From contig CALXLV010000019.1 in assembly GCA_944389295.1 (NCBI GenBank), forward strand, positions 1 through 64,000: a stretch of DNA of 64,000 nucleotides, read 5' to 3'. This document shows positions 1 to 64,000 of this stretch, in pieces. The DNA comes from an uncultured Spirochaetaceae bacterium (GTDB taxonomy: Bacteria > Spirochaetota > Spirochaetia > Sphaerochaetales > Sphaerochaetaceae). A program made the translations under genes and the position numbers. The notes beneath the pieces were generated by a model. The model saw nothing but the letters and a program-made list of their open reading frames with translations. It was not told the DNA's origin and did not search any database. Each line of letters begins with the position of its first letter. The first letter of the stretch is position 1.

Positions 1-65
1 TCGTTCTGGACACAGATAAGTTCCGCAACCATCTTACGGAATTGTCTTGGATACCTCTTTGGCAT
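1..65 (-). CDS. Transposase OrfA N-terminal fragment (partial)
   Basis: About 21 codons are visible from the ATG at 65 down to the window edge. The basic N-terminus (PKRYPRQFRK) resembles the start of IS3-type OrfA helix-turn-helix proteins, and AGGAGG lies 5 nt upstream. The last codons visible overlap the left inverted repeat, so the reading frame may end almost immediately outside the window. Function cannot be judged from this stub. Confidence 0.4.
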   Translation of the reverse strand, partial: MPKRYPRQFRKMVAELICVQN

Positions 66-108
66 CTTTACCTCCTGAAAATGTTATACCCTTGATTTTC
101 TGTGTCCA
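1..108 (-). mobile_element. IS-derived fragment with short inverted ends
   Basis: Positions 7-15 (TGGACACAG) and 100-108 (CTGTGTCCA) are perfect 9-bp inverted repeats, and the match extends imperfectly a few bases inward. Between them, on the minus strand, lies a perfect AGGAGG ribosome site (71-76) and an ATG at 65. The encoded peptide begins MPKRYPRQFRKMVAEL, like the N-terminal helix of IS3-family OrfA transposases. It is either the tip of a full element lying off the left edge or a roughly 100-bp deletion derivative (MITE-like). No clear target duplication is visible. The IS3 assignment is inferred from the peptide and the TGGACA-type end. Confidence 0.5.
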
Positions 109-142
109 CTAATTCGAGAAGGTTCAAAGCAACGATTAAATG

Positions 143-173
143 TTGACAAAATAGAACAGGGGGGGGGTAGGCT
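143..173 (+). promoter_or_regulatory. Cassette promoter 1 with G9 spacer tract
   Basis: The -35 is TTGACA (143-148) and the -10 is TAGGCT (168-173), with a 19-bp spacer. The spacer ends in nine uninterrupted G (159-167). The same layout precedes the lipoprotein genes at 6308, 23415 and 52810. A homopolymer inside the spacer is a classical substrate for slipped-strand length change, and 19 bp is longer than the usual 17, so each gained or lost G should alter promoter strength. Confidence 0.75.
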
Positions 174-205
174 GTATTCATCAAGATTCTACTGGAGGAT
201 TTGAA

Positions 206-1063
206 ATGAAGAAAATTCTTATCGCTCTTCTCGCAGTATCGATGCTTTTCGTGTTTACGGCCTGCGATGATGATTCATCGGAGGAAAGATTCAATCTTGC
301 TTCTGCAGAAAACGTCAATGCAGAGATGGTTGAGTTCCGTGATGCGTTTGTGAAAGTACATAATAAGATCGCGAATGATAATGGCGGAAGTTCTGATTAC
401 GTCGGTTCTGATAAAGTTACAGAAACAGTTTCTTCAATCGGAGATATGTACATTGATCTTGGAGAAGTCGGCAATGTGGAAAGCGTAGGGCTTCTTGGAA
501 AGACGTATAAGTCCGGAGATGAGATCATGCCTGTTTCCATTGGAATGAATGTTTTCTACAAGGATGCCGCATGGAAGGTTGAAGATGGGCACCTCCTTGT
601 GAACAAAGCTGCTTTCCTTTTCTCACTTCTTACTGATAACCCTCTCAAGGTGAATGGTTCTACATATGATGATTACTCTGTATTTGATGGAGAACCAGTT
701 TCCCTTACTGTTAGTGAAGTGAATTATGGAGATGCGCCTGTGACAGCAGAAAATGGTGTATATGAAGTGAACTGCACAGACTCTACTACACTTCTCAGAT
801 ATTCTTATACCAATGCGTCTGAGACTGATCTTCTCTATGTCGTGACATCGGAGAACGGAGAGATCACACAGAACTCAATTCTCACATATTCAGCAGCCGA
901 CTTCGGTTCTTATCTGCTTCCTTATGGAAAGGATATAACAGAAAATGTGGATAAGACGCTTGGGAAGGAATATCTTGTGCTTTCAAACGATGGCAGCAGT
1001 GTTGCAGTTAAGGGTGCGTTCGATATTACTGTCCATGTGACAGCAACAGCAGAAGAAGTTTGA
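206..1063 (+). CDS. Cassette lipoprotein 1
   Basis: This 285-residue precursor has a lipoprotein signal peptide (MKKILIALLAVSMLFVFTAC; lipobox FTAC, lipidated Cys at residue 20) followed by an acidic Asp/Ser linker. It therefore should be exported and acylated. The mature part (about 265 residues) is beta-rich by composition and matches no family I recognise. The signal peptide is nearly identical to those of the proteins at 6308, 23415 and 52810, while the mature parts are unrelated. GGAGG lies 8 nt before the ATG. A terminator-like hairpin and a small HTH gene follow. Function is unknown; a surface or periplasmic role is inferred from the signal only. Confidence 0.8.
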   Translation: MKKILIALLAVSMLFVFTACDDDSSEERFNLASAENVNAEMVEFRDAFVKVHNKIANDNGGSSDYVGSDKVTETVSSIGDMYIDLGEVGNVESVGLLGKTYKSGDEIMPVSIGMNVFYKDAAWKVEDGHLLVNKAAFLFSLLTDNPLKVNGSTYDDYSVFDGEPVSLTVSEVNYGDAPVTAENGVYEVNCTDSTTLLRYSYTNASETDLLYVVTSENGEITQNSILTYSAADFGSYLLPYGKDITENVDKTLGKEYLVLSNDGSSVAVKGAFDITVHVTATAEEV

Positions 1064-1088
1064 TGAACCTTTAACTGTTGTTTATTGG

Positions 1089-1115
1089 GGCATGTGCGTT
1101 TTGCATATGCCTCTT
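1089..1115 (+). terminator. Hairpin between cassette lipoprotein 1 and its HTH gene
   Basis: A 9-bp stem (1089-1097 with 1103-1111, one G-T pair) has a 5-nt loop and is followed by TCTTTTG. A comparable hairpin sits at the same place in the other three cassettes, so it probably sets how much transcription reaches the HTH gene. Confidence 0.6.
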
Positions 1116-1254
1116 TTGTGTAGTGGGATGGAGATGTTTCATTGCCTTGAAGCATAAACTCTTTAACGGATTCACAGTTCTTATCTCCAACTTAATATAG
1201 AGGTGTGTCCGCTTCTTAGATTTACTCACTTAGCTTTTAAAGGATGACAACAAA

Positions 1255-1449
1255 TTGGAACTTTATGCCTCAAAAAGCAGACTGCGGATTTCAAATGAAA
1301 AGCGCAAAGAATGCCTGACTCTTTTCCAAAGCGGGTATGGCTACAAGAAAACATCAAGGCTTACTGGTCTTAATAGGTACACTGTCCGCGAATATCTCCG
1401 GCGTTACAAAGCAGGGGATTTGAAGTGGGCTGAACGCGGCGGGAAATGA
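1255..1449 (+). CDS. Small cassette HTH protein 1
   Basis: This 64-residue basic protein starts at TTG with AAAGGA upstream; the frame is closed just above, so no earlier start is possible. Its core (KECLTLFQSGYGYKKT followed by GLNRYTVREYLRRY) is a helix-turn-helix of the type found at the N-terminus of IS3/IS150-like transposases, ending in a conserved GD-x-x-x-A-E tail. Homologues follow the lipoproteins at 6308, 23415 and 52810. DNA binding is inferred from the fold. It could be a regulator of the cassette promoters or a domesticated transposase remnant. The stop codon lies inside the terminator stem. Confidence 0.65.
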   Translation: MELYASKSRLRISNEKRKECLTLFQSGYGYKKTSRLTGLNRYTVREYLRRYKAGDLKWAERGGK

Positions 1450-1460
1450 TCCCGCTTTTT
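1439..1460 (+). terminator. Intrinsic terminator after cassette 1
   Basis: A 6-bp GC stem (GCGGGA / TCCCGC) with a 5-nt loop is followed by five T. It overlaps the stop codon of the small HTH gene and closes the cassette before the heat-shock operon. Confidence 0.8.
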
Positions 1461-1490
1461 CTATTTGCAGCGCTGCTTTTTTTTCACCAT

Positions 1491-1519
1491 TTGACCATTT
1501 CCCATGCTCTTGTTAACTT
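1491..1519 (+). promoter_or_regulatory. Candidate grpE-dnaK-dnaJ promoter
   Basis: TTGACC (1491-1496) and TAACTT (1514-1519) are separated by 17 bp and precede grpE by about 65 bp. No CIRCE inverted repeat is visible between here and grpE, so HrcA control is not supported locally. Confidence 0.4.
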
Positions 1520-1585
1520 TCATTCAGGCCCTTAACGGCCTTTATACGGACAATGATGAAAAAGAAGAATAAAAGAGGTTCTGTG

Positions 1586-2167
1586 ATGGCAGAGGAAGAG
1601 AAGAAGATGGAAGAGGAGGCAAAGACCTCCGCGGAAGAGAATACGGAAAAAGAGAAAGAGACAGATGATGCTGCTGACACCGTGGCTGAGGCGGATGTCC
1701 TCCGTGCGAAGGTGAAGGAGCTTGAGGATGTTGTAGCCGATCTCCGCGACAAAGCGCTCCGTGAAGCGGCTGAAATGGAGAACTACAAGAAGAGACTCCG
1801 CACGGAGAAGGAGAACGCTGTCAAATACGCTAACGAGGCGCTTATCCGTGATCTTCTCGATCCGCTCGATAACTTCTCCAGAGCTATAGAGGCGGCGGAG
1901 AAATCACAGGATTTCGAGACGATGAGGCAGGGTGTAGTGATGGTTGAGGACCAGCTTCACTCGATCCTCGCGAAGAACTGGGGCCTTGAGGCTTATTCTC
2001 CCGATGGAGAGGATTTCAACCCCTCCGATATGGAAGCATGCATGATGCAGGAGCAGGAGGGAATTGACAAGGAAAAGGTCATTCAGGTCTTTATGAAGGG
2101 CTACAAACTGCACGGCAAGGTGATAAGACCTGCGAAGGTCGTGGTCGGCAAGCCGAAGAGCAATTGA
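1586..2167 (+). CDS. grpE: GrpE nucleotide exchange factor
   Basis: GrpE releases ADP from DnaK in the cytoplasmic Hsp70 cycle. The ATG at 1586 is preferred (193 residues) because AGAGG lies 7-8 nt upstream; an in-frame ATG at 1553 has no ribosome site. Residues 1-35 are Glu/Lys-rich and disordered, about 38-100 form the long coiled-coil dimerisation helix, and the C-terminal beta domain carries the family signature around NPSDMEA and GYKLHGKVIRPAKVVV. Usual length and order: first gene of grpE-dnaK-dnaJ-rlmB. I do not see hrcA upstream; cassette 1 lies there instead. Confidence 0.95.
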   Translation: MAEEEKKMEEEAKTSAEENTEKEKETDDAADTVAEADVLRAKVKELEDVVADLRDKALREAAEMENYKKRLRTEKENAVKYANEALIRDLLDPLDNFSRAIEAAEKSQDFETMRQGVVMVEDQLHSILAKNWGLEAYSPDGEDFNPSDMEACMMQEQEGIDKEKVIQVFMKGYKLHGKVIRPAKVVVGKPKSN

Positions 2168-2255
2168 CGATTGCCGCAGGCATTATTATCTTAGCGGTGA
2201 AAGAAGGCGGATGCCTTCTGCTTATTACAGAGAATAAAGATGGAGAGAAAATAAA

Positions 2256-4193
2256 ATGGGAAAGATCATAGGTATAGACCTTGGAACAACGAACAGCTGT
2301 GTGGCTGTGATGGAGGGCAATGAGCCTGTAGTAATCGCCAACAGCGAGGGGGACAGGACGACGCCGTCTGTAGTCGGATTCACCGATTCCGACCGCCTTG
2401 TCGGAAAGCCGGCAAAGAACCAGATGGTCACCAATCCTGAGAACACTGTTTATTCAATAAAGAGATTCATGGGAAGAAAATTCCATGAGGTCGCTGAAGA
2501 GATATCCATGGTGCCTTACAAGGTAGTGCAGGGTGCCAATGATGAGATTAAGGTATCGATCAGGGGACATGAGTATTCTCCGCAGGAGATCTCCGCGATC
2601 ATCCTTCAGAAGATGAAGAAAACCGCTGAGGATTATCTTGGAGAGCCCGTGACAGAGGCAGTCATCACGGTTCCTGCTTACTTCAACGACGCACAGCGCC
2701 AGGCTACAAAGGATGCCGGACGCATTGCGGGCCTTGATGTGAAGAGAATTGTCAACGAGCCTACCGCTGCTGCTCTTGCATATGGTTTCGGCAAGGACAA
2801 GAGCGACAAGGAGGAGACGATCGCCGTTTACGACTTCGGAGGCGGTACTTTCGATATCTCAATCCTTGAACTCGGCGACGGAGTTTTCGAGGTTAAGTCC
2901 ACTAACGGTGATACACACCTCGGCGGAGACAATATAGATCAGGTCATCATCGACTGGATGGTTGCTGATTTCAAGAAGAACAACGGAATCGACCTCTCGC
3001 AGGACAAGATGGCTCTGCAGAGACTTAAGGAAGCTGCCGAGCAGGCGAAGATTGTTCTTTCGTCCTCCACGACGACAACTATCAACCTGCCGTTCATCAC
3101 AGCCGATGCGACAGGCCCGAAGCACCTGCAGATGGAGCTTACAAGAGCGAAGTTCGAGCAGATGATCGCACCTCTTGTGGAGAGGACAAGGATACCGTGC
3201 GAGAATGCTCTCCGCGATGCGGGCATCTCAGCTTCCGGCGTTGATGAGGTCATCCTCGTCGGCGGTTCATCAAGAATCCCCTGCGTTCAGGCGCTTGTTA
3301 AGGAGCTTTTCGGAAAGGAGCCTCACAAGGGCGTAAATCCTGATGAGGTCGTCGCTGTAGGCGCATCTATTCAGGGCGGAATTCTCAAGGGCGATGTAAA
3401 GGACGTGCTTCTTCTCGATGTCACTCCGCTTTCGCTCGGTATTGAGACGCTCGGCGGAGTATGCACGAAGCTGATCGAAAGGAATACGACGATTCCTACC
3501 AGAAAGAGCCAGATCTTCTCGACGGCAAGCGACGGACAGACTGCTGTATCCATCCATGTTCTGCAGGGAGAGCGTGAGCTCGCTTCTCAGAACAGGACGC
3601 TCGGAACGTTCAACCTTGAAGGTATCGCCCCGGCTCCGCGCGGAGTACCGCAGATTGAGGTCACATTCGACATCGATGCCAACGGTATTGTCCATGTATC
3701 CGCAAAGGACCTTGGAACCGGCAAGGAGCAGAAGATCAGGATCGAGTCCTCTTCCGGTCTTTCCGAACAGGAGATCGACAGGATGGTGAAGGATGCCGAG
3801 GCGCATGCCGCTGAGGACAAGAAGGCAAGGGACACCATCGAGGCGAAGAATAACGGTGAAAGCGTCGTGTACGCCACCGAGAAGGCCCTCAAGGATTACG
3901 GCGACAAGATTTCCGCTGACGAGAAGGCGAAGATCGAGAGCGCGGTTCAGGAGCTCAAGGATGCTCTTGCCAACGCCAATGCCACGGCCGATGAGCTGAA
4001 GAGCAAGACCGAGAAGGTCCAGCAGGCTTCTATGGAGCTCGGACAGAAGGTCTATGAGGCTGCCCAGCAGAATCAGCAGGGCGGAGCATCCGGCGCATCA
4101 TCTGCCGGCCCCGATACATCCGGAAGTACCGGAACATCCGGCGGCAAGAATGATGACGGCACGATGGATGCCAGCTACGAAGAGGTCAAATAA
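2256..4193 (+). CDS. dnaK: Chaperone DnaK (Hsp70)
   Basis: This is a 645-residue ATP-dependent chaperone. The actin-like ATPase domain spans residues 1 to about 380, with phosphate loop 1 [10 protein letters not shown] at about 5-14 and the YDFGGGTFD signature near 190-200. A hydrophobic linker ([12 protein letters not shown]) leads to the beta substrate domain, the helical lid (about 505-605) and a Gly/Ser-rich tail. The last residues are YEEVK rather than the common EEVD-type end. GGAGAGAAAATAAA precedes the ATG. It lies 88 bp after grpE and works with GrpE and DnaJ. Confidence 0.98.
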
Positions 4194-4212
4194 AGATCTC
4201 TCCGTGGATACT

Positions 4213-4240
4213 GAAAGCAGCATGGTTCCATGCTGCTTTC
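4213..4240 (+). other. 13-bp hairpin between dnaK and dnaJ
   Basis: Positions 4213-4225 and 4228-4240 form a perfect 13-bp stem with a 2-nt formal loop. There is no T run after it, so it looks more like an mRNA processing or stabilising element or a leaky attenuator. That would give more DnaK than DnaJ. Confidence 0.7.
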
Positions 4241-4259
4241 TGCTGTTAAGGGGTTATAT

Positions 4260-5375
4260 ATGGCTAAAAGAGATTATTATGAAGTCCTTGGCGTTTCCAA
4301 GACCGCGAGCGAGGATGAGATAAAGAAAGCCTACCGTAAACTCGCGATGCAGAATCATCCTGACACACATCCGAATGACAAGGCTGCGGAGGAGAGATTC
4401 AAGGAAGCGAGCGAGGCTTACGAGGTGCTTTCCGATCCTAAGAAGAGAAGCGCATACGACCAGTTCGGCTTCAGCGGCATGAACGACTTCCAGGGCGGAG
4501 CCGCTGGAAATTACTCGAACGTCTACCGCGATTTCTCCGATATCTTCGGCGGAAGCTCAGGATTCTCTGACTTCTTCTCGTCATTCTTCGGAGGCGGCGG
4601 AAGGCAGCAGCGCGGCGGAAGCTACGGCGAGCCGGGCGCATCGCTCAGATATGATATAACCATAACCTTCTCAGAAGCGGTCAACGGCTGCAAGAAGGAA
4701 ATCTCATTCGGCCATAAGGTCAAATGCTCATCCTGCGGAGGCACTGGCGGTACAGGAAAGAAAACCTGTCCGACATGCCATGGAACCGGAAGGGTGACCA
4801 GGGGCAACGGATTCTTCCAGATGGCCTCGACGTGCACGAACTGCGGCGGAAGTGGTTATGTGATAGAGCATCCCTGCGCTTCATGCCACGGAACAGGGAC
4901 GGAGGTCAAAAATGAAAAACTCTCCGTAACCATTCCTGCAGGCGTGGATGACGGTTCGCGCCTCACTCTCCGCGGAAAGGGCGATGCTGGAATTAACGGA
5001 GGGCCCGATGGAGATCTCGTGCTCTTCATAACCGTTCGTCCCGACAAGTATTTCGTCCGGGAAGGAAATGATGTCTATCTGCAGATTCCAATATCGATAA
5101 CGCAGGCTGCACTCGGTTCGTCCGTGCTTGTGCCTACAATTGACGGAATCAATATCAAGATGGATATTCCCGCCGGCATACAGTCTGGTACGATGCTGCG
5201 CGTGAAAGGAAAGGGAGTTCCGCAGCTCAGAGGTTCTTCGCGCGGCGATATGTATATCCGCGTGATGGTTGAGACGCCGCGCCGTCTTTCCCTCAAGGCC
5301 AAGGAGCTGCTGAAAGAACTCAGGAATGAGATCAAAGAGGACTCAAGTCCCGAACCTATGGAGTTCCATTCGTAA
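4260..5375 (+). CDS. dnaJ: Co-chaperone DnaJ (Hsp40)
   Basis: DnaJ stimulates DnaK ATP hydrolysis and delivers substrates. Translation should start at the ATG at 4260 (371 residues), 6 nt after AAGGGG; the longer in-frame version would run through the upstream hairpin. Residues 1-70 are the J domain with HPD at 33-35. A Gly/Phe-rich segment follows (about 75-125), then four CxxCxGxG zinc repeats ([32 protein letters not shown]) and the C-terminal peptide-binding domains. Its stop overlaps the rlmB start (TAATG). Confidence 0.97.
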
Positions 5376-6124
5376 TGGGTGAGAAAGTATATGGGCATCA
5401 TGCCATAGAAGAAGCATTGAAGAAGGCAGGTATGGGCTCCACGCTGTTTGTCCAGCGTTCAGGCGGCAAGGCGATAGACGCGCTTGTCATGGAGGCCCGC
5501 CTTACTGGAAAGGTAGCTGTGAAGAAGCTCTCAAAGGAGGAGCTTGAGAGGATGCTTCCCGGTGTTGATCTCAGGGGAGCCCTTCTTGATCTGGGAGGCC
5601 CTAGAAGAGGGGCATCCCGCCTCATAGAAACCTCTGTGGAGGAGTTCTGCTCGAAGCTGGAAGAAGGTAAGGGAGCTTTCGTCGTCATTCTGGACGGCAT
5701 AACGGACCCTCATAACCTTGGCGCGATACTCCGCTCCGCAGATCAGTTCGGTGCGGACCTCGTGCTTATTCCTGAAAGACGTTCCGTGCAGGCAAATGAG
5801 ACTGTAGTGAAGGTCTCTTCCGGTGCCGCTCAGTATGTGCCGATGGCCGTTGTGACGAACCTCTCAAGGGCTATTGGAACGCTGAAAGAGAACGGTTTCT
5901 GGATTTACGGTGCCGATATGGCTGGCGAGGACAGCTATGAGACGGCTTTCCCTCCGCGTACTGCTCTGGTACTCGGTTCTGAAGGTGACGGCATCTCCCA
6001 GCTTGTCAGGAAGAACTGTGATCACATCATTTCGATTCCTATGCAGGGCCATATTGATTCTCTCAATGTCTCCGTGGCTGCCGGAATCCTGATGTATGAG
6101 TTCCGCAGGCCTAGAAAAAGCTGA
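5375..6124 (+). CDS. rlmB: 23S rRNA 2'-O-methyltransferase RlmB (TrmH/SpoU family)
   Basis: This is a 249-residue SPOUT methyltransferase that probably methylates a ribose of 23S rRNA (Gm2251 in E. coli numbering). Residues 1-80 form the L30e-like RNA-binding domain. The catalytic part shows NLGAILRSADQFGAD, then LGSEGDGIS and SIPMQGHIDSLNVSVA, the knot motifs that bind S-adenosylmethionine. It starts inside the dnaJ stop codon, so it is translationally coupled to the chaperone operon. Related SpoU enzymes act on tRNA, so the exact target is inferred. Confidence 0.9.
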   Translation: MGEKVYGHHAIEEALKKAGMGSTLFVQRSGGKAIDALVMEARLTGKVAVKKLSKEELERMLPGVDLRGALLDLGGPRRGASRLIETSVEEFCSKLEEGKGAFVVILDGITDPHNLGAILRSADQFGADLVLIPERRSVQANETVVKVSSGAAQYVPMAVVTNLSRAIGTLKENGFWIYGADMAGEDSYETAFPPRTALVLGSEGDGISQLVRKNCDHIISIPMQGHIDSLNVSVAAGILMYEFRRPRKS

Positions 6125-6145
6125 ACCATCTTTATATCAGTAATG

Positions 6146-6174
6146 AACGCTCCTCTGTCAGGGGCGTTTTTTTT
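6146..6174 (+). terminator. Intrinsic terminator after rlmB
   Basis: A 9-bp stem (6146-6154 with 6160-6168) and 5-nt loop run into eight T. It ends the heat-shock operon. Confidence 0.9.
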
Positions 6175-6243
6175 GTCATTTCATCTTCTTGCAGACTTGT
6201 GAATCTTTTCTCTCTCAATGACCCGCTTTCGGAAAATAAACTG

Positions 6244-6274
6244 TTGACAAAAGTGAACGGGGTGGGGGTAGGCT
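6244..6274 (+). promoter_or_regulatory. Cassette promoter 2 with G4TG5 spacer
   Basis: TTGACA (6244-6249), a 19-bp spacer ending GGGGTGGGGG, then TAGGCT (6269-6274). It is identical in plan to the promoter at 143, but a T interrupts the G tract, which should lock its length. Confidence 0.75.
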
Positions 6275-6307
6275 GTTGGTATCAAAAATACCTATGGAGG
6301 ATTTGAA

Positions 6308-6817
6308 ATGAAGAAGATTCTTATTGCCCTTCTGACGATGATGGTCGTATTCGGATTCGTGGCCTGTGATGATTCTGATAATGGGCCGAAAGTTGTTGCT
6401 GATGCGACAGAGTATGTGGAGGTCCTTACAACAGGAACTCTTGGCAGTATGAATGTTTCTGATCTTATAGAGACGGGTGCAACTATAGCTGCAGATGGAA
6501 AAGTAACTGCTGTACTCAAGTCCGCAACAGGTTTCTCAGATTTCAATGATACAGAGGTAGATGAGCAGAGCGGTTTCTACCTTCCGATCAAGTTCAAGGG
6601 CGAAGTTGCAGAGGGCACAGCATTTACTGTCGTAGGCAGCGACAAGGGTGAAATGAAAGTTGATTCAGACCTGACTCATGTATTCAGGGTCGGAGGTATA
6701 GATCTTGAAGAGGCAGCTCTTCAGGCAACGACCTATGACATTGACATTCAGCTTAAAGATGAAATCGTAAGAGTCCACCTTGATCTTTCCGGCTGCACGA
6801 TTGCAAAGACTGAGTAA
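6308..6817 (+). CDS. Cassette lipoprotein 2
   Basis: This 169-residue precursor has signal peptide MKKILIALLTMMVVFGFVAC, lipobox FVAC with lipidated Cys20, and an Asp-rich start to the mature chain. The remaining 150 residues show no family I recognise and no similarity to the other cassette proteins beyond the signal. GGAGGATTTGAA precedes the ATG exactly as in cassette 1. Location in the envelope is a confident inference; function is unknown. Confidence 0.8.
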   Translation: MKKILIALLTMMVVFGFVACDDSDNGPKVVADATEYVEVLTTGTLGSMNVSDLIETGATIAADGKVTAVLKSATGFSDFNDTEVDEQSGFYLPIKFKGEVAEGTAFTVVGSDKGEMKVDSDLTHVFRVGGIDLEEAALQATTYDIDIQLKDEIVRVHLDLSGCTIAKTE

Positions 6818-6848
6818 TTACAACAGTTTCTGCTGAAAAGTGATCCGC

Positions 6849-6870
6849 CGGTTTCATCTCAGAGACTGGC
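6849..6870 (+). terminator. Weak hairpin between cassette lipoprotein 2 and HTH gene
   Basis: CCGGTTTC (6849-6856) can pair with GAGACTGG (6863-6870), with two G-T pairs and a 6-nt loop, followed by a T-rich stretch. It occupies the position of the clearer hairpins in the other cassettes. Confidence 0.4.
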
Positions 6871-6895
6871 AGATTTGTTTATGGTGAGGGGGAAA

Positions 6896-7111
6896 ATGCA
6901 ATCTGAGTGTAAGCATCCGAGACAACGTATCCCGTCATCTGTGCGGAAAGAATGTCTGTCTATGTTCAGAGAGGGGAACGGCTATAAGAAAACAGCCTCA
7001 GCTCTGGGGCTCAACCGCTATACTGTCCGGGAATATCTCCGTCGGTACAGGGCCGGAGATGTTAAGTTGGCTGAACGCGGAGGTAAGGATAATTCCGGTT
7101 CAGAGGGCTGA
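6896..7111 (+). CDS. Small cassette HTH protein 2
   Basis: This protein has 71 residues from the ATG at 6896, which has GAGGGGG 4 nt upstream; in-frame TTG and ATG codons at 6875 and 6881 lack such a site. The core (RKECLSMFREGNGYKKT, then GLNRYTVREYLRRY) is nearly the same as in the protein at 1255, including the tail A-G-D-V-K-L-A-E-R-G-G. A helix-turn-helix DNA-binding role is inferred. No terminator is evident before the converging purD homologue. Confidence 0.65.
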   Translation: MQSECKHPRQRIPSSVRKECLSMFREGNGYKKTASALGLNRYTVREYLRRYRAGDVKLAERGGKDNSGSEG

Positions 7112-7134
7112 CGGATGCAGCGCCCCGTTAAGTC

Positions 7135-8394
7135 TCAGCAGAAATATGCGTTTCCTATATCGTCCCTGTACCAGAGATTGCGGAAGTTCTTGCGTTTTAT
7201 CACATCGTATGCCGATCTGTTGGCTTCTGCGATGCTGCTGCCCTTGCCGACTATGGTGAGATTGCGTCCGCCTGTCGTCACAGCCTTGCCGTCCTTCTCC
7301 TGTATTGCTCCGCAGAATACCATCGGGCCTTCCGCGACGGGCATCATGAACATGCTCGTGAGTCCCTTTATCTCAATGCCTGTTTCCGGCTGCATCGGAT
7401 AGCCCTTTGAGGCCAGTACGACGGCGACTGTGCATTCGTCGGTGGTTGAGAGCTTGACGGAGCTCACTTTATCCTCGCTTACCGCGCTGAGAATGGAGAT
7501 GATGTCCGTTTTTATAATAGGTATCATCGCCTGGGCTGCGGGGTCGTTGAAGCGTACATGATAATCTACGAGATAGGGTTCCCTCTCTGGCGTTATCATC
7601 AGCGAGAGCGTGAGGATTCCCTTGTATGCAAGCTGTTCGACCTGCATCCCGTAGAGTGTCGGATTGATTATCCTCTCTACTATCTTGTCCTGTACTTCAT
7701 TGAGGATAGGAACAGGGCAGAGCGCGCCCATTCCTCCTGTGGGAGTATCGTCATCCGTGGCTTTTTTTGTGTAGTCGCTGGTCACGGGAAGCATTATGTA
7801 GCCGTTCCTGTCCAGAAGGAGAGTGCAGCTTGCCGGTATTCCTGCTATTGACTCCTCGAGAAGCACCGGGCCGCGCTTGAAGAGCACGTCGGCATAGGAG
7901 AGGAGTGCGGCAGTGTCCGATGATGAGAGCATGATTCTCGACGGAGTTACTGAATTGCTCTTTATCGTGAAATTCTCACCCTGATGCCTTGTAAGGTATT
8001 TTCTCAGGCTCTCCATATCACCGAAGAGAGAGTTGCGCGGAATGGGAATGTTGTGTCTTGCCGTGAAAGCTCTGGAGAACGATCTGTCTCCTTCGAGCTT
8101 CGTTGATTCCTGAGGAGCTCCGAATACCGCTATTCCGCGTTCTGTGAGATACTGCACGACACCTGTGAAGAGAGGTGCCTCCGTACCGATGAATACATAA
8201 TCTATCCTGTGTTCCCTGCATGCCTGATATACCGCCGCCGGATCTGCAGGGTTGACCGAGGGAAGGTTTATCGCGAAACGTCCTGTTGCGAGATTGCCGG
8301 GAGCGACATACAGCTCTGAAAGATAACAGCTTTTGCTGAACCACCAGGCAACGGCATGATCCTTGGCGCCTGACCCAAGCAGAAGAACTCGCAT
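7135..8394 (-). CDS. purD: Divergent PurD-like ATP-grasp protein (GAR synthetase homologue)
   Basis: This 419-residue protein has the overall PurD layout: an N-terminal Rossmann-like domain (RVLLLGSGAKDHA), an ATP-grasp segment (STKLEGDRSFSRAF; TPTGGMGALCPVP) and a C-terminal domain. PurD ligates phosphoribosylamine and glycine in purine synthesis. Several key places deviate. The usual KADGLAAGKGV loop reads KSNSVTPSR, and the metal-binding E-x-N-VRFGDPE block reads DYHVRFNDPAAQ. Activity as a canonical enzyme is therefore uncertain. AGGAG lies upstream of the ATG. No other pur gene is adjacent. Confidence 0.7.
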   Translation of the reverse strand: MRVLLLGSGAKDHAVAWWFSKSCYLSELYVAPGNLATGRFAINLPSVNPADPAAVYQACREHRIDYVFIGTEAPLFTGVVQYLTERGIAVFGAPQESTKLEGDRSFSRAFTARHNIPIPRNSLFGDMESLRKYLTRHQGENFTIKSNSVTPSRIMLSSSDTAALLSYADVLFKRGPVLLEESIAGIPASCTLLLDRNGYIMLPVTSDYTKKATDDDTPTGGMGALCPVPILNEVQDKIVERIINPTLYGMQVEQLAYKGILTLSLMITPEREPYLVDYHVRFNDPAAQAMIPIIKTDIISILSAVSEDKVSSVKLSTTDECTVAVVLASKGYPMQPETGIEIKGLTSMFMMPVAEGPMVFCGAIQEKDGKAVTTGGRNLTIVGKGSSIAEANRSAYDVIKRKNFRNLWYRDDIGNAYFC

Positions 8395-8452
8395 TTCACC
8401 ACTCCTTTTGATCAGATGCTACCATACCGCGGACGCGGAATCAAAAAGAAAA

Positions 8453-9442
8453 TCATATGAGATGGGACAGAATTTCTCTCATCTCCTCCTCGCTTGATGC
8501 GGTGCAGAGTTCGGCTTTTACTTTTGAGCTTCCGGGGATGCCCTTTATATATGCCATCAGATGCTTTCTCATCTCCCTGCATGCCGCAGCTTCGCCGAAG
8601 TACCTGACCATTAGTGAAAGATGCTTCTCGGCTGTAAGCACCCTTTCCTCCACAGATGGGAGAGTGTATGAGCCTTTCTCAATAAGCTCTTTTGTCTCCC
8701 TGAATATGAAAGGATTGCCGATCGCACCCCTTGCGAACATAACGCCGTCAAGGCCGCAGTCATTTATCATTGAGATGGCATCCTCCGGAGTGAATACGTC
8801 GCCGGAACCGTAGATGAGTATGCCGCTTCCTCTGAAATGCTCAGAGAGAATCCTGAAAGCAGCCCTGTCCGCCGTACCGCTGTATCCTTGTGCTCTTGTG
8901 CGCGCATGAAGCGTGAGCATTCCGGCTCCGGCTTCTGCTGCGGCATCCGCGAACTCAAGGTAGTTTATGGAATCGCTGTCCCAGCCGAGGCGGAACTTCA
9001 CGGAGACAGGTATGTTCGTTCTTTCCTTCACAGCCTTTATGATGCGGCTTATCATCTCAGGATTTTTCATCAGTGCGGAGCCGGCACCTGTTTTCACCAC
9101 CTTGGGAACTGGACAGCCGCAGTTGATGTCTATAGCGGCAGGAGTGCAGGCGAGGAGATTGTCCATGCATCTCCGTACAGGATCGTCCGAAGGTGCGAAT
9201 ATCTGTATAAAGAGGTTCTTCTCTCCGGGATAGCGTTCGAGAAGGGCTTTTGTTTTCTCCCCGTCACGCGCCAGTCCTTCGGCGCTGACCATCTCGGTGA
9301 CGGCGGCATCCGCCCCCATCTCCGCAGCGATCTCCCTGAATGCCTTGTCCGTATAACCTGCAAGCGGGGCCAGCATGAACGGACCTCCGGTTCTCTCTCT
9401 CGTCACGCCCCGATAATAGCCGAACTCTTCCCAAATTGCCAT
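8453..9442 (-). CDS. dusB: tRNA-dihydrouridine synthase
   Basis: This 329-residue FMN enzyme reduces uridine to dihydrouridine in tRNA. It shows the TIM-barrel start MLAPLAGYTDKAFR, the catalytic-cysteine motif INCGCPVPKVVKTGAGSALM, and later HARTRAQGYSG and GDVFTPEDA motifs of the Dus family; the C-terminal helical domain is complete. It is transcribed divergently from ricT with almost no intergenic space. No Shine-Dalgarno is visible. DusB is the best guess among bacterial subfamilies. Confidence 0.9.
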   Translation of the reverse strand: MAIWEEFGYYRGVTRERTGGPFMLAPLAGYTDKAFREIAAEMGADAAVTEMVSAEGLARDGEKTKALLERYPGEKNLFIQIFAPSDDPVRRCMDNLLACTPAAIDINCGCPVPKVVKTGAGSALMKNPEMISRIIKAVKERTNIPVSVKFRLGWDSDSINYLEFADAAAEAGAGMLTLHARTRAQGYSGTADRAAFRILSEHFRGSGILIYGSGDVFTPEDAISMINDCGLDGVMFARGAIGNPFIFRETKELIEKGSYTLPSVEERVLTAEKHLSLMVRYFGEAAACREMRKHLMAYIKGIPGSSKVKAELCTASSEEEMREILSHLI

Positions 9443-9464
9443 CTATGTGCTAGCGTTTTCCAGT

Positions 9465-10490
9465 ATGAAGCAGAAAGCGGTTCACGATGAAGAGTGGGCC
9501 TATGTATATGTGGTTAAGAATCCATCGTACAATGACGTGACGCTCTGCGCGTGGGACAGTGTTCTCTACGCGGGTACTCCCGTCGTGTACGATACGCGCT
9601 TCGGCCTTGATCTCGGCATCGTGGTCGGTCCCGCGCCTGTTCCCGGAAAGGGATATGTTCCGGGGCCTGCGGAAGTCCGCGGCGCCTGCCTCCGTTTCTC
9701 AGACGAGAACGAAGATGAGGAGTCTGCCGGCGATGAGAACGCCCATCAGTGCGATTCCTGTTTCCGCTGCCAGATCGCAAGGGAGCCTGAGCGCATCCGC
9801 GTCTCAGGTGATGTTGACTGGATAGATCATCTGGCGACGCCCTCGGAGATGGCGAGGTACGGGGAGAATGCTTCCAGAGAGGAAGAGGCAATAAAGATAT
9901 GCCGCGAGAAGATCCGCAAACATGGGCTTTCGATGAAGCTGGTGACTACGCACTTCCTCCTCGGGGAACCCAAGGTCATCTTCTTCTTCACTGCCGATGA
10001 CCGCGTTGATTTCAGGGAGCTCGTGAAGGATCTTGTCTCCGTTTTCCGCATGCGCATAGAGCTCAGGCAGATAGGAGTGAGGGATGAGTCAAGGCTCATC
10101 GGCGGACTTTCCGTCTGCGGCCGCGACTACTGCTGCCATCTGATGACGCGGGAGATGGACCCCGTGACGATAAAGATGGCGAAGGAGCAGAATCTCTCCC
10201 TGAACTCTATGAAGATATCAGGGCCGTGCGGAAGGCTTCTGTGCTGTCTTGCCTATGAGTATGACTACTATATGGAGGAGAAGGCATCCTGTCCGCCGGA
10301 GGGAACTAAGCTCAGGCTTGATCACGAACTCTGGCGCGTGACCGAGGTGAACATCCTCTCGAGGAAGATCACGGTGTCCGGGAGCGAGGGCAGGACAATA
10401 TCAATCCCGTTCGACGAGGTTTTCTTCAACAGCGATTCGGGATTCTGGGAGGTCAGCGAGGAGTATCAGGAGGAACTTTTCTCGTCCTGA
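9465..10490 (+). CDS. ricT: PSP1-domain protein (RicT/YaaT-like)
   Basis: The protein has 341 residues from the ATG at 9465; a GTG at 9447 is possible. The PSP1 domain covers about 180-290 and carries the cysteine-rich signatures VCGRDYCCHLM and SGPCGRLLCCLAYEY. A further cluster, CDSCFRC, lies near residue 105. In Bacillus, YaaT/RicT is part of the Fe-S Y-complex affecting RNase Y and mRNA maturation; that role here is by homology only. A Glu/Asp-rich insert precedes the CxxCxxC cluster. Confidence 0.85.
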   Translation: MKQKAVHDEEWAYVYVVKNPSYNDVTLCAWDSVLYAGTPVVYDTRFGLDLGIVVGPAPVPGKGYVPGPAEVRGACLRFSDENEDEESAGDENAHQCDSCFRCQIAREPERIRVSGDVDWIDHLATPSEMARYGENASREEEAIKICREKIRKHGLSMKLVTTHFLLGEPKVIFFFTADDRVDFRELVKDLVSVFRMRIELRQIGVRDESRLIGGLSVCGRDYCCHLMTREMDPVTIKMAKEQNLSLNSMKISGPCGRLLCCLAYEYDYYMEEKASCPPEGTKLRLDHELWRVTEVNILSRKITVSGSEGRTISIPFDEVFFNSDSGFWEVSEEYQEELFSS

Positions 10491-10579
10491 TGCGCATTCC
10501 GTGATCTGCGGCTGCGCTTCTTTCTTGGCAGCCGGATGGCACTTCCCAGGCAAACACGGAGCCCTGCTGTGAAAATAAA

Positions 10580-10596
10580 ACATTGCATGGCAATGT
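10580..10596 (+). promoter_or_regulatory. Inverted repeat next to the rpsT -35 box
   Basis: ACATTGC and GCAATGT (10580-10586, 10590-10596) form a perfect 7-bp dyad with a 3-bp centre, ending 1 bp before the -35 box. Its position suits an operator; no regulator is identified. Confidence 0.45.
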
Positions 10597-10597
10597 G

Positions 10598-10626
10598 TTG
10601 ACTTGAGGTTGTCTTTATGATAATTT
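10598..10626 (+). promoter_or_regulatory. rpsT promoter
   Basis: TTGACT (10598-10603) and TAATTT (10621-10626) are 17 bp apart. Transcription would begin near 10633, directly at the following hairpin. Confidence 0.5.
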
Positions 10627-10634
10627 CTGTAATC

Positions 10635-10658
10635 GCTGTCATGTTGATGACAGCTTTT
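10635..10658 (+). promoter_or_regulatory. 5'-terminal hairpin of the rpsT leader
   Basis: GCTGTCAT (10635-10642) pairs perfectly with ATGACAGC (10647-10654) around a GTTG loop, followed by TTTT. It would cap the 5' end of the mRNA, either stabilising it or acting as a short attenuator for S20 synthesis. Confidence 0.55.
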
Positions 10659-10695
10659 GACTGAATATAACGATAAGGATTGTTTGGAGGAATAA

Positions 10696-10956
10696 ATGGC
10701 TAATAAGTCCGCAGAGAAGAGAGAACGTCAGGAAGCCAGGCGCCGCCTTCGCAACCGCATGGCGAAGAGCACGATGCGCACAGCTATCAAGAAGTTCGAT
10801 GCAGCTGTAGCAGCAGGAGACAAGGCCGCAGCAGAGAAGGCACTGGCAGAGAGCAGCAAGCTCCTTGATACGGTGGCAGGAAAGGGCATCATCCACAGAA
10901 ACAACGCTGCAAGGAAGAAGAGCAGGCTCGCACACGCTTACAACAAGATGGTCTGA
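10696..10956 (+). CDS. rpsT: 30S ribosomal protein S20
   Basis: This is an 86-residue, Lys/Arg- and Ala-rich, fully helical protein with the S20 signatures (MANKSAEKRERQEARRR; KGIIHRNNAARKKSRLA). It binds 16S rRNA early in 30S assembly. TGGAGG precedes the ATG at good spacing. It heads a run rpsT-HU-lnt-cinA with tight spacing. Confidence 0.96.
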   Translation: MANKSAEKRERQEARRRLRNRMAKSTMRTAIKKFDAAVAAGDKAAAEKALAESSKLLDTVAGKGIIHRNNAARKKSRLAHAYNKMV

Positions 10957-10973
10957 ACATCGGGAGTGTGCAT

Positions 10974-11288
10974 ATGGATCAGAAGCTGACGAAGGCTGCT
11001 ATCATAGAGAACCTTCATGCGAAGCTCGGCATCAACAGGACCGATATCCACTCTGTCATTGACGAGCTGTTCGAGGAGATCAAGGACGGCCTCAAGGATA
11101 ACCGTGTGATTGAACTCCGCGGATTCGGAACTTTTGAGGTCCGTATCAGGAAGGGCAGGGAAAAAGCCCGCAATCCCAAGACAGGCGATGTCGTTGCAGT
11201 CGACAGGCATGGAGTAGCGATCTTCCGCCCCGGCAAGGAGCTGAAGGATTTTGTCTGGAACATCACTTCCGGACCGGAAGAGGAATAA
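10974..11288 (+). CDS. HU/IHF-family nucleoid protein
   Basis: The protein has 104 residues from the ATG at 10974 (GGGAG 7 nt upstream; a GTG at 10968 is too close to it). The fold is two N-terminal helices followed by the beta arm; the signature GFGTFEVRIRKGREKARNP is HU/IHF type, and the arm carries the intercalating Pro region. It bends and packages DNA as a dimer. The C-terminus is about 12 residues longer and acidic (SGPEEE). HU versus IHF-like specificity cannot be settled by reading. Confidence 0.9.
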   Translation: MDQKLTKAAIIENLHAKLGINRTDIHSVIDELFEEIKDGLKDNRVIELRGFGTFEVRIRKGREKARNPKTGDVVAVDRHGVAIFRPGKELKDFVWNITSGPEEE

Positions 11289-11292
11289 GATT

Positions 11293-12963
11293 TTGGAAGA
11301 GAGAAAAACTTCCGTGAGAAGCCTCAGGACCACAGGTTCTGAGGTTCTTGTTTTACTGGCATCCGCTTTTGTATATGCGATAGCCTTTCCGGGATTTATT
11401 GCCCCGGAAGGACTGGGGTTCATAGCCTTCTTCGCCCTGATACCGGTATTCGCCGTCATCAGGAACACCACATGGAAGGCTGTGTGGATATACGGATTCA
11501 TCTTTAAGTTCGTCTTTTTCCTCTTCTTCTGCTACTGGCTGAAGGGGTTCCACGCACTTGCGATCATTCTCATTCCTGTAATCAAGGGATTCGAGATGCT
11601 GCTGGGCTTTATTGCCCTGAAAGCCGCTGACAGGTTCTTCCGCCGCTTCGGATTCTTCTTTCAGGCTATCATATGGGTGGCTTATTCATATCTTGCGGAA
11701 AGCTGGTTTGCAGGCCTGCCGTACGGAAACATCGCATACGCGTTCTACAACTACACATATCTTGTGCAGATTGCCGACATAACCGGAATATGGGGAATAG
11801 TATTCCTCGCGGTGCTGCCGCAGACATTCCTCGGCCGCTATCTCTGTGATTTTGTCAGAGGGACGGCGCCGAAGTTCAGGGCCTACCTCAAGAGCAATAT
11901 CGCGTTTGTGGTGCTCTATGCCGTATTGATGGCTGCTGCGCTTATCTACGGAGGAGTGAGAACTCATCAGTGGAGGAACACCGAACCTGACAGAGTGTGG
12001 GATGTCGTTGCCGTACAGCATAACCATGATTCATGGAAGGGCGGATACACAACATACCTCCACAACTTCAACAATCTCAGGCGCTTCACGCTTGAGGCGA
12101 TGTCCAAGACTGATCCCGATGCAGTGATCTGGAGCGAGACGGCGTTCGTTCCCTCCGTCGCATGGCACATGAACTACACGGAGAGCGGTTCCATCTACTC
12201 CGACACAGCAGAGCTTGTTGAGGAGTTCGTCAGCTTCGGAGAGAATCTCGGAGTGCCTCTTATCACAGGCAATCCTGAGGGAGTGCTGACTGATCCCTCT
12301 CTTCCTCCGTACAATGAGGACGGAAGCTGGAACAGGACGGACTACAACACTGTCATCCTTTTCGATGACGGCGAGATAAAGGGAACGTACCGCAAGCAGC
12401 ATCTGGTGCCGTTCACCGAGCATTTCCCCTATGAGAAAGAGCTTCCCTGGCTCTACAATCTCCTCCTTGCCAACGACTACCAGTGGTGGCTGCAGGGAAA
12501 CGAGCCCGTGGTATTCGAATCCGACGGAATAAAGTTCTCGACGCCGATCTGCTTCGAGGATACCTTCGGAGATATCTCCGGCGCTTTCGTAGCCAACGGA
12601 GCTGATGTCATAGTCAACATGACGAATGACAACTGGTCGAAGCGCGTGAGCGCTGAGCTGCAGCATGCCGCTATGGCATCATTCCGCTCTATAGAGACGC
12701 GCAAGGCGATGATAAGGGGCACGAACAGCGGCATAACATGCCTTGTCACTCCCGAGGGAACAATGCATGACGAGATGGAGCCCTTCACGATGGGATGGCA
12801 TCTCTATCATGTTCCCATCTACACTCACGAAAGTCATGCCGATACGTTCTTCGTGAACCACATCAATCTTTTCGCACATATCTCAGTCTACGCATCCTAT
12901 GCGATTCTCGCACTCGGTGCGGTGATGAAGATTGCCGGCATGATAAGAGGCAGGAAGAGATGA
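11293..12963 (+). CDS. lnt: Apolipoprotein N-acyltransferase
   Basis: Lnt adds the third acyl chain to lipoproteins in the inner membrane, relevant to the many lipoproteins here. A TTG at 11293, with AGAGGAATAAGA upstream, gives 556 residues; an earlier TTG at 11251 would overlap the HU gene. About six hydrophobic segments precede a nitrilase domain from about residue 235. The catalytic Glu-Lys-Cys triad is visible in WSETAFVP, YRKQHLVPF and PICFEDTFG. A C-terminal membrane helix follows. The stop overlaps the cinA start (ATGA). Confidence 0.93.
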   Translation: MEERKTSVRSLRTTGSEVLVLLASAFVYAIAFPGFIAPEGLGFIAFFALIPVFAVIRNTTWKAVWIYGFIFKFVFFLFFCYWLKGFHALAIILIPVIKGFEMLLGFIALKAADRFFRRFGFFFQAIIWVAYSYLAESWFAGLPYGNIAYAFYNYTYLVQIADITGIWGIVFLAVLPQTFLGRYLCDFVRGTAPKFRAYLKSNIAFVVLYAVLMAAALIYGGVRTHQWRNTEPDRVWDVVAVQHNHDSWKGGYTTYLHNFNNLRRFTLEAMSKTDPDAVIWSETAFVPSVAWHMNYTESGSIYSDTAELVEEFVSFGENLGVPLITGNPEGVLTDPSLPPYNEDGSWNRTDYNTVILFDDGEIKGTYRKQHLVPFTEHFPYEKELPWLYNLLLANDYQWWLQGNEPVVFESDGIKFSTPICFEDTFGDISGAFVANGADVIVNMTNDNWSKRVSAELQHAAMASFRSIETRKAMIRGTNSGITCLVTPEGTMHDEMEPFTMGWHLYHVPIYTHESHADTFFVNHINLFAHISVYASYAILALGAVMKIAGMIRGRKR

Positions 12964-14198
12964 ACGCAAGCATAATCGTCATAGGAACGGAGCTCACCAG
13001 AGGCATCATACAGGACAAGCACGGCGCTCTGATAAGCCGCGAGCTCACGCATCTCGGTGTGCATGTCTCCGAGATTGTGGCCCTTCCTGACGACGGAACG
13101 ATAGAATCCGTGCTCGGCGCGCTGATGAGGACTTCCGACATCATCATAATAACAGGAGGCCTCGGCCCGACGAGCGATGATATGACGCGTCAGGTCATTG
13201 CGGATGCCGCCGGAAAGCCGCTGGTGCGCGATGCCTCTTCCTGGGAGCATCTTCTCAAAAGACTGGGGGAGAAGGCTTACGGAGCCAACTCGCGTCAGGC
13301 CATGATACCTGAAGGATTCTCCGTTATTCCCAATGCCAACGGCACCGCTCCCGGTTTCTATGGATATGGCGGAGATGTGCTTCTGATCTCACTCCCCGGA
13401 CCTCCCCGCGAGATGGACCCGATGTTCTACGAGAGCGTCATTCCGCTGATCAGGGAGAAGCTCGATCTTCCGGATGCCGAGAGGGACGAGTATTCGTCCT
13501 TCATAACGGCTGAGGCGAAACTTGAGGAACTCTATGAAGCTGCCGATCCGGAGCTTGACTGGGGAACGAGGTTCCAGGATTACAGAATTTCGCTATATGT
13601 CTCGGGTAAGAGCAGAGAGGAGCGGAATAAGGCCATCGCAAGACTGCGCAATATGGTGGGAGATGAGCGCATTGCCGATGGAGACACAGATGCGCTTTCA
13701 ATCCTGATAGCTGCTCTCGGAAAGCATAATGCGACTGTTTCGGCGGCTGAGAGCTGCACGGGCGGACTTATCTCGGAGCTGCTGACATCGCGTCCGGGGT
13801 CGTCTGCGTTCATGCTCGGGGCTGTCACATCCTATGCCGCCTCTGTTAAGGAGAACCTGCTCGGCGTCAGCGGAGCCACAATAGCTGAGCATGGGACAGT
13901 CTCTTCCGAGTGTGCGCTTGAGATGGCTGACGGTGTTAGAAGGCTCACGGCCTCTGATTATTCCGTTTCTGTCACAGGGGTAGCCGGTCCGGACAAGGAT
14001 GAGGGAAAGGATATAGGCACTGTTTACCTAGGATTCTCCGGCAAGGGAAGGGAGAGCGCATCTGTATCGCTTCATTTCTCTTCATGGGGACGAGAGTCCA
14101 TAAGGCGCAAATGCTCGGTTGCGGCATTTATTCTTCTCTCTGCGTATATAGAGGGAAGGAATCCTTCCGCTGTAGCTGAGAGCTGGAATTATCTCTGA
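12960..14198 (+). CDS. cinA: CinA-family protein / nicotinamide-nucleotide amidase
   Basis: This 412-residue two-domain protein starts at the ATG overlapping the lnt stop. Residues 1-170 form the MoaB-like domain (ASIIVIGTELTRGIIQDKHG; TGGLGPTSDD), associated with ADP-ribose pyrophosphatase activity. Residues from about 255 form the CinA C-terminal amidase domain (AAESCTGGLISELLTSRPGS; VTGVAGPDKDEG), which deamidates nicotinamide mononucleotide. Length and motifs are typical. It is coupled to lnt by a 4-nt overlap. Confidence 0.92.
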   Translation: MNASIIVIGTELTRGIIQDKHGALISRELTHLGVHVSEIVALPDDGTIESVLGALMRTSDIIIITGGLGPTSDDMTRQVIADAAGKPLVRDASSWEHLLKRLGEKAYGANSRQAMIPEGFSVIPNANGTAPGFYGYGGDVLLISLPGPPREMDPMFYESVIPLIREKLDLPDAERDEYSSFITAEAKLEELYEAADPELDWGTRFQDYRISLYVSGKSREERNKAIARLRNMVGDERIADGDTDALSILIAALGKHNATVSAAESCTGGLISELLTSRPGSSAFMLGAVTSYAASVKENLLGVSGATIAEHGTVSSECALEMADGVRRLTASDYSVSVTGVAGPDKDEGKDIGTVYLGFSGKGRESASVSLHFSSWGRESIRRKCSVAAFILLSAYIEGRNPSAVAESWNYL

Positions 14199-14204
14199 GA
14201 AAAT

Positions 14205-14232
14205 GCCGCGGGGTGACGCTCCGCGGCTTATT
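14205..14232 (+). terminator. Terminator after cinA
   Basis: GCCGCGG (14205-14211) and CCGCGGC (14221-14227) form a 7-bp stem with a 9-nt loop, followed by TTATT. Confidence 0.7.
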
Positions 14233-14265
14233 CCTTCGATCTCAATGCAGCCCGATACACTGCTG

Positions 14266-14295
14266 TTGACTATATTCCCTGCGATGGCAATAATA
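14266..14295 (+). promoter_or_regulatory. Candidate rho promoter
   Basis: TTGACT (14266-14271) is followed 18 bp later by AATAAT (14290-14295). The leader to rho is about 70 nt and contains an AT-rich dyad near 14312-14327, which could matter for autoregulation. Confidence 0.45.
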
Positions 14296-14373
14296 ACGGT
14301 AACAGACAGAAGCCTTTATTTTATAAGGCGTAATCCTTTCAGAAACCAGTCATTTCTTTTGGAGAAATAATTA

Positions 14374-16194
14374 ATGTCAGATTTATTTGACGAGGCCGGA
14401 GCTGAGGCTCCTGCTGTTCAGGAAGCTGAGAAGCCCGCAAAGAAAAGGCCCGGACGCCCGCGCAAGGTAAGGACTCCGGATGAGGCGGCACCCGCCAAGA
14501 AAACCCGTGTCACAGTGAAAAGACGCCCCTGTGTGTCCGTAAAGACAGAAGAGAGTCCGGCTGCCGTGCCGGAGACTGAGGAAGTGCCTCAGACTGTTCC
14601 AGTAGAGCCTGCGGAAGCCGTTCAGGAAGTGTCTTTCCCTCAGCCTGAGGATATTCCATCTCCTGAAATTCCGGCGGACGAGGTTCCCGCAGCCGTTTCC
14701 GGCGAAGAGAATGCGGAAGCTGCAGCCGGCGCTGCGGAGGAGGTAGAGGATGGCTCTGCCGCTCCGAGGCCGCAGGGACAGTTCGAGAGACGGTTCGATG
14801 ACAGGTTCCACGGCAGGCGCGACAAGCGCATGAAGAACATGAACGGCAAGAGAAGGCCGGAGGATTATCAGCCTGAGATCAATCTCGACGAGCATCCCGA
14901 TGCCCCTCAGCTTTTCATCTCGGTCCTCACTGCTCTCCATCTGGATGAGCTCAGGGACAGAGCGAGACTTGCAGGCATTCCCGAGGATGTGATTCTTGAC
15001 TGCCGCAAGCCGGAGCTTATCGCCAAAATGCTCCGCCTTCACTCAGCCGCCGGCGGTGCGCTTCTTGTGGAGGGTACGCTTGAAGTTCTCCAGGAGGGCA
15101 GCTTCGGATATATCCGCTATGCGGTCAACAACTATCTTGCCGGAACAGAGGATGTCTATGTGTCCGCATCGCTTATAAAGGCGATAGGGCTCAAGACCGG
15201 CGACTCTGTCTATGCACAGATAAGGGCACCGAGGGAGAATGAGAAGAGCGCTGCGGTCGTCCGTATCCTCCGCGTGAACGGAGAGGAGCCGAAGATGGCG
15301 AAGATAAGGGCTCCGTTCGATACGCTCACTCCGCTTTTCCCCGATGAGAGGCTTTGCCTTGAGATCGTTGAGGATGACAAGCCGTCTGATCTCTCCACAA
15401 GGGTTGTTGATCTCTTCTGCCCGATCGGAAAGGGACAGAGGTCGCTCATAGTGGCTCCTCCCCGTACTGGAAAGACAGTCCTGATGCAGAAGATAGCCAA
15501 CGCTATAACCACCAACCATCCTGAAGTAACGCTCATCGTGCTTCTTGTCGACGAGAGGCCGGAAGAGGTTACCGACATGAGGCGCAACGTGAAGGCTGAG
15601 GTCATCGCATCGACGTTCGACGAGCAGGCGCAGCACCATGTGCAGGTTGCGGAGATGGTGATAGAGAAGGCGAAGAGGCTTGTCGAGTACAAGAGGGATG
15701 TCGTTATCCTCCTCGATTCGATCACACGTCTTGCAAGGGCATATAACCAGACCGTTCCCGCTTCCGGAAAGATTCTCTCCGGCGGCGTCGATTCAAACGC
15801 TCTCCACAAGCCCAAGAGATTCTTCGGCGCTGCGAGAAACATAGAGCAGGGCGGTTCGCTGACGATTATATCGACGGCCCTGATCGAGACGGGATCAAGG
15901 ATGGACGAGGTCATCTTCGAGGAGTTCAAGGGCACGGGCAACAATGAGATCGTGCTTGACCGCAAGATGGCTGACAACCGCAAGTTCCCGGCGATAAACA
16001 TAAAGAAGTCCGGAACGAGGCGCGATGATCTTCTTCTTCCCGCCGATGTGCTTTCGCGCGTATTCCTGCTGCGCTCCGCTTTCGGAAATCTTGACGATAT
16101 CGATATGTCCGTGGCGTTGATTGACAAGATGAAAAAGACAAACAATAATAAGGAGTTCCTCGACTCGATGAACACGCCGTCGACGCTGAGGTGA
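14374..16194 (+). CDS. rho: Transcription termination factor Rho with long N-terminal extension
   Basis: This 606-residue hexameric RNA helicase terminates transcription. The first 165 or so residues are an Ala/Glu/Pro-rich extension with an AT-hook-like [10 protein letters not shown] near residue 28, a proline-rich acidic stretch, then a basic Arg/Gly-rich patch. The RNA-binding cold-shock-like domain and ATPase core follow, with Walker A APPRTGKT and Walker [17 protein letters not shown]. Canonical Rho is about 420 residues, so the extension is insertional, as in some high-GC bacteria. GGAGAAATAATTA precedes the ATG. Confidence 0.96.
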
Positions 16195-16205
16195 AAAGAT
16201 ATCTC

Positions 16206-16225
16206 CCGTCTGTGAAAGCAGACGG
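16206..16225 (+). other. Hairpin between rho and rpmE
   Basis: CCGTCTG (16206-16212) pairs with CAGACGG (16219-16225) around a 6-nt loop, 30 nt upstream of rpmE. There is no T tract. It could be an L31 leader element or an mRNA processing site. Confidence 0.5.
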
Positions 16226-16251
16226 TATATGCATAAACCGGAGGAAAAGAA

Positions 16252-16458
16252 ATGAAGAAGAATATCCATCCTGAGTACACTCTCCAGGAAATCCATTGCT
16301 CCTGCGGCAATGTGATCAAGACGAAGTCCACGTCGAAGAACCTCCATGTCGAAATCTGCTCGGCATGCCATCCGTTCTTCACGGGTACGCAGAAGCTGGT
16401 CGATACGACAGGACGTGTCGAGCGCTTCAACAAGAGATACCACAGAGACTCAAACTGA
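16252..16458 (+). CDS. rpmE: 50S ribosomal protein L31 (zinc-binding type)
   Basis: This 68-residue ribosomal protein keeps the zinc cysteines (HCSCG and [12 protein letters not shown]), so it is the C+ form rather than the zinc-independent paralogue. It bridges the subunits near 5S rRNA. GGAGG lies at good spacing. Its location after rho is common in bacteria. Confidence 0.95.
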
Positions 16459-16477
16459 GAGTTTTTCCAGCAGAACG

Positions 16478-16508
16478 AGGCCGAGGATCATTCCCCGGCC
16501 TTGTTTTT
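16478..16508 (+). terminator. Intrinsic terminator after rpmE
   Basis: A 9-bp stem with one mismatch (16478-16486 with 16493-16501) precedes a T-rich stretch (TGTTTTT). The T stretch merges into the -35 of the next promoter. Confidence 0.8.
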
Positions 16509-16534
16509 GACAAGACACCCTTCTTGTCTATAAA
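16507..16534 (+). promoter_or_regulatory. Promoter of the GalK-like/surE operon with embedded dyad
   Basis: TTGACA (16507-16512) and TATAAA (16529-16534) are 16 bp apart. GACAAG (16509-16514) and CTTGTC (16523-16528) form a perfect inverted repeat between the two boxes, a classic repressor-operator position. Confidence 0.6.
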
Positions 16535-16556
16535 ATGCTGATTATCGGGGATATCG

Positions 16557-17735
16557 ATGAATGGTATAGTCAAGGTTCATTCAGAAGAGTATGGGGTTAT
16601 GCCTGAGGTTGTCGTGGAGGTTCCTCAGGTCACGACGCTTCTTGGCGCTTTCTCTGAGTTCTGCAGCGGCTACGCTCTCATGAGCACCAATACGGAAGGG
16701 CTCAGAGTTTCGGTTTCCAGACGCAGCGACAGCGCTGTGCATGTTCTCAATTCGACAAAGAAAGAGCGCAAGAGATTTCAGCTGATGGCTATACGTCCGC
16801 GCAAGGAGGACAAGTGGTGCACGGTAGTGAAGTCCGTATGCCAGATGCTGCAGGCAGCGGAGCTTTCATTCACAGGCTTCAATCTTGTCTTTAAGGGACA
16901 GAGCGCGGTCGCCGATCCTCCTGCCATAACAGCGGCGCTCTCCGCAGGACTGATAATGGCGCTCGACAAGCTCTTCGGCTTCGGTCTGAACCGCAACACA
17001 GCGATGCGCCTTGCGTACAACTCCAACCGTTATTCAGACAGCTATCAGTCGAGGCTCCGTGACCTGATAACTATATTCACTGCGGAGCCGGGGAAGATGA
17101 TCCATTTCGACCTCGACTCATATGACTATTCCTTCTATGACTATCCTTTCGTTAAGGGAAGCGGCATAGGTTCGTATTTCATCGACTGCGCGCTTCCCGC
17201 CGATGAGCTCTCGGAGGAGGTCGCGCTTTTCAGAAGGACTGCGGCAAAGGCTTCCGCGGTTCTGAAATCTGAGCTTCCGAAGGGATATAAGCTGAGGACG
17301 CTGACGAAGAAGGAGCTTCTGCAGAACCATCCGTCATTCCCTGAGGACTGGAAGAGGATGATAACCTTCATCCTTGAGGATACAGCCGCCGCGAACAGAG
17401 GGCTGGAATGTCTTAAAACGCGGGATGCAGAGGCTATGGGCAAGCTCCTCTCAGATGAGCAGAGGGACATACAGAATCTTGCCGAGCTTACCTCGCCGGA
17501 GGTTGACTGGCTTGTGAAGCGCGGGGCGGAGTCTGAGTATATAAGAGGCGTCACGGAGGTCTCCGTGGGCATTACCGGCACTCTCGTCGTGCTGATCGAT
17601 GATGGCTCCGAGGAGCTGTACAGGAAGCAGCTTGAGGAGTATGAGCGCATCTTCGGCTTCCATCCGGTGATGCGGGAATACATCCCGTCAGGCTCCATCA
17701 AGGTGATTCCGGAAAATGAATATCCTCTTATCTAA
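16557..17735 (+). CDS. Galactokinase-like GHMP-fold protein lacking catalytic motifs
   Basis: This 392-residue protein aligns by eye with galactokinase over its full length, including the conserved C-terminal end around the kinase-fold GxxxL and the Tyr/Leu-rich tail. However, the sugar-binding GEHTDY block reads LGAFSEFCSGY. The GLSSSAA ATP loop is replaced around ADPPAITAALSAG, and the catalytic-Asp MDQ region reads SRLRD. It is therefore probably not an active galactokinase; a regulatory or scaffolding role is possible. Its last 20 nt overlap surE. A promoter with an operator-like dyad lies upstream. Confidence 0.6.
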   Translation: MNGIVKVHSEEYGVMPEVVVEVPQVTTLLGAFSEFCSGYALMSTNTEGLRVSVSRRSDSAVHVLNSTKKERKRFQLMAIRPRKEDKWCTVVKSVCQMLQAAELSFTGFNLVFKGQSAVADPPAITAALSAGLIMALDKLFGFGLNRNTAMRLAYNSNRYSDSYQSRLRDLITIFTAEPGKMIHFDLDSYDYSFYDYPFVKGSGIGSYFIDCALPADELSEEVALFRRTAAKASAVLKSELPKGYKLRTLTKKELLQNHPSFPEDWKRMITFILEDTAAANRGLECLKTRDAEAMGKLLSDEQRDIQNLAELTSPEVDWLVKRGAESEYIRGVTEVSVGITGTLVVLIDDGSEELYRKQLEEYERIFGFHPVMREYIPSGSIKVIPENEYPLI

Positions 17736-18450
17736 CGACGACGGCTACATGGCAGACGGCTTAAGGATACTCGAGGAAGTTCTTTCCTCACGCGGCCATG
17801 ACATCTATGTCTCCGCGCCTGACAGCGAGCAGAGCGGGAAATCCCACGGGATGACGATAAAGGGCAGGGTGGCGCTTACGGAGTACGCTCCGCATCACTT
17901 CCATGTCTCCGGTACTCCGGCGGACTGTATTGTCTACAGCCATAGATGCACGCTCTTTCCTGTCACTTTTGATGCTGTCATATCCGGAATAAACCACGGC
18001 TACAATCTCTCCACCGATATAATCTACTCAGGTACATGCGCGGCTGCGAGACAGGCGGCCCTTTACGGCATGAAGGCGATAGCCATATCATGCGGCAGGC
18101 GGGATGACGTGGAGCTTTTCCATAAGACAGCGGAGTTCCTTGCGGATCATCTTGAGGCTTTCATGGGGAGCATTCCCTCCGGTGCTTTCATGAACATCAA
18201 CGTTCCTCCGTCATTCAAGGGGGAGTATGAGGCTGCTGGAATCGGCGGCATATCCTATGCTGATCAGGTCGTGATAAGAGAGGAGAGGGGAGACGTGAGG
18301 ATTGTCGAGATTGAGTATGCCGATCTCTCCTTCCATCCCTCTGAGTCCGGTTACCCTGCAGATCATGAGGTGTGCGGCTCCGGAAAGGCCTCCGTCTCGA
18401 TAATAGACACGCATCCTGCGCTCTCTTCTGCTATGAGGACGTTCAGATGA
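17716..18450 (+). CDS. surE: 5'/3'-nucleotidase SurE
   Basis: This 244-residue metal-dependent phosphatase acts on nucleoside monophosphates (and polyphosphate in some species). The N-terminal NDD metal motif is at residues 7-9 (ILLSNDDGYMADG), followed by APDSEQSGKSHGMT and the GINHGYNLSTDIIYSGT block with the metal Asn. The start overlaps the preceding gene by 20 nt, and its TGA overlaps the next ATG, so the three genes are coupled. Confidence 0.95.
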   Translation: MNILLSNDDGYMADGLRILEEVLSSRGHDIYVSAPDSEQSGKSHGMTIKGRVALTEYAPHHFHVSGTPADCIVYSHRCTLFPVTFDAVISGINHGYNLSTDIIYSGTCAAARQAALYGMKAIAISCGRRDDVELFHKTAEFLADHLEAFMGSIPSGAFMNINVPPSFKGEYEAAGIGGISYADQVVIREERGDVRIVEIEYADLSFHPSESGYPADHEVCGSGKASVSIIDTHPALSSAMRTFR

Positions 18451-18737
18451 AATGGGAGGATATCTGCACGCGCTGCGGTCTCTGCTGCCATGAGAAGGTG
18501 ATACATCCCGATGCGCTTGTGATAGACACATCACAGCCCTGCGCTTTCTATGATGAAGAGACGCACAGCTGCACAGTCTACAGCGAGAGATTTGCCAAAT
18601 GTCCCAGATGCGAGAAGGTTACGCCATTAATGGCGGCGTTCGGAAGAAGCCTGCCTGAATCATGCGGTTACATAGTGTGGGCGAAGCGTCATCATATAAG
18701 ATTCAGAAAAGCCGTGGAGAATGTGATCGCCGGATGA
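18447..18737 (+). CDS. YkgJ-type CxxCxxCC cluster protein
   Basis: This 96-residue cytoplasmic protein opens with the metal-binding signature CTRCGLCCHE and carries further cysteines (QPCAFYDEETHSC; KCPRC; SCGY), the pattern of the YkgJ/UPF0153 family that binds zinc or an Fe-S cluster. The start overlaps the surE stop (ATGA). The family has no settled biochemical role. Confidence 0.8.
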   Translation: MKWEDICTRCGLCCHEKVIHPDALVIDTSQPCAFYDEETHSCTVYSERFAKCPRCEKVTPLMAAFGRSLPESCGYIVWAKRHHIRFRKAVENVIAG

Positions 18738-19051
18738 TGGTCTTTCATGATTCTGTATTAATCCGGATGGAAGAAATTATTCTGTATAATGGTTCATTTC
18801 TAATGAAATGAGAGCTATATGAACAATTGCGGCTTCAATCTTTAAAACATCTGCCTCTGTTAATTTACTGTATCATTTCTGGTATTAAAAGAATCAAACA
18901 GCCTTTATTCACACTATTTCCAGTTATAAATATTGCGTCCTTAAAACATAAAACTAATCAATAAAAAGGTGCTGTGGACATCCTCCCTATCCAATAGGAC
19001 AGCTTGACGCTGTTCCGATAGCTGGATACCTTAACTCCGATGGAGAAGCAT
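18738..19051 (+). other. AT-rich intergenic region before iscS
   Basis: This 314-bp stretch is markedly richer in A and T than its neighbours, with no ORF of note. It ends in a nested hairpin at 18988-19028. I see no convincing -35/-10 pair, although TTAATTTACTG-like segments occur. It presumably holds the iscS operon promoter and leader. Confidence 0.6.
18988..19028 (+). promoter_or_regulatory. Nested hairpin in the iscS-nifU leader
   Basis: The inner stem GGACAGC (18997-19003) pairs with GCTGTTCC (19009-19016, one bulged T) around TTGAC. The outer stem TATCCA (18988-18993) pairs with TGGATA (19023-19028). The structure ends 24 nt before the likely ATG at 19052. It does not match a riboswitch I know, but it suits Fe-S-dependent leader control. 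Confidence 0.55.
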
Positions 19052-20224
19052 ATGGATAGAAAGACAGTCTATCTTGATAACAACGGTACGACCCGCATGG
19101 CGGACGAAGTCGCTGCATTCATGCATGCCAATGATGATCTCTACGGCAATGCATCCAGCATGCACACGCTCGGACGTCAGGCGGCGGCCGGAATAGAATG
19201 GGCGCGGGGAGAGGTCGCTGAGCTTATCGATGCAGATAAGGGCGACATTTACTTCACTTCCGGCGCATCGGAGAGCAACAACACGGTTCTCAACATCTTC
19301 AGGGACAGAGCCGACGATGGGGACAAAAGATCGCGCATCATAATCTCATCCGTCGAGCATCCCGCGACGATCGAGACGGTCAAGTATCTGAAAAAGAAGG
19401 GCTACAGCATCGATCTCTGTCCTGTGGACGAGATCGGAAGGCTGAGGCTTGATGAGCTTGAGCGTCTGATGGGCGACGATGTCTCCCTTGTCTCCGTGAT
19501 GACGGGAAACAACGAGTCGGGAACGATACAGCCCGTGAAGGAGGCGGCGGAAATAGCGCACAGATACGGCGCTTATTTCCATACCGACGCGACGCAGGCC
19601 ATCGGCAAGATTCCGGTCTCTGTAAAGGATATCGGCGCCGACTATCTCTCGCTTTCGGCTCATAAGTTCTATGGCCCTAAGGGAATCGGAGTGCTGTATG
19701 CAAAACATGGCGTACCTCTTTCCCCGTTCGTTCATGGCGGACATCAGGAGAAGGGAGTCAGGGCCGGAACGTACAGCAATCAGGCGATACTTGGGCTTGG
19801 AAAGGCCGCGGAGCTTGCGCGCCTCGGGCTTGCGGAGGAGCATGACAGGCTCTGGGCGATGAGGGAGGCACTTAGAAAAGGAATCGAGGAGAGGATACCA
19901 GATGTCGTGGTCAACGGTTCCAATGACGAGGCTCTCTGCCTTCCTGGAACTCTGAATATCTCTTTCCCGTCCGCGGAAGGCGAGTCGATACTCCTCTATC
20001 TCGATCTCGAGGGAATAGAGGTATCTACAGGCTCTGCATGTGCTACAGGTTCTCTTGAGCCCAGCTATGTGCTTCTTGCGGCGGGGCTCGATGTCGAGCT
20101 GGCGCACGGTTCCATAAGGTTCTCGTTCGGGCGCTACAACACGATGGACGATGTGGATTATGTTCTTGAGAAGCTCCCCCCGATCATTGAGCGTGTCAGG
20201 GCGATGAGCACAAGGAAGGTGTGA
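19052..20224 (+). CDS. iscS: Cysteine desulfurase (NifS/IscS)
   Basis: This PLP enzyme strips sulfur from cysteine for Fe-S cluster assembly. The ATG at 19052 has GGAG 6 nt upstream (390 residues); an ATG at 19040 is also in frame. Visible motifs: YLDNNGTTRMA at the N-terminus, SLSAHKFYGPKGIG with the PLP lysine, and the sulfur-carrying loop STGSACATGSLEPS with its Cys. One base separates it from nifU, so the pair makes and uses persulfide together. Confidence 0.95.
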   Translation: MDRKTVYLDNNGTTRMADEVAAFMHANDDLYGNASSMHTLGRQAAAGIEWARGEVAELIDADKGDIYFTSGASESNNTVLNIFRDRADDGDKRSRIIISSVEHPATIETVKYLKKKGYSIDLCPVDEIGRLRLDELERLMGDDVSLVSVMTGNNESGTIQPVKEAAEIAHRYGAYFHTDATQAIGKIPVSVKDIGADYLSLSAHKFYGPKGIGVLYAKHGVPLSPFVHGGHQEKGVRAGTYSNQAILGLGKAAELARLGLAEEHDRLWAMREALRKGIEERIPDVVVNGSNDEALCLPGTLNISFPSAEGESILLYLDLEGIEVSTGSACATGSLEPSYVLLAAGLDVELAHGSIRFSFGRYNTMDDVDYVLEKLPPIIERVRAMSTRKV

Positions 20225-20225
20225 T

Positions 20226-20837
20226 ATGGCAGAAAGTTTCATGGCCCAGTGGGTATATACGGATACAGTCAAGGATCATTTCATCAATCCCCGCAATCTC
20301 TGGAAGGAGGGCGAAGATTTCAAGGCTGACGGAGTGGGAGAGGTAGGCTCTCTCGCGTGCGGCGACCAGATGAGGGTCGGCATAAAGGTGAAGGACGGAC
20401 GCATCTCCGATCTCAGATGGCTTACATACGGATGCGCCTCCGCGATAGCTTCGACATCGATGATGAGCGAGATGGCGATAGGCATGACGCTTGAGGAGGC
20501 TTATCACCTCACTCCCTCGATGATCACAGATGCTCTCGGAGGGCTTCCCGAACACAAGTTCCACTGCTCCGTCCTCGGAGACAAGGCGCTCAGGGCTGCC
20601 ATCGACGACTATCTGGAGAAGAACAACTTGCCCAATCCATACAAGGGAACGACTGCCAAGATCATCTGCGAGTGCAAGGGTGTCACCGACCAGATGATCG
20701 AGGAGCTTGTGAAGAACGGGAAGGTCAGCACATTCGATGAACTCCAGAAGGAGACCGGCTGCTGCACTGCCTGCGGCAAGTGCAGGGACAGAATACTCGA
20801 AGAGCTGAACGAGTGCCTGCACATCTACGGTAAATGA
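20226..20837 (+). CDS. nifU: NifU-like Fe-S scaffold (IscU plus [2Fe-2S] domain, no Nfu domain)
   Basis: This 203-residue scaffold has an IscU-like domain (residues 8-135) with the three cluster cysteines in LACGDQ, YGCASA and KFHCSVL. A BFD-like [2Fe-2S] domain follows (about 140-200) with CECKG and CCTACGKC. The C-terminal Nfu domain of classical NifU is missing. It should receive sulfur from the upstream desulfurase. Its TAA is 1 nt past the start of the downstream HTH gene, implying coupled expression. Confidence 0.93.
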   Translation: MAESFMAQWVYTDTVKDHFINPRNLWKEGEDFKADGVGEVGSLACGDQMRVGIKVKDGRISDLRWLTYGCASAIASTSMMSEMAIGMTLEEAYHLTPSMITDALGGLPEHKFHCSVLGDKALRAAIDDYLEKNNLPNPYKGTTAKIICECKGVTDQMIEELVKNGKVSTFDELQKETGCCTACGKCRDRILEELNECLHIYGK

Positions 20838-21154
20838 TAAGCATCTACCTCGATGCCGTGAAGGATGCCCTTTATCCTAAGAAAAAGGGCGTCCTTACAA
20901 GGCGGTGCAGATACATAAAAATAGCACCTCTCTCCCCGTACACGAAGGACGAGATAAGGACGCTCCGGCTGCGCCTTCATCTCTCTGTCGGCCTCTTTGC
21001 CGATCTTCTCGGAGTGTCGGAGAAAACTGTGGAGGCGTGGGAGAGCGGGCACAACGAGCCGTCAGGTCCGGCGCTGAGGCTAATGAACATGCTCCAGCGC
21101 TATCCTGACATCCTCATGGAGACAAGAACCGTCTATGAGACGGGAGCGGAGTAG
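20834..21154 (+). CDS. XRE-type helix-turn-helix regulator linked to nifU
   Basis: This 106-residue protein has a C-terminal HTH (residues 40-95: IRTLRLRLHLSVGLFADLLG, then VSEKTVEAWESG) similar to the DNA-binding half of HigA/MqsA-like antitoxins. A toxin partner is not adjacent. Instead the gene is translationally coupled to iscS-nifU, which suggests it autoregulates Fe-S assembly. There are no cysteine clusters, so it is unlike IscR. Sensing mechanism unknown. Confidence 0.7.
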   Translation: MISIYLDAVKDALYPKKKGVLTRRCRYIKIAPLSPYTKDEIRTLRLRLHLSVGLFADLLGVSEKTVEAWESGHNEPSGPALRLMNMLQRYPDILMETRTVYETGAE

Positions 21155-21156
21155 GC

Positions 21157-22812
21157 TCAGATAGCTCCGTAGACAGAGCCTCCTATGAATTCCCTGAGCA
21201 GCGAGTCCGACGGTACGTATTCGGAAGGAATCGGATAGACGAAATCGAGAAAATCAAGAAGCCTTCTTGCGGTGGTGTAGGCATCGCCTGTGTCCTTCGT
21301 GACTGAGCGCAGGAGCGGAACGGCATAGGTTTTTATCACGCCGGGCTCATATTCAAGTGCGCTGTTTATCATCACGTCGGCATTGTTCTGATATGGGAAG
21401 ATATGATTTTTCTCGCCTCTCTCGACAGAGGGCCATCTCGAGAGTGTTTCCACAGCATTGAATCCCCTTGTCCTGCTGTCCCTTACCATCCTTCTCAGTA
21501 TTCTGTTGTCTGTCGTGCTTATCCTCGAGCGCGTGTCGAGATTGACCTGCGTCAGCGCGGATATGTATATGCGGAATGTGCTCTTTCTGTCCATGTCAGG
21601 AACAAGTTCAGGATTCAGCCCGTGTATTCCCTCGATCACCAGAATTGAGTTTCTCTTCATCGAGGTCGCTTTTTCCCTGAGTGTGATCTTCCTGTCCTTG
21701 AACGAGAATGATGCGAGATGCACCTCCTTCCCGGCGATGAGATCGCCAAGCTGCTGCCTGAAAAGTCCCAGATCGAGAGCTTCCAGCACCTCGTAGTCGC
21801 GTTCACCGTATTCATCGAAGGGAATTCTCTCAGTCGGCAGATAGTAGTCATCCAGCGATATCTTCACAGGCTCGAAACCATCCACTCTCAGTTCGTCGGA
21901 GAGTTTGAGCGAGAATGTTGTCTTGCCCGATGAAGAGGGGCCTGAGATGAATACAGCCTTTACCTCTCCTCTCTCCTTTATCGCCCTCGATATATCTGAT
22001 ATGCGTCTCCTCTGCAGCGCTTCCGAGAGCATTATCGTCTTTTGTATCCCGCCTTCTTCCGTCTTTCTGTTCAGTTCTCCGAGCGAGTCTATGCCGAGAA
22101 TCTTCGCATATGATTTGTTCTCCCTGAAAACGGAGAAGAGCAGGGGGTTGTCTGTGAAATCCATCAGCTTCTGCGGGTTTCTGCTCTGCGGATATCTCAG
22201 GAGAAGGCCGTCCTCATACTCCCTGAGTTCCCAGAGCTCAAGATATCTGAGCGATGGCAGCAGAGGCTCATAGTACATCTCAAGGCATGTGCCGAGCTTC
22301 GCGAAGCGGTATGAACCGCTGTTGGTCGTGTTCAGGAGTATCTCCGTCTCATGTAGGTTCCTCTCCTTTGAATATGCCAGCGCCTCATCTTCCGTAAGCT
22401 CCACAAGCTCTATAGGCATATCGGAGGCGATTGCATCCTTCATCACTTTTATGAGTCTCCCGGTATCAGGTTTCTCCCCGTTCCTGTATCTGAAATAGTA
22501 TCCGTCGCCGAGGCTGTGGCCTATTATGAGCGTGCGCTCCGGTGCGATCAGGGACGAGGCGTAGCAGAGGAGGAAGCAGAGACTCTTCCTGTAGACTCTT
22601 TTTCCGAACGGGGAGAAGAGCCTTACGCTTTCTATGCAGGAGTTCCCGTGTATAGGTTCCATCAGAGAAGAGAGTTTGCCGTTGACCTTTGCCGCCACGA
22701 CGGGATCGGATGAATATGAGAGATTCCTCCCGCTGCCGAGAAGCTCTGTGATCTTCGTTCCTTCCGGAACTTCCGTCCTCTTGCCGTCAATTTCCACCGT
22801 GAGCATTTTCAT
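21157..22812 (-). CDS. TGS/SAD-domain nucleoside (uridine) kinase
   Basis: This 551-residue fusion has a TGS domain (residues 1-60), a ThrRS-like second additional domain (about 65-230), and a uridine kinase/phosphoribulokinase-type P-loop domain from about 280 (Walker A ISGPSSSGKTTFS; SLDDYY; VIEGIHGLNPEL). The architecture is known from Thermotoga and clostridial nucleoside kinases; the substrate is not evident. It starts at ATG 22812 (or 22806). There is no Shine-Dalgarno; a TATCCT lies 6 nt upstream of the first ATG. Confidence 0.85.
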   Translation of the reverse strand: MKMLTVEIDGKRTEVPEGTKITELLGSGRNLSYSSDPVVAAKVNGKLSSLMEPIHGNSCIESVRLFSPFGKRVYRKSLCFLLCYASSLIAPERTLIIGHSLGDGYYFRYRNGEKPDTGRLIKVMKDAIASDMPIELVELTEDEALAYSKERNLHETEILLNTTNSGSYRFAKLGTCLEMYYEPLLPSLRYLELWELREYEDGLLLRYPQSRNPQKLMDFTDNPLLFSVFRENKSYAKILGIDSLGELNRKTEEGGIQKTIMLSEALQRRRISDISRAIKERGEVKAVFISGPSSSGKTTFSLKLSDELRVDGFEPVKISLDDYYLPTERIPFDEYGERDYEVLEALDLGLFRQQLGDLIAGKEVHLASFSFKDRKITLREKATSMKRNSILVIEGIHGLNPELVPDMDRKSTFRIYISALTQVNLDTRSRISTTDNRILRRMVRDSRTRGFNAVETLSRWPSVERGEKNHIFPYQNNADVMINSALEYEPGVIKTYAVPLLRSVTKDTGDAYTTARRLLDFLDFVYPIPSEYVPSDSLLREFIGGSVYGAI

Positions 22813-22818
22813 AAAGTC

Positions 22819-22824
22819 AGGATA
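22819..22824 (-). promoter_or_regulatory. -10-like box 6 nt before nucleoside kinase ATG
   Basis: TATCCT on the minus strand lies 6 nt before the ATG at 22812 and no Shine-Dalgarno is present. It fits the leaderless pattern seen at several genes here, though the -35 is not recognisable. Confidence 0.35.
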
Positions 22825-22855
22825 CCATATGGATAGACGTGCTGTATGGAGTTTG

Positions 22856-23245
22856 TCAGAAGAGAGAAGGCTGTGATGCCGTATATCCCTCCATCTCGCT
22901 TCCTATCCACCGCATTATGACTGAGACAATATAATCGCACTCATCATCGGTGAGTTCCCTTCCTGCAGGAATGTGATGCCATTTCCGGAGACAGCCGCGG
23001 CAGCAGCATCCAGTGGCGTGCTGTGCGATGAATACGGGATGGCCTCTCATCGGGGTCTGTTTTCCGTCCTTGGGAGGAAAGGCGGGTTTCAGACGGAGGC
23101 GGATGAAATCACGGGCATGGCTTTCCACCGTATCCATTCCCTTGCGCAGGACATATTCCTTGTCTTTCTCTGAAAGATGGAAGCGCCTTCTGAATGGTGA
23201 TGCCGAAAGCCTTCTCCTGAGTTCTTCCCATTCCGCGTCTGTCAT
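22856..23245 (-). CDS. DUF4186 family protein
   Basis: This 129-residue soluble protein matches the DUF4186 pattern I know: a basic N-terminus with FHLSEKDKEYVLRKGMDT, a central GKQTPMRGHPVFIAQHATG block, and CCCRGCLRKWHHIPAG, likely a metal site built from Cys and His. Function is undescribed. It is monocistronic with a -10-like TATCAT 6 nt before the ATG and no Shine-Dalgarno. Confidence 0.8.
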   Translation of the reverse strand: MTDAEWEELRRRLSASPFRRRFHLSEKDKEYVLRKGMDTVESHARDFIRLRLKPAFPPKDGKQTPMRGHPVFIAQHATGCCCRGCLRKWHHIPAGRELTDDECDYIVSVIMRWIGSEMEGYTASQPSLF

Positions 23246-23251
23246 ATTCGG

Positions 23252-23257
23252 ATGATA
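23252..23257 (-). promoter_or_regulatory. -10-like box 6 nt before DUF4186 ATG
   Basis: TATCAT on the minus strand is 6 nt from the ATG at 23245. A TTCTTT lies 17 bp further upstream. This is the same hexamer and spacing as at lysR (40800). Confidence 0.45.
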
Positions 23258-23347
23258 TCACCATTCATGAATTGAAAGAATGCGGAAGAGTGTCTCAGAA
23301 ATCAGCCTTTATTGTGCATTATCCAAGAATAATGAACACAAATTGAC

Positions 23348-23378
23348 TTGACAGAAATTAACGGGGTGGGGGTAGGAT
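23348..23378 (+). promoter_or_regulatory. Cassette promoter 3 with G4TG5 spacer
   Basis: TTGACA (23348-23353), a 19-bp spacer ending GGGGTGGGGG, then TAGGAT (23373-23378). Confidence 0.75.
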
Positions 23379-23379
23379 T

Positions 23380-23406
23380 CTCCATAGTTAAAAACCTATT
23401 ATGGAG
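23380..23406 (+). promoter_or_regulatory. Stem occluding the cassette 3 ribosome site
   Basis: CTCCATA (23380-23386) pairs perfectly with TATGGAG (23400-23406), which contains the GGAG Shine-Dalgarno of the gene at 23415. It is specific to this cassette and would lower translation unless opened. Confidence 0.45.
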
Positions 23407-23414
23407 TATTTGAA

Positions 23415-23990
23415 ATGAAGAAGATTCTTATGGTTCTTCTTGCTGTGGCTGTAGTATTCAGCTTCGCAGCTTATGAAGATAATGCATCCGATCCATGGAC
23501 AATCGGTGTAAGGCTTGCCAAGATTGAAGATGCTTCCAAGCCTAATTTTGCTGCAAACATTGAGGCGATTGACAAGGCAGATGCCTGGACATTCAAGAAC
23601 AATGTTCTGACCATCGATATTACTGGACTTAAACTTAATGATGAGACTTCAATCGGTGACCTTTCCGGAACTAGTCTTGAGAGCACAGGCGCATGGGTAT
23701 GCTTCCTCTTTGACACAGATGCGGAACTCAAGAATGTGAAGTTCAACAATGCTCCGCTTGGTGCAGACAATCTTGAGCCTTCTGTTACTGCGGCTGTTGA
23801 TGGATCAAAGAGAAAGGATTCTGAATTCACACAGTGGATCAACCTCTCTGATTCCAATACCTATGAGGAAGGAAGAGACGTCACGATCTATAACGGAATT
23901 GATACCGTAACAGTGAAGATCGTTGTCGTTGACAACACAACTCCTGCTGCACCGGAGACTCCGGAAGAAGGCGGAGCTGAGCAGGCCTGA
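23415..23990 (+). CDS. Cassette protein 3, lipobox cysteine lost
   Basis: This 191-residue protein begins MKKILMVLLAVAVVFSFAAY, clearly the cassette signal peptide. The lipidated Cys20 is replaced by Tyr (TAT; a TGT-to-TAT change would explain it). It may be secreted, or stay membrane-anchored, rather than lipidated. The mature part is acidic, unlike the other cassette proteins, and ends in a Pro/Glu tail (APETPEEGG). The family is unknown. The accompanying HTH gene is also disturbed, so this cassette may be decaying. Confidence 0.7.
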   Translation: MKKILMVLLAVAVVFSFAAYEDNASDPWTIGVRLAKIEDASKPNFAANIEAIDKADAWTFKNNVLTIDITGLKLNDETSIGDLSGTSLESTGAWVCFLFDTDAELKNVKFNNAPLGADNLEPSVTAAVDGSKRKDSEFTQWINLSDSNTYEEGRDVTIYNGIDTVTVKIVVVDNTTPAAPETPEEGGAEQA

Positions 23991-24011
23991 GGATTTTCCT
24001 TATGATCTGAA

Positions 24012-24044
24012 GAAGAGGCATACTGCGGTGTGCCTCTTCGCTTT
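24012..24044 (+). terminator. Strong hairpin between cassette protein 3 and HTH gene
   Basis: A 12-bp stem (24012-24023 with 24028-24039, one G-T pair) and 4-nt loop are followed by GCTTT. It is the counterpart of the hairpins at 1089 and 53410. Confidence 0.75.
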
Positions 24045-24099
24045 AAAGGAGGGGCTGTGAAGGTTAAGAAAGTCCTGAAACGTCCCTGGATACCCCTCT

Positions 24100-24261
24100 G
24101 TGAAGAGACTGGAATGCCTCTCGCTCTTTGAGAAAGGGTACGGTTACAAGAGGACGGCAAAAGAGACTGGGCTGAACGTCTACACGGTGCGTGAATACAG
24201 GAGGAGATACAACTCCGGAGACACGGCTTGGGCATACAGGTTCAGTGACAGACAGGAATGA
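24100..24261 (+). pseudogene. Small cassette HTH gene 3, apparently frameshifted
   Basis: The conserved core (CLSLFEKGYGYKRT; GLNVYTVREYRRRY; SGDTAWAY) reads from about 24100 to the stop at 24261. The well-placed AAAGGAGG at 24046-24053 serves a GTG at 24057 in a different frame, which stops early. Loss or gain of a base near 24081-24090 would join the two into a protein of the normal size. Either an internal GTG at 24100 is used (53 residues) or the gene is broken. Confidence 0.55.
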
Positions 24262-24264
24262 TCG

Positions 24265-24289
24265 GGAACGGCGCTGTCCGTTCCTTTTT
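24265..24289 (+). terminator. Intrinsic terminator after cassette 3
   Basis: GGAACGG (24265-24271) and CCGTTCC (24278-24284) form a 7-bp stem with a 6-nt loop, followed by five T. Nearly the same stem sequence is used after fucI at 36398. Confidence 0.85.
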
Positions 24290-24320
24290 CCGTTCCATAG
24301 CGTCATTCAGCGTTTTGGTT

Positions 24321-24326
24321 TATACT
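24321..24326 (+). promoter_or_regulatory. -10 box 6 nt before the AOR-like ATG
   Basis: TATACT lies 6 nt upstream of the ATG at 24333 with no Shine-Dalgarno between, consistent with a leaderless transcript. No good -35 is seen. Confidence 0.45.
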
Positions 24327-24332
24327 CAGCCT

Positions 24333-26000
24333 ATGGCTGTAATCCGGATATCCCTTGACAGCGGCACCTCTGAGAAGGTCGCAGGAATCGGGGGAACAGG
24401 TCTTGATCTCGCGTTCGCGCTCTATGATGCTTTCAGGGAATCCGATCCTATAGTGATAACTCCTCCGTCGGAGGAGGCTCTGCGTTTTTCAGGCTGCGCG
24501 TTCTTTACGATGGTATTCAGATCGCCTGTCACAGACAGCATGATGATGCAGTACTCGTCGCTTCCTCCCGGCTATTCGCTCCGCCGCCTCGGATATGATG
24601 CTGTTGTCATAACTGGCAGGGCGGAACATCTGACATACCTTTCTGTCTCAGCCGATGATGCCGAGTTCCTCTCCGCAGAAGGAATGCGCGGCACGCCGTC
24701 ATCTGTTTTCGAGACGATGGCAAGGAAGAATATAACTGACGTATTCCTCTCCATAGGCAGGGCAGGCGAGAACGGCATTCTCTATGCCTCTCTCCAGTCA
24801 GGGGGCCATGAAGCCGCCGGATGCGGCCTCGGATGCGTTTTCGGCAGGAAGAACCTCAAAGGCATCCTCCTTCCCGGTTTCTCCCGCAAGGATTCTCTCG
24901 GAAGCGGCAAGGCCGAGAGGAGGGCGAGGCGCAGGCAGGAGAAGTCAAAGACCGCGCGGAGAATAAGAAAGGAAGGCGGCGGAATATTCATAGATGCCGC
25001 ACTGAAAGCTGGGTGGCTTCCTGTCGACGGCTATTCAAGACGCTATGATCCCCGTGCGTACTTTCTGGACGGGAAGGCGATGACAGATGAGTTCGGCCTC
25101 TATCCCGAATCATGTCAGGAATGTTATTTCGCATGCGGCAGGAGAACGCGTGACAATGCCATGCTCCCGTCATGGAGGGAGTGCGCTCTCTTCGGCAGCA
25201 ATCTGGGATTCTACTCGCTATCCGATGTCATGAAACTCTCGGATGCCGTGCGTGAGGAAGGGCTTGGAATTGCCGATACAGGCGCCCTCCTTGCCCATAT
25301 GAAATGCGGCGATATCAGTGAATACATCACACTTATCCATATGATAGGTCGAAATCAGTGCAGTGACCGCAGAGCTGCAGCGGGAGTGAAGGCATTTCCA
25401 GGTGCGATCGCGACCGGCGGCTGCCTCCCTCTTCTTTCTGATCTCAGGGGCGATCCCGCAGGGGCAGTGCTCGCATCCCTCTGCCTTCCGTATATTCTGC
25501 CTGTGTCTCTGCTCCTGCCCGGAAAAACTCTTACAACGGGCAGCGGCGCCGTAATGGCGCTCTATGAGACTGCCTGCAGCCTTGCGCTTGTCTCTCTCGG
25601 CTATTCTCCGATGGGGACGATCTCAGAGTGGTGGGGCAGGATTCCCCGCTTTGTTTTCAGGGTTCCCTTTCTTCTCCGCATTGCCGCCGTAATGATGAGG
25701 GCCTACGGACTTGATGCCAGACTTCTCATCGAGAACGGAATGAGATATATGGAGAGGCTATCCTCCGGTCCGTTCCGCCTACCTGAACGCTTCACGATGG
25801 AGGCTGAAAGCGACTATGGCGACGGAGCCACGATCCAGTACACGCGTCTCATGGAGTGCTATGAGAGGGAGAAGTCCATCGCTCGCAGGATAGTGAAGTC
25901 AAGAAGGGAGAAGAGGCGGAGGCCGTCCTCGGAGAGAAGTGCCGCAGTTGGTCCGAGCGATGATCTCGGGCGCGACGGCGATCCCGGATTGCAGAAGTAA
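24333..26000 (+). CDS. Divergent aldehyde:ferredoxin oxidoreductase-like protein
   Basis: This 555-residue protein carries the AOR-family order: the RRLGYDAVVITGRAE block, IGRAGENGILYASLQSGGH, GCGLGCVFGRKNLKGI, and the [4Fe-4S] motif CQECYFAC (C-x2-C-x3-C) near residue 245, then FGSNLGFYSLSDVM. Canonical members bind a tungsten- or molybdopterin cofactor and oxidise aldehydes with ferredoxin. This one is shorter and loses similarity in the last 100 residues. Its basic C-terminal tail is read antisense to the yfcE gene over 142 bp. The substrate is unknown. Confidence 0.7.
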   Translation: MAVIRISLDSGTSEKVAGIGGTGLDLAFALYDAFRESDPIVITPPSEEALRFSGCAFFTMVFRSPVTDSMMMQYSSLPPGYSLRRLGYDAVVITGRAEHLTYLSVSADDAEFLSAEGMRGTPSSVFETMARKNITDVFLSIGRAGENGILYASLQSGGHEAAGCGLGCVFGRKNLKGILLPGFSRKDSLGSGKAERRARRRQEKSKTARRIRKEGGGIFIDAALKAGWLPVDGYSRRYDPRAYFLDGKAMTDEFGLYPESCQECYFACGRRTRDNAMLPSWRECALFGSNLGFYSLSDVMKLSDAVREEGLGIADTGALLAHMKCGDISEYITLIHMIGRNQCSDRRAAAGVKAFPGAIATGGCLPLLSDLRGDPAGAVLASLCLPYILPVSLLLPGKTLTTGSGAVMALYETACSLALVSLGYSPMGTISEWWGRIPRFVFRVPFLLRIAAVMMRAYGLDARLLIENGMRYMERLSSGPFRLPERFTMEAESDYGDGATIQYTRLMECYEREKSIARRIVKSRREKRRRPSSERSAAVGPSDDLGRDGDPGLQK

Positions 26001-26347
26001 ACTCCATCTTCCATATGGAGGTCGGGGACATGGGTGTGGCCTGAAATCAGGATGTCGCCTTTATTGAGAGTGAAGTCCGGTATTGCATCCCCATGCGTGA
26101 TCACAACCCTGCGGCCGTATATCTCAATCTCTCTTGTGCGCGGCGGGAAACTCAGCCCGTCATAGTCATAGAATCTGTCGCAGTTGCCTCTCACCGCTAT
26201 CATCGAGGAGAAGAATGCGCTGTTTATGCCGTCGGGACACTGATCTCCCGCGCTGATGATTCCTTCAGTCCTGAAATGCTCCGCGGCTTTCTTTATCAGT
26301 TCTATGCCGCTGCTGCTTCCGTGTATGTCAGAGGTTATCAGGTACAT
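25859..26347 (-). CDS. yfcE: YfcE/MJ0936-type metallophosphodiesterase
   Basis: This 162-residue calcineurin-fold phosphodiesterase has all metal motifs: ITSDIHGS (Asp, His), SAGDQCPD (Asp), VRGNCD (Asn), ITHGD and SGHTHVP (His). It hydrolyses phosphodiester or phosphomonoester bonds in vitro in homologues; the physiological substrate is unknown. Its 3' part overlaps the convergent AOR-like gene by 142 bp. A TAACAT lies 6 nt before the ATG. Confidence 0.88.
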   Translation of the reverse strand: MYLITSDIHGSSSGIELIKKAAEHFRTEGIISAGDQCPDGINSAFFSSMIAVRGNCDRFYDYDGLSFPPRTREIEIYGRRVVITHGDAIPDFTLNKGDILISGHTHVPDLHMEDGVYFCNPGSPSRPRSSLGPTAALLSEDGLRLFSLLDFTILRAMDFSLS

Positions 26348-26353
26348 GCCTCA

Positions 26354-26359
26354 ATGTTA
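26354..26359 (-). promoter_or_regulatory. -10-like box 6 nt before yfcE ATG
   Basis: TAACAT on the minus strand lies 6 nt before the ATG at 26347. A GAGG is present but only 1 nt from the ATG, too close to work as a ribosome site. Confidence 0.3.
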
Positions 26360-26440
26360 CATGAAAACGGCGGGGTTATCACTCCTGCATCGATGTTGCC
26401 AACACTCTGGGTTGAAGTTAGACTTCATATAGAGGACGAG

Positions 26441-27367
26441 ATGGAAGAGAAGTACATTGCGGCAGATGACGGCCACAGAATTTTCCTGCGCATATGGCGT
26501 GCTGAAAATACCCGCGCCACCGTACATATAAATCATGGCATGGCTGAGCACAGCGCGAGGTATCAGGAGTTCGCGGAGAAGCTCTGCGCCATCGGATGCA
26601 CCGTCTACGCCCAGGATCACAGAGGACATGGATACACGAAGGAAGATGACGAGAAGGGGTGGTTCGCGGAGCGTGACGGCTGGAAGCGCGTTGCGGAGGA
26701 TGCATGGGAAGTGGACAAGGCAATCACCATTGACTTCCCCGGTGTTCCTCATATCCTCTTCGGGCACTCCATGGGCTCTTTCATCGCGCGCACTTGTCTT
26801 GCTCTTCACTCAGATGCGTATGCCGCATCCATAATCTGCGGAACCGGCGCATCCCAGGGCCTCGCGGGCAGAATAGGCAGGCTCATAGCTCTGCATCACG
26901 CCGGTAAATTCGGTTCAAAGATGCCCGATCAGACGATGGAGAAGCTCGCATTCGGAAGCTATGCCGGACACTTTCCCGGAGAGGGTGAGTACGGCTGGCT
27001 CTCGCGCGACAGGAACGAGGTGAGGAAATACGAGGATGATCCTCTCTGCGGCTTCACATGCTCGTCCAGCTTCTATGCCGATCTCATCGAAGGCTCGTTC
27101 ACTGCAAATGATAAAAAGCTCGCCGCATCCATAAGGAAAGATATTCCCATTCTCATAATCTCCGGCGAGGACGATCCTGTCGGCGGTTACGGCAAAGGTG
27201 TCCGCAAGGTATTCAGGCTGTACAAGGATGCGGGGATTGCGGATTTGCGCATGAAGCTCTTTCCAAAAGACAGGCATGAGATCCTCAATGAGCTCGACAA
27301 AGCCGATGTGATGGAGTGCATCGTCTCGTTCATAGAGTCTGTTCTCGGAGAGGAAGATGGAAGATAG
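26441..27367 (+). CDS. Alpha/beta hydrolase, lysophospholipase/monoacylglycerol lipase type
   Basis: This 308-residue serine hydrolase starts at the ATG at 26441 with AGAGG upstream. It shows the PldB-type features INHGMAEHSARY (oxyanion region), the nucleophile elbow FGHSMGSF, Asp in SGEDDPVGG and His in DRHEILNE. It has no signal peptide, so it should act in the cytoplasm on lysophospholipids or monoglycerides. It overlaps the following yihY-like gene by 11 nt. Confidence 0.88.
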   Translation: MEEKYIAADDGHRIFLRIWRAENTRATVHINHGMAEHSARYQEFAEKLCAIGCTVYAQDHRGHGYTKEDDEKGWFAERDGWKRVAEDAWEVDKAITIDFPGVPHILFGHSMGSFIARTCLALHSDAYAASIICGTGASQGLAGRIGRLIALHHAGKFGSKMPDQTMEKLAFGSYAGHFPGEGEYGWLSRDRNEVRKYEDDPLCGFTCSSSFYADLIEGSFTANDKKLAASIRKDIPILIISGEDDPVGGYGKGVRKVFRLYKDAGIADLRMKLFPKDRHEILNELDKADVMECIVSFIESVLGEEDGR

Positions 27368-28616
27368 CAGGAAGAAAGAGGAGAGCATCTTCTCCCGGCT
27401 TGGGCACTGGTGGATAGATTACGGAAGGGTGGTCTATCTCGCGTTCAGGGGAATGGGCAGGGACAACATACCGCTTATGGCCTCAGGCATGGTCTACTCC
27501 ACGCTTATAGCCATAGTTCCATGCCTTACCTTCCTCATAGCGTTCCTCTCCGCATTCGGCGTGCTCCAGCCATTCATGCATCTCATCGGCGCACTTTTTG
27601 AGGATACATTCGGAGAGAACACAGGCAGGGAGCTTGTCCGCTATATAGAGCAGTTCTCGTCAAATGCCATGAGCCTCGGCGTCATAGGACTTATCTCGTT
27701 CATCTTTACCGGACTTCTGCTTGTAAATAAGATATACACGACGATAAATCAGATATTCCGCACTAAGCCGACGTCGGGAGCTGTGAGGCGCTTCTCCGCC
27801 TTCCTCTCCCTCCTGATAATGGGTGCTTTCATGGTGGCCGCCGCGTTCGCTCTGCAGAGCATGGTGGACAATACGCTGCGGAACATCATTGCCGGCGACG
27901 ATGGAGGAGGGGGACTGTTGCGGGATGTGATGAGCTGCTTCCTCTCGTGGCTTGGCCTTCTTCTCATCTACAAAGCTGTGCCCAATGCGAGAATCAGCTT
28001 CACATCGGCATCGGTCGGGGCGTTCACCGGGATGATCACGCTTGCTGTCGCCACAACGATATTCAGGCATGTGACATCGCTGATGGTCAGCTATTCCGTT
28101 ATCTACGGCTCGATGGCATCGATCTTCGTCTCGCTCCTCTTCCTGTATATCTGCTGGTTCATCATCCTCTTCTCGGCAGAGCTCGTGTATGTCCACCAGT
28201 TCCGGCCTGACAAGACGCTGATGCTCGGAAGCTCGCAGTCTCCGTCGAGGCAGATATCCGAGGCTGTTAACGCGCTCCTTCTGATATGCGACAAATACCG
28301 CAGGGGTGAGGGGGCCATGAGCCAGAGGGAGCTGATGAAGAGGCTTGCCGTACCCTCTGCGCGGCTTGTATCCTATCTCTCGGATTTCGAGGATGCCCAT
28401 ATGGTGATGGCAGCCAACACGCAGAGAACTCTCTTCGCCCCCGCAAAGCCGCTTGACCAGATAAAGCTGAAGGATGTTATGACCGTGCTCTACGGCAGCG
28501 CGGCGGACGAGGATGGAATAGAGACAATAGGAGAGGCTGTCTCGGCCGATCTTCTCCGCGCGGGCCTTGCGCCGATGGAGAACATCACTGTCGAGAACCT
28601 TCTGGAGAGAATATGA
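27357..28616 (+). CDS. YihY/BrkB family membrane protein
   Basis: This 419-residue inner-membrane protein has six or so hydrophobic segments between residues 45 and 280 and the family signatures GRDNIPLMASGMVYSTLIAI and YSVIYGSMASIFVSLLFLYI. The family was once called RNase BN; that name is now considered wrong and the function is open. A roughly 120-residue cytoplasmic winged-helix-like C-terminus follows. Start and stop overlap both neighbours, so it is co-transcribed with the lipase and the unknown gene after it. Confidence 0.85.
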   Translation: MEDSRKKEESIFSRLGHWWIDYGRVVYLAFRGMGRDNIPLMASGMVYSTLIAIVPCLTFLIAFLSAFGVLQPFMHLIGALFEDTFGENTGRELVRYIEQFSSNAMSLGVIGLISFIFTGLLLVNKIYTTINQIFRTKPTSGAVRRFSAFLSLLIMGAFMVAAAFALQSMVDNTLRNIIAGDDGGGGLLRDVMSCFLSWLGLLLIYKAVPNARISFTSASVGAFTGMITLAVATTIFRHVTSLMVSYSVIYGSMASIFVSLLFLYICWFIILFSAELVYVHQFRPDKTLMLGSSQSPSRQISEAVNALLLICDKYRRGEGAMSQRELMKRLAVPSARLVSYLSDFEDAHMVMAANTQRTLFAPAKPLDQIKLKDVMTVLYGSAADEDGIETIGEAVSADLLRAGLAPMENITVENLLERI

Positions 28617-29071
28617 TCATAGACAAGGACACGGCTTCGGGAGTTCCTTCATTCCCGACGGTACCGCTTGCGGATTCCGCAGTGGTGAGAAGATACAAGG
28701 CAGGAGAACTTGAGATACGCTACCATCGCGGCGCGGAGCTCACAGGAGACGATGTGGTGATATACTCGCCATATTCGATGACGGTGCATTATGGAGGGAA
28801 ATATCTCTTCGCAGTCTCGATAGAGCGCGATGATCTCCGCACAATGGCTCCTATGATGGGAGTGCCGCTGAAAGAACTCCAGGCTGAGTACGGCGTTAAA
28901 GGCTTCTATGGTGACCCCATGATCACCCTCTACGGAAACGGAGAGAAGGAGAGCCTCGGACGCTATCAGGGGGAGAACAGGGAGGATGAGATCATCTCAT
29001 TCCTCCTATCTGTAGTTCTCGATACCTTTGATGAGGTTGCTGAGCCTGTTGAGATTCAGAACGCCAGATAG
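28613..29071 (+). CDS. Hypothetical protein of the YihY operon
   Basis: This 152-residue soluble protein has no signal peptide or membrane segment. It is mostly predicted beta (VVIYSPYSMTVHYGGKYLFA) with a helical acidic C-terminus. I recognise no family. Its ATG overlaps the stop of the YihY gene (ATGA) and it overlaps the convergent ccdA-like gene by 16 nt. Confidence 0.75.
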   Translation: MIIDKDTASGVPSFPTVPLADSAVVRRYKAGELEIRYHRGAELTGDDVVIYSPYSMTVHYGGKYLFAVSIERDDLRTMAPMMGVPLKELQAEYGVKGFYGDPMITLYGNGEKESLGRYQGENREDEIISFLLSVVLDTFDEVAEPVEIQNAR

Positions 29072-29742
29072 AGCATGTAGAGCCCTATCGCAAGCACCGC
29101 AGCGCCCAGAAGGACGTTCAGTATTCTGCTGAATATCCTGAATCTTCCGCTGCTCCCCAGTTTTCTGATCAGGGAAGGGGAAGCTCCGAGCACGACCGCA
29201 AGCGCTGTGCAGCCCACAGAGTAGAGAAGCAGCAGGAGAGCGCCTCTCACGGTGCTGCCGTCGGCGGCCACGATTGAGAGCAGTGCGACAAGCACGGGCG
29301 TTGAGCAGGGGGAGGAGAAAATTCCTCCGAGAATTCCCGCTATCAGCGCGCCGAGGTATCCTCTCTTCCTGTTTATGGCGGAGAGGTATGTCGACGGAAT
29401 TATATTTATTATCTCCCACATCTGGAGCGCCATAAGGATCATGAGGATTCCGAGGATTAGATACCAAATCCTTCCCGCGTTGCCGACAAGACGCCCGAGG
29501 AGGGCAGCCGCAACTCCGAATGCTGTGAACGTTGCTGCCGATCCTGCCGCATAGACAAGCGAGAGCCTGAACGCCTTTCCCGGGGATGCCTCCCTGCCGA
29601 CATATCCCAGCACAAGCGGGATCTGGGAGAGCGAGCAGGGAGTTATCGAGGTGATGATTCCGGCAAGGAGCGCGATGAACGGCGCGCTCCATCCGCCCCC
29701 GGAGACCATCTCCGAAAGGGATGAGAGGATGGCGTCCGTCAT
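29056..29742 (-). CDS. ccdA: CcdA/DsbD-type thiol-disulfide transmembrane protein
   Basis: This 228-residue protein has six membrane helices. The two redox cysteines sit in ITPCSLSQIPL (helix 1) and FSSPCSTPVLV (helix 4), the CcdA arrangement that carries electrons from cytoplasmic thioredoxin outward. The start overlaps the stop of the thioredoxin-like gene by 4 nt. It should reduce that partner; cytochrome c maturation genes are absent here. Confidence 0.88.
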   Translation of the reverse strand: MTDAILSSLSEMVSGGGWSAPFIALLAGIITSITPCSLSQIPLVLGYVGREASPGKAFRLSLVYAAGSAATFTAFGVAAALLGRLVGNAGRIWYLILGILMILMALQMWEIINIIPSTYLSAINRKRGYLGALIAGILGGIFSSPCSTPVLVALLSIVAADGSTVRGALLLLLYSVGCTALAVVLGASPSLIRKLGSSGRFRIFSRILNVLLGAAVLAIGLYMLYLAF

Positions 29743-30278
29743 TTCCTCAGATCCTCGATCATTGTCTCAAGCTGCTCCCTTGTGAGCATTCCCTCATGGA
29801 TTGTCAGCGCGTGCTCGCCAGTATCCCGGTATGTGTAGAGAATGTAGTCAATCTCAGAATCCTCCGGCGGGGTGAAAGGCTCTCCGGCAGGCTCGAACAC
29901 CGCGATAGTCGGCGTGACCCTTATCGGAAAGTAGTCGAACGCGGCCTGGTTCGCCTCAAGATCGAGGTATCTGATCTCTATATCATCCACCGTCCTGTGG
30001 AGCTCCGTGAGGTCGGGGAGCATCCTCAGGCAGGGCTGGCACCACTCCTCTCCCATGACTATTATCATCGGCTTCTCACTCTCTGTGAGCATATCGGGGG
30101 TGAAGTTCTCTATTTCAAGAGGCGTTCTCCCTGACTGGAGCGAGGCCGCAGCTCCGTCTATCGTCTCCTGCATCCCAGACATGTCGGAGAAGCCGGAGTT
30201 CTTTATTATGTAGACGGCGATCACGAGCATGAGGATCACTACGATCACTGCGCCCTGGATTATCTTCTTACTCTTCAT
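29739..30278 (-). CDS. Membrane-anchored thioredoxin-like protein
   Basis: This 179-residue protein has an N-terminal membrane anchor (residues 7-26) and an external thioredoxin domain with active site EEWCQPCLRM and the cis-Pro loop RVTPTIAVF. It probably exchanges disulfides in the periplasm, recharged by the adjacent CcdA. The start overlaps the carbohydrate-binding-like gene by 11 nt and the stop overlaps ccdA. Confidence 0.85.
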   Translation of the reverse strand: MKSKKIIQGAVIVVILMLVIAVYIIKNSGFSDMSGMQETIDGAAASLQSGRTPLEIENFTPDMLTESEKPMIIVMGEEWCQPCLRMLPDLTELHRTVDDIEIRYLDLEANQAAFDYFPIRVTPTIAVFEPAGEPFTPPEDSEIDYILYTYRDTGEHALTIHEGMLTREQLETMIEDLRK

Positions 30279-31053
30279 GCTCTCTTCCCCATACCTCTAT
30301 CTGGACCAGCGCCGGGAACGGCGAGGGATCATCGGCTTTTATCAGATGCGAGACAGTCAGCGACGTTATGGCTTTCTTTCCGGCTCTGAGAGGCTTCTGC
30401 GCCCCGTCCTTCTTCTCGAATGATGCCTTGAGCACGCTTCCGTCAGAGAACGTTACCGCCGCTTCTGTCCACCATGCATCGTGGGGGAAATCCGCGCGGT
30501 TGTAGAATACGATCTCATCGATATCTACAGGGCGTCCGAACTCAACAGTCATCTCGGCATCGGGGTTCCCGTTTATTCCCCAGCTCGACCACGGGTAGCA
30601 GCCGTGCATGTCGGAGGCTATCAGTCCGTCGACAGCGTTGCGGGATGCGAATACTGATTCGCCCCTCGTCTCCACGTTTGCCCATGTATGGGGATACATC
30701 GCCACGTTTCCGTGCCAGTCGCACGGGTTGAGGGCGAGGTTGCGGTAATTCATCCTCTCCTCATCCCGGGCCTTCCTTACCTGTATCAGATGAACCTCTC
30801 CTGTGAAAGCCGCAGGTGAATACGGCATTCTGAGCTCTCCGAAAGGCACAGGGAGGGTATATGTGCCTCTGCACCAGAGGAGCGCGGGGAAGAGGGCGGC
30901 GTCGGCGCTTACCCAGTACAGTCCCTCATCGCCGAAAGATATCTCTATCGTGTCACCCTCTGCATATGCGCTTCTGTAGACTGCGTAGACTTCATCAGTT
31001 CCTTCCTTCCTGAGAAGTTCCGATCCTGAATTGGTTATTCTTATCTCTGTCAT
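30268..31053 (-). CDS. Discoidin-like carbohydrate-binding protein
   Basis: This 261-residue protein has no signal peptide. The middle and C-terminal part resembles a galactose-binding (F5/8 type C) fold: an AL-N-P segment, ASRNAVDGL, TVEFGRPVDIDEIVFYNRAD and YPWSSWGIN. The N-terminal half is beta-rich. GGAGAGGA precedes the ATG. It leads an operon with a thioredoxin and CcdA, and faces a divergently transcribed polysaccharide-lyase gene, so glycan handling is likely. An enzyme activity is not evident. Confidence 0.6.
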   Translation of the reverse strand: MTEIRITNSGSELLRKEGTDEVYAVYRSAYAEGDTIEISFGDEGLYWVSADAALFPALLWCRGTYTLPVPFGELRMPYSPAAFTGEVHLIQVRKARDEERMNYRNLALNPCDWHGNVAMYPHTWANVETRGESVFASRNAVDGLIASDMHGCYPWSSWGINGNPDAEMTVEFGRPVDIDEIVFYNRADFPHDAWWTEAAVTFSDGSVLKASFEKKDGAQKPLRAGKKAITSLTVSHLIKADDPSPFPALVQIEVWGREHEE

Positions 31054-31176
31054 TCCGTTCCTCTCCGTAAGTCTATCATCTGTTAAGACATTCCTTCCAG
31101 TGATTCATTTAATGAAAAGAGCCGCACAGGTATTGCATCTCAGGGCCTCAGGACCGAGGATGGAGTGGAGGTGAAT

Positions 31177-33150
31177 ATGACACGGGATGATTTCTTCCAG
31201 AACAGACGTTTCTTCTTCTCTCATGACGATATGGCGGAGACGGCGGAATACGCTTTGAAGCATTCGCCGGACGAGGCCGCGCTGGTGATGCAGGTTGCCG
31301 AAGATGCGGTGAACGGCAGTTTCACTTTCCGCCTCAGGTGGGATCTTGAGCAGACGCAGGTTCCTGTCGTATTCACCGACGGCATCGACTGGCTGAGGCA
31401 GCCGGGAGATGATCCTGAGTTCATATATGCGTTCAACAGGATGCGCCACTGGATATGCCTTGGAGAGGCGTATGCGATGACTGGAGATGAGAAGTACGCG
31501 GAGGCGTTTTCGTCCCAGCTTCTGTCGTGGGTGGAGAATGTGAGGTTCTCCGATCCTGCCTGCAGCAAGGCGTGGAGGACGATAGAGGCGGGGTTCCGCA
31601 TGGAATACTGGTCGAAGGCGATACAGTTCTTCCGCTCCTCGCCGGCGCTGACTGAGGAGGTCATAGATGCCTTCGTCTCCTCCATGACTGAGCACGCCGA
31701 GTTCATAATGTCCTCATGGGACAGCTACAACCAGATATCCAACTGGGGCGTTATCTCAAGCCACGGGCTTTTCGATGTCTCCGTGATTCTTCCTGAGACG
31801 GAGAGGACACTTGAGTGGAGAAAAGAGGCGCTCCAGCGTCTTGACGAGGAGCTGAGGATGCAGGTCTATGACGACGGCGTGCACTGGGAGCAGAGCGCTA
31901 TGTACCACAATGAGGTGCTGCAGTGTTTTCAGGATGTGCTCATCCTCGCAAAGAACAGGGGCATAGAACTTCCGGAGGGAATGAGGGAGCGGATTCATGC
32001 GCTCGCTCTCGCTTCCGCGCTGCAGCAGAAGCCCGACGGCTCTGAGCTGATGTCCGGCGACAGCGACGACATTGACCAGCGTGATCTTACCGAGAAGAGC
32101 GCCTATCTTTTCTCTGATCCCATCCTGAGATACTTCGGTGAGGATCATATGACCTTCGATGCCGTGTGGGATACAGGCCTTGATGCCGCGCTCGAATATG
32201 AGAGTCTGCCTAAGAAAGCACCGGAAAACCTTATTTCTGTTTTCCCCGATTCAGGAAGGGCTGTCTACCGCAGCGGAGGCACATACATCTCCTTCAAGAA
32301 CGGTACGCTCGGAGCGGGACACGGACATGCCGACCAGACGCACTTCGATCTTTTCGCAGGAGGCGAGGACATCCTCGTTGACCCCGGGCGCTACACATAT
32401 GTCGACAAGAAGGAGAGGTATGAGTTCAAGAACTCTTCGGCGCACAATGTAATAACGATAGACGGGAAAGAAAGCTATATTCCATCCGACAGCTGGACTT
32501 ATTCAAAGATGAGCCATCCTCTCGGATTGAGAGTGAAAGAGAAGAACGGACTTGCTTTCATAGCGGGAGGCCACCTCGGCTACAGGGAGAAAGGCATCTT
32601 GGTATTCCGGAAGATGATAGTGCTCAGCCCCGATCTTCTGGTCGTGAACGATGAGTTCTACGCACCCGACGGCGAGGAGCATACAGCGGCGCTCAATCTC
32701 CACTTCGCAGAGTACGGCAGCGCTGAATGCATCGGCAGAAACCGCATACACTACCGTTCGGATAGAAATGATGTGCATATCACAGTTCTGAACGGGGAGG
32801 AGAGCATTATCTATCCTTCGCACATATCGAGGCACTACAACCAGAGCTCAGATAATCTGAGCGCACGCATCTCGCGCACGTTCTCATGCACGGGTTCACT
32901 CATCACAGTCATAAGCATCGGAAAGGATGTCAAAGCGGAGAAAGTTCCTGTTATGAGCAATTACTTCGGCAGGGAGCTCAGAAAAGACTATGCGGAGGGA
33001 GTAAGGGCAGGAGAATACCTTCTTGTCCTCAGCCACTGGGAGTGGGGTTCTCCCACGGACAGCTTCTCGATAGAGGGCCATAACGGATGGGGCCAGAGCG
33101 TTGTATTCAAAGATGGGGATAAGGATATCGGCACTGTGCTGGAATACTGA
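31177..33150 (+). CDS. Heparinase II/III-like polysaccharide lyase
   Basis: This 657-residue enzyme lacks a signal peptide, so it likely acts on imported oligosaccharides. The ATG at 31177 has GGAGG closely upstream. Residues 1-300 are the alpha toroid (NRMRHWICLGEAYAMTGDEK; EQSAMYHNEVLQCF with the usual Tyr/His pair). The heparinase II/III C-terminal beta domain begins near 360 (GAGHGHADQTHFDLF; ILVDPGRYTY). Family members cleave uronic-acid glycans; which one cannot be read. The neighbouring fucose genes suggest host or plant glycans. Confidence 0.85.
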   Translation: MTRDDFFQNRRFFFSHDDMAETAEYALKHSPDEAALVMQVAEDAVNGSFTFRLRWDLEQTQVPVVFTDGIDWLRQPGDDPEFIYAFNRMRHWICLGEAYAMTGDEKYAEAFSSQLLSWVENVRFSDPACSKAWRTIEAGFRMEYWSKAIQFFRSSPALTEEVIDAFVSSMTEHAEFIMSSWDSYNQISNWGVISSHGLFDVSVILPETERTLEWRKEALQRLDEELRMQVYDDGVHWEQSAMYHNEVLQCFQDVLILAKNRGIELPEGMRERIHALALASALQQKPDGSELMSGDSDDIDQRDLTEKSAYLFSDPILRYFGEDHMTFDAVWDTGLDAALEYESLPKKAPENLISVFPDSGRAVYRSGGTYISFKNGTLGAGHGHADQTHFDLFAGGEDILVDPGRYTYVDKKERYEFKNSSAHNVITIDGKESYIPSDSWTYSKMSHPLGLRVKEKNGLAFIAGGHLGYREKGILVFRKMIVLSPDLLVVNDEFYAPDGEEHTAALNLHFAEYGSAECIGRNRIHYRSDRNDVHITVLNGEESIIYPSHISRHYNQSSDNLSARISRTFSCTGSLITVISIGKDVKAEKVPVMSNYFGRELRKDYAEGVRAGEYLLVLSHWEWGSPTDSFSIEGHNGWGQSVVFKDGDKDIGTVLEY

Positions 33151-33160
33151 GCCTGATTTG

Positions 33161-33187
33161 AAAAAGTCTCCTCTCCGGAGACTTTTT
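33161..33187. terminator. Bidirectional terminator between lyase and Fe-ADH
   Basis: A perfect 11-bp stem (33161-33171 with 33177-33187) begins with five A and ends with five T, so it serves both converging genes. Confidence 0.95.
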
Positions 33188-33214
33188 CACAGAATTGGTA
33201 ATTCAATCTTTATT

Positions 33215-34435
33215 TTAGGCTGTCGTTGCGACTTTGCCGGCGTCAGCCATCACGATCCTGTAGAACTCCTGCAGCTCCTCGGCATCCATGAGCATCGGCA
33301 CGGGATAGAGAGGATTGGCTTCCCTGTCGGCATACTTTGAGAGTTCCGGTATGTCCGCCTCATTGATTCCTGATAGCTTCTCGGGGATGTTCATCTCACG
33401 TTCCATCGTGCGTATGGCATCGATGAACGCTTTTGCCTTCTCCTCATCATTCCTGCCCTTTATTCCGACGATCTCTGCAAGGCGTGCGAGCTTCTTCCAT
33501 GCGCTTTTTCCGTATTTCTCAAGCACATACGGAAGGAGAACTGCGTTCGCCAGTCCGTGCGGTATGTTGTACTTTCCTCCCAGCGAGTGCGCGACGGCGT
33601 GGACATAGCCGACATATGAGACTGTGAAAGCCCTTCCAGCAAGGAATGCGGCCCTGAGCATATTCCGCCTTGCCTCCATGTCGTTTCCGTCGTGGTATGC
33701 TGCCGTAAGCGATGAGAAGATGAGCGATACAGCCTCCTCAGCCTCCGCTCTTGTCTCCTTCGTTGTCGATCTTCCGATATATGCCTCTACAGCGTGCGTC
33801 AGGGCATCAAGCCCGGTGGAAGCGGTAAGCGACGGCGGCAGCGTTCTCGTGACCTCTGGGTCGAGAACGGCATAGCGGGGGATTAGGGGGAAGGAGTTGA
33901 TCGGATACTTGTGCCTCGTTCTGCTGTCCACTATTACAGAGGCGAGCGTTGTCTCGCTTCCCGTTCCGGCGGTTGTGGGGACGGCAATGAGGAGAGGAAT
34001 CCTTCTCCATACTTTGATTATCCCCTCCATCTTCTTCAGCGGTTTCTTCGGACACGCTATCCTGGCGCCCACAGCCTTGGCGGCATCGATCGAGGAACCT
34101 CCGCCGAAACCGATTATTGCCTGGCAGCCTGATGAGATATAGAGCCTTCTCGCTTCCTCGACATTGTCTGTTGTGGGATTCGCGACGGTGGCGTCATAGA
34201 CCGAGAGCTTTATTCCGTTCTCAGCCATCAGCTTCTCAAGGCCTTCTGTGATCCCGGCTCCCCTTATTCCTTTGTCCGTCACGAGGAGCACGTTCGAGAT
34301 GTTTTTCTCCCTGAAAAGCTCCGGAAGTCCTGAGATTCCGTTGAGGACAGCAGGTTTTCTGTACGGCAGAAGAGGAATGGCTATCCTGAACGCTGTCTGG
34401 AATGTCCGGCAGTATATCTTTCTGATTATATTCAT
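33215..34435 (-). CDS. Iron-containing alcohol dehydrogenase (FucO-like)
   Basis: This 406-residue type III dehydrogenase starts at the ATG at 34435 with AAGGA upstream. NAD is bound at GFGGGSSIDAAK and TTAGTGSE; the iron ligands lie in GLDALTHAVEAYIG and VHAVAHSLGGKYNIPHG. Being divergent from L-fucose isomerase, it may reduce lactaldehyde to propanediol, but aldehyde substrates of this family cannot be told apart by sequence alone. Confidence 0.88.
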   Translation of the reverse strand: MNIIRKIYCRTFQTAFRIAIPLLPYRKPAVLNGISGLPELFREKNISNVLLVTDKGIRGAGITEGLEKLMAENGIKLSVYDATVANPTTDNVEEARRLYISSGCQAIIGFGGGSSIDAAKAVGARIACPKKPLKKMEGIIKVWRRIPLLIAVPTTAGTGSETTLASVIVDSRTRHKYPINSFPLIPRYAVLDPEVTRTLPPSLTASTGLDALTHAVEAYIGRSTTKETRAEAEEAVSLIFSSLTAAYHDGNDMEARRNMLRAAFLAGRAFTVSYVGYVHAVAHSLGGKYNIPHGLANAVLLPYVLEKYGKSAWKKLARLAEIVGIKGRNDEEKAKAFIDAIRTMEREMNIPEKLSGINEADIPELSKYADREANPLYPVPMLMDAEELQEFYRIVMADAGKVATTA

Positions 34436-34458
34436 TGTCTTTTCCTTGTAGTCAAGGA

Positions 34459-34487
34459 AGTTAACGAATTGCAGTGATCGTGTCAAC
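34459..34487 (-). promoter_or_regulatory. Promoter of the Fe-ADH gene
   Basis: On the minus strand TTGACA (34482-34487) and TAACTT (34459-34464) are 17 bp apart, followed by a 23-nt leader. The -10 matches the one proposed for grpE. Confidence 0.6.
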
Positions 34488-34603
34488 AATGACAGAGTTT
34501 TAAATTATGTCAGGAAAAATATTCTTCAGATTAAACCTCCGCTCTGCCGGAAAGATTATATACTGTACAGGTCGCTCTGCGGAGAGATGAAAGGAGGATA
34601 AGG

Positions 34604-36388
34604 ATGGGAGTCTGCGGACAGGTGCCGGTGATAGGGATAAGGCCGATCATAGATGCGCGCGAGGGAATGCTCGATGTGCGCGGATCGCTGGAGGAACAGA
34701 CAAGGAGGATGGCCGAGGCCGTCAGAAAGGTGATCGAGGAGAATGTATTCACTTCGGACGACTCTCCTGTAAGGACTGTCATAGCAAGCAGGAGCATCGG
34801 ACGCGTCGCTGAGGCCGCGATGTGTCAGGAGGAGTTCCGCAGGGAGGGCGTTTCGATAACGATAAGCGTCACTCCCTGCTGGTGCTACGGCTCAGAGACA
34901 ATGGACTCCGATCCCATGACGATAAAGGCTGTCTGGGGACTGAACGCCACGGAGCGTCCCGGAGCGGTGTATCTTGCCTCGGTTCTCGCCGCATATGCCC
35001 GCAAGGGGCTTCCTGCGTTCGGAATCTACGGCAGGGACGTGCAGAAAGCCGATGCCGGCATGACAGAGGACGTTAAGGAGAAGATACTGCAGTTTGCGCG
35101 TTCTGCCGTGGCCGTGGTGAGCATGAGGGGGCGTTCCTACCTCCAGATAGGCGCACAGTGCATGGGAATCTCCGGCTCGATGATCGATCCTGATTTCTTC
35201 GAGGAGTATCTGGGAATGCGCGTCGAGTCCGTGGACGAGGTGGAGGTGCTGAGGCGCATCGAGAAAGGAATCTACGACAGGGATGAGTATGCCCGTGCGC
35301 TTGCATGGACGAAGGAGAACTGCCGCGAGGGCTTTGACAAGAATCCGCCTGAGGCGCAGAAACCGAGGAAGGAGAAGGATGAGTGGTGGGAGTTCACCGT
35401 GAAGTGCGCTCTGATCATAAGGGATCTGATGCACGGCAATCCGCGTCTTGCCCAGATGGGATTCAGCGAGGAAAGCCTCGGACACAATGCCATTGCGGCA
35501 GGATTCCAGGGGCAGCGGCAGTGGACTGATTTCTTCCCCAACACCGATTTCCCGGAAGCCATTCTCAACTCCTCGTTTGACTGGAACGGGGCGAGGGAAC
35601 CATCGGTTCTCGCAACGGAGAATGACTCCCTCAACGGTGTGAGCATGCTCCTGATGAAGCTCCTGACCGGCCGCGCCGTGATGTTCGCAGATGTCAGGAC
35701 ATGCTGGACTGCGGATGCTGTGAGGAATGAGTACGGCTGTGAACTGGAAGGAAAGGCCGGCGAGGCTGGCGGCTTCATCCATCTGATAAACTCGGGCGCA
35801 TGCTGTCTCGATGCATGCGGCAGGGTTATCGACGGAAACGGTAATGCTGTGATAAAGCCGTTCTGGGAGATGACTGACGCGGACATAAGGGCATGCCTTG
35901 AGGCGACGGAGTGGGCTCCTGCCGATCTCGGCTATTTCCGCGGAGGCGGTTTCTCCTCACGTTTCATCACAGCCGCAGAGATGCCTGTGACGATGATAAG
36001 GGTGAATATCGTCAAGGGAATCGGGCCTGTGATCCAGATAGCGGAGGGCTATACCGTGGAACTGCCGGAGGATGTAGCTGATGCGGTATGGAAGAGGACT
36101 GACTACACATGGCCATGCACCTGGTTCGCGCCGCGCATGACTGGATCGCGTCCGTTCACCGATGCCTATTCTGTGATGAACGCATGGGGAGCGAATCATG
36201 GAGCGATAAGCTGCGGGCACATAGGAAAGGATGTGATCACTCTGGCATCGATGCTGAGAATCCCAGTATGCATGCACAATGTTCCAGAGTGCGATATCTT
36301 CCGTCCGGCGTCGTGGAACGCTTTCGGAATGGATATGGAAGGCGCGGATTACCGCGCCTGCAGCGCATACGGCCCGCTCTATAAGTAG
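34604..36388 (+). CDS. fucI: L-fucose isomerase
   Basis: This 594-residue enzyme converts L-fucose to L-fuculose, using Mn2+. Strong identity is visible to the family: [41 protein letters not shown], and the metal region [12 protein letters not shown] with the conserved Glu, then [12 protein letters not shown]. The length is normal. GGAGG is present. It is divergent from an Fe-alcohol dehydrogenase; kinase, aldolase and permease genes are not adjacent, so the pathway is split. Confidence 0.96.
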
Positions 36389-36394
36389 TTTTTC

Positions 36395-36425
36395 AGGGGG
36401 AACGGTATTCCGTTCCCTCTTTCTT
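36395..36425 (+). terminator. Intrinsic terminator after fucI
   Basis: GGGAACGG (36398-36405) pairs with CCGTTCCC (36410-36417) around TATT, extended by weaker pairs, followed by a pyrimidine tract TCTTTCTT. Confidence 0.8.
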
Positions 36426-36433
36426 CCGGTGGC

Positions 36434-37765
36434 ATGATGAAGTCAGATTATCTCATCACAGAGAATCCGTTCAGGGCGCTTCTCTCCTTTTCCTTCCCGA
36501 TGATGCTGGGGAACCTCTTCCAGCAGCTCTATACGATGGCTGACTCGGTCATCGTGGGAAGGTTCATCGGCGAGAAGGCCTTGGCATCTGTAGGCGCTTC
36601 GTATGCTTTGACCTCCGTTTTCATCGCTGTCGCTGTCGGGGGAGGTGCTGGCGCCACAGTGCTGACAAGCCATGCATTCGGCGCAGGCGAGTGGAAAACC
36701 TTGAAGGAGAGCGTCAGCACATCTCTTCTTTCGTTCCTCATTCTTTCCATGGTGCTTGCCGCCGCAGGCTTCATTTTCTCTCCCGGAATACTCGGCATTC
36801 TCAATACTCCGGAGGATATCATCGCGGATGCCGTCATCTATCTAAGAATTTACTTTCAGGGGCTTCCGTTCCTTTTCATGTACAACATCCTCTCATCGGT
36901 ATTCAACTCGCTGGGGAGGTCGAGGATACCGCTGTATCTTCTCGTGTTCTCATCGCTTCTGAACATCGCCATGGACATAGCGGCTGTCGCGTATCTGGAT
37001 ATGGGGGTTGCAGGAGCGGCGTGGGCGACGCTTCTCTCGCAGGCGCTCTCTGCTATGCTCTCATTCATGCTGCTCCGCAGGCTTCTCGGGAGGATGGACG
37101 GAAAGCCCGGCTGCGTTTTCTCCTTTCCGCTTTTCCGTGATATGGCGGCGATAGCTTTGCCGTCGATACTCCAGCAGTCGACGATATCGGCTGGGATGAT
37201 GCTTGTGCAGAGCGTTGTCAATACATTCGGCTCCGAGGTTCTCGCGGGGTACTCGGCATCAATCCGTGTGGACAATATAGTCACCGTTCCGCTGAGTGCG
37301 GTAGGAAACGCCATGAGCCCCTATACGGCGCAGAACATAGGAGCGGAGAGAAAGGAGAGGGTGGTCAGAGGATATCATGCGGCATTCATCCTCATCATCC
37401 TCTCCGGTGCCCTCAGCTGCCTGATCCTTGAACTTTTCAGCCATGAGATAACAGGGCTTTTCCTTGGTTCAGAGGGGACGGAGGCGGCATACCGCACCGG
37501 TGAGAGCTATCTCTCCTTTCTGGGGTGGTTCTATCCCATTCTGGGGTTTGCGATGATAACGGGTGGATTGCTCAGAGGCGCCGGTGATATGAAGCTCTTT
37601 ACGGCAGCGAGCATAGCCAATCTCTCCTTCCGCGTCATAGGCTCGATGATCTTCGCGCCTCTCTTCGGAGTCAGCGTTGTCTGGCATGTCGTTCCCGTAG
37701 GATGGATGATTTATTTCACCATCTGTTATGCAGCGTACAGAAGCGGGAGATGGAGGAGAGGTTGA
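36434..37765 (+). CDS. MATE-family efflux transporter 1
   Basis: This 443-residue protein has about twelve membrane helices. The signature near the N-terminus (FPMMLGNLFQQLYTMADS) and ALASVGASYALTSV are typical of the DinF/NorM-like MATE branch in anaerobes. Transport is driven by H+ or Na+; the drug or metabolite is unknown. Two ATG codons (36434, 36437) are adjacent. A close paralogue is encoded at 47109-48440. Confidence 0.9.
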   Translation: MMKSDYLITENPFRALLSFSFPMMLGNLFQQLYTMADSVIVGRFIGEKALASVGASYALTSVFIAVAVGGGAGATVLTSHAFGAGEWKTLKESVSTSLLSFLILSMVLAAAGFIFSPGILGILNTPEDIIADAVIYLRIYFQGLPFLFMYNILSSVFNSLGRSRIPLYLLVFSSLLNIAMDIAAVAYLDMGVAGAAWATLLSQALSAMLSFMLLRRLLGRMDGKPGCVFSFPLFRDMAAIALPSILQQSTISAGMMLVQSVVNTFGSEVLAGYSASIRVDNIVTVPLSAVGNAMSPYTAQNIGAERKERVVRGYHAAFILIILSGALSCLILELFSHEITGLFLGSEGTEAAYRTGESYLSFLGWFYPILGFAMITGGLLRGAGDMKLFTAASIANLSFRVIGSMIFAPLFGVSVVWHVVPVGWMIYFTICYAAYRSGRWRRG

Positions 37766-37789
37766 GCTGGCCATGAGAGGATGTACACG

Positions 37790-37975
37790 CTACACCATTT
37801 CGAATGCGCCTTTCGGACAGAAGCTCATGCATTTGCCGCAGAGGATGCACTTGCCGCTGTCTATTTCCGGCAGTGAATGGATGTCTTTCTGGGTGATCGC
37901 GCCTCTGGGACAGACGTCTATTGACGGGCATCTGTGATTCTGCGGACATTTGTCCGGATTGACCTGTATTTTCAT
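37790..37975 (-). CDS. Small 4Fe-4S ferredoxin-like protein
   Basis: This 61-residue protein has one classical cluster motif (CILCGKCMSFCP) near its C-terminus and an N-terminal set of three cysteines (CPQNHRCPSIDVCP) that departs from CxxCxxC. It could bind one standard and one unusual [4Fe-4S]. Its start overlaps the ArsR stop by 4 nt, making it the last gene of a four-gene operon. Confidence 0.75.
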   Translation of the reverse strand: MKIQVNPDKCPQNHRCPSIDVCPRGAITQKDIHSLPEIDSGKCILCGKCMSFCPKGAFEMV

Positions 37976-38268
37976 TTCTCCTCTGCCTCCTGACAGTATT
38001 CTGTCCTCAGTGCTGCGATCAGGGCGATGATGCGCCTGTCGGCAATCTGATAAAACACATTCATTCCCTGTTTCTCCGCCGAGAGAATGCCTGCGGTTCT
38101 CAGCTGACTCAGATGCTGTGAGAGCGCCGGCTGTGTGATGCCGGGAGTGTGCTTGTGGATTTCGCCCACGGTAAGCCTGCCTCTGAGCAGTGCGCAGAGT
38201 ATAAGCAGACGGTGCTCATTTGCCAGAAGTTTCAGCAGCTCAGCGATCTCACGTACATGCTCTTCCAT
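37972..38268 (-). CDS. ArsR/SmtB-family regulator
   Basis: This 98-residue winged-helix repressor shows LKLLANEHRLLILCALLRGR, the recognition helix TQPALSQHLSQLRTAGIL and a wing with FYQIADRR. The only cysteines are Cys in helix LILCALL and near the C-terminus (EYCQE), so metal or redox sensing is possible but the usual CxCxxC arsenic site is absent. It overlaps the NapH-like gene by 20 nt, so it presumably regulates this operon. Confidence 0.85.
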   Translation of the reverse strand: MEEHVREIAELLKLLANEHRLLILCALLRGRLTVGEIHKHTPGITQPALSQHLSQLRTAGILSAEKQGMNVFYQIADRRIIALIAALRTEYCQEAEEK

Positions 38269-38851
38269 CGTCTTTCATCTCCTTTCTGTTCCTTATTCTG
38301 CAGATTCCCTGTGTCATTGTACCCATCGGACAGTACACGCACCATGAGCGGGGACGGAAGAGCACCATGGTCACGAGGCCGAGGATGGTGGATGTCAGCA
38401 TGACGCCGAAGAATCCGAAGGCGAACTGGGCGATCCACGGAGCGGCGAAACTCACGTCCGCCCACTGCCACGGCAGCCTGAACATCCAGCGCAGCGTCAC
38501 TGCCTCGGAAAGAGGCGCGCCTGTGAATACACGGTATGTGCTCAGCAGCATCAGGGAGAACATCACCATGAAGAAGGCAAGGAAGCCGCAGCGGAAGATG
38601 GGGTGGCGCAGAAAGCGGGGCGGCGCTGCGTTGCGGGAGAGTTTCAGCTTCCTCCCCAGCAGTTCCAGCAGCTGCCCGCGTCCGCAGTAACGGCTGCAGT
38701 AGGCTTTGCTGCCGCCGAAGATGGCGATGAGGAGAGGGATGCAGAAGAACAGCATTCCCAGCCATGCGAAGAGAATGTTGAACAGCCCGAGTATCAGATA
38801 GGTGAGTTCAGCGATCCAGAGATAATCATACCATTTTCTGTTCTGCTTCAT
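38249..38851 (-). CDS. NapH-like polytopic Fe-S membrane protein
   Basis: This 200-residue membrane protein has about five hydrophobic segments. Two cysteine motifs at membrane borders (YCSRYCGRGQLLE near residue 51 and WCVYCPMGTMTQG near 170) are those of NapH/NosR/RdxA-type electron-transfer proteins, here cut short before the ferredoxin domain. The cytoplasmic ferredoxin is supplied by the upstream gene, whose stop overlaps this start. Confidence 0.8.
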   Translation of the reverse strand: MKQNRKWYDYLWIAELTYLILGLFNILFAWLGMLFFCIPLLIAIFGGSKAYCSRYCGRGQLLELLGRKLKLSRNAAPPRFLRHPIFRCGFLAFFMVMFSLMLLSTYRVFTGAPLSEAVTLRWMFRLPWQWADVSFAAPWIAQFAFGFFGVMLTSTILGLVTMVLFRPRSWCVYCPMGTMTQGICRIRNRKEMKDDGRACT

Positions 38852-39054
38852 TGTGCGTCATTCCTTTTCACGATCTCAATCACAGCTGCCGGACAGACTT
38901 CAGCGCATTTGCCGCAGCCGACACATTTCTTCTCATCAACGCGTGCAGTGATGCCTCTGAAAATCTGTATTGCATTCACCGGACAGACTCGAACGCAGCA
39001 GCCGCAGGCGACGCACTCCTTTCCGATTCTGGAAATTCTCAATGATAGGGGCAT
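38848..39054 (-). CDS. 2x[4Fe-4S] ferredoxin
   Basis: The protein has 68 residues from the ATG at 39054 (GGAG 5 nt upstream; a longer start at 39117 would lie upstream of the promoter). The two clusters are CVACGCCVRVCPVNAI and CVGCGKCAEVCPAAVI. It likely passes electrons to the NapH-like protein encoded next, with which it overlaps by 4 nt. Confidence 0.88.
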   Translation of the reverse strand: MPLSLRISRIGKECVACGCCVRVCPVNAIQIFRGITARVDEKKCVGCGKCAEVCPAAVIEIVKRNDAQ

Positions 39055-39065
39055 ATGTACTCCAA

Positions 39066-39117
39066 TAATTAAGTAATTAATATATTGCTTATATACTACA
39101 GCATCATTTCTCGTCAA
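39066..39117 (-). promoter_or_regulatory. Promoter and operator candidate of the ferredoxin/ArsR operon
   Basis: On the minus strand the -35 is TTGACG (39112-39117), with -10 TATATA (39090-39095, 16 bp) or TATAAG (39088-39093, 18 bp). Just downstream TAATTA-AG-TAATTA (39066-39079) forms a dyad within the expected transcript start region, a suitable ArsR operator. Confidence 0.5.
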
Positions 39118-39286
39118 GCAGAGAAACTGAACAGCTGCGCATTCATAACTAGGTGAAATAGTGGAGGCGGACAGTAGTTGGTGTATTCGTCTAATATGAT
39201 ATATATTTGTAATATAATATTCCTTAGACGGGCTTATATTATCTTTAAATATTAATAAATCTGGAGGTAATAAAGAGCAGGACGCA
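39118..39286. other. AT-rich intergenic stretch with dyad
   Basis: This stretch is very AT-rich. CGTCTAA (39188-39194) is mirrored by TTAGACG (39224-39230) around 29 bp of alternating A/T. I see no protein-coding potential on either strand here. It may be a regulatory or bent-DNA region between the two redox loci. Confidence 0.4.
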
Positions 39287-39361
39287 ATGCCAATAGGATG
39301 TGCTTACTGTATTCTGCTGTCTCTTCTTCTGTTTGGTGTTTTGCCATTTGTATTTTTATAA
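39287..39361 (+). CDS. Possible 24-residue hydrophobic peptide
   Basis: The ATG at 39287 (AGGA 4 nt upstream, GGAGGT further up) opens a 24-codon frame reading MPIGCAYC followed by a Leu/Val/Phe-rich stretch and TAA. The whole peptide could span a membrane once, like type I toxins or small membrane subunits. Evidence is limited to composition and a fair ribosome site, in an otherwise empty stretch. Confidence 0.3.
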   Translation: MPIGCAYCILLSLLLFGVLPFVFL

Positions 39362-39375
39362 ATATGTCAGGCGTA

Positions 39376-39432
39376 CTTTTTCATGCAGTCCATGGCAGAA
39401 CGGCATGAAAAAGTCCCGGTTTCCCGGGACTT
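39376..39432 (-). terminator. Terminator of the superoxide reductase gene, with competing stem
   Basis: For the minus strand, AAGTCCCGG and CCGGGACTT (39411-39432) form a 9-bp stem followed by five T. The same T run can instead pair in CTTTTTCATG (39376-39385) with CATGAAAAAG (39404-39413), so two overlapping stems compete. Confidence 0.85.
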
Positions 39433-39451
39433 GTGAGTGCGAGAGTTTTCC

Positions 39452-39826
39452 TCAGGCTTTCCAGAGGCTGTGGAGATTGCAGTATGCGTATGCTGCCTCT
39501 ACCTCGTCTCCGTCGGTTATCATGAATACTGCCTCGGGCTTGTCTCCCGGCTTCAGGCACTTGCGCTGGTTCCCTTCCTTTGTCTGGAGGGATATCCACT
39601 CGATGTAGTGCTCGGGAAGCATCGGATGCTCTACAGCTCCGACAGTCACAGTTACCTTGTTTCCCTCAATCTTGCACACGGGCACATGCTTCTCTTGAGC
39701 CGCATCCGTTGTTCCGGGAATTATCTCCTGCATCTTCTCTCCGCAGCATACCACAGGCACTCCCTTGTCCCTGACCATCGCGATGATGTTGCCGCAGTGC
39801 TTGCAGATATAGAATTTCTGTTCCAT
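39452..39826 (-). CDS. dfx: Desulfoferrodoxin (2Fe superoxide reductase)
   Basis: This 124-residue enzyme reduces superoxide to peroxide in anaerobes. It starts at the ATG at 39826 with AGGAGG upstream. The N-terminal desulforedoxin centre has CKHCG and VVCCGEKM. The catalytic Fe(His4Cys) centre shows EKHVPV, EHPMLPEHYIEW and the C-terminal YCNLHSLW. It is oxygen-stress protection, fitting the surrounding Fe-S genes. Confidence 0.94.
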   Translation of the reverse strand: MEQKFYICKHCGNIIAMVRDKGVPVVCCGEKMQEIIPGTTDAAQEKHVPVCKIEGNKVTVTVGAVEHPMLPEHYIEWISLQTKEGNQRKCLKPGDKPEAVFMITDGDEVEAAYAYCNLHSLWKA

Positions 39827-39876
39827 AGTTTTCCTCCTGTGCCGGGGCATGAGCACTCCGGCATGTAGATATCCAT

Positions 39877-39906
39877 AATATATAACGGCTTTGCGCTGCC
39901 GTCCAA
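39877..39906 (-). promoter_or_regulatory. Promoter of the superoxide reductase gene
   Basis: TTGGAC (39901-39906) and TATATT (39877-39882) on the minus strand, 18-bp spacer. The leader contains a TGCCGG/CCGGCA stem just before the ribosome site. Confidence 0.5.
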
Positions 39907-39918
39907 TAGGAGGGAAGT

Positions 39919-40800
39919 TCAGAAGTCCGGCTTCCGGCCCAGTTTCTCTATTGTGTATCTAAGGAAATCAAGGGAGGCGGGACTGGCGATGCGGTCTGCG
40001 CTGAGCGCGGCATAGATCGGCATTTCCACCTCAGGCTTTATCGGTATGATGGGAGTGTCCAGCGATTCGAGGAGCTTTACCGCAGGTACGATCGCGATTC
40101 CGAAGCCTGCGGCGGCAAGGCCTGCAAGGACGAGCACTTCCTCATCCTCATACGCCTCTTCGGGCATCCTGCCGATGGAATGGTAGGCATCTTCTACGAT
40201 CGTCCTCATTCCCGTTCCTTTTGAATAATGTATAAGAGGGTAGGGCAGAGTATCTTCAAGGGTGACAGATTCCCTCTCCGCAAGCGGGTGTCCCTTCGGA
40301 ACAGCGAGCGCGAGTTTCATCGAGAAGAGGTAGTGCGGCACGAACTTTCCGGAGGAGGGGACGTCGGAGACGAACGCTATGTCTGTTCTTCCTTCCGTGA
40401 GCGCGTCGAGAAGTTCTCCTGTTCGTCCTGAGGTGAATGTGAGACGGCACTCTCCGTGCGTGCTGCGGTAGGATGCGGCAAGCTCCGGAATTGTCTTCGT
40501 GCCCAGCGTCCTCATCAGTCCTATTCTGATGGTGCCTATTCCTTCCGCCTCCCTCTGTATCCTCGCGCTTCCCTCGTCGAGTATCGAGAGCGCGCTTCTT
40601 GCCGCGGCGACGAACTGTTCTCCCCATTCTGTAAGCTCCGTGCGGCGTTCGAGGTGGAAGAGCGGCAGCCCAAGCTCTTTCTCGAGTTCCCGTATCGCAT
40701 GGCTGATGCTCGGCTGGCTCACTCCCAGCTTCTCCGCCGCTTTAGTGTAATGCTTCGTCTCCGCAAGTGTGAGGAAGTACCTTATGGATCTGAGTCTCAT
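39919..40800 (-). CDS. LysR-type regulator
   Basis: This 293-residue regulator has an N-terminal winged HTH (residues 1-60: HYTKAAEKLGVSQPSISHAI; LGLPLFHLERR) and a C-terminal effector-binding domain from about 90 (IRIGLMRTLGTK). It is divergent from the TRAP operon, so it probably controls uptake of the TRAP substrate. There is no Shine-Dalgarno; TATCAT lies 6 nt before the ATG. Confidence 0.92.
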   Translation of the reverse strand: MRLRSIRYFLTLAETKHYTKAAEKLGVSQPSISHAIRELEKELGLPLFHLERRTELTEWGEQFVAAARSALSILDEGSARIQREAEGIGTIRIGLMRTLGTKTIPELAASYRSTHGECRLTFTSGRTGELLDALTEGRTDIAFVSDVPSSGKFVPHYLFSMKLALAVPKGHPLAERESVTLEDTLPYPLIHYSKGTGMRTIVEDAYHSIGRMPEEAYEDEEVLVLAGLAAAGFGIAIVPAVKLLESLDTPIIPIKPEVEMPIYAALSADRIASPASLDFLRYTIEKLGRKPDF

Positions 40801-40806
40801 GGCTCA

Positions 40807-40812
40807 ATGATA
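40807..40812 (-). promoter_or_regulatory. -10-like box 6 nt before lysR ATG
   Basis: TATCAT on the minus strand is 6 nt from the ATG at 40800, with TTCATT 17 bp upstream. Same hexamer and spacing as the DUF4186 gene. Confidence 0.45.
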
Positions 40813-40893
40813 CGGAAAATTTATTCCGGAATGAATATGATTAAGTATGTTTATCACTCAGGGAGGGAATAGGTTTCATGCAAAGAAATGAGT

Positions 40894-40918
40894 ATTCTGC
40901 AGATTCATGGATTCTGCA
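40894..40918 (+). promoter_or_regulatory. Candidate LysR binding site
   Basis: ATTCTGCA occurs twice with a 17-nt period (40894-40901, 40911-40918), and TGCAGA (40898-40903) is mirrored by TCTGCA (40913-40918). It lies between lysR and dctP, where a LysR recognition dyad is expected. Confidence 0.45.
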
Positions 40919-41064
40919 TCAAAACCATACATAATGTAATTTCTATGTGCAATATTTGCAGCTGTGATAAACAAAATGAATTACAGGGCTTGCAACTGCC
41001 CATATTTAATGTAAAACTGTCCATTGTGCATTGTTCTGCACTGTTTCTATTCAAGGAGGAAACA

Positions 41065-42066
41065 ATGAAGAAAGTTTTTGTATTGCTGCTTGCTCTTACA
41101 GCAATCATGATCCCTGCTTTCGCACAGGGTGGAAAAGAGAATGGACCGATTGTCCTCACACTTTCCGAGGTTCACGCGGAAGGATATCCTACAACTCTCG
41201 CTGACTATGAGTTTGCCCGCCTCGTTGAGGAGAGGACCGAGGGAAGAATCAAGATTGACGTCTACTCCGGCGGTACGCTCTACGGTGAGGAGACAGGTTC
41301 GATCGAAGCTCTTCAGATCGGTGACCTTGCATTCGCAAGAGTTTCCGCTTCTCCTGTTGCCTCCTACGTTCCCGCTCTCAACGTGATCCAGCTTCCCTAT
41401 CTCTACAGGGACGGCGAGCACATGTGGCAGGTTCTCAACAGCGATATCGGACAGAACATGCTTGTTGAGATTCAGGCTTCCGGCTCAGGTCTTGTAGGTC
41501 TCTGCTACTATGATGCCGGTGCTAGAAGCTTCTATACAAAGACCCCTGTCTACTCTGTAGACGATATGGCCGGCCTCAAGATCAGACTCCAGAACAATGC
41601 GATGATGGTTGAGATGGTACAGCTTCTCGGCGGCAACGGCGTTACCGGAATCGGACCCAATGATGTCTACTCCGCTATCCAGCAGGGCACAATCGACGGC
41701 GCTGAGAACAACTGGCCTACATATGAGTCTATGGGCGACTACCAGGTAGCTCCTTACTTCATCCTTGACGGACACACGAGAGTTCCTGAGATCCTCCTCG
41801 CATCCGAGGCTGTTCTCAATACTCTTGATCCGGCTGATGTCGAGATTATCAAGGAGTGCGCAAAGGAGACTCAGGCATACGAGATTGAGCAGTGGGCTCT
41901 CCGCGAGAAGTCTTCTGAGGAGAAGGTTGTCTCTGAGGGCGTAACTGTATGCGAGCTCACACCGGAAGCTCTTGCAGAGTTCCAGGAGAGAATGGCTCCG
42001 ATCTATGAGGAGTACGGCGCAGGCTACGAGGATCTCATCGCTCTGATTCAGAACATGGGACTTTGA
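41065..42066 (+). CDS. dctP: TRAP transporter substrate-binding protein DctP
   Basis: This 333-residue periplasmic protein has a cleavable signal peptide (AFAQGG region; cleavage near residue 20). The family signature IRLQNNAMMVEMVQLLGGNG contains the conserved Arg that pairs with a substrate carboxylate. AAGGAGGAAACA precedes the ATG. It is first gene of dctP-dctQ-dctM, divergent from a LysR regulator. The ligand is probably an organic or sugar acid, not identifiable further. Confidence 0.93.
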   Translation: MKKVFVLLLALTAIMIPAFAQGGKENGPIVLTLSEVHAEGYPTTLADYEFARLVEERTEGRIKIDVYSGGTLYGEETGSIEALQIGDLAFARVSASPVASYVPALNVIQLPYLYRDGEHMWQVLNSDIGQNMLVEIQASGSGLVGLCYYDAGARSFYTKTPVYSVDDMAGLKIRLQNNAMMVEMVQLLGGNGVTGIGPNDVYSAIQQGTIDGAENNWPTYESMGDYQVAPYFILDGHTRVPEILLASEAVLNTLDPADVEIIKECAKETQAYEIEQWALREKSSEEKVVSEGVTVCELTPEALAEFQERMAPIYEEYGAGYEDLIALIQNMGL

Positions 42067-42087
42067 TCTTTATAACTGAATCCTTTG

Positions 42088-42119
42088 ACGGGGAGTAGAG
42101 TGATTTACTCCCCGTTTTC
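42088..42119 (+). terminator. Attenuator hairpin between dctP and dctQ
   Basis: A perfect 10-bp stem (42088-42097 with 42106-42115) and 8-nt loop are followed by TTTTC. It would yield excess binding protein over membrane subunits. Confidence 0.8.
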
Positions 42120-42142
42120 GGGTTCATTCAAGGGGGCGGACT

Positions 42143-42796
42143 ATGTCCGATTCATCAAAATTCAGAGAATGGGCTCTGAAGAACAAGCTGGCAATCGACA
42201 GATCCAGGGAAGTGAGGGCGAGGGACTACGTCATACTCGTGAATCACTGGTGCCATAAGGTGCTCCTGACGATCGCCCAGATTGCGGTTATCATCATGCT
42301 CTGCACGGTGTTCATGAATGTCGTGCTTCGCTTCTGTTTCAATTCGGGAATCACATGGGCTGAGGAAATCCCGAGTCTCCTCGTTACCCTCTTCACGTTC
42401 CTGGCATGCGCCATCGGCGTGAGGGACCACATGCACATCTCCGTCACCATCATCTACAACAGATGCAGGAAGGGAGGGGCGATGAGGAAATTCATGGATA
42501 TACTCGTCGATGTCTCGACGCTTGTCTGCGGCATATTCCTCCTCTATTACGGATGGAAGTATGTCTCGATGCTTCTCGGCAAGCCGGGTGTGCTTCCTAT
42601 GACAGGATGGCCGACATGGATCAAGTATGTTCCCGCGCCTGTATGCGGCTTCATCATGACATTCGATTCAATCCTCTTCCTTACAGGACTCATCAAGCCT
42701 GAGGACCTCCTGTACAGCGAGCCGGAGGTTGACTACCAGGAGCTTGTCAAGCAGCAGGCTGCTGAACTCGCTGCGGCAAAGGGAGGTAAGAACTGA
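42143..42796 (+). CDS. dctQ: TRAP transporter small membrane subunit DctQ
   Basis: This 217-residue protein has four membrane helices, and the family TWAEEIPSLLVTLFTFLAC segment with conserved E-E-x-x follows helix 2. It forms the transporter with DctM. A long basic N-terminus (about 45 residues) precedes the first helix. Its stop overlaps the dctM start. Confidence 0.92.
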   Translation: MSDSSKFREWALKNKLAIDRSREVRARDYVILVNHWCHKVLLTIAQIAVIIMLCTVFMNVVLRFCFNSGITWAEEIPSLLVTLFTFLACAIGVRDHMHISVTIIYNRCRKGGAMRKFMDILVDVSTLVCGIFLLYYGWKYVSMLLGKPGVLPMTGWPTWIKYVPAPVCGFIMTFDSILFLTGLIKPEDLLYSEPEVDYQELVKQQAAELAAAKGGKN

Positions 42797-44202
42797 TGTC
42801 AGCTACATTGATTGCAGGAATCGTGCTTATCGGAGGCTTCTTCCTCCTGATGGCATTCAAGGTGCCTGTTACCTTCGCAATGCTTCTCTCCACTGTCGCT
42901 TCGACGGTGTTCATCCCAGGAACCAACCCCACGACGATGATCAGAATGATGATAGACGGCGTCAGTAACTTCACGATGCTCGCCATCCCGTTCTTCATCG
43001 TAATGGGTGAGATAATGGCTGTCGGCCAGATATCCGACAAGATCGTCGATCTCGCCAATCTCGCGGTAGGACGCTTCCGCGGCGGTCTGGCATATGTGAA
43101 CTGTCTCGACTCGATGTTCTTCGGAGGAATCTCCGGTTCGGCTGTCGCTGACGTATCCTCACTCGGCTCCGTCGTCATCCCGATGATGGTAAAGCAGGGA
43201 TATGACAGGGAGTTCACGGTAGGTCTTACGGTAACGACATCATGCCAGGGCGTTCTCATCCCGCCATCGCACAACATGGTTATCTACGCGCTTGCCGCAG
43301 GCGGCGGTGTCTCGATCGGCCAGCTCTTCTATGCCGGGTTCGCGCCTGGAATCGCTCTCGGCCTGTCATTCATGTTCGTCTGCTGGATTCTCGGAAAGAA
43401 GTACAACTTCCCGAAGGGCGACAAGATGTTCAAGAATGACCGCGTAAGGTGGATCAGCTTCGCGAAGAACAGTGGAAAGAGCGGCAAGATGGCAGAGGGA
43501 GACGGATGGTTCCGCCTTGCTCTCGGTTCATTCGACATCGAGCTCGGAAAGTGCATGCAGGTTGTGATCAACGCCATCCTTCCGATGTTCACGCTCGTCA
43601 TCATCCTTGTTGGAACAGGTGCCGGTGTGTTCACTGCGACAGAGAGCTCCGCTGTTGCCTGCTTCTACACCTTCATCCTCACATACTTCGTGTTCCGCAC
43701 CGATAAGATCAGGAACTTCGGCAATGTCATAAAGAACTCGCTCAAGACACTTGCCGTCGTCCTCACTCTCATCGCTACGGCCAAGGCGTTCGCCTATATG
43801 ATGACAAGGCTCAGAATACCTGCAGCCATCACCAACGGCCTCATCGGATTCTCCGACAACCCGTTCGTGATCTTCCTCATCATCAATATCCTGCTGCTCA
43901 TCCTCGGATGCTTCATGGATATGGCTCCGCTTATCATGATAATGACTCCTATCCTCCTTCCTGTTGTTCAGGAGCTGGGTATGAGCACCGTGCACTTCGG
44001 AATCATGCTTATCTTCAACCTCGCCATCGGACTCTGCACGCCGCCTGTCGGTTCTGCTCTCTTTGTTGGCTGTGCTGTCGGAAAGACTACGCTGGAGAAC
44101 ACGTCGAAGAAGATGCTGCCGCTCTTCGCGGTCATGGTCATCGTGCTTCTCATCGTCACATATCTCCCGTATGTCGCGAAGATTCCTCTGTTCGGATACT
44201 GA
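42796..44202 (+). CDS. dctM: TRAP transporter large membrane subunit DctM
   Basis: This 468-residue Na+-coupled permease subunit has about 12 membrane segments. Signatures include FGGISGSAVADVSSLGSVVI and GIMLIFNLAIGLCTPPVGSA. A soluble loop near residues 205-245 (RWISFAKNSGKSG) is longer than in many relatives. It is the last gene of the TRAP operon. Confidence 0.94.
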   Translation: MSATLIAGIVLIGGFFLLMAFKVPVTFAMLLSTVASTVFIPGTNPTTMIRMMIDGVSNFTMLAIPFFIVMGEIMAVGQISDKIVDLANLAVGRFRGGLAYVNCLDSMFFGGISGSAVADVSSLGSVVIPMMVKQGYDREFTVGLTVTTSCQGVLIPPSHNMVIYALAAGGGVSIGQLFYAGFAPGIALGLSFMFVCWILGKKYNFPKGDKMFKNDRVRWISFAKNSGKSGKMAEGDGWFRLALGSFDIELGKCMQVVINAILPMFTLVIILVGTGAGVFTATESSAVACFYTFILTYFVFRTDKIRNFGNVIKNSLKTLAVVLTLIATAKAFAYMMTRLRIPAAITNGLIGFSDNPFVIFLIINILLLILGCFMDMAPLIMIMTPILLPVVQELGMSTVHFGIMLIFNLAIGLCTPPVGSALFVGCAVGKTTLENTSKKMLPLFAVMVIVLLIVTYLPYVAKIPLFGY

Positions 44203-44220
44203 TATCCGCGGAAAGAAAAG

Positions 44221-44246
44221 AGGCCTGCTTCTCCGGAAGCAGGCTT
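44221..44246 (+). terminator. Hairpin between dctM and trkA
   Basis: GCCTGCTTC (44223-44231) and GAAGCAGGC (44236-44244) form a perfect 9-bp stem with a TCCG loop. The T tract is poor, so termination may be partial. Confidence 0.6.
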
Positions 44247-44257
44247 CGCTGTCAATA

Positions 44258-44263
44258 TAAAGT
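44258..44263 (+). promoter_or_regulatory. -10-like box 6 nt before trkA ATG
   Basis: TAAAGT ends 6 nt before the ATG at 44270 and no Shine-Dalgarno exists. It is a weaker member of the leaderless set. Confidence 0.35.
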
Positions 44264-44269
44264 TTTTCT

Positions 44270-45631
44270 ATGAATATTCTTATCATAGGCGCCGGCCGCA
44301 GAGGTCTGAGGATAGGGCGCCATCTTATTGAAGAGAACAAATCGGTCACATTCCTTGACTCATCGATGTCGCGCTGCCAGGGCGCGCAGGCGAAGCTAGA
44401 CTGCATGGCAGTATGCGGTTCCGCCACGAACATAAACAGGCTTATAGAGGCCGGAATAGAGGATGCGGACACCGTGATAGCGGTGACGAACTCAGATGAG
44501 GTCAACATCGTGAGCTGCGGCATAGTCGCGGCGAATTTTCCCAATGTCAAGACTACGATCGCGGCGATACGCTCGATCACATACATGGGTGAGGAGGGAT
44601 ACTCCTCAAATCATCTGCTGGGGATAACTCATATCATCAATCCCGATCAGGAGGGTGCGCTGAGAATTGCTGACACAATCCGCAACGGACTCTACCATGA
44701 CACGATAATCTTCCCCGGAACGGATTTCTTCCTCTTCACCGCCACGGCGGGAAGGGAGTCCCACTACTCGAACAGGAGCGTCGCCGATATAAAGAAGTAC
44801 GCCTCCTACCGCTTCGTCCTCACTGGAATAAACCGCAGAGGCAATCTGATAGTCCCGTCAGGCGATACGGTGATACGTCCCGGCGATGTGATCTCATTCG
44901 TCTCGGACGACGAGAGCGCATATGCCGAGCTGAGCCCAACGGGAGACGTGAGGAAGTACCAGGTTCCGGACAGGATAATAATAGTCGGAGCCACACGCGT
45001 GGCGCGCTTTCTGCTCCTCACATTCTCTCCCGGAGAGAGAAAGAAAGTCACTCTGATAGAGAAGGACGGAGCCATCGCGGAGGAGTTCGCATCGCTCTTT
45101 CCTGAAATCCTCGTGCTCAATACCGCGATCACGGATGAGCAGGTGTGGGAGGAGGAGGACCTCGGCTCCGCCGACCTCTTCATAAGCCTCACGGAGAACG
45201 ATGAGCTGAACATAGTCACTTCCAGCTATGCCAAGCGCATAGGCGTGAGACGTTCGATCGCGATGATAAAGACCAACACCAACTACTGCCAGTTTGCGCA
45301 GAGCCTCGATGTCGATCTCGCCCTCTCGATCACGGATGTCACCGTTGATTCCCTGATACGCTATCTCAGGGGAAGCGGAGTCTCTGCGATGCATACGCTC
45401 TTCAACGGGCAGGAGGAGGTCTACGAGTATGTCGTCCAGCCCACGTTCAGATATCTTGGCAAAGCGCTCAAGGACGTGAAGTTCAGCAGCAGGATAATCA
45501 TTGCGGGAGTGTCGAAGCCGGACGGAACTTCTGTCGTCCCTGACGGCAACTATGTATTCTCCGCCGATGACAAGCTCATCCTTGCCGTCGCACATAAAGA
45601 TAGCGAGTATCTTCAGGAGCTGTTCTCATAA
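44270..45631 (+). CDS. trkA: Trk K+ transport regulator TrkA
   Basis: This 453-residue protein has two RCK units. Nucleotide-binding folds begin at residues 2-17 (NILIIGAGRRGLRIGRHL) and about 233 (IIIVGATRVARFLL), each with a TrkA-C domain after it. It binds NAD(H) or ATP and gates the TrkH channel encoded immediately downstream (the stop of trkA overlaps the trkH ATG by 1 nt). Confidence 0.94.
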   Translation: MNILIIGAGRRGLRIGRHLIEENKSVTFLDSSMSRCQGAQAKLDCMAVCGSATNINRLIEAGIEDADTVIAVTNSDEVNIVSCGIVAANFPNVKTTIAAIRSITYMGEEGYSSNHLLGITHIINPDQEGALRIADTIRNGLYHDTIIFPGTDFFLFTATAGRESHYSNRSVADIKKYASYRFVLTGINRRGNLIVPSGDTVIRPGDVISFVSDDESAYAELSPTGDVRKYQVPDRIIIVGATRVARFLLLTFSPGERKKVTLIEKDGAIAEEFASLFPEILVLNTAITDEQVWEEEDLGSADLFISLTENDELNIVTSSYAKRIGVRRSIAMIKTNTNYCQFAQSLDVDLALSITDVTVDSLIRYLRGSGVSAMHTLFNGQEEVYEYVVQPTFRYLGKALKDVKFSSRIIIAGVSKPDGTSVVPDGNYVFSADDKLILAVAHKDSEYLQELFS

Positions 45632-47079
45632 TGCATTTCAGATCTGTTCTAAGACTTCTGGCGCTGATACAGCTTCTCATTGCGGCATTCATGATGATTC
45701 CGCTCGCTCTGTCTGTAGGATACGGCGAGCCTGAGGCGTTCGATGCGTTCGCCCGCACGATAGGCGGTGTGGTAATCGCCGCGGTCATCATACTCCTCAT
45801 CACGCGAAAGGAGAGTGTGACGATATCGGCGAAGGACAGCTACCTCCTTGTGACGCTCACCTGGGTGTTCGCCGCGGGCATCGGGGCTGTTCCTCTCTAT
45901 CTCACGGGCACGATGCCGACTTATGTCAGCAGCTACTTCGAGATAATGTCGGGCTTTACGACTACCGGAGCGACGGCGCTTCCCGTGATAGAGGACAAGA
46001 TGAAGTCCATCCTCTTCTGGCGCAACATGACCAACTGGCTCGGCGGAATGGGCATCGTCGTGCTTTTTGTAGCGATCAGGCCGTTCATGGGTATAAAGGG
46101 GATGAACCTCGCCAATGCCGAGATGGTCGGTCCTACGAAGGACAAGCTCACTCCCAAGATTCAGCAGACTGCCTTCGCGCTCTGGGCGATCTATGTCGTC
46201 ATCTCGTTCGTGCAGGTTATGCTGCTCTGGATAAAGATACCTCTCTTCGATGCCGTCACCGTCATGTTCGGAACGATGGGAGCCGCGGGATTCACTCCCA
46301 AGAACGCATCGATCGGAGGATATCATTCGCCTTATGTCGATGTCGTCTGCATCGTATTCATGCTGCTCGCCGGAGCGAACTTCTCCCTCTACTTCAAGCT
46401 GATGCAGGGGAAGGTGAGGCAGGTCGCGCGCGATGCGGAGCTGCGCAACTATCTTGCGATAGTCACCGTATTCACCCTTCTGATAACCCTCAACCTGATG
46501 TCGAGGAACACCTACGGAAATTTCCTCACGGCGCTCAGGTATGCGGCATTCCATGTCGTATCGATCATCACGACAACGGGTTTCTCGACGTACGACTACA
46601 ACTTCTGGCCGGCTTTCTCGAAAACGCTTCTGATAATCCTCTTCTTCATCGGAGGATGCGCGGGTTCAACCGGAGGCGGCATAAAGGTCGTGAGGATATC
46701 CGCGCTGATGACGCTTGCGAAGAACAGCATCAGGCGCCGCCTGCATCCCAGTGCGGTACTCCCGTCAAGGCTGGGCGACACGATACTTTCTCAGGATACG
46801 ATAATCTCCATAGCCGGCTTCACAGCCGCTTACATACTGACGGGATTCGTGGGCACGCTGCTGCTGTCGCTCTCCGAGTACGACTTTGAGACGTGCTTCT
46901 CCGCCTCCTTCCAGTTTCTTGGCAACATAGGAATAGGAATGGGGGATGCCGGTCCTGCTGGAAACTTCTCGATATTCAGCGATCCGCTTCTTGCCGTGGC
47001 ATCGTTTCTGATGCTCGTGGGCAGATTGGAGCTCTTCACCGTCTACGCGCTCTTCACGCGGAGCTTCTGGAAGAAGTAG
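45631..47079 (+). CDS. trkH: Potassium uptake channel subunit TrkH
   Basis: This 482-residue membrane protein has four pore-loop repeats. Selectivity-filter segments are visible (MSGFTTTGATALPV; GTMGAAGFTPKNAS; ITTTGFSTYDYN; FLGNIGIGMGDAGPA). The first three have T-T-G or G-x-x-G, while the fourth retains GNIGIG. It works with TrkA in K+ uptake. Confidence 0.94.
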   Translation: MHFRSVLRLLALIQLLIAAFMMIPLALSVGYGEPEAFDAFARTIGGVVIAAVIILLITRKESVTISAKDSYLLVTLTWVFAAGIGAVPLYLTGTMPTYVSSYFEIMSGFTTTGATALPVIEDKMKSILFWRNMTNWLGGMGIVVLFVAIRPFMGIKGMNLANAEMVGPTKDKLTPKIQQTAFALWAIYVVISFVQVMLLWIKIPLFDAVTVMFGTMGAAGFTPKNASIGGYHSPYVDVVCIVFMLLAGANFSLYFKLMQGKVRQVARDAELRNYLAIVTVFTLLITLNLMSRNTYGNFLTALRYAAFHVVSIITTTGFSTYDYNFWPAFSKTLLIILFFIGGCAGSTGGGIKVVRISALMTLAKNSIRRRLHPSAVLPSRLGDTILSQDTIISIAGFTAAYILTGFVGTLLLSLSEYDFETCFSASFQFLGNIGIGMGDAGPAGNFSIFSDPLLAVASFLMLVGRLELFTVYALFTRSFWKK

Positions 47080-47085
47080 TCCTAT

Positions 47086-47107
47086 CCCCGCATCTCAGAA
47101 TGCGGGG
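47086..47107. terminator. Terminator between trkH and MATE 2
   Basis: CCCCGCAT and ATGCGGGG (47086-47093, 47100-47107) form an 8-bp stem with a 6-nt loop. The T run on the plus side is TTCATTTT. It ends 2 nt before the converging MATE stop. Confidence 0.8.
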
Positions 47108-47108
47108 T

Positions 47109-48440
47109 TCATTTTCTCTTCCAGCTGCCGCGGATGTATCCCCAGAGGGAGATAAGGTAGTTCGCTGCCCATCCTATCGGGACAGCCATCCATACCATCT
47201 GTATCCCTATGCGCGGGGCGAAGATGAATGCCACGAGCACTCTTATCGAGAGATTCACCATATTCGCGAAGGTGAATATCCTCATGTCTCCGGCTCCTCT
47301 GAGAACTCCGTCTGTGATCATCTTGAGGCCGATGAGGGCGTAGAACCATCCCATGAATGAGAGATAGCCGATGCCTGTACTCATCGCGGCCTCCGTTCCC
47401 TCTGTGCCGAGGAACATGGTTATAAGTGTTTCGGGCGCAAGCTCGAGAAGGAGGCAGATCGCAATGGCTGCTGTAAAGATTATCCCGTAGGAGACGCGGT
47501 AGCCTCTGACGACTCTCTCTGTCTTTTCAGCGCCCATGTTTTGCGCTGTGTATGAGCTCATCGCATTTCCCATCGCCGCCATCGGGACGACGACAAGGCT
47601 CTCTATCCTCATCGCGGACGAGAAGCCTGCGAGCATCTCCGCGCCGAAGCTGTTAACCACGCTCTGCACTAGCATCATGCCGATGGATACGGTCGACTGC
47701 TGGAGGATGGATGGAAGCGAGATTGTGATGATCTTCCCGAAAAGTGCTTTGTCCCAGAGCTTTTCGCATCTTCCCTCAAAGTTCCTGAGCGTCCACAGAA
47801 GCACCGAGAATGAGATTACGGCGGAGATTCCCTGCGACACAAGCGTTGCCCACGCCACTCCCGCGACCCCCATTCCCAGCTTCGTGACTGTGAGTATGTC
47901 CAGAATTATGTTGAGGATGGAGGAGAAGATCAGAAGGCAGAGAGGTATCCTCGACTTTCCAAGCGCGTTGAACATCGAGGAGAGAATGTTGTACATGAAG
48001 AGGAATGGAAGTCCGAGGAAGTATATGCCCAGATAGAGCGCTGCATCGGGGAGTATCTCATCCGGTGTGTTGAGCAGCGTCATTATCTCTCGGCAGAAGA
48101 GAAGCCCGATTGTTCCAAGGATGATACTGAGAACGAGGAATGAGATGAGGCTCGTGCTGATGCTCTCCTTCATCGTCCTGTAGTCCCTTGCTCCGAACGC
48201 CCGGCTTGCAGTGACGGATGCCCCGATTCCGCCTCCTATCGCAACTGCGATGAATACAGAGGTCAGTGAGTATGATGCCCCTACGGCCGCCAGCGCGCTT
48301 TCTCCGACGAAGCGTCCCACGATTACTGAGTCCGCCATCGTATAGAGCTGCTGGAAGAGGTTCCCCAGCATTATCGGGACGGCGAATGTCAGTATGGCCC
48401 TCAGCGGCGGCTGCTTCAGGAGATATTCCCTGTCGCTCAT
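47109..48440 (-). CDS. MATE-family efflux transporter 2
   Basis: This 443-residue protein is closely related to the protein at 36434 (shared VPIMLGNLFQQLYTMADS-like start and SALAAVGASYSLTSV) and has the same length. About twelve membrane segments. The start overlaps the M18 peptidase stop by 4 nt, so it is the second gene of that operon. Confidence 0.9.
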   Translation of the reverse strand: MSDREYLLKQPPLRAILTFAVPIMLGNLFQQLYTMADSVIVGRFVGESALAAVGASYSLTSVFIAVAIGGGIGASVTASRAFGARDYRTMKESISTSLISFLVLSIILGTIGLLFCREIMTLLNTPDEILPDAALYLGIYFLGLPFLFMYNILSSMFNALGKSRIPLCLLIFSSILNIILDILTVTKLGMGVAGVAWATLVSQGISAVISFSVLLWTLRNFEGRCEKLWDKALFGKIITISLPSILQQSTVSIGMMLVQSVVNSFGAEMLAGFSSAMRIESLVVVPMAAMGNAMSSYTAQNMGAEKTERVVRGYRVSYGIIFTAAIAICLLLELAPETLITMFLGTEGTEAAMSTGIGYLSFMGWFYALIGLKMITDGVLRGAGDMRIFTFANMVNLSIRVLVAFIFAPRIGIQMVWMAVPIGWAANYLISLWGYIRGSWKRK

Positions 48441-49723
48441 AATGAAAGGAAGGCCCTGAAAAGATCGAGGAGAGCGGATGTGTCGCGCACTCCGGCAGTC
48501 TCATAGGGTGAGTGCATCGCGAGCTCTGCGATTCCGACATCCGCCGCCGGTATGCTGATCTTCTGTCCTGAGAGATTTCCGAGCGTCGAGCCTCCGGGGA
48601 TGTCCGAGTTGTTTGCGAACTCCTGGAAGGGGATGCCTCTCTCGAGCATGAGGGCTTTCACGAAGCTGCCGCTCTCTCCGTCAGTTGTGTACTTCTGGTT
48701 GGCTGAGTGCTTGAGGAGCACGCCTCCGTTGAGACGCGGCCTGTTCGTGGGATCGGCTTTCTCCTGATGGTTCGGGTGGACTGCGTGGCCGTTGTCGGCG
48801 CTGAGCATTCTGGAAGAGGCTGCCGCCATCATCCGCTCCTCCTCGTCCATTCCGAGCGAGAGGCAGATGCGCGTGACTGTATTCAGAAGGAAATCAGAGA
48901 GGGCTCCCTGACGGCTTCCGCTCCCTGTCTCCTCATTATCGAAGAGCACGATCATCGGCACATTCCCGCTATTTCTGCTTCCGCATTCGGCGAGGGCGCG
49001 GTATGCGCTGTGCGCGCATCCCAGGTCGTCTATCTTCGTCGCCGAGAAGAACTCATTGTTCAGTCCCCACACTGAGCCTTTCTGTCTGTTGTAGAGGAAG
49101 AGATCATAGCCGAGGATGTCATCCTTGTCCGCGGAGATGAGGGAGGCGAGGGCCTCTGCGAACCTTCCTTTCCCGATGCCTTCCGCAAAGAGAGGGAGCA
49201 TGTCATTCTGCGCGCTGTATGAAATCCCCTCGTTTGCCTTGCGGTTCATGTGTATCGCGAGGTTGACGATTGATACGAGATCACGGCCGAAGTCCACGAG
49301 ATGCTCCTCCACGCCGCTGCCGTTTCTTACGAACGCTCTTCCTGCGATCGAGAGCGGCCTGTCAAACCATGGCGCCATCAGCATTCCGCCGTATCCCTCG
49401 GTGTTGAGAAGCGTATAGAGACCTGCTCCCGGCATCTCGGGATCGGGCTTGACTTTGAATGAGGGGCTGTCGGTGTGTGCCGATATTATCGAGAAGGCGG
49501 ATGCGCCGTCCTCCGGTATTCTGAACGCGGCAAGTGCGGAGCTGTTCCTGACGACGAAGTAGCTCTTTCCTCTTCTGAGAGAGAATCTCTTTCTCTCATC
49601 AAGCTCCTCGAATCCTGCGTTGAGGAGTCCTTTTCTCATGTTGCCGACGGCGTGAAACGGGCTGGGGCTTCTTTCTATGAAGTCCATCAGCTCCAAGGTA
49701 TCTCTCATTTCCCTGCTTTCCAT
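48437..49723 (-). CDS. apeB: M18-family aminopeptidase
   Basis: This 428-residue zinc exopeptidase has the metal-ligand motifs SAHTDSPSFK, IDDLG, FDNEETGSGSRQGA and, near the C-terminus, MHSPYETAGVRD. It releases N-terminal (often acidic or hydrophobic) residues in the cytoplasm. There is no Shine-Dalgarno; TACAAT lies 7 nt upstream of the ATG at 49723. Confidence 0.92.
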   Translation of the reverse strand: MESREMRDTLELMDFIERSPSPFHAVGNMRKGLLNAGFEELDERKRFSLRRGKSYFVVRNSSALAAFRIPEDGASAFSIISAHTDSPSFKVKPDPEMPGAGLYTLLNTEGYGGMLMAPWFDRPLSIAGRAFVRNGSGVEEHLVDFGRDLVSIVNLAIHMNRKANEGISYSAQNDMLPLFAEGIGKGRFAEALASLISADKDDILGYDLFLYNRQKGSVWGLNNEFFSATKIDDLGCAHSAYRALAECGSRNSGNVPMIVLFDNEETGSGSRQGALSDFLLNTVTRICLSLGMDEEERMMAAASSRMLSADNGHAVHPNHQEKADPTNRPRLNGGVLLKHSANQKYTTDGESGSFVKALMLERGIPFQEFANNSDIPGGSTLGNLSGQKISIPAADVGIAELAMHSPYETAGVRDTSALLDLFRAFLSL

Positions 49724-49730
49724 GCCTCGG

Positions 49731-49736
49731 ATTGTA
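49731..49736 (-). promoter_or_regulatory. -10 box 7 nt before apeB ATG
   Basis: TACAAT on the minus strand, 7 nt from the ATG; consistent with a leaderless mRNA. No TTGACA-like -35. Confidence 0.45.
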
Positions 49737-49768
49737 GTTTCTTCACGCGATGAGGGGAAGAGAGGAGA

Positions 49769-50272
49769 TCAGAGCGTTTCGAAGATGCCTTTCTCCCTGT
49801 TCTTCCTCACATTGTCAGCGGTGTATATCCTTCCGCCCATCGTCACATATACTCCGTGGGAGAGCAGCTGGACTGCAGTCATCGCGCAGCCGAGGTTGAA
49901 CACCGCATCGCTGTCCTCGAGAGCGTAGGGTATCATGGCGCCTGTGAATACGAAGGTGTGATTGTCTCCCTCCGGCAGGCTGCTCTCAAGAAGCTGCGCG
50001 GTTTTTACCATTGTGTCGGTGCCGTGGATTATAACGACAAGCTCCTCGACGGATGCAACGGCGTTGCTGACGATCATCTCCCTCTGCTCCTCAGTCATGA
50101 CGAGGCTGTCCACCGCACAGAGCGAATCGAGGTGTATAGGCAGCGTCACTCTGGACTGGTTGAGAATCCTCGGCAGATGGCTTTCCCTGAATGTCAGCTC
50201 TCCCTTGAGCGCATCGTAGTGCTTGTCGAATGTGCCTCCCGTAGTGATTATCCTTATCGTCCTTGCATCCAT
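49769..50272 (-). CDS. Short asparaginase-domain protein
   Basis: The protein has 167 residues from the ATG at 50272 (GGAGG 5 nt upstream). It covers only the N-terminal domain of L-asparaginase I, with both catalytic threonine motifs (ITTGGTFDK and IIHGTDTMV) and TGAMIPY. The C-terminal domain of the roughly 330-residue enzyme is absent. Such single-domain versions occur in several phyla; whether they hydrolyse asparagine is not established here. Confidence 0.8.
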   Translation of the reverse strand: MDARTIRIITTGGTFDKHYDALKGELTFRESHLPRILNQSRVTLPIHLDSLCAVDSLVMTEEQREMIVSNAVASVEELVVIIHGTDTMVKTAQLLESSLPEGDNHTFVFTGAMIPYALEDSDAVFNLGCAMTAVQLLSHGVYVTMGGRIYTADNVRKNREKGIFETL

Positions 50273-50376
50273 ACCGGCCTCCATCATGATTCTATGCCTC
50301 TCTCTTTCATGATTCCAGCCCCGCTCCTCCTTGTCCTCTTCCTCCGCTATTGAGATAATCGCAGAAGAGGGAAGTT

Positions 50377-51576
50377 ATGAAGAAGATTGCCGTTCTGCTG
50401 TTTACCGCAGCCGTTCTCATTTCAGGGACAGCCGCATCCGATATAGGTTTTTTCTGCGATGGCATTGAGCAGCATCCCGAGATTCTCTGGGGATTCCTTC
50501 CGACATATATTTCAGGCGGAATGGACTACACGGGAGTGAGCCTTCTCGAGGACGACACCACGACGCTGCGCTTCCGTGTCGGCGCTGGATACATTGAGAG
50601 AAGATTCTGGAAGGTTCCGGACGGTGAGACGCATGATAGATACGACGCGAAGCCCGGGGCAGAGGTCAAGGAGATGAATCCTCTCACATACGATGTCATA
50701 TCAGTGGACTGGGGGCTTAGGTTCGTGCAGGGATTCTTCGATTCCCCGACGGGTGACAAGGACTTCCTGAATGTCTCAGTGGGATATGAGGGAAAGTTCG
50801 AGGAAGCGCGCGATTCAATTGTCACAGGAGAGAGAAAGGATACGTTCCTGGGAAGCGAGGAGGTTCTCTCCATCGATTCATTCCTCGGCCCTGACTATGA
50901 CGGTGATGTCTACCCGGACCTCAGAGGCAATCATCAGTATCTCGGAACGAACTTCAATCTGGCTCTTGAGCTGGATGCCATGAGCGATACGATAGCGACG
51001 AATGACGGCTATCTTATAACTCTCGAGGCCGACTGGTCTCCGTACGCGCTCAACTCATCTCTCTCCGGCAAGGCCGATTTCTACCAGCTGACGGCGAACG
51101 CCATCGGAGCCAAGACGCTTTACCAGTACAAGACAGGTGATATGAACTGGTTCTCGCTTGTGGTGATAGACAGACTCCGCCTCAACTGGCTTTCAGGCGA
51201 TCTCGTTCCCGGATATGTGCAGAAGCTGGGTTCTCTGGGGCGCCTTGTCAGAGGCTACAGCAACTATACCTACGCCACAGAGTTCACAGCTGTGAACAAC
51301 TTTGAGTTCAGGCTCACCGGCCCTTCGATGGGAGTGAACGGCATCAGTCCGAGAGTTAACATCTTCTTCGATATGGGCTACGGCTGCGGCGATTACCTCA
51401 ACACCTCGATAGAAGGCGATAACTTCCTCGCATCGACGGGTGCACAGTTCACAGTTTCGTTCTTTGATTTCATCGATCTGGGGTATCAGGTGGCGTGGCT
51501 TCTCGGAGACGGGTACAACTTCAGCAAGGGTGACACGTCATTCTCGGGCTCATTCACCTTCTTTCTGGATTTCTGA
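50377..51576 (+). CDS. Outer-membrane beta-barrel protein
   Basis: This 399-residue precursor has a 20-residue signal peptide (TAASDIG cleavage region) and many amphipathic beta strands. The terminal strand ends SGSFTFFLDF, with the C-terminal aromatic typical of barrel insertion. GAGGGAAG precedes the ATG. No family recognised; porin or adhesin roles are possible. Its 3' end overlaps the convergent acyltransferase-like gene by 23 nt. Confidence 0.75.
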   Translation: MKKIAVLLFTAAVLISGTAASDIGFFCDGIEQHPEILWGFLPTYISGGMDYTGVSLLEDDTTTLRFRVGAGYIERRFWKVPDGETHDRYDAKPGAEVKEMNPLTYDVISVDWGLRFVQGFFDSPTGDKDFLNVSVGYEGKFEEARDSIVTGERKDTFLGSEEVLSIDSFLGPDYDGDVYPDLRGNHQYLGTNFNLALELDAMSDTIATNDGYLITLEADWSPYALNSSLSGKADFYQLTANAIGAKTLYQYKTGDMNWFSLVVIDRLRLNWLSGDLVPGYVQKLGSLGRLVRGYSNYTYATEFTAVNNFEFRLTGPSMGVNGISPRVNIFFDMGYGCGDYLNTSIEGDNFLASTGAQFTVSFFDFIDLGYQVAWLLGDGYNFSKGDTSFSGSFTFFLDF

Positions 51577-52105
51577 GTCTTTCCCCGCCTTCCCAGAAGC
51601 GCACCATCCCTGCAGAGCCGTCGGGACGTTTCCTTTTCACGACGCGTTCGAAGCGGGGACGGTTGAAACGCTGGATTATTATGCATGGGGCGTTCAGCAG
51701 CACCGACCATATGATTATCTTGATGTCAGCCGAAGGTCCGGATATGAGGCAGATCATAAGGGCAAAGATGAATGCATAGCCGTGGCAGAGCTCCGCGCGG
51801 AGACTCTCAAGGATATACTTCGTGAGGTACTCAGGCCCCGGATGTCCGTCTCCCCCGATGCTTTTCTTGTCGAATGTTCCTGCGACTGGGATATACTCCT
51901 TCCATGCCCTGACGCGGAAGATATCCTGATAGATTTTCCCTCCGTTCTCCCATTTATGGGTGCGGAAGAAAGGATACATCCTGTAGAGAGCGGGGTAGCT
52001 CAGAAGATTGACAAGGTATGATGCGATGATCTGGGAGAGTATGACTATCGCGCCTACAGGCCAGCCAGAGAGCGGGAAGAGACTTCTTATCCAGCGCAGC
52101 ATCAT
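51554..52105 (-). CDS. CrtO-like glycosyl-diaponeurosporenoate acyltransferase family
   Basis: This 183-residue membrane protein has helices near residues 14-36 and 110-150, separated by the motif YQDIFRVRAWKEYIPVAGTF, which matches the family of staphyloxanthin acyltransferase CrtO. No carotenoid genes are nearby, so it probably acylates another glycolipid. The start overlaps the RlpA-like stop by 4 nt. Confidence 0.65.
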   Translation of the reverse strand: MMLRWIRSLFPLSGWPVGAIVILSQIIASYLVNLLSYPALYRMYPFFRTHKWENGGKIYQDIFRVRAWKEYIPVAGTFDKKSIGGDGHPGPEYLTKYILESLRAELCHGYAFIFALMICLISGPSADIKIIIWSVLLNAPCIIIQRFNRPRFERVVKRKRPDGSAGMVRFWEGGERLRNPERR

Positions 52106-52704
52106 GAGTAGGGGTTGGCTTCGCTGAGAAGCTCCGCGTGCTCTATTCCCGAGAGCGCTATCCTGTCATATGTATCTTCGACCTGGAATGCCATGACGTG
52201 ACGCACAAAGAGGTGGATTCCGTTCTCCTCGGCAGATGCATAGGGTCTCAGCCCGTTTTCCAGGAGACGGCTGTATATTTTCTCTGCCTCGGATGCATCG
52301 GGGAATATGCCGAGATCGAAGGAGTACCACCCGGTGTTTCCTCCGCTTTCACGCGTTATCGTTCCTTCCCTGATCACGGACACCTTGATATCCGCAAGTC
52401 CTGTGTCCATCATTCCCAGTTTCTCAGCCGCCGCTTTCGTCAGCGCTATCGTGCGTCCTTCCGGCAGTTCAGGAAGAGTGTCAGTGACAGTCGTCACGAT
52501 GCTCAGTCCCGTGGCGGGATTGGAGAGCTCGACGACAGAGCCCAGAGGTATATCATTGCTTGCCGCCCCGTCCTTGCTGTCATCGAAGATTGTCCCGCTT
52601 GCGGTGAAATAGCCCGGCTCCATGGCAGTGTACCATGATGCGGTCTCCGCATAGAGCGCGGAGGAGATGACGAGGAGAGTGATGACAGTCAGTACCTTTC
52701 TCAT
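52102..52704 (-). CDS. rlpA: RlpA-like protein with SPOR-like tail
   Basis: This 200-residue secreted protein has signal peptide MRKVLTVITLLVISSALYA, then a double-psi beta-barrel (AETASWYTAMEPGYFTASGT; TVTDTLPELPEGRTIALT) and a C-terminal SPOR-like segment (GWYSFDLGIFPDASEAEKIY). RlpA proteins cut or bind denuded peptidoglycan at the septum. The catalytic Asp region (T-D) is retained; the lipobox is lacking. A perfect TATAAT lies 6 nt before the ATG and there is no Shine-Dalgarno. Confidence 0.8.
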   Translation of the reverse strand: MRKVLTVITLLVISSALYAETASWYTAMEPGYFTASGTIFDDSKDGAASNDIPLGSVVELSNPATGLSIVTTVTDTLPELPEGRTIALTKAAAEKLGMMDTGLADIKVSVIREGTITRESGGNTGWYSFDLGIFPDASEAEKIYSRLLENGLRPYASAEENGIHLFVRHVMAFQVEDTYDRIALSGIEHAELLSEANPYS

Positions 52705-52710
52705 ACCCGG

Positions 52711-52716
52711 ATTATA
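52711..52716 (-). promoter_or_regulatory. TATAAT box 6 nt before rlpA ATG
   Basis: A consensus TATAAT on the minus strand is separated from the ATG at 52704 by 6 nt. One of the two perfect boxes in the leaderless set. Confidence 0.6.
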
Positions 52717-52751
52717 TTGCTGAAACGTGTAAGTATCCAGAGAGATCGTTC

Positions 52752-52781
52752 TTGACAGAAATCAACGGGGGGGGGTATGCT
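52752..52781 (+). promoter_or_regulatory. Cassette promoter 4 with G9 spacer tract
   Basis: TTGACA (52752-52757), an 18-bp spacer ending in nine G (52767-52775), then TATGCT (52776-52781). The spacer is 1 bp shorter than in the other three copies. Confidence 0.75.
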
Positions 52782-52809
52782 CTGAGCAGTAAATTTTAGG
52801 AGGATTGAA

Positions 52810-53391
52810 ATGAAGAAGGTTTTGATCATGCTGATGGCTGCTCTCATGCTTTTCGCATTTGCGGCCTGTGACGATGATTCCCCGGCTCCCGGAAAGGAAA
52901 TTGCCAGCTATTCCGGAGAAGAACTTGTAACGAATCTTGACCATGAGAAAGGCTCTCTTGCATTTGCTGATGACAAGGTCACAGTTACGAAGGAAGGTGC
53001 CTACTATGAAGGCAAGCTCGCAGAGGGAAAGACCTATGTCGTTTCCTATGATCTTACGATTTCCGGCAATGGCAGCGTAGCATTCAACCACAATCTTACC
53101 GGCGATAGCCATTTCTGCCAGGCTTATACCGTGTTCACGGCAGGTGAGGACGGTGTGACTGCAGAGGTAAGGCCTGAGACAAGCATGGCCGGAGTCACGG
53201 AGATGGGAGCCATCAAGGATGGAAAGGTCACTGTGACTGCAGCCTATACTGCTGATTCCGTGACTGTTTCCTTCAATGGACAGAGTGCGGCAGTGAATAC
53301 TGAAAAGGATGCCACGGGTATCTTCTGGTGCATCTCCGCTGTGGATGGAGCGGTTGTGACAATCGATAATTTCTCAGTTGTTGAGAAGTAA
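52810..53391 (+). CDS. Cassette lipoprotein 4
   Basis: This 193-residue precursor has signal peptide MKKVLIMLMAALMLFAFAAC, lipobox FAAC with lipidated Cys20, and an acidic CDDDS start. The mature part looks like a jelly-roll or carbohydrate-binding beta sandwich (repeated AYY, TYVVSYDLTISG, VTIDNFSVVEK strands), though I cannot assign a family. GGAGGATTGAA precedes the ATG. Confidence 0.8.
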   Translation: MKKVLIMLMAALMLFAFAACDDDSPAPGKEIASYSGEELVTNLDHEKGSLAFADDKVTVTKEGAYYEGKLAEGKTYVVSYDLTISGNGSVAFNHNLTGDSHFCQAYTVFTAGEDGVTAEVRPETSMAGVTEMGAIKDGKVTVTAAYTADSVTVSFNGQSAAVNTEKDATGIFWCISAVDGAVVTIDNFSVVEK

Positions 53392-53409
53392 TCACAGCGT
53401 GAATGCAGA

Positions 53410-53438
53410 CAGGGACGGCTCCGGCTGTCCCTGTTTTT
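53410..53438 (+). terminator. Strong terminator between cassette lipoprotein 4 and HTH gene
   Basis: A 10-bp stem (53410-53419 with 53424-53433, one G-T pair) and TCCG loop are followed by five T. The HTH start codon comes 7 nt after, so expression of the HTH needs read-through or its own signal. Confidence 0.9.
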
Positions 53439-53444
53439 CAGCAA

Positions 53445-53657
53445 ATGGCAAAAACTAAGGATAACAGCAGAAACCGCAATTACATAATCTCCCTGAAAGC
53501 AAAAGGGGAGATGCTTTCCTGCTTTGAGAAAGGTTTCGGATATAAGCGCACTGCCACTGAAACAGGGCTTACGCGCTATCAGGTGAGGTACTATCACCGC
53601 CGCTTTGCATCCGGCGACACTGCATGGGCTTACAAGCCGTCAAGAGACGAGAGATAA
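53445..53657 (+). CDS. Small cassette HTH protein 4
   Basis: The protein has 70 residues from the ATG at 53445; an upstream in-frame ATG at 53403 would translate through the terminator stem. Core: MLSCFEKGFGYKRTATETGL, then TRYQVRYYHRRFASGD and a tail AWAYKPSR. It is the most divergent of the four but keeps the same helix-turn-helix and GD-x-x-W-A pattern. There is no obvious Shine-Dalgarno. Confidence 0.6.
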   Translation: MAKTKDNSRNRNYIISLKAKGEMLSCFEKGFGYKRTATETGLTRYQVRYYHRRFASGDTAWAYKPSRDER

Positions 53658-53696
53658 TCCGCTGATCTGTGTCTTTCCTCCGTGTCTGCGGGTACG

Positions 53697-53725
53697 TTGA
53701 GAATATCGCTGAAAAACAGCATAAT
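53697..53725 (+). promoter_or_regulatory. lysS promoter, leaderless
   Basis: TTGAGA (53697-53702) and CATAAT (53720-53725) are 17 bp apart; the ATG follows 7 nt after the -10. Transcription would start at or next to the ATG. Confidence 0.6.
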
Positions 53726-53732
53726 TATCATT

Positions 53733-55313
53733 ATGAGCGAGATACAGAATCAGAGTACGCACTGGGCTGATATCACAGCCGACAAGATAATACGCGAGAA
53801 AGGCGATAAGCCTTTATACACATGCGCATCCGGCATAACTCCTTCGGGAACCGTCCATATCGGCAACTTCCGTGAGATCATCACGGTGGAGCTTGTCGTC
53901 AGGGCTCTCAGGGAGAAGGGGAAGAACGTCAGGTTCATATACAGCTGGGATGATTACGATGTTTTCAGGAAGGTTCCCAAGAACATGCCTCAGCCGGAGG
54001 TTCTGGAGAAGTATCTCCGCTTCCCGATAACCCTTGTCCCCGATACCACGGGCAGGGCGGAGAACTATGCGAGGGCTAATGAGAAGGCTGTTGAGGACAT
54101 TCTTCCCGCAGTCGGCGTATTCCCCGAGTATCTCTATCAGGCGGAGAGATACCGCAGCAACCTCTATGCGGAGGACATAAAGCATGCACTCGAGCATCGC
54201 GATGAGATAAGGGCTATCCTCAACGAGTATAGGACCGAGCCGCTGCCGGAGAACTGGTGGCCCGTCGCGGTATTCTCTTCATTCACCAACAAGGATACGA
54301 CGACTGTCCTGGGATGGGACGGCGAGTACGGCCTGACATACCGTGATGACGAGCTTGACAGGACTGAGACTATCGATATCCGCAAAACCCCCAACACCAA
54401 GCTGCCATGGCGCATAGACTGGCCGATGAGATGGGTGAAGGAGGGCGTCGATTTCGAGCCGGGCGGAAAGGATCATCTCACCGAGGGAGGCTCATACGAT
54501 ACCTCCAGGAATGTCGTCAAGGTATTTGGAGGAGAGGCTCCCGTGACGATGCGCTATGACTTCGTGCAGATAAAGGGACACGGAGGCAAGATATCATCAT
54601 CAAGCGGCGATGTCGTCGATCTCTACGATGTCCTTGAGGTCTATCCGCCGGAGATCGTCCGCTATCTCTTTGCCGGCACAAGGCCCTCGGCCGAGTTCGC
54701 GATCTCATTCGATCTCGACGTGCTCAAGATATATGAGGACTATGACAACTGCGAGAGGATATACTTCGGTCTCCTGCCCGTGAACGAGAAGAGGAAGGAG
54801 AAGGAGAAGCGCATCTACGAGCTTTCGCAGGTTGACGGCAGCCGCATTCCCTCAGAGCCTGGATACCAGCTTCCGTTCCGCCATCTCTGCAACTATCTGC
54901 AGATATACTCCGGCGATGCGGAGAAGGTTATCTCAAGACTTTCAGATGCAACAGAAAGTCAGAAGGAGAGGCTCCGCGTTCGCCTCAAGTGTGCAGCTGC
55001 ATGGCTTGAGAAATACGCTCCCGAGGAATTCCGCTTCTCTCTCAGGACAGAGGACACATACCCCGTCAGCGACGGTGAGAGGCAGGCTGTCAGGGACTTC
55101 GCATCCTATGTTGATGAATACCTCGATACTCTTTCCGAGAAGGAGTTCTCCGAGTACATCTATAAGGCCGCTAAGGACAACGGCATGGAGAACGCCGACT
55201 TCTTCCGCCTCATCTACCAGGTTCTGATCGGAAAGGACAAAGGCCCCAAGCTCGCCTCGTTCGTGAAGGCCTGCGGCAGGGACAGCATCATCGGAATCCT
55301 CAGAAAATACTGA
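53733..55313 (+). CDS. lysS: Class I lysyl-tRNA synthetase
   Basis: This 526-residue enzyme charges tRNA-Lys. It is the archaeal-type class I form, shared by spirochaetes, not the common class II. The Rossmann motif is TPSGTVHIGNFRE (HIGN) at about 36-48 and the KMSKS equivalent is KISSSSGDV near 290. Residues after about 360 form the helical anticodon-binding region. A start at GTG 53682 would lie over the promoter; the ATG at 53733 has no Shine-Dalgarno. Confidence 0.96.
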   Translation: MSEIQNQSTHWADITADKIIREKGDKPLYTCASGITPSGTVHIGNFREIITVELVVRALREKGKNVRFIYSWDDYDVFRKVPKNMPQPEVLEKYLRFPITLVPDTTGRAENYARANEKAVEDILPAVGVFPEYLYQAERYRSNLYAEDIKHALEHRDEIRAILNEYRTEPLPENWWPVAVFSSFTNKDTTTVLGWDGEYGLTYRDDELDRTETIDIRKTPNTKLPWRIDWPMRWVKEGVDFEPGGKDHLTEGGSYDTSRNVVKVFGGEAPVTMRYDFVQIKGHGGKISSSSGDVVDLYDVLEVYPPEIVRYLFAGTRPSAEFAISFDLDVLKIYEDYDNCERIYFGLLPVNEKRKEKEKRIYELSQVDGSRIPSEPGYQLPFRHLCNYLQIYSGDAEKVISRLSDATESQKERLRVRLKCAAAWLEKYAPEEFRFSLRTEDTYPVSDGERQAVRDFASYVDEYLDTLSEKEFSEYIYKAAKDNGMENADFFRLIYQVLIGKDKGPKLASFVKACGRDSIIGILRKY

Positions 55314-55326
55314 GCAGGATAGCAGA

Positions 55327-57051
55327 ATGTCCGTTCGCCTCTCATCTTTCATAAAGGGCTACCGCAGGGTGGCCGTGCTCGCGCCGCTCTTCAAGCTCTT
55401 TGAGGCGGTGCTCGAGCTCTGTGTGCCTCTGGCAGTCGCCTCGCTGATAGACAACGGCATCGCCCGCGGCGATATGCATCACATCCTGATGATGGCCCTC
55501 CTGATGGTCGTTCTGGCCATACTCGGTCTCGCCGCATCGGTGACTGCCCAGTATTTCTCGGCAAGGGCCGCCGCTGGGTTCGCGGCGAAGATGAAGAGCG
55601 CGCTCTTCCGCCACATAACATCGCTTTCGGAGATAGACAGGGATATAATCGGGAGCCCCGCGCTGATAACCCGCCTTACCAATGACTCGAACCTCGTGCA
55701 GAACGGCATAAACATGTTCCTGCGACTCTTCATGCGCTCTCCGTTCATAGTATTCGGAGCTGCAGTGATGGCATTCACAGTTGACAGCAGCCTTGCCGTT
55801 ATCTTCGCCGTAGTAATTCCTGTTCTTGGATTCGTCGTTTTCCTCCTGATGAGATACACAGTGCCGATGTACAGCCGCGTGCAGGGAGCGCTGGACAAAG
55901 TGCTCTCGCGCACAAGGGAGAATCTTTCCGGAGTGAGGGTGCTGAGAGCTTTCGGCAAGGAGAGGGATGAGGAGAAGGCATACGGCGCCGATCTCGAGGC
56001 CCTGAGAGGTCTGCAGATGTCGTCAGGCAGAGTCTCCGCGCTGATGAATCCGCTTACATATGTGATCATAAACTTCGCTGTCGCTGTGCTGATAAGCTGC
56101 GGCAGGACACGCTATAACCTCGGGCTTGCGGAAGCCGGCACGATAGTGGCGCTCGTGAACTACATGAGCCAGATTCTCGCTGAGCTCATAAAGCTGGCCA
56201 ATCTGATAATAACGATAGCCCGTGCGATAGCATCAGGAAAGAGAATACAGGCTGTCTTTAATCTCGAGCCATCGATGTCCGAAGCGCCGGATGCCGTCAC
56301 AGAAGGCTCCGACAAGGAGACTGCGGTTGAGTTCCGCGATGTTTCTCTGATCTACAGGGAGGGCGGAGAGCCGTCTCTCTCCTCCATCTCGTTCTCAGTC
56401 AGGCGCGGAGAGCATATAGGCATAATCGGAGGCACAGGATCAGGAAAGACGACCCTTGTCAGCCTCATTCCCCGTTTTTACGATGTCTCTTCAGGCTCTG
56501 TCTCCGTATTCGGTACGGATGTCAGGAAGTGGAAGAGGAGCGCCCTGAGAAGCTCGATCGGATACGTCCAGCAGAAAGCTGTTCTTTTCAAGGGCAGCAT
56601 CAGCGACAATATCCGCTGGGGACGTATGGATGCCAGTGATGATGAGATAAAGCGCGCGCTTGAGAGGGCGGAGGCGTACAGCTTCGTCATGGAGAAAAAG
56701 GGCGGCCTTGATTCCCCTGTAGAGGAGGGAGGAAAGAATCTCTCCGGCGGGCAGAGGCAGAGACTTTCCGTTGCCCGCGCACTTGTCCGCTGCCCAGAGA
56801 TACTTATACTCGACGATTCATCCTCCGCTCTTGATTACGCCACGGAGGCGAGGCTCAGGCACAATCTCTCTGAGCTTGACGGCCTTACCGTTATAACCGT
56901 ATCGCAGAGAGCGGGGTCGCTTATGACCATGGACAGGATAATAGTGCTGGACAGGGGACGCATCGCCGATATGGGCACGCATGAAGAGCTCATGGGAAGA
57001 TGCGAACTCTACCGCGAGATATACAGCTCGCAGTTCGGAGGTGAGGCATGA
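55327..57051 (+). CDS. ABC exporter half-transporter A (degenerate ATP site)
   Basis: This 574-residue fusion has a six-helix membrane domain (1-320) and ATPase domain. Walker A is GGTGSGKTT and the signature LSGGQRQRL is intact. But Walker B ends ILILDDSSSALD, with Asp instead of the catalytic Glu, and the switch His is Gln (VSQRAG). This is the non-catalytic-site partner of a heterodimeric exporter; the catalytic site is contributed by the next gene. Substrate (drug or lipid) unknown. Confidence 0.93.
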   Translation: MSVRLSSFIKGYRRVAVLAPLFKLFEAVLELCVPLAVASLIDNGIARGDMHHILMMALLMVVLAILGLAASVTAQYFSARAAAGFAAKMKSALFRHITSLSEIDRDIIGSPALITRLTNDSNLVQNGINMFLRLFMRSPFIVFGAAVMAFTVDSSLAVIFAVVIPVLGFVVFLLMRYTVPMYSRVQGALDKVLSRTRENLSGVRVLRAFGKERDEEKAYGADLEALRGLQMSSGRVSALMNPLTYVIINFAVAVLISCGRTRYNLGLAEAGTIVALVNYMSQILAELIKLANLIITIARAIASGKRIQAVFNLEPSMSEAPDAVTEGSDKETAVEFRDVSLIYREGGEPSLSSISFSVRRGEHIGIIGGTGSGKTTLVSLIPRFYDVSSGSVSVFGTDVRKWKRSALRSSIGYVQQKAVLFKGSISDNIRWGRMDASDDEIKRALERAEAYSFVMEKKGGLDSPVEEGGKNLSGGQRQRLSVARALVRCPEILILDDSSSALDYATEARLRHNLSELDGLTVITVSQRAGSLMTMDRIIVLDRGRIADMGTHEELMGRCELYREIYSSQFGGEA

Positions 57052-58790
57052 AGAAGAGCCGTGTTTCCGACAGACGCGGCACCATGAAAAGGGTGATCGC
57101 ATGCATAAAGCCTTACAGAGCCGTCCTCACGCTCTCTCTTCTCTCCGCCCTGATATCTTCGGTCTCCTCGCTCATCTTTCCGATGCTCACAGGAAAGGCA
57201 ATCGATGCGATCACTGGAGGAGACGGAAGCCTCTTCATGCGCATGATGCTCTTCATGGCGGCATCCGCTCTTGTCACCGCGCTCTTCCAGTATCTTATGA
57301 ATCTTGCCAACAACAGGATTGCATACGGTATATCGCGGGAGATAAGGGGGAAGGCTTTCGCTCATCTTCAGCGACTTCCGCTCTCATATATAGACAGCCA
57401 TCCCCACGGTGATATCGTCTCGAGGATTGTGAACGACACAGATCAGCTCTCTGACGGCCTCCTTCTGGGCTTCACGCAGCTTTTCACCGGCGTCGTCACG
57501 ATTCTGGGCACGCTCATCTGCATGTTCGCCGTGAACTGGGTGGTGGCGCTCGTTGTCGTCATAGTCACGCCGCTCTCGATCTTCACAGCATCATTCATAG
57601 CACGCAAGACCTTCTCCCTCTTCTATAAACAGAGCGAGGCGAGGGGAGAGCAGACTGCGTTCATAAATGAGATGATAACGGGTGCATCCGTTGTCTCGGC
57701 GTACGGGATGGAGGAGGAGAACCAGAGGCGGTTTGATGAGATAAACTCCCGCTGGGCACATCTTTCCCTCCTCGCGACCTTCTACTCATCGCTGACGAAT
57801 CCCGTCACGCGCTTTGTGAACAGCCTTGTCTACATGGGAGTAGCTCTCTCCGGAGGCATTTCGGCGCTCTGCGGGATAATGAGCGTCGGCGGGCTTGCCA
57901 GCATACTCAGCTACGCTTCCCAGTACACGAAGCCGTTCAACGAGATTTCGGGAGTTGTGACGGAGTTCCAGAACGCTCTGGCCTCCGCTGAGAGGCTCTT
58001 CCGCTTCCTCGATGAGAAGGAGGAGAGCCCCGATGATGCGCTTCCTTCCTTCACTCTCCGCGAAGGGAAGGTCGATGTCAGTCATGTGCGCTTCTCATAC
58101 TCCCCCGATAAAGAGCTGATAAAGGATTTCTCCATCTCTGTGCGCCCGGGAATGCATGTCGCGATCGTAGGTCCGACTGGTTCCGGCAAGACCACGCTTA
58201 TAAACCTCCTCATGCGCTTTTACGCCCCTGAGAGCGGCTCGATCTCGATAGACGGGCAGGCTGCCACCTCTGTAAGCCGCACATCTCTCAGAAAGAGCTT
58301 CGGCATGGTGCTTCAGGATACATGGCTCAAGACGGGGACGATAAGGGAGAACATAGCTCTGGGCAGGCCGGATGCCTCTGATGAGGAGATAAGAGCGGCT
58401 GCGGAGGAGTGCCATCTCGGTTCGTTCATATCCTCTCTTCCCGAGGGTTATGATAGCGTTGTCTCGGATGACAGCGACGGCATATCCGCCGGACAGAAAC
58501 AGCTTCTCTCGATAGCCCGCGTCATGCTTACAAGTCCCGGCATGCTCATACTCGATGAGGCGACGTCATCTATAGATACCCGCACCGAGATGATAATACA
58601 GGAGGCGTTCATGCATCTTATGGAGGGCCGCACGGCGTTCATCGTCGCCCACAGGCTCTCGACGATAAGGAACGCAGACCTGATACTCGTCGTGAAGGAC
58701 GGAGATGTCATAGAGAGCGGCACTCACTCGGAATTCATGGAGAAGGGCGGTTTCTACGCTTCTATGTATTCCAGCCAGTTCCGCGCCTGA
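57048..58790 (+). CDS. ABC exporter half-transporter B (catalytic partner)
   Basis: This 580-residue partner overlaps the upstream gene by 4 nt. Walker A is GPTGSGKTT, Walker B MLILDEATSSID keeps the catalytic Glu and the switch is VAHRLST. Its signature reads ISAGQKQLL instead of LSGGQ. Together with A it has one consensus and one degenerate ATP site, as in TM287/288 and BmrCD. Confidence 0.94.
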   Translation: MKKSRVSDRRGTMKRVIACIKPYRAVLTLSLLSALISSVSSLIFPMLTGKAIDAITGGDGSLFMRMMLFMAASALVTALFQYLMNLANNRIAYGISREIRGKAFAHLQRLPLSYIDSHPHGDIVSRIVNDTDQLSDGLLLGFTQLFTGVVTILGTLICMFAVNWVVALVVVIVTPLSIFTASFIARKTFSLFYKQSEARGEQTAFINEMITGASVVSAYGMEEENQRRFDEINSRWAHLSLLATFYSSLTNPVTRFVNSLVYMGVALSGGISALCGIMSVGGLASILSYASQYTKPFNEISGVVTEFQNALASAERLFRFLDEKEESPDDALPSFTLREGKVDVSHVRFSYSPDKELIKDFSISVRPGMHVAIVGPTGSGKTTLINLLMRFYAPESGSISIDGQAATSVSRTSLRKSFGMVLQDTWLKTGTIRENIALGRPDASDEEIRAAAEECHLGSFISSLPEGYDSVVSDDSDGISAGQKQLLSIARVMLTSPGMLILDEATSSIDTRTEMIIQEAFMHLMEGRTAFIVAHRLSTIRNADLILVVKDGDVIESGTHSEFMEKGGFYASMYSSQFRA

Positions 58791-58792
58791 TC

Positions 58793-59677
58793 CTATTTCC
58801 TGAATATCCTGTCGAGGGTCCTTCCGTTCTTCCTCCATCCAGGCTGAGACTTCACCCTCAGGTCGAGGGTGAGCTTCGAACCGGGGAAGATGCGCTTTAT
58901 CTCGCTGAAGGATTCCTTGCGGATGCGCCTGATGTTCTCTCCGCCTCTGCCGACGATTATTCCCTTCTGTCCCTCTCTCTCCGTGTTGATCGAGGCTCTG
59001 ATCCAGACATGGCCCGCAGCCTCGTCGTACTCCATGTCCTCAATCTCGACGAATATGACGTGGGGCATCTCCTCAGAGAGAGATGAGATTGTTTTCTCCC
59101 TTATTATCTCGGAGATGCGGAATTCTAGGTCCTGATCTGTGTATGCGCTCTCATCGTAGAGAAGTTCTCCCTCAGGGGCGATGCGGAAGAGCTCTATCAG
59201 TATTTCATCCACGCCCTCGTCGTCTTTTCCCGATGCAGGAAGAACCGGAGATGAGGGGAACTCTGAGCGGAGGAACGCGAGTCCTGCTTCCTTCTCTTCC
59301 GCGGAGAGTATGTCCGTCTTGTTCAGAACAGCGACTACGGGCACACCCGCTTTCCTTACGAGCTCCGCGATAGTCTCCTCTTCCTTGCCGGGCTTCCTCT
59401 TTCCGTCCAGAAGGTAGAGAATCATGTCAGACTCGCTGAGCGACGACACCGTGACCTCCTGCATCCTCCTGTTGATCTCTTTGTCTGAAAGATGGAAGCC
59501 GGGAGTATCTGTGAAGATAAGCTGGCCCCTCTGATCTGTGTATATGCCTCTTATCCTGTTTCTTGTTGTCTGTGGCGTCGGTGATGTGATTGATACCTTC
59601 ATCCCCGTGATTGTGTTCACAAGTGTCGATTTACCCGCAGATGGTCTGCCGATTACTGCTACGGAGCCGCATTTCAT
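58793..59677 (-). CDS. era: GTPase Era
   Basis: This 294-residue GTPase binds 16S rRNA and aids 30S maturation. It starts at the ATG at 59677 (a TATAAT lies 6 nt upstream; a start at 59692 would lie upstream of that box). G motifs: G1 GRPSAGKST, G3 DTPGFHL, G4 NKTD, G5 PASG. A C-terminal KH domain (GIIVGRGGENIRRIRKES) follows. It is divergent from clpP. Confidence 0.96.
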   Translation of the reverse strand: MKCGSVAVIGRPSAGKSTLVNTITGMKVSITSPTPQTTRNRIRGIYTDQRGQLIFTDTPGFHLSDKEINRRMQEVTVSSLSESDMILYLLDGKRKPGKEEETIAELVRKAGVPVVAVLNKTDILSAEEKEAGLAFLRSEFPSSPVLPASGKDDEGVDEILIELFRIAPEGELLYDESAYTDQDLEFRISEIIREKTISSLSEEMPHVIFVEIEDMEYDEAAGHVWIRASINTEREGQKGIIVGRGGENIRRIRKESFSEIKRIFPGSKLTLDLRVKSQPGWRKNGRTLDRIFRK

Positions 59678-59683
59678 GGCCCT

Positions 59684-59689
59684 ATTATA
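59684..59689 (-). promoter_or_regulatory. TATAAT box 6 nt before era ATG
   Basis: A consensus -10 on the minus strand lies 6 nt from the ATG at 59677; no Shine-Dalgarno and no TTGACA-like -35. Confidence 0.6.
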
Positions 59690-59716
59690 CATAAAACCCG
59701 CTTCTTCTCCATCTCG

Positions 59717-59745
59717 TTGAAGATACGGGATATTCTGGCTATTAT
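59717..59745 (+). promoter_or_regulatory. clpP promoter, leaderless
   Basis: TTGAAG (59717-59722) and TATTAT (59740-59745) are 17 bp apart, and the ATG follows 7 nt after the -10, exactly as at lysS. Confidence 0.65.
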
Positions 59746-59752
59746 CATAGTC

Positions 59753-60328
59753 ATGGAAAACGAGAACAAGGAATACAGACCCGATCCGTCTCTCAGCGAC
59801 AGACTCCTGAGGACGAGGACGGTGATCATATCAGGGGAGATAAACAAGGACAGGGCCGATGAGTTCGCCCGTCAGATGCTGGTGCTCGACAGCGAGAGCA
59901 GCGATCCCATCTATGTCTACATCAACAGCCCTGGCGGCGATGTGGACTCAGGCTTCGCCATCTATGACATGATAAGGTACGTCACATCTCCCGTCACCGT
60001 GATCGGCATGGGACTTGTTGCATCCGCCGCGGCTCTGATCTTCCTCTCTGTTCCTGCGGAGAGAAGGGTGGGATTCCCCGATTCGACATATCTCATCCAC
60101 CAGCCTCTCTCACAGCTCAAGGGAGTCGCGATAGATGTCGCGATCTACGCGGAGAAGATAGAGGCGCTGCGTCACAAGCTGGATCAGGTGATCGCGGATG
60201 CTACAGGCAGGAGCCGCGAAGAGGTCGAGAATGACACAGAGCGCGACTGCTGGATGAGCGCGGAGGAGGCGAAGGAGTACGGGCTTCTCTCCAGAATCGT
60301 AACATCTAAGAAGGAAGTTACGGGCTGA
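59753..60328 (+). CDS. clpP: Clp protease proteolytic subunit (divergent ClpP)
   Basis: This 191-residue serine protease has the catalytic triad Ser91 (GLVASAAAL), His116 (LIHQPLSQ) and Asp165 (ERDCWMSAEEA). The handle region GLVASAAALIFLSVPAERR departs from the usual GQAASMGAFLLAAG, suggesting a second, spirochaete-type ClpP isoform that may form a mixed barrel. The unfoldase is not in this window. It starts at the ATG at 59753. Confidence 0.92.
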   Translation: MENENKEYRPDPSLSDRLLRTRTVIISGEINKDRADEFARQMLVLDSESSDPIYVYINSPGGDVDSGFAIYDMIRYVTSPVTVIGMGLVASAAALIFLSVPAERRVGFPDSTYLIHQPLSQLKGVAIDVAIYAEKIEALRHKLDQVIADATGRSREEVENDTERDCWMSAEEAKEYGLLSRIVTSKKEVTG

Positions 60329-60364
60329 GCTGGCGGAAAGTGACGGAGAGCGCGTATAGATGGT

Positions 60365-61324
60365 ATGCGCTTTCCTCTTCTTGCCATGCTCATCATCGCA
60401 TTAACATCATGCGCCCCGTCGCCTGACGGGGGCGTTTTCACTGTCACCGCATACAACGCCTGCGCATTCTTTGACAGCATCGACGACGGTACGGAGTACG
60501 AAGGATTCAGCCGCCGTGACGGATATGACGGGGAAAAGTATTCGGAGAGAGTGCGCTCGCTTGCTCTGCTCCTCGGCCGTCATTTCGCCTCGTCCGATGT
60601 GATAATCCTCTCAGAGATAGAGAGCGTCATAGTGCTTCACGATCTTCTGGAGAGCGGGCTTGATCAGAAGGGCTTCTCATTTTACGGCCTTGCAGCCGAC
60701 GGATCATCGGCGCTCTATACCGGCTTCATCTCCAAATCCGAACCCGTTTCCGTCACAATGCACTCCTTCCCGGAGTGCCGTCCGATACTCTCGCTGACGT
60801 TCAATGCGGGAGGAGAGAGCGTTAAAGTTTTCGGCGTGCATTTCAGGAGCCGCATCGGCGGAGGGGAGAATGAGAGGTATGAGCAGGCGATGCATCTCAG
60901 GACGCTGATCGAGGCGAGTCCCGGGGTAATCTCACTCGCTGCGGGAGATTTCAACACCGATCCGCGCTTTCCGGAGAGATCGCTCTCGCTTTTTCCGGAC
61001 CATTACGATCCTGAATGCGCGATTCATGTCACCGGCGATCCGTCTGAGGCGGGCTATGGGATACTTTATTCTCCTTTTCTTGACCGCGATACCGTTCTCT
61101 CCGAGAAGGGAACGTTCTGCTATCAGGGGGAGTGGATGATCTATGACAACACTCTTCTCTCCGAGGAGGCGTGGGACGGAAGGGGATGGGAGTACGGCGG
61201 CGCATCGATAGGCTCTGCTGCCGAGATGAAGGATCTTCTCGGGCGTCCGCGTCCTTATGATCCCTCTGACGGGAGCGGATACTCAGATCACTTTCCTGTC
61301 ACTGTAAGCCTTGTGATGAGATAG
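60365..61324 (+). CDS. Lipoprotein with endonuclease/exonuclease/phosphatase fold
   Basis: This 319-residue exported protein has lipobox LTSC with Cys16. The EEP fold is seen in VTAYNACAFFDSIDD, IILSEIES (Glu metal ligand), FGVHFRSRI, LAAGDFNTDPRF (Asn/Asp) and the C-terminal SDHFPVTVSL His. It could be a periplasmic or surface nuclease or a phosphodiesterase acting on lipids; nucleic acid use is plausible for nucleotide scavenging. Confidence 0.8.
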   Translation: MRFPLLAMLIIALTSCAPSPDGGVFTVTAYNACAFFDSIDDGTEYEGFSRRDGYDGEKYSERVRSLALLLGRHFASSDVIILSEIESVIVLHDLLESGLDQKGFSFYGLAADGSSALYTGFISKSEPVSVTMHSFPECRPILSLTFNAGGESVKVFGVHFRSRIGGGENERYEQAMHLRTLIEASPGVISLAAGDFNTDPRFPERSLSLFPDHYDPECAIHVTGDPSEAGYGILYSPFLDRDTVLSEKGTFCYQGEWMIYDNTLLSEEAWDGRGWEYGGASIGSAAEMKDLLGRPRPYDPSDGSGYSDHFPVTVSLVMR

Positions 61325-61330
61325 GAAAAG

Positions 61331-61510
61331 AGGCTTTGCTGCTCCCGCGTTAATGCGGGAACAGCTCTGCGCAGAGGGCTTTAAGCCCGAGGGAATAAAC
61401 GGTTCCGCCGGGAAAAGAAGGGGGGATCGGGACCGACGGAACCATGTTCTCCCATACCCTGTGAATGATCATCGGGTATGGAGGAAGCTGGAAATCATCA
61501 TGACTTCCTC
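61331..61510 (+). ncRNA. Highly folded intergenic RNA candidate
   Basis: Six stems lie in 180 nt: TCCCGC/GCGGGA (61343-61360), the palindrome CTCTGCGCAGAG (61365-61376), GGGCTT/AAGCCC (61376-61388), GGTTCCG/CGGAACC (61401-61443), CCATACCC/GGGTATGG (61452-61481) and GAGGAAG/CTTCCTC (61481-61510). The last two share a base, so they abut or compete. No known riboswitch, SRP, RNase P or tmRNA core is recognised. It may be a leader of the sensor operon at 61621 or an independent RNA. Confidence 0.45.
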
Positions 61511-61620
61511 TGACTACATTTACTTTACCTGTACTTTTTCCTGAGGATAATCAGCAAAAGCGAGTTTTTGTATGCAGAAAACAGAGAAAATGATTTATCG
61601 TATAGGGGAAGGGGTCGGGA

Positions 61621-62457
61621 ATGTTCTCAGGAAGGTCATTCGTTTTTTCAGCAGTCTTTCTGCTTTTTCTTGCATCCATACTCTCCGCATCCGCTGCGGT
61701 CGGAAGTGAGGCATATGCTGCCGCATCTGCGGAGAGCGGGGACGGAAGCTCGCTTCTCGGGATGGCACCGTATTCGGGTTCTCCTCAGCGCGAGCGGACG
61801 ATAACCATTGCACTCTGGGAGGAGGGCGTGGGGCGTGAGGCCATAGAGAAAGCCGTCCATGATTACGAGAAAGAGACGGAAACCGACTTCAACGTGATAT
61901 TCATTGACAGGGGAAGCTACTGGGACAGGCTTGCCGCGGATGCCGCGGGAGGGCGGCTTCCCGCTGTGATCGAGATGGACAGGGAGCACCTCAGGCTTTT
62001 CAGGGAGAAGGGGCTCATCGTCAGGATTCCTTCATTCCCTCTTTATGACGGATATGCGCTTCCGATGGGACTGGCGTATGATTCATCTCCTTCATCCGAT
62101 GCGATAGCAGCAGCTGTGCTTTCCGGCGATGCCGCGGCTCTTGCGGAGATGTTCGCAGGAGATGCCGGCGTATCAGGAGAGAATCTTCCCTACGCTCTTT
62201 TCTCCGCAACTGATGTGCGTCCTGCGGTCTCGGCCTTTGCTGAGGCGCTCGTCTCTTCTCCGGAGGTGGTGTCGTGTTTCGGAGAGGCACCAGAGATGGA
62301 GGATGAGACTCTTCCGCCTGCCGGAAGCGCTGTGATGATGGAACTTTTCTCGCGGATGCGTGAGAGTGTGGAGAGCGGTGAGGTCACGCCGGAGGAGGCT
62401 GCGGCAGTGTTTGCCGGAAAGGCCGGCGCTGTGCTCTCCGGGGCGGAGATGAGGTGA
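61621..62457 (+). CDS. Truncated solute-binding-like periplasmic protein
   Basis: This 278-residue precursor has a signal peptide (about residues 1-30) and a domain like the N-lobe of type 1 sugar-binding proteins (ITIALWEEGVGREAIEKAV; DRLAADAAGGRLPAVIEMD). It is far shorter than the usual 400 residues, and the closing second lobe is mostly missing. It precedes and overlaps by 1 nt a YesM-type sensor kinase, so it likely acts as a ligand sensor partner rather than a transporter component. GGGGAAGG is at the ribosome site. Confidence 0.65.
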   Translation: MFSGRSFVFSAVFLLFLASILSASAAVGSEAYAAASAESGDGSSLLGMAPYSGSPQRERTITIALWEEGVGREAIEKAVHDYEKETETDFNVIFIDRGSYWDRLAADAAGGRLPAVIEMDREHLRLFREKGLIVRIPSFPLYDGYALPMGLAYDSSPSSDAIAAAVLSGDAAALAEMFAGDAGVSGENLPYALFSATDVRPAVSAFAEALVSSPEVVSCFGEAPEMEDETLPPAGSAVMMELFSRMRESVESGEVTPEEAAAVFAGKAGAVLSGAEMR

Positions 62458-64000
62458 TGTTCCGCTTCCCGATGACGCTCGGACGCAGGCTGACGCTGGT
62501 TCTTGTTTCATTCTTCATCCTGATGCTTGTCGTGGTTGCAGGGCTTGTTGTCTATCTCAGAGGCGACTATCTCAGGAGCATCTACAGCCTCGGCAACGCC
62601 AATGCCGGGAACATAATGACGCGTGCCGATTCGGTATTCGACGATGCGATGCTGCTCGGTGATCTCTTCGTGGCCGATGAGTTCTTCCAGTCGAGGCTCT
62701 CGGAAATGAAGGACAACCCCGGGACCTCAGATTCGGCGACTAGAAATGAGATCGTTTCGAGGCTGAGCACGATGCAGGATACATCGATCTACATAACGGA
62801 TGTGGCTCTGATGACAGACGGCGGGATTCTCCACTACGGTGAGGGCGTCGGACTTTCATCGGAAGCTCTCGCGCGTGCTGCGGAGATGGCGCTTGATGCC
62901 GGAGGCGGCATCGTCTGGGTCGGCAGCGACGGAGGCTCTGTCTACCTTGTCAGGGAGATAAGAAGGGTGGAGAATCTCTCCCTCGACAGCCTTGCCGTGC
63001 TCTTCATACGCATTGATACGGCTCTTCTGATGGCTGACATACGCAGCGACATGTCGGATGCCGGAATAAGCCTGATACTCTTCTCGGGCGATCATCTTCT
63101 CTATTCAGATTACCCTCACTCTCAGGCTTTCCCCGATGACAGCGACAGGACGGCGGATGTCGGCGGCACTCCGTGCTTCATCTTCCGCGGAACTCTTGCT
63201 GAGAGCGGTTTCCATTTCCTCGACTTCGTGCCTGTCGAGTCCACCGGCTACGGTATAGACAAAGCGGTGGCGGGAGCGTTCTTCATCTTCCTCCTGATAC
63301 TCCTCATATTCCTAATTATCCTGCACTTCATGGTGCGGAGGATAATTGCGAGGATCGAGAGGCTCAGAGGCAAGATGGACACCTTTGAGAAAGGCAATTA
63401 CATAGCACCGTCTCCTGTTTCAGGAGGCGATGAGATATCATCGCTTGACCGTCATTTCGATATGATGGCATCAGGCTACAAGAAGGTTGTTGAGGACAAC
63501 TACATAAAGCAGATAATGCTCAAGGACAGCTCAATAAGGATGCTGACCCAGCAGATAAACCCACATTTCCTCTACAATGTCCTCGACTCGGTCTACTGGC
63601 TTGCCGAGAGCCGCGGGGATGAGGATATCGCCCAGATGAGCTATGATCTGGCGGCGCTCTTCCGCATGGCTGTCTCAGAGGAGGATATGATTCCCCTTTC
63701 ACGCGAGCTTGAGCTTGCAGACAGCTACATGCGCATACAGAGCTGCCGCTATCCGGGAAGGATAGACTATTCGGTATCTGTCCCCGATGCCCTGATGGAT
63801 GTCATGGTGCCGAAGTTCTCGATACAGCCTCTTGCCGAGAACGCTGTCATACACTCTCTCGAGGTTTCGGGGGGAGCTGTATCCGTATATGTGTCTGCTT
63901 CTTCTCTTGAAAGGGAGGGGAAGGTCTCTGTCACTGTATCCAATACCGGTTCGTCTTTTCCCGACGGACTTCTTGAGAAGCTCCACTCTGGAGAGATTGT
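62457..64000 (+). CDS. YesM-type sensor histidine kinase (partial)
   Basis: At least 514 residues are visible, cut by the window edge. The start at 62457 overlaps the upstream stop (TGATG). Membrane helix 1 is near residues 15-35, then an extracytoplasmic sensing domain (about 40-265), helix 2 (VAGAFFIFLLILLIFLIIL), a HAMP domain and the phosphoacceptor region QQINPHFLYNVLDSVYW. A HATPase start (IQPLAENAVIHSLE) follows. An AraC-type response regulator is expected downstream. Confidence 0.9.
   Translation, partial: MFRFPMTLGRRLTLVLVSFFILMLVVVAGLVVYLRGDYLRSIYSLGNANAGNIMTRADSVFDDAMLLGDLFVADEFFQSRLSEMKDNPGTSDSATRNEIVSRLSTMQDTSIYITDVALMTDGGILHYGEGVGLSSEALARAAEMALDAGGGIVWVGSDGGSVYLVREIRRVENLSLDSLAVLFIRIDTALLMADIRSDMSDAGISLILFSGDHLLYSDYPHSQAFPDDSDRTADVGGTPCFIFRGTLAESGFHFLDFVPVESTGYGIDKAVAGAFFIFLLILLIFLIILHFMVRRIIARIERLRGKMDTFEKGNYIAPSPVSGGDEISSLDRHFDMMASGYKKVVEDNYIKQIMLKDSSIRMLTQQINPHFLYNVLDSVYWLAESRGDEDIAQMSYDLAALFRMAVSEEDMIPLSRELELADSYMRIQSCRYPGRIDYSVSVPDALMDVMVPKFSIQPLAENAVIHSLEVSGGAVSVYVSASSLEREGKVSVTVSNTGSSFPDGLLEKLHSGEI

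Follow-up and report, generated by a model that had tools for sequence, protein, structure and literature searches.

Length-variable G tracts in promoter spacers of lipoprotein genes in uncultured gut spirochaetes: a probable slippage switch

The window is the whole stretch of DNA that was analysed, 64,000 nucleotides long (G000:C19:1-64000). It belongs to a draft genome of 1.98 Mb in 46 contigs. Positions 143-173 read TTGACA-AAATAGAACA-GGGGGGGGG-TAGGCT, which confirms the 19-bp spacer with nine Gs described in the original prediction. A repeat search places copies of this promoter at 143, 6244, 23348 and 52752 of the window. Each is followed by a lipoprotein-like gene with a similar protein start (MKKxLI..L). 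The features of the four units, and the end of an insertion sequence (IS) beside the first one, are collected in Table 1. In the copy 3 protein (23415-23990) a Tyr stands at the position of the lipobox Cys of the other copies. The protein may therefore be secreted instead of lipidated, or it may be decaying.

Table 1. Coordinates of the promoter copies, their genes and the neighbouring IS end in the window
Feature	Position	Strand	Remarks
IS3-family left end: OrfA start and terminal repeat	1..125	-	start codon 63-65, reads leftwards
-35 box TTGACA, copy 1	143..148	+	read from sequence; conserved in 154 sites / 29 genomes
Spacer minus G run, AAATAGAACA, 10 nt	149..158	+	in the genus mostly 10 nt, else 8-9
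G9 tract (GGGGGGGGG), presumed slippage site	159..167	+	tract length in the genus 8-12
-10 box TAGGCT, copy 1	168..173	+	read from sequence
Ribosome binding site GGAGG	194..198	+	read from sequence
Lipoprotein gene, copy 1	206..1063	+	285 aa, MKKILIALLAVSMLFVFTAC, no Pfam family
Small ORF, homeodomain-like helix-turn-helix (HTH), unit 1	1255..1449	+	TTG start inferred
Promoter, copy 2	6244..6274	+	interrupted tract GGGGTGGGGG, spacer 19; repeat search
Lipoprotein gene, copy 2	6308..6817	+	169 aa
HTH ORF, copy 2	6875..7111	+	
Promoter, copy 3	23348..23378	+	interrupted tract GGGGTGGGGG, spacer 19; repeat search
Exported protein gene, copy 3	23415..23990	+	191 aa, Tyr in place of the lipobox Cys
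HTH ORF, copy 3	24100..24261	+	
Promoter, copy 4	52752..52781	+	G9 at 52767-52775, -10 TATGCT, spacer 18; repeat search
Lipoprotein gene, copy 4	52810..53391	+	193 aa
HTH ORF, copy 4	53403..53657	+	most divergent

Runs of at least 8 Gs in the window, taken alone, are not significant: the octamer matches 4 times where 1.29 matches are expected, and 10 of 100 shuffles also get to 4. The composite TTGACA-N15..21-TAGGCT has 2 matches in the window against 0.02 expected, and none of 100 shuffles produced it. The whole genome holds merely 20 runs of at least 8 Gs, and 11 of these lie inside the promoters. We count 15 such promoters in this genome across several searches; the tract is pure in 10 of them and interrupted in 5. 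At least 154 are found in the genus (Candidatus Ornithospirochaeta and kin, uncultured gut spirochaetes), where 29-31 of 48 genomes are carriers. The genus search demanded TAGNNT as the -10 box, and its two N positions vary among sites. In 91 genomes drawn from 21 other genera of this family, no promoter of the design was found. Reversed-pattern controls gave zero matches, save one in one non-carrier genome. On the shuffles and these controls together we reject a chance origin of the promoter pattern. Named public records with the design belong to uncultured Spirochaetaceae or Spirochaetales and to Candidatus Ornithospirochaeta, a name coined from chicken gut metagenomes (PMC8035907). In IMG/VR 26 viral contigs match the promoter pattern, the majority of them probably by chance. 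One locus of the genome, on contig C36, has two G9 tracts 30 nt apart (49741 and 49771) with two TTGACA boxes upstream of one lipoprotein gene. This is possibly a doubled promoter.

An ATG ORF with a lipobox lies within 120 nt downstream of 143 of the 157 unique sites (about 91%). The promoters therefore appear to drive predicted lipoproteins, which may be exposed at the surface. The lipoprotein bodies differ and are mostly without a Pfam family; a Big_3 Ig-like domain was found in 2 of 10 tested from other genomes. The small ORF behind them is a homeodomain-like helix-turn-helix, with HTH_23 near its cut-off. When it was searched for in the genome there were 13 matches, and 13/13 lie downstream of such a promoter on the same strand. 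It is present at 51 of the 68 testable sites in all (about 75%), a median of 85 nt past the lipoprotein stop. Its paralogs are under purifying selection (mean pN 0.27, mean pS 0.81; pN < pS in 45/45 pairs). That its product is a regulator that binds the promoter would be a guess.

The number of Gs is variable. Pure tracts across the genus are G8 in 23 cases, G9 in 84, G10 in 24, G11 in 5 and G12 in 4, so the mode is 9. There are no tracts below 8 Gs, though the genus search required just 4-5. Spacers run from 17 to 22 nt with a mode of 19, and 17 nt is rare. Where promoters within one genome share an identical non-G part of the spacer, the G number differs in most of these groups. For example, genome G012 has G8, G9 and G11 with one -10 box, and genomes G010 and G042 have G9 and G12. 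Three orthologs from three species have G10, G9 and G8, and their 400-nt upstream flanks are 97-98% identical. It is also worth considering homologous promoter pairs. Twelve were taken at the start and three were dropped because the upstream match was only a shared IS end. The G number differs in 8 of the nine pairs used, which are partly non-independent, and their flanks are 83-98% identical. Those flanks (about 5.1 kb) contain 22 gap openings, which gives about 0.35 changes expected in nine 9-nt tracts. Tract length thus differs between closely related loci more than the flanks do, as judged from these nine pairs in assemblies. Every sequence used comes from an assembly, most if not all of these being metagenomic, and misassembly could affect copies close to the end of a contig. 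The G-number pattern is, as far as assemblies can tell, a signature of contingency loci.

The original prediction compared copies 1 and 4 and took their 1-nt spacer difference for the sort of variant that slippage would yield. The difference is real (19 against 18 nt), but that inference fails because the G number is equal: both tracts are exactly G9, and we discard the two copies as slippage products of one another. The additional nucleotide in copy 1 is A158, which is outside the G run. Set against the paralogs with ten Gs (AAC-G10-TAGG), copy 4 lacks one G, and in copy 1 the first tract position has changed from G to A. The broader claim of a spacer-length switch fares much better, since paralogs often differ in G number alone and nearly all of the homologous pairs do differ. 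The position of the tract between TTGAC and TAnnnT boxes, the predicted lipoproteins downstream and the precedent of tp0126 (PMC7864442) lend it further support.

We argue with good confidence that the G9 tract is the length-variable part of the spacer of a sigma-70-type promoter, and that slippage at such tracts switches each lipoprotein gene. The architecture, its recurrence across the genus, the association with lipoprotein genes and the excess of length change in the tract are all observed. The promoter consensus is TTGAC, then 8 to 10 nt with AC or ACN at their end, then G8 to G12, then TAGNNT. Gs would be gained or lost by slipped-strand mispairing during replication. Each change would alter the distance between the -35 and -10 boxes (17-22 nt) and also their helical phase. 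Every lipoprotein gene would then change its transcription independently, switching would take place within a clone and the outcome would be a mixed population. Since the G number varies even among near-identical loci, random switching probably turns the lipoprotein genes up and down. Interrupted tracts such as GGGGTGGGGG are probably locked. A third of the promoters in this genome (5/15) are interrupted and presumably stable, so not every promoter is a switch. Of the 14 interrupted tracts 12 keep the 19-nt spacer, and of the 140 pure tracts 78 do so (Fisher p = 0.044). Because these presumably unslippable tracts favour 19 nt, there is a weak hint that 19 nt may be an active spacing.

The putative switch itself is of a known kind. 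In the spirochaete Treponema pallidum the poly-G in the promoter spacer of tp0126 (an OmpW homolog) is an experimentally known switch for which 17 nt is optimal (PMC7864442). The tprL gene of the same species has 7-11 Gs, mostly 9, and tprE/G/J likewise have poly-G (PMC7864442 and its references 15 and 16). Our promoters are like that of tp0126 in that they belong to a spirochaete and have a homopolymer in the spacer that separates the -35 and -10 boxes; in tp0126, which encodes a surface protein, its length affects output. Tract lengths are similar too, as the comparison with tprL shows. Our promoters differ in that T. pallidum has one promoter of this exact design and here there are up to about 15 per genome, almost every one of them upstream of a lipoprotein gene and many of them paired with an HTH ORF. 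The modal spacer is also 19 here rather than the optimal 17 there, which counts against the switch reading. The porA gene of Neisseria meningitidis too has poly-G between its -35 and -10 boxes, and spacing alters transcription there (PMC7864442), but it is one porin gene in an unrelated phylum with no multigene set. The vlhA genes of Mycoplasma gallisepticum are a multigene lipoprotein family with a variable repeat of its own for each promoter (PMC6258824). There, however, the repeat is a GAA trinucleotide, and it lies upstream of the promoter and outside the spacer. Three things look new here: a lipoprotein set that spans the genus, the HTH ORF paired with its genes, and the association of an IS3-family element with G tracts. 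The element is the most surprising of these. If the switch reading is true, promoter-spacer slippage, known from single pathogen genes, operates on the scale of a genus-wide lipoprotein set of gut spirochaetes.

The IS end in the window stops 33 nt before the G9 tract and reads away from the promoter. The element encodes an OrfA of 97 aa and a partial OrfB of at least 183 aa; HTH_21 and rve score above their cut-offs and HTH_Tnp_1 below its own. An OrfA with an HTH and an OrfB with an integrase core is the arrangement of the IS3 family. The weak HTH_Tnp_1-like domain in OrfA, HTH_21 with rve in OrfB and the probable TGGACA-type inverted repeats at the ends are likewise those of the family. The left end reads ...AGTGGACA, and a matching probable right end, GGGCACTTCCGAAAAAAGTGGACA, is found on five contig edges, never with the left end in one copy. 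No complete copy with both ends and flanks was found among the assemblies searched. The genome has nine left ends; the element is repeated, so each of them falls at a contig edge or close to one. All nine are followed, 30-33 nt outside the element, by the start of a G9 or G10 tract in the same orientation. Only five of these tracts belong to lipoprotein promoters. The other four are within coding sequence or elsewhere, and the 30 nt or so that separate IS end and tract are unrelated. Five other species have nine copies between them, of which 7 lie at an equal distance from tracts of 9 to 12 Gs; of the two exceptions one shows an imperfect stretch rich in Gs at the corresponding position and the other is degraded. 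Across all six genomes 16 of the 18 left ends thus have a tract of G9 to G12 at 30-33 nt and in one orientation, and this measured distance sets the element apart from the IS3 family in general. The simplest reading would be that the G tract guides the insertion. A limited literature search found no paper on the choice of G tracts as targets by the IS3 family. The fixed distance suggests that contingency tracts can be landing sites. On another contig, C14, there is an IS200/IS605-like transposase gene (judged by eye) at about 360-850 besides an IS3-type end.

One can imagine that the G tract is kept mainly as a landing site for this element and that the promoter association is secondary. The fixed distance at every one of the genome's IS ends would be expected in that case. 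However, G-tract promoters occur in 29 species, and close relatives of the element were found in only 6 of the 48 genus genomes. The boxes and the lipoprotein genes stay together where the element is missing. The distribution therefore largely excludes this explanation, and we consider it highly improbable. One can also imagine that the tracts are a sequencing or assembly artefact, for example two-colour poly-G, or that they are there by chance. These are draft metagenome assemblies and several copies are at contig ends, but an artefact does not explain fixed boxes on both sides and lipoprotein genes behind them in assemblies from differing sources. Nor does it explain why the design had no match in the sister genera and why the reversed pattern gave almost none. 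We reject the two-colour artefact because of the fixed flanking boxes across many assemblies, and we find artefact or chance scarcely credible at all.

A more serious alternative is that the G tract serves as a fixed DNA-binding element, recognised by an activator, by a repressor or by the HTH protein of the cassette itself, and that the variation in length is tolerated noise. Three observations speak for it: the hold of the interrupted tracts on the 19-nt spacer, the lack of tracts below 8 Gs, and the genetic linkage of a conserved HTH ORF to the promoters. However, a binding site has no need of a pure homopolymer, which is mutationally unstable, and most copies are pure with 8-12 Gs. The tract also sits exactly in the spacer between the -35 and -10 boxes, so its length itself must matter. 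We therefore think a binding element unlikely. Slippage in the spacer is the reading that we prefer, and it can be carried further. The element would pick long G runs and insert 30-33 nt off in one orientation, mostly upstream of contingency promoters, and would leave the promoter intact. The orphan HTH protein would be a dedicated reader of the promoter, and the whole module would be a self-contained, spreading system of variable lipoproteins. We put this forward as a possible but rather doubtful extension.

One further G tract of this genome speaks for the slippage reading. At C31:14231-14240 the signal peptide of a different lipoprotein gene contains a G10, and in this assembly the downstream frame is out of register. 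With G9 or G12 at this place the lipoprotein frame would be open for about 150 aa. This locus is possibly a translational counterpart of the promoter switch.
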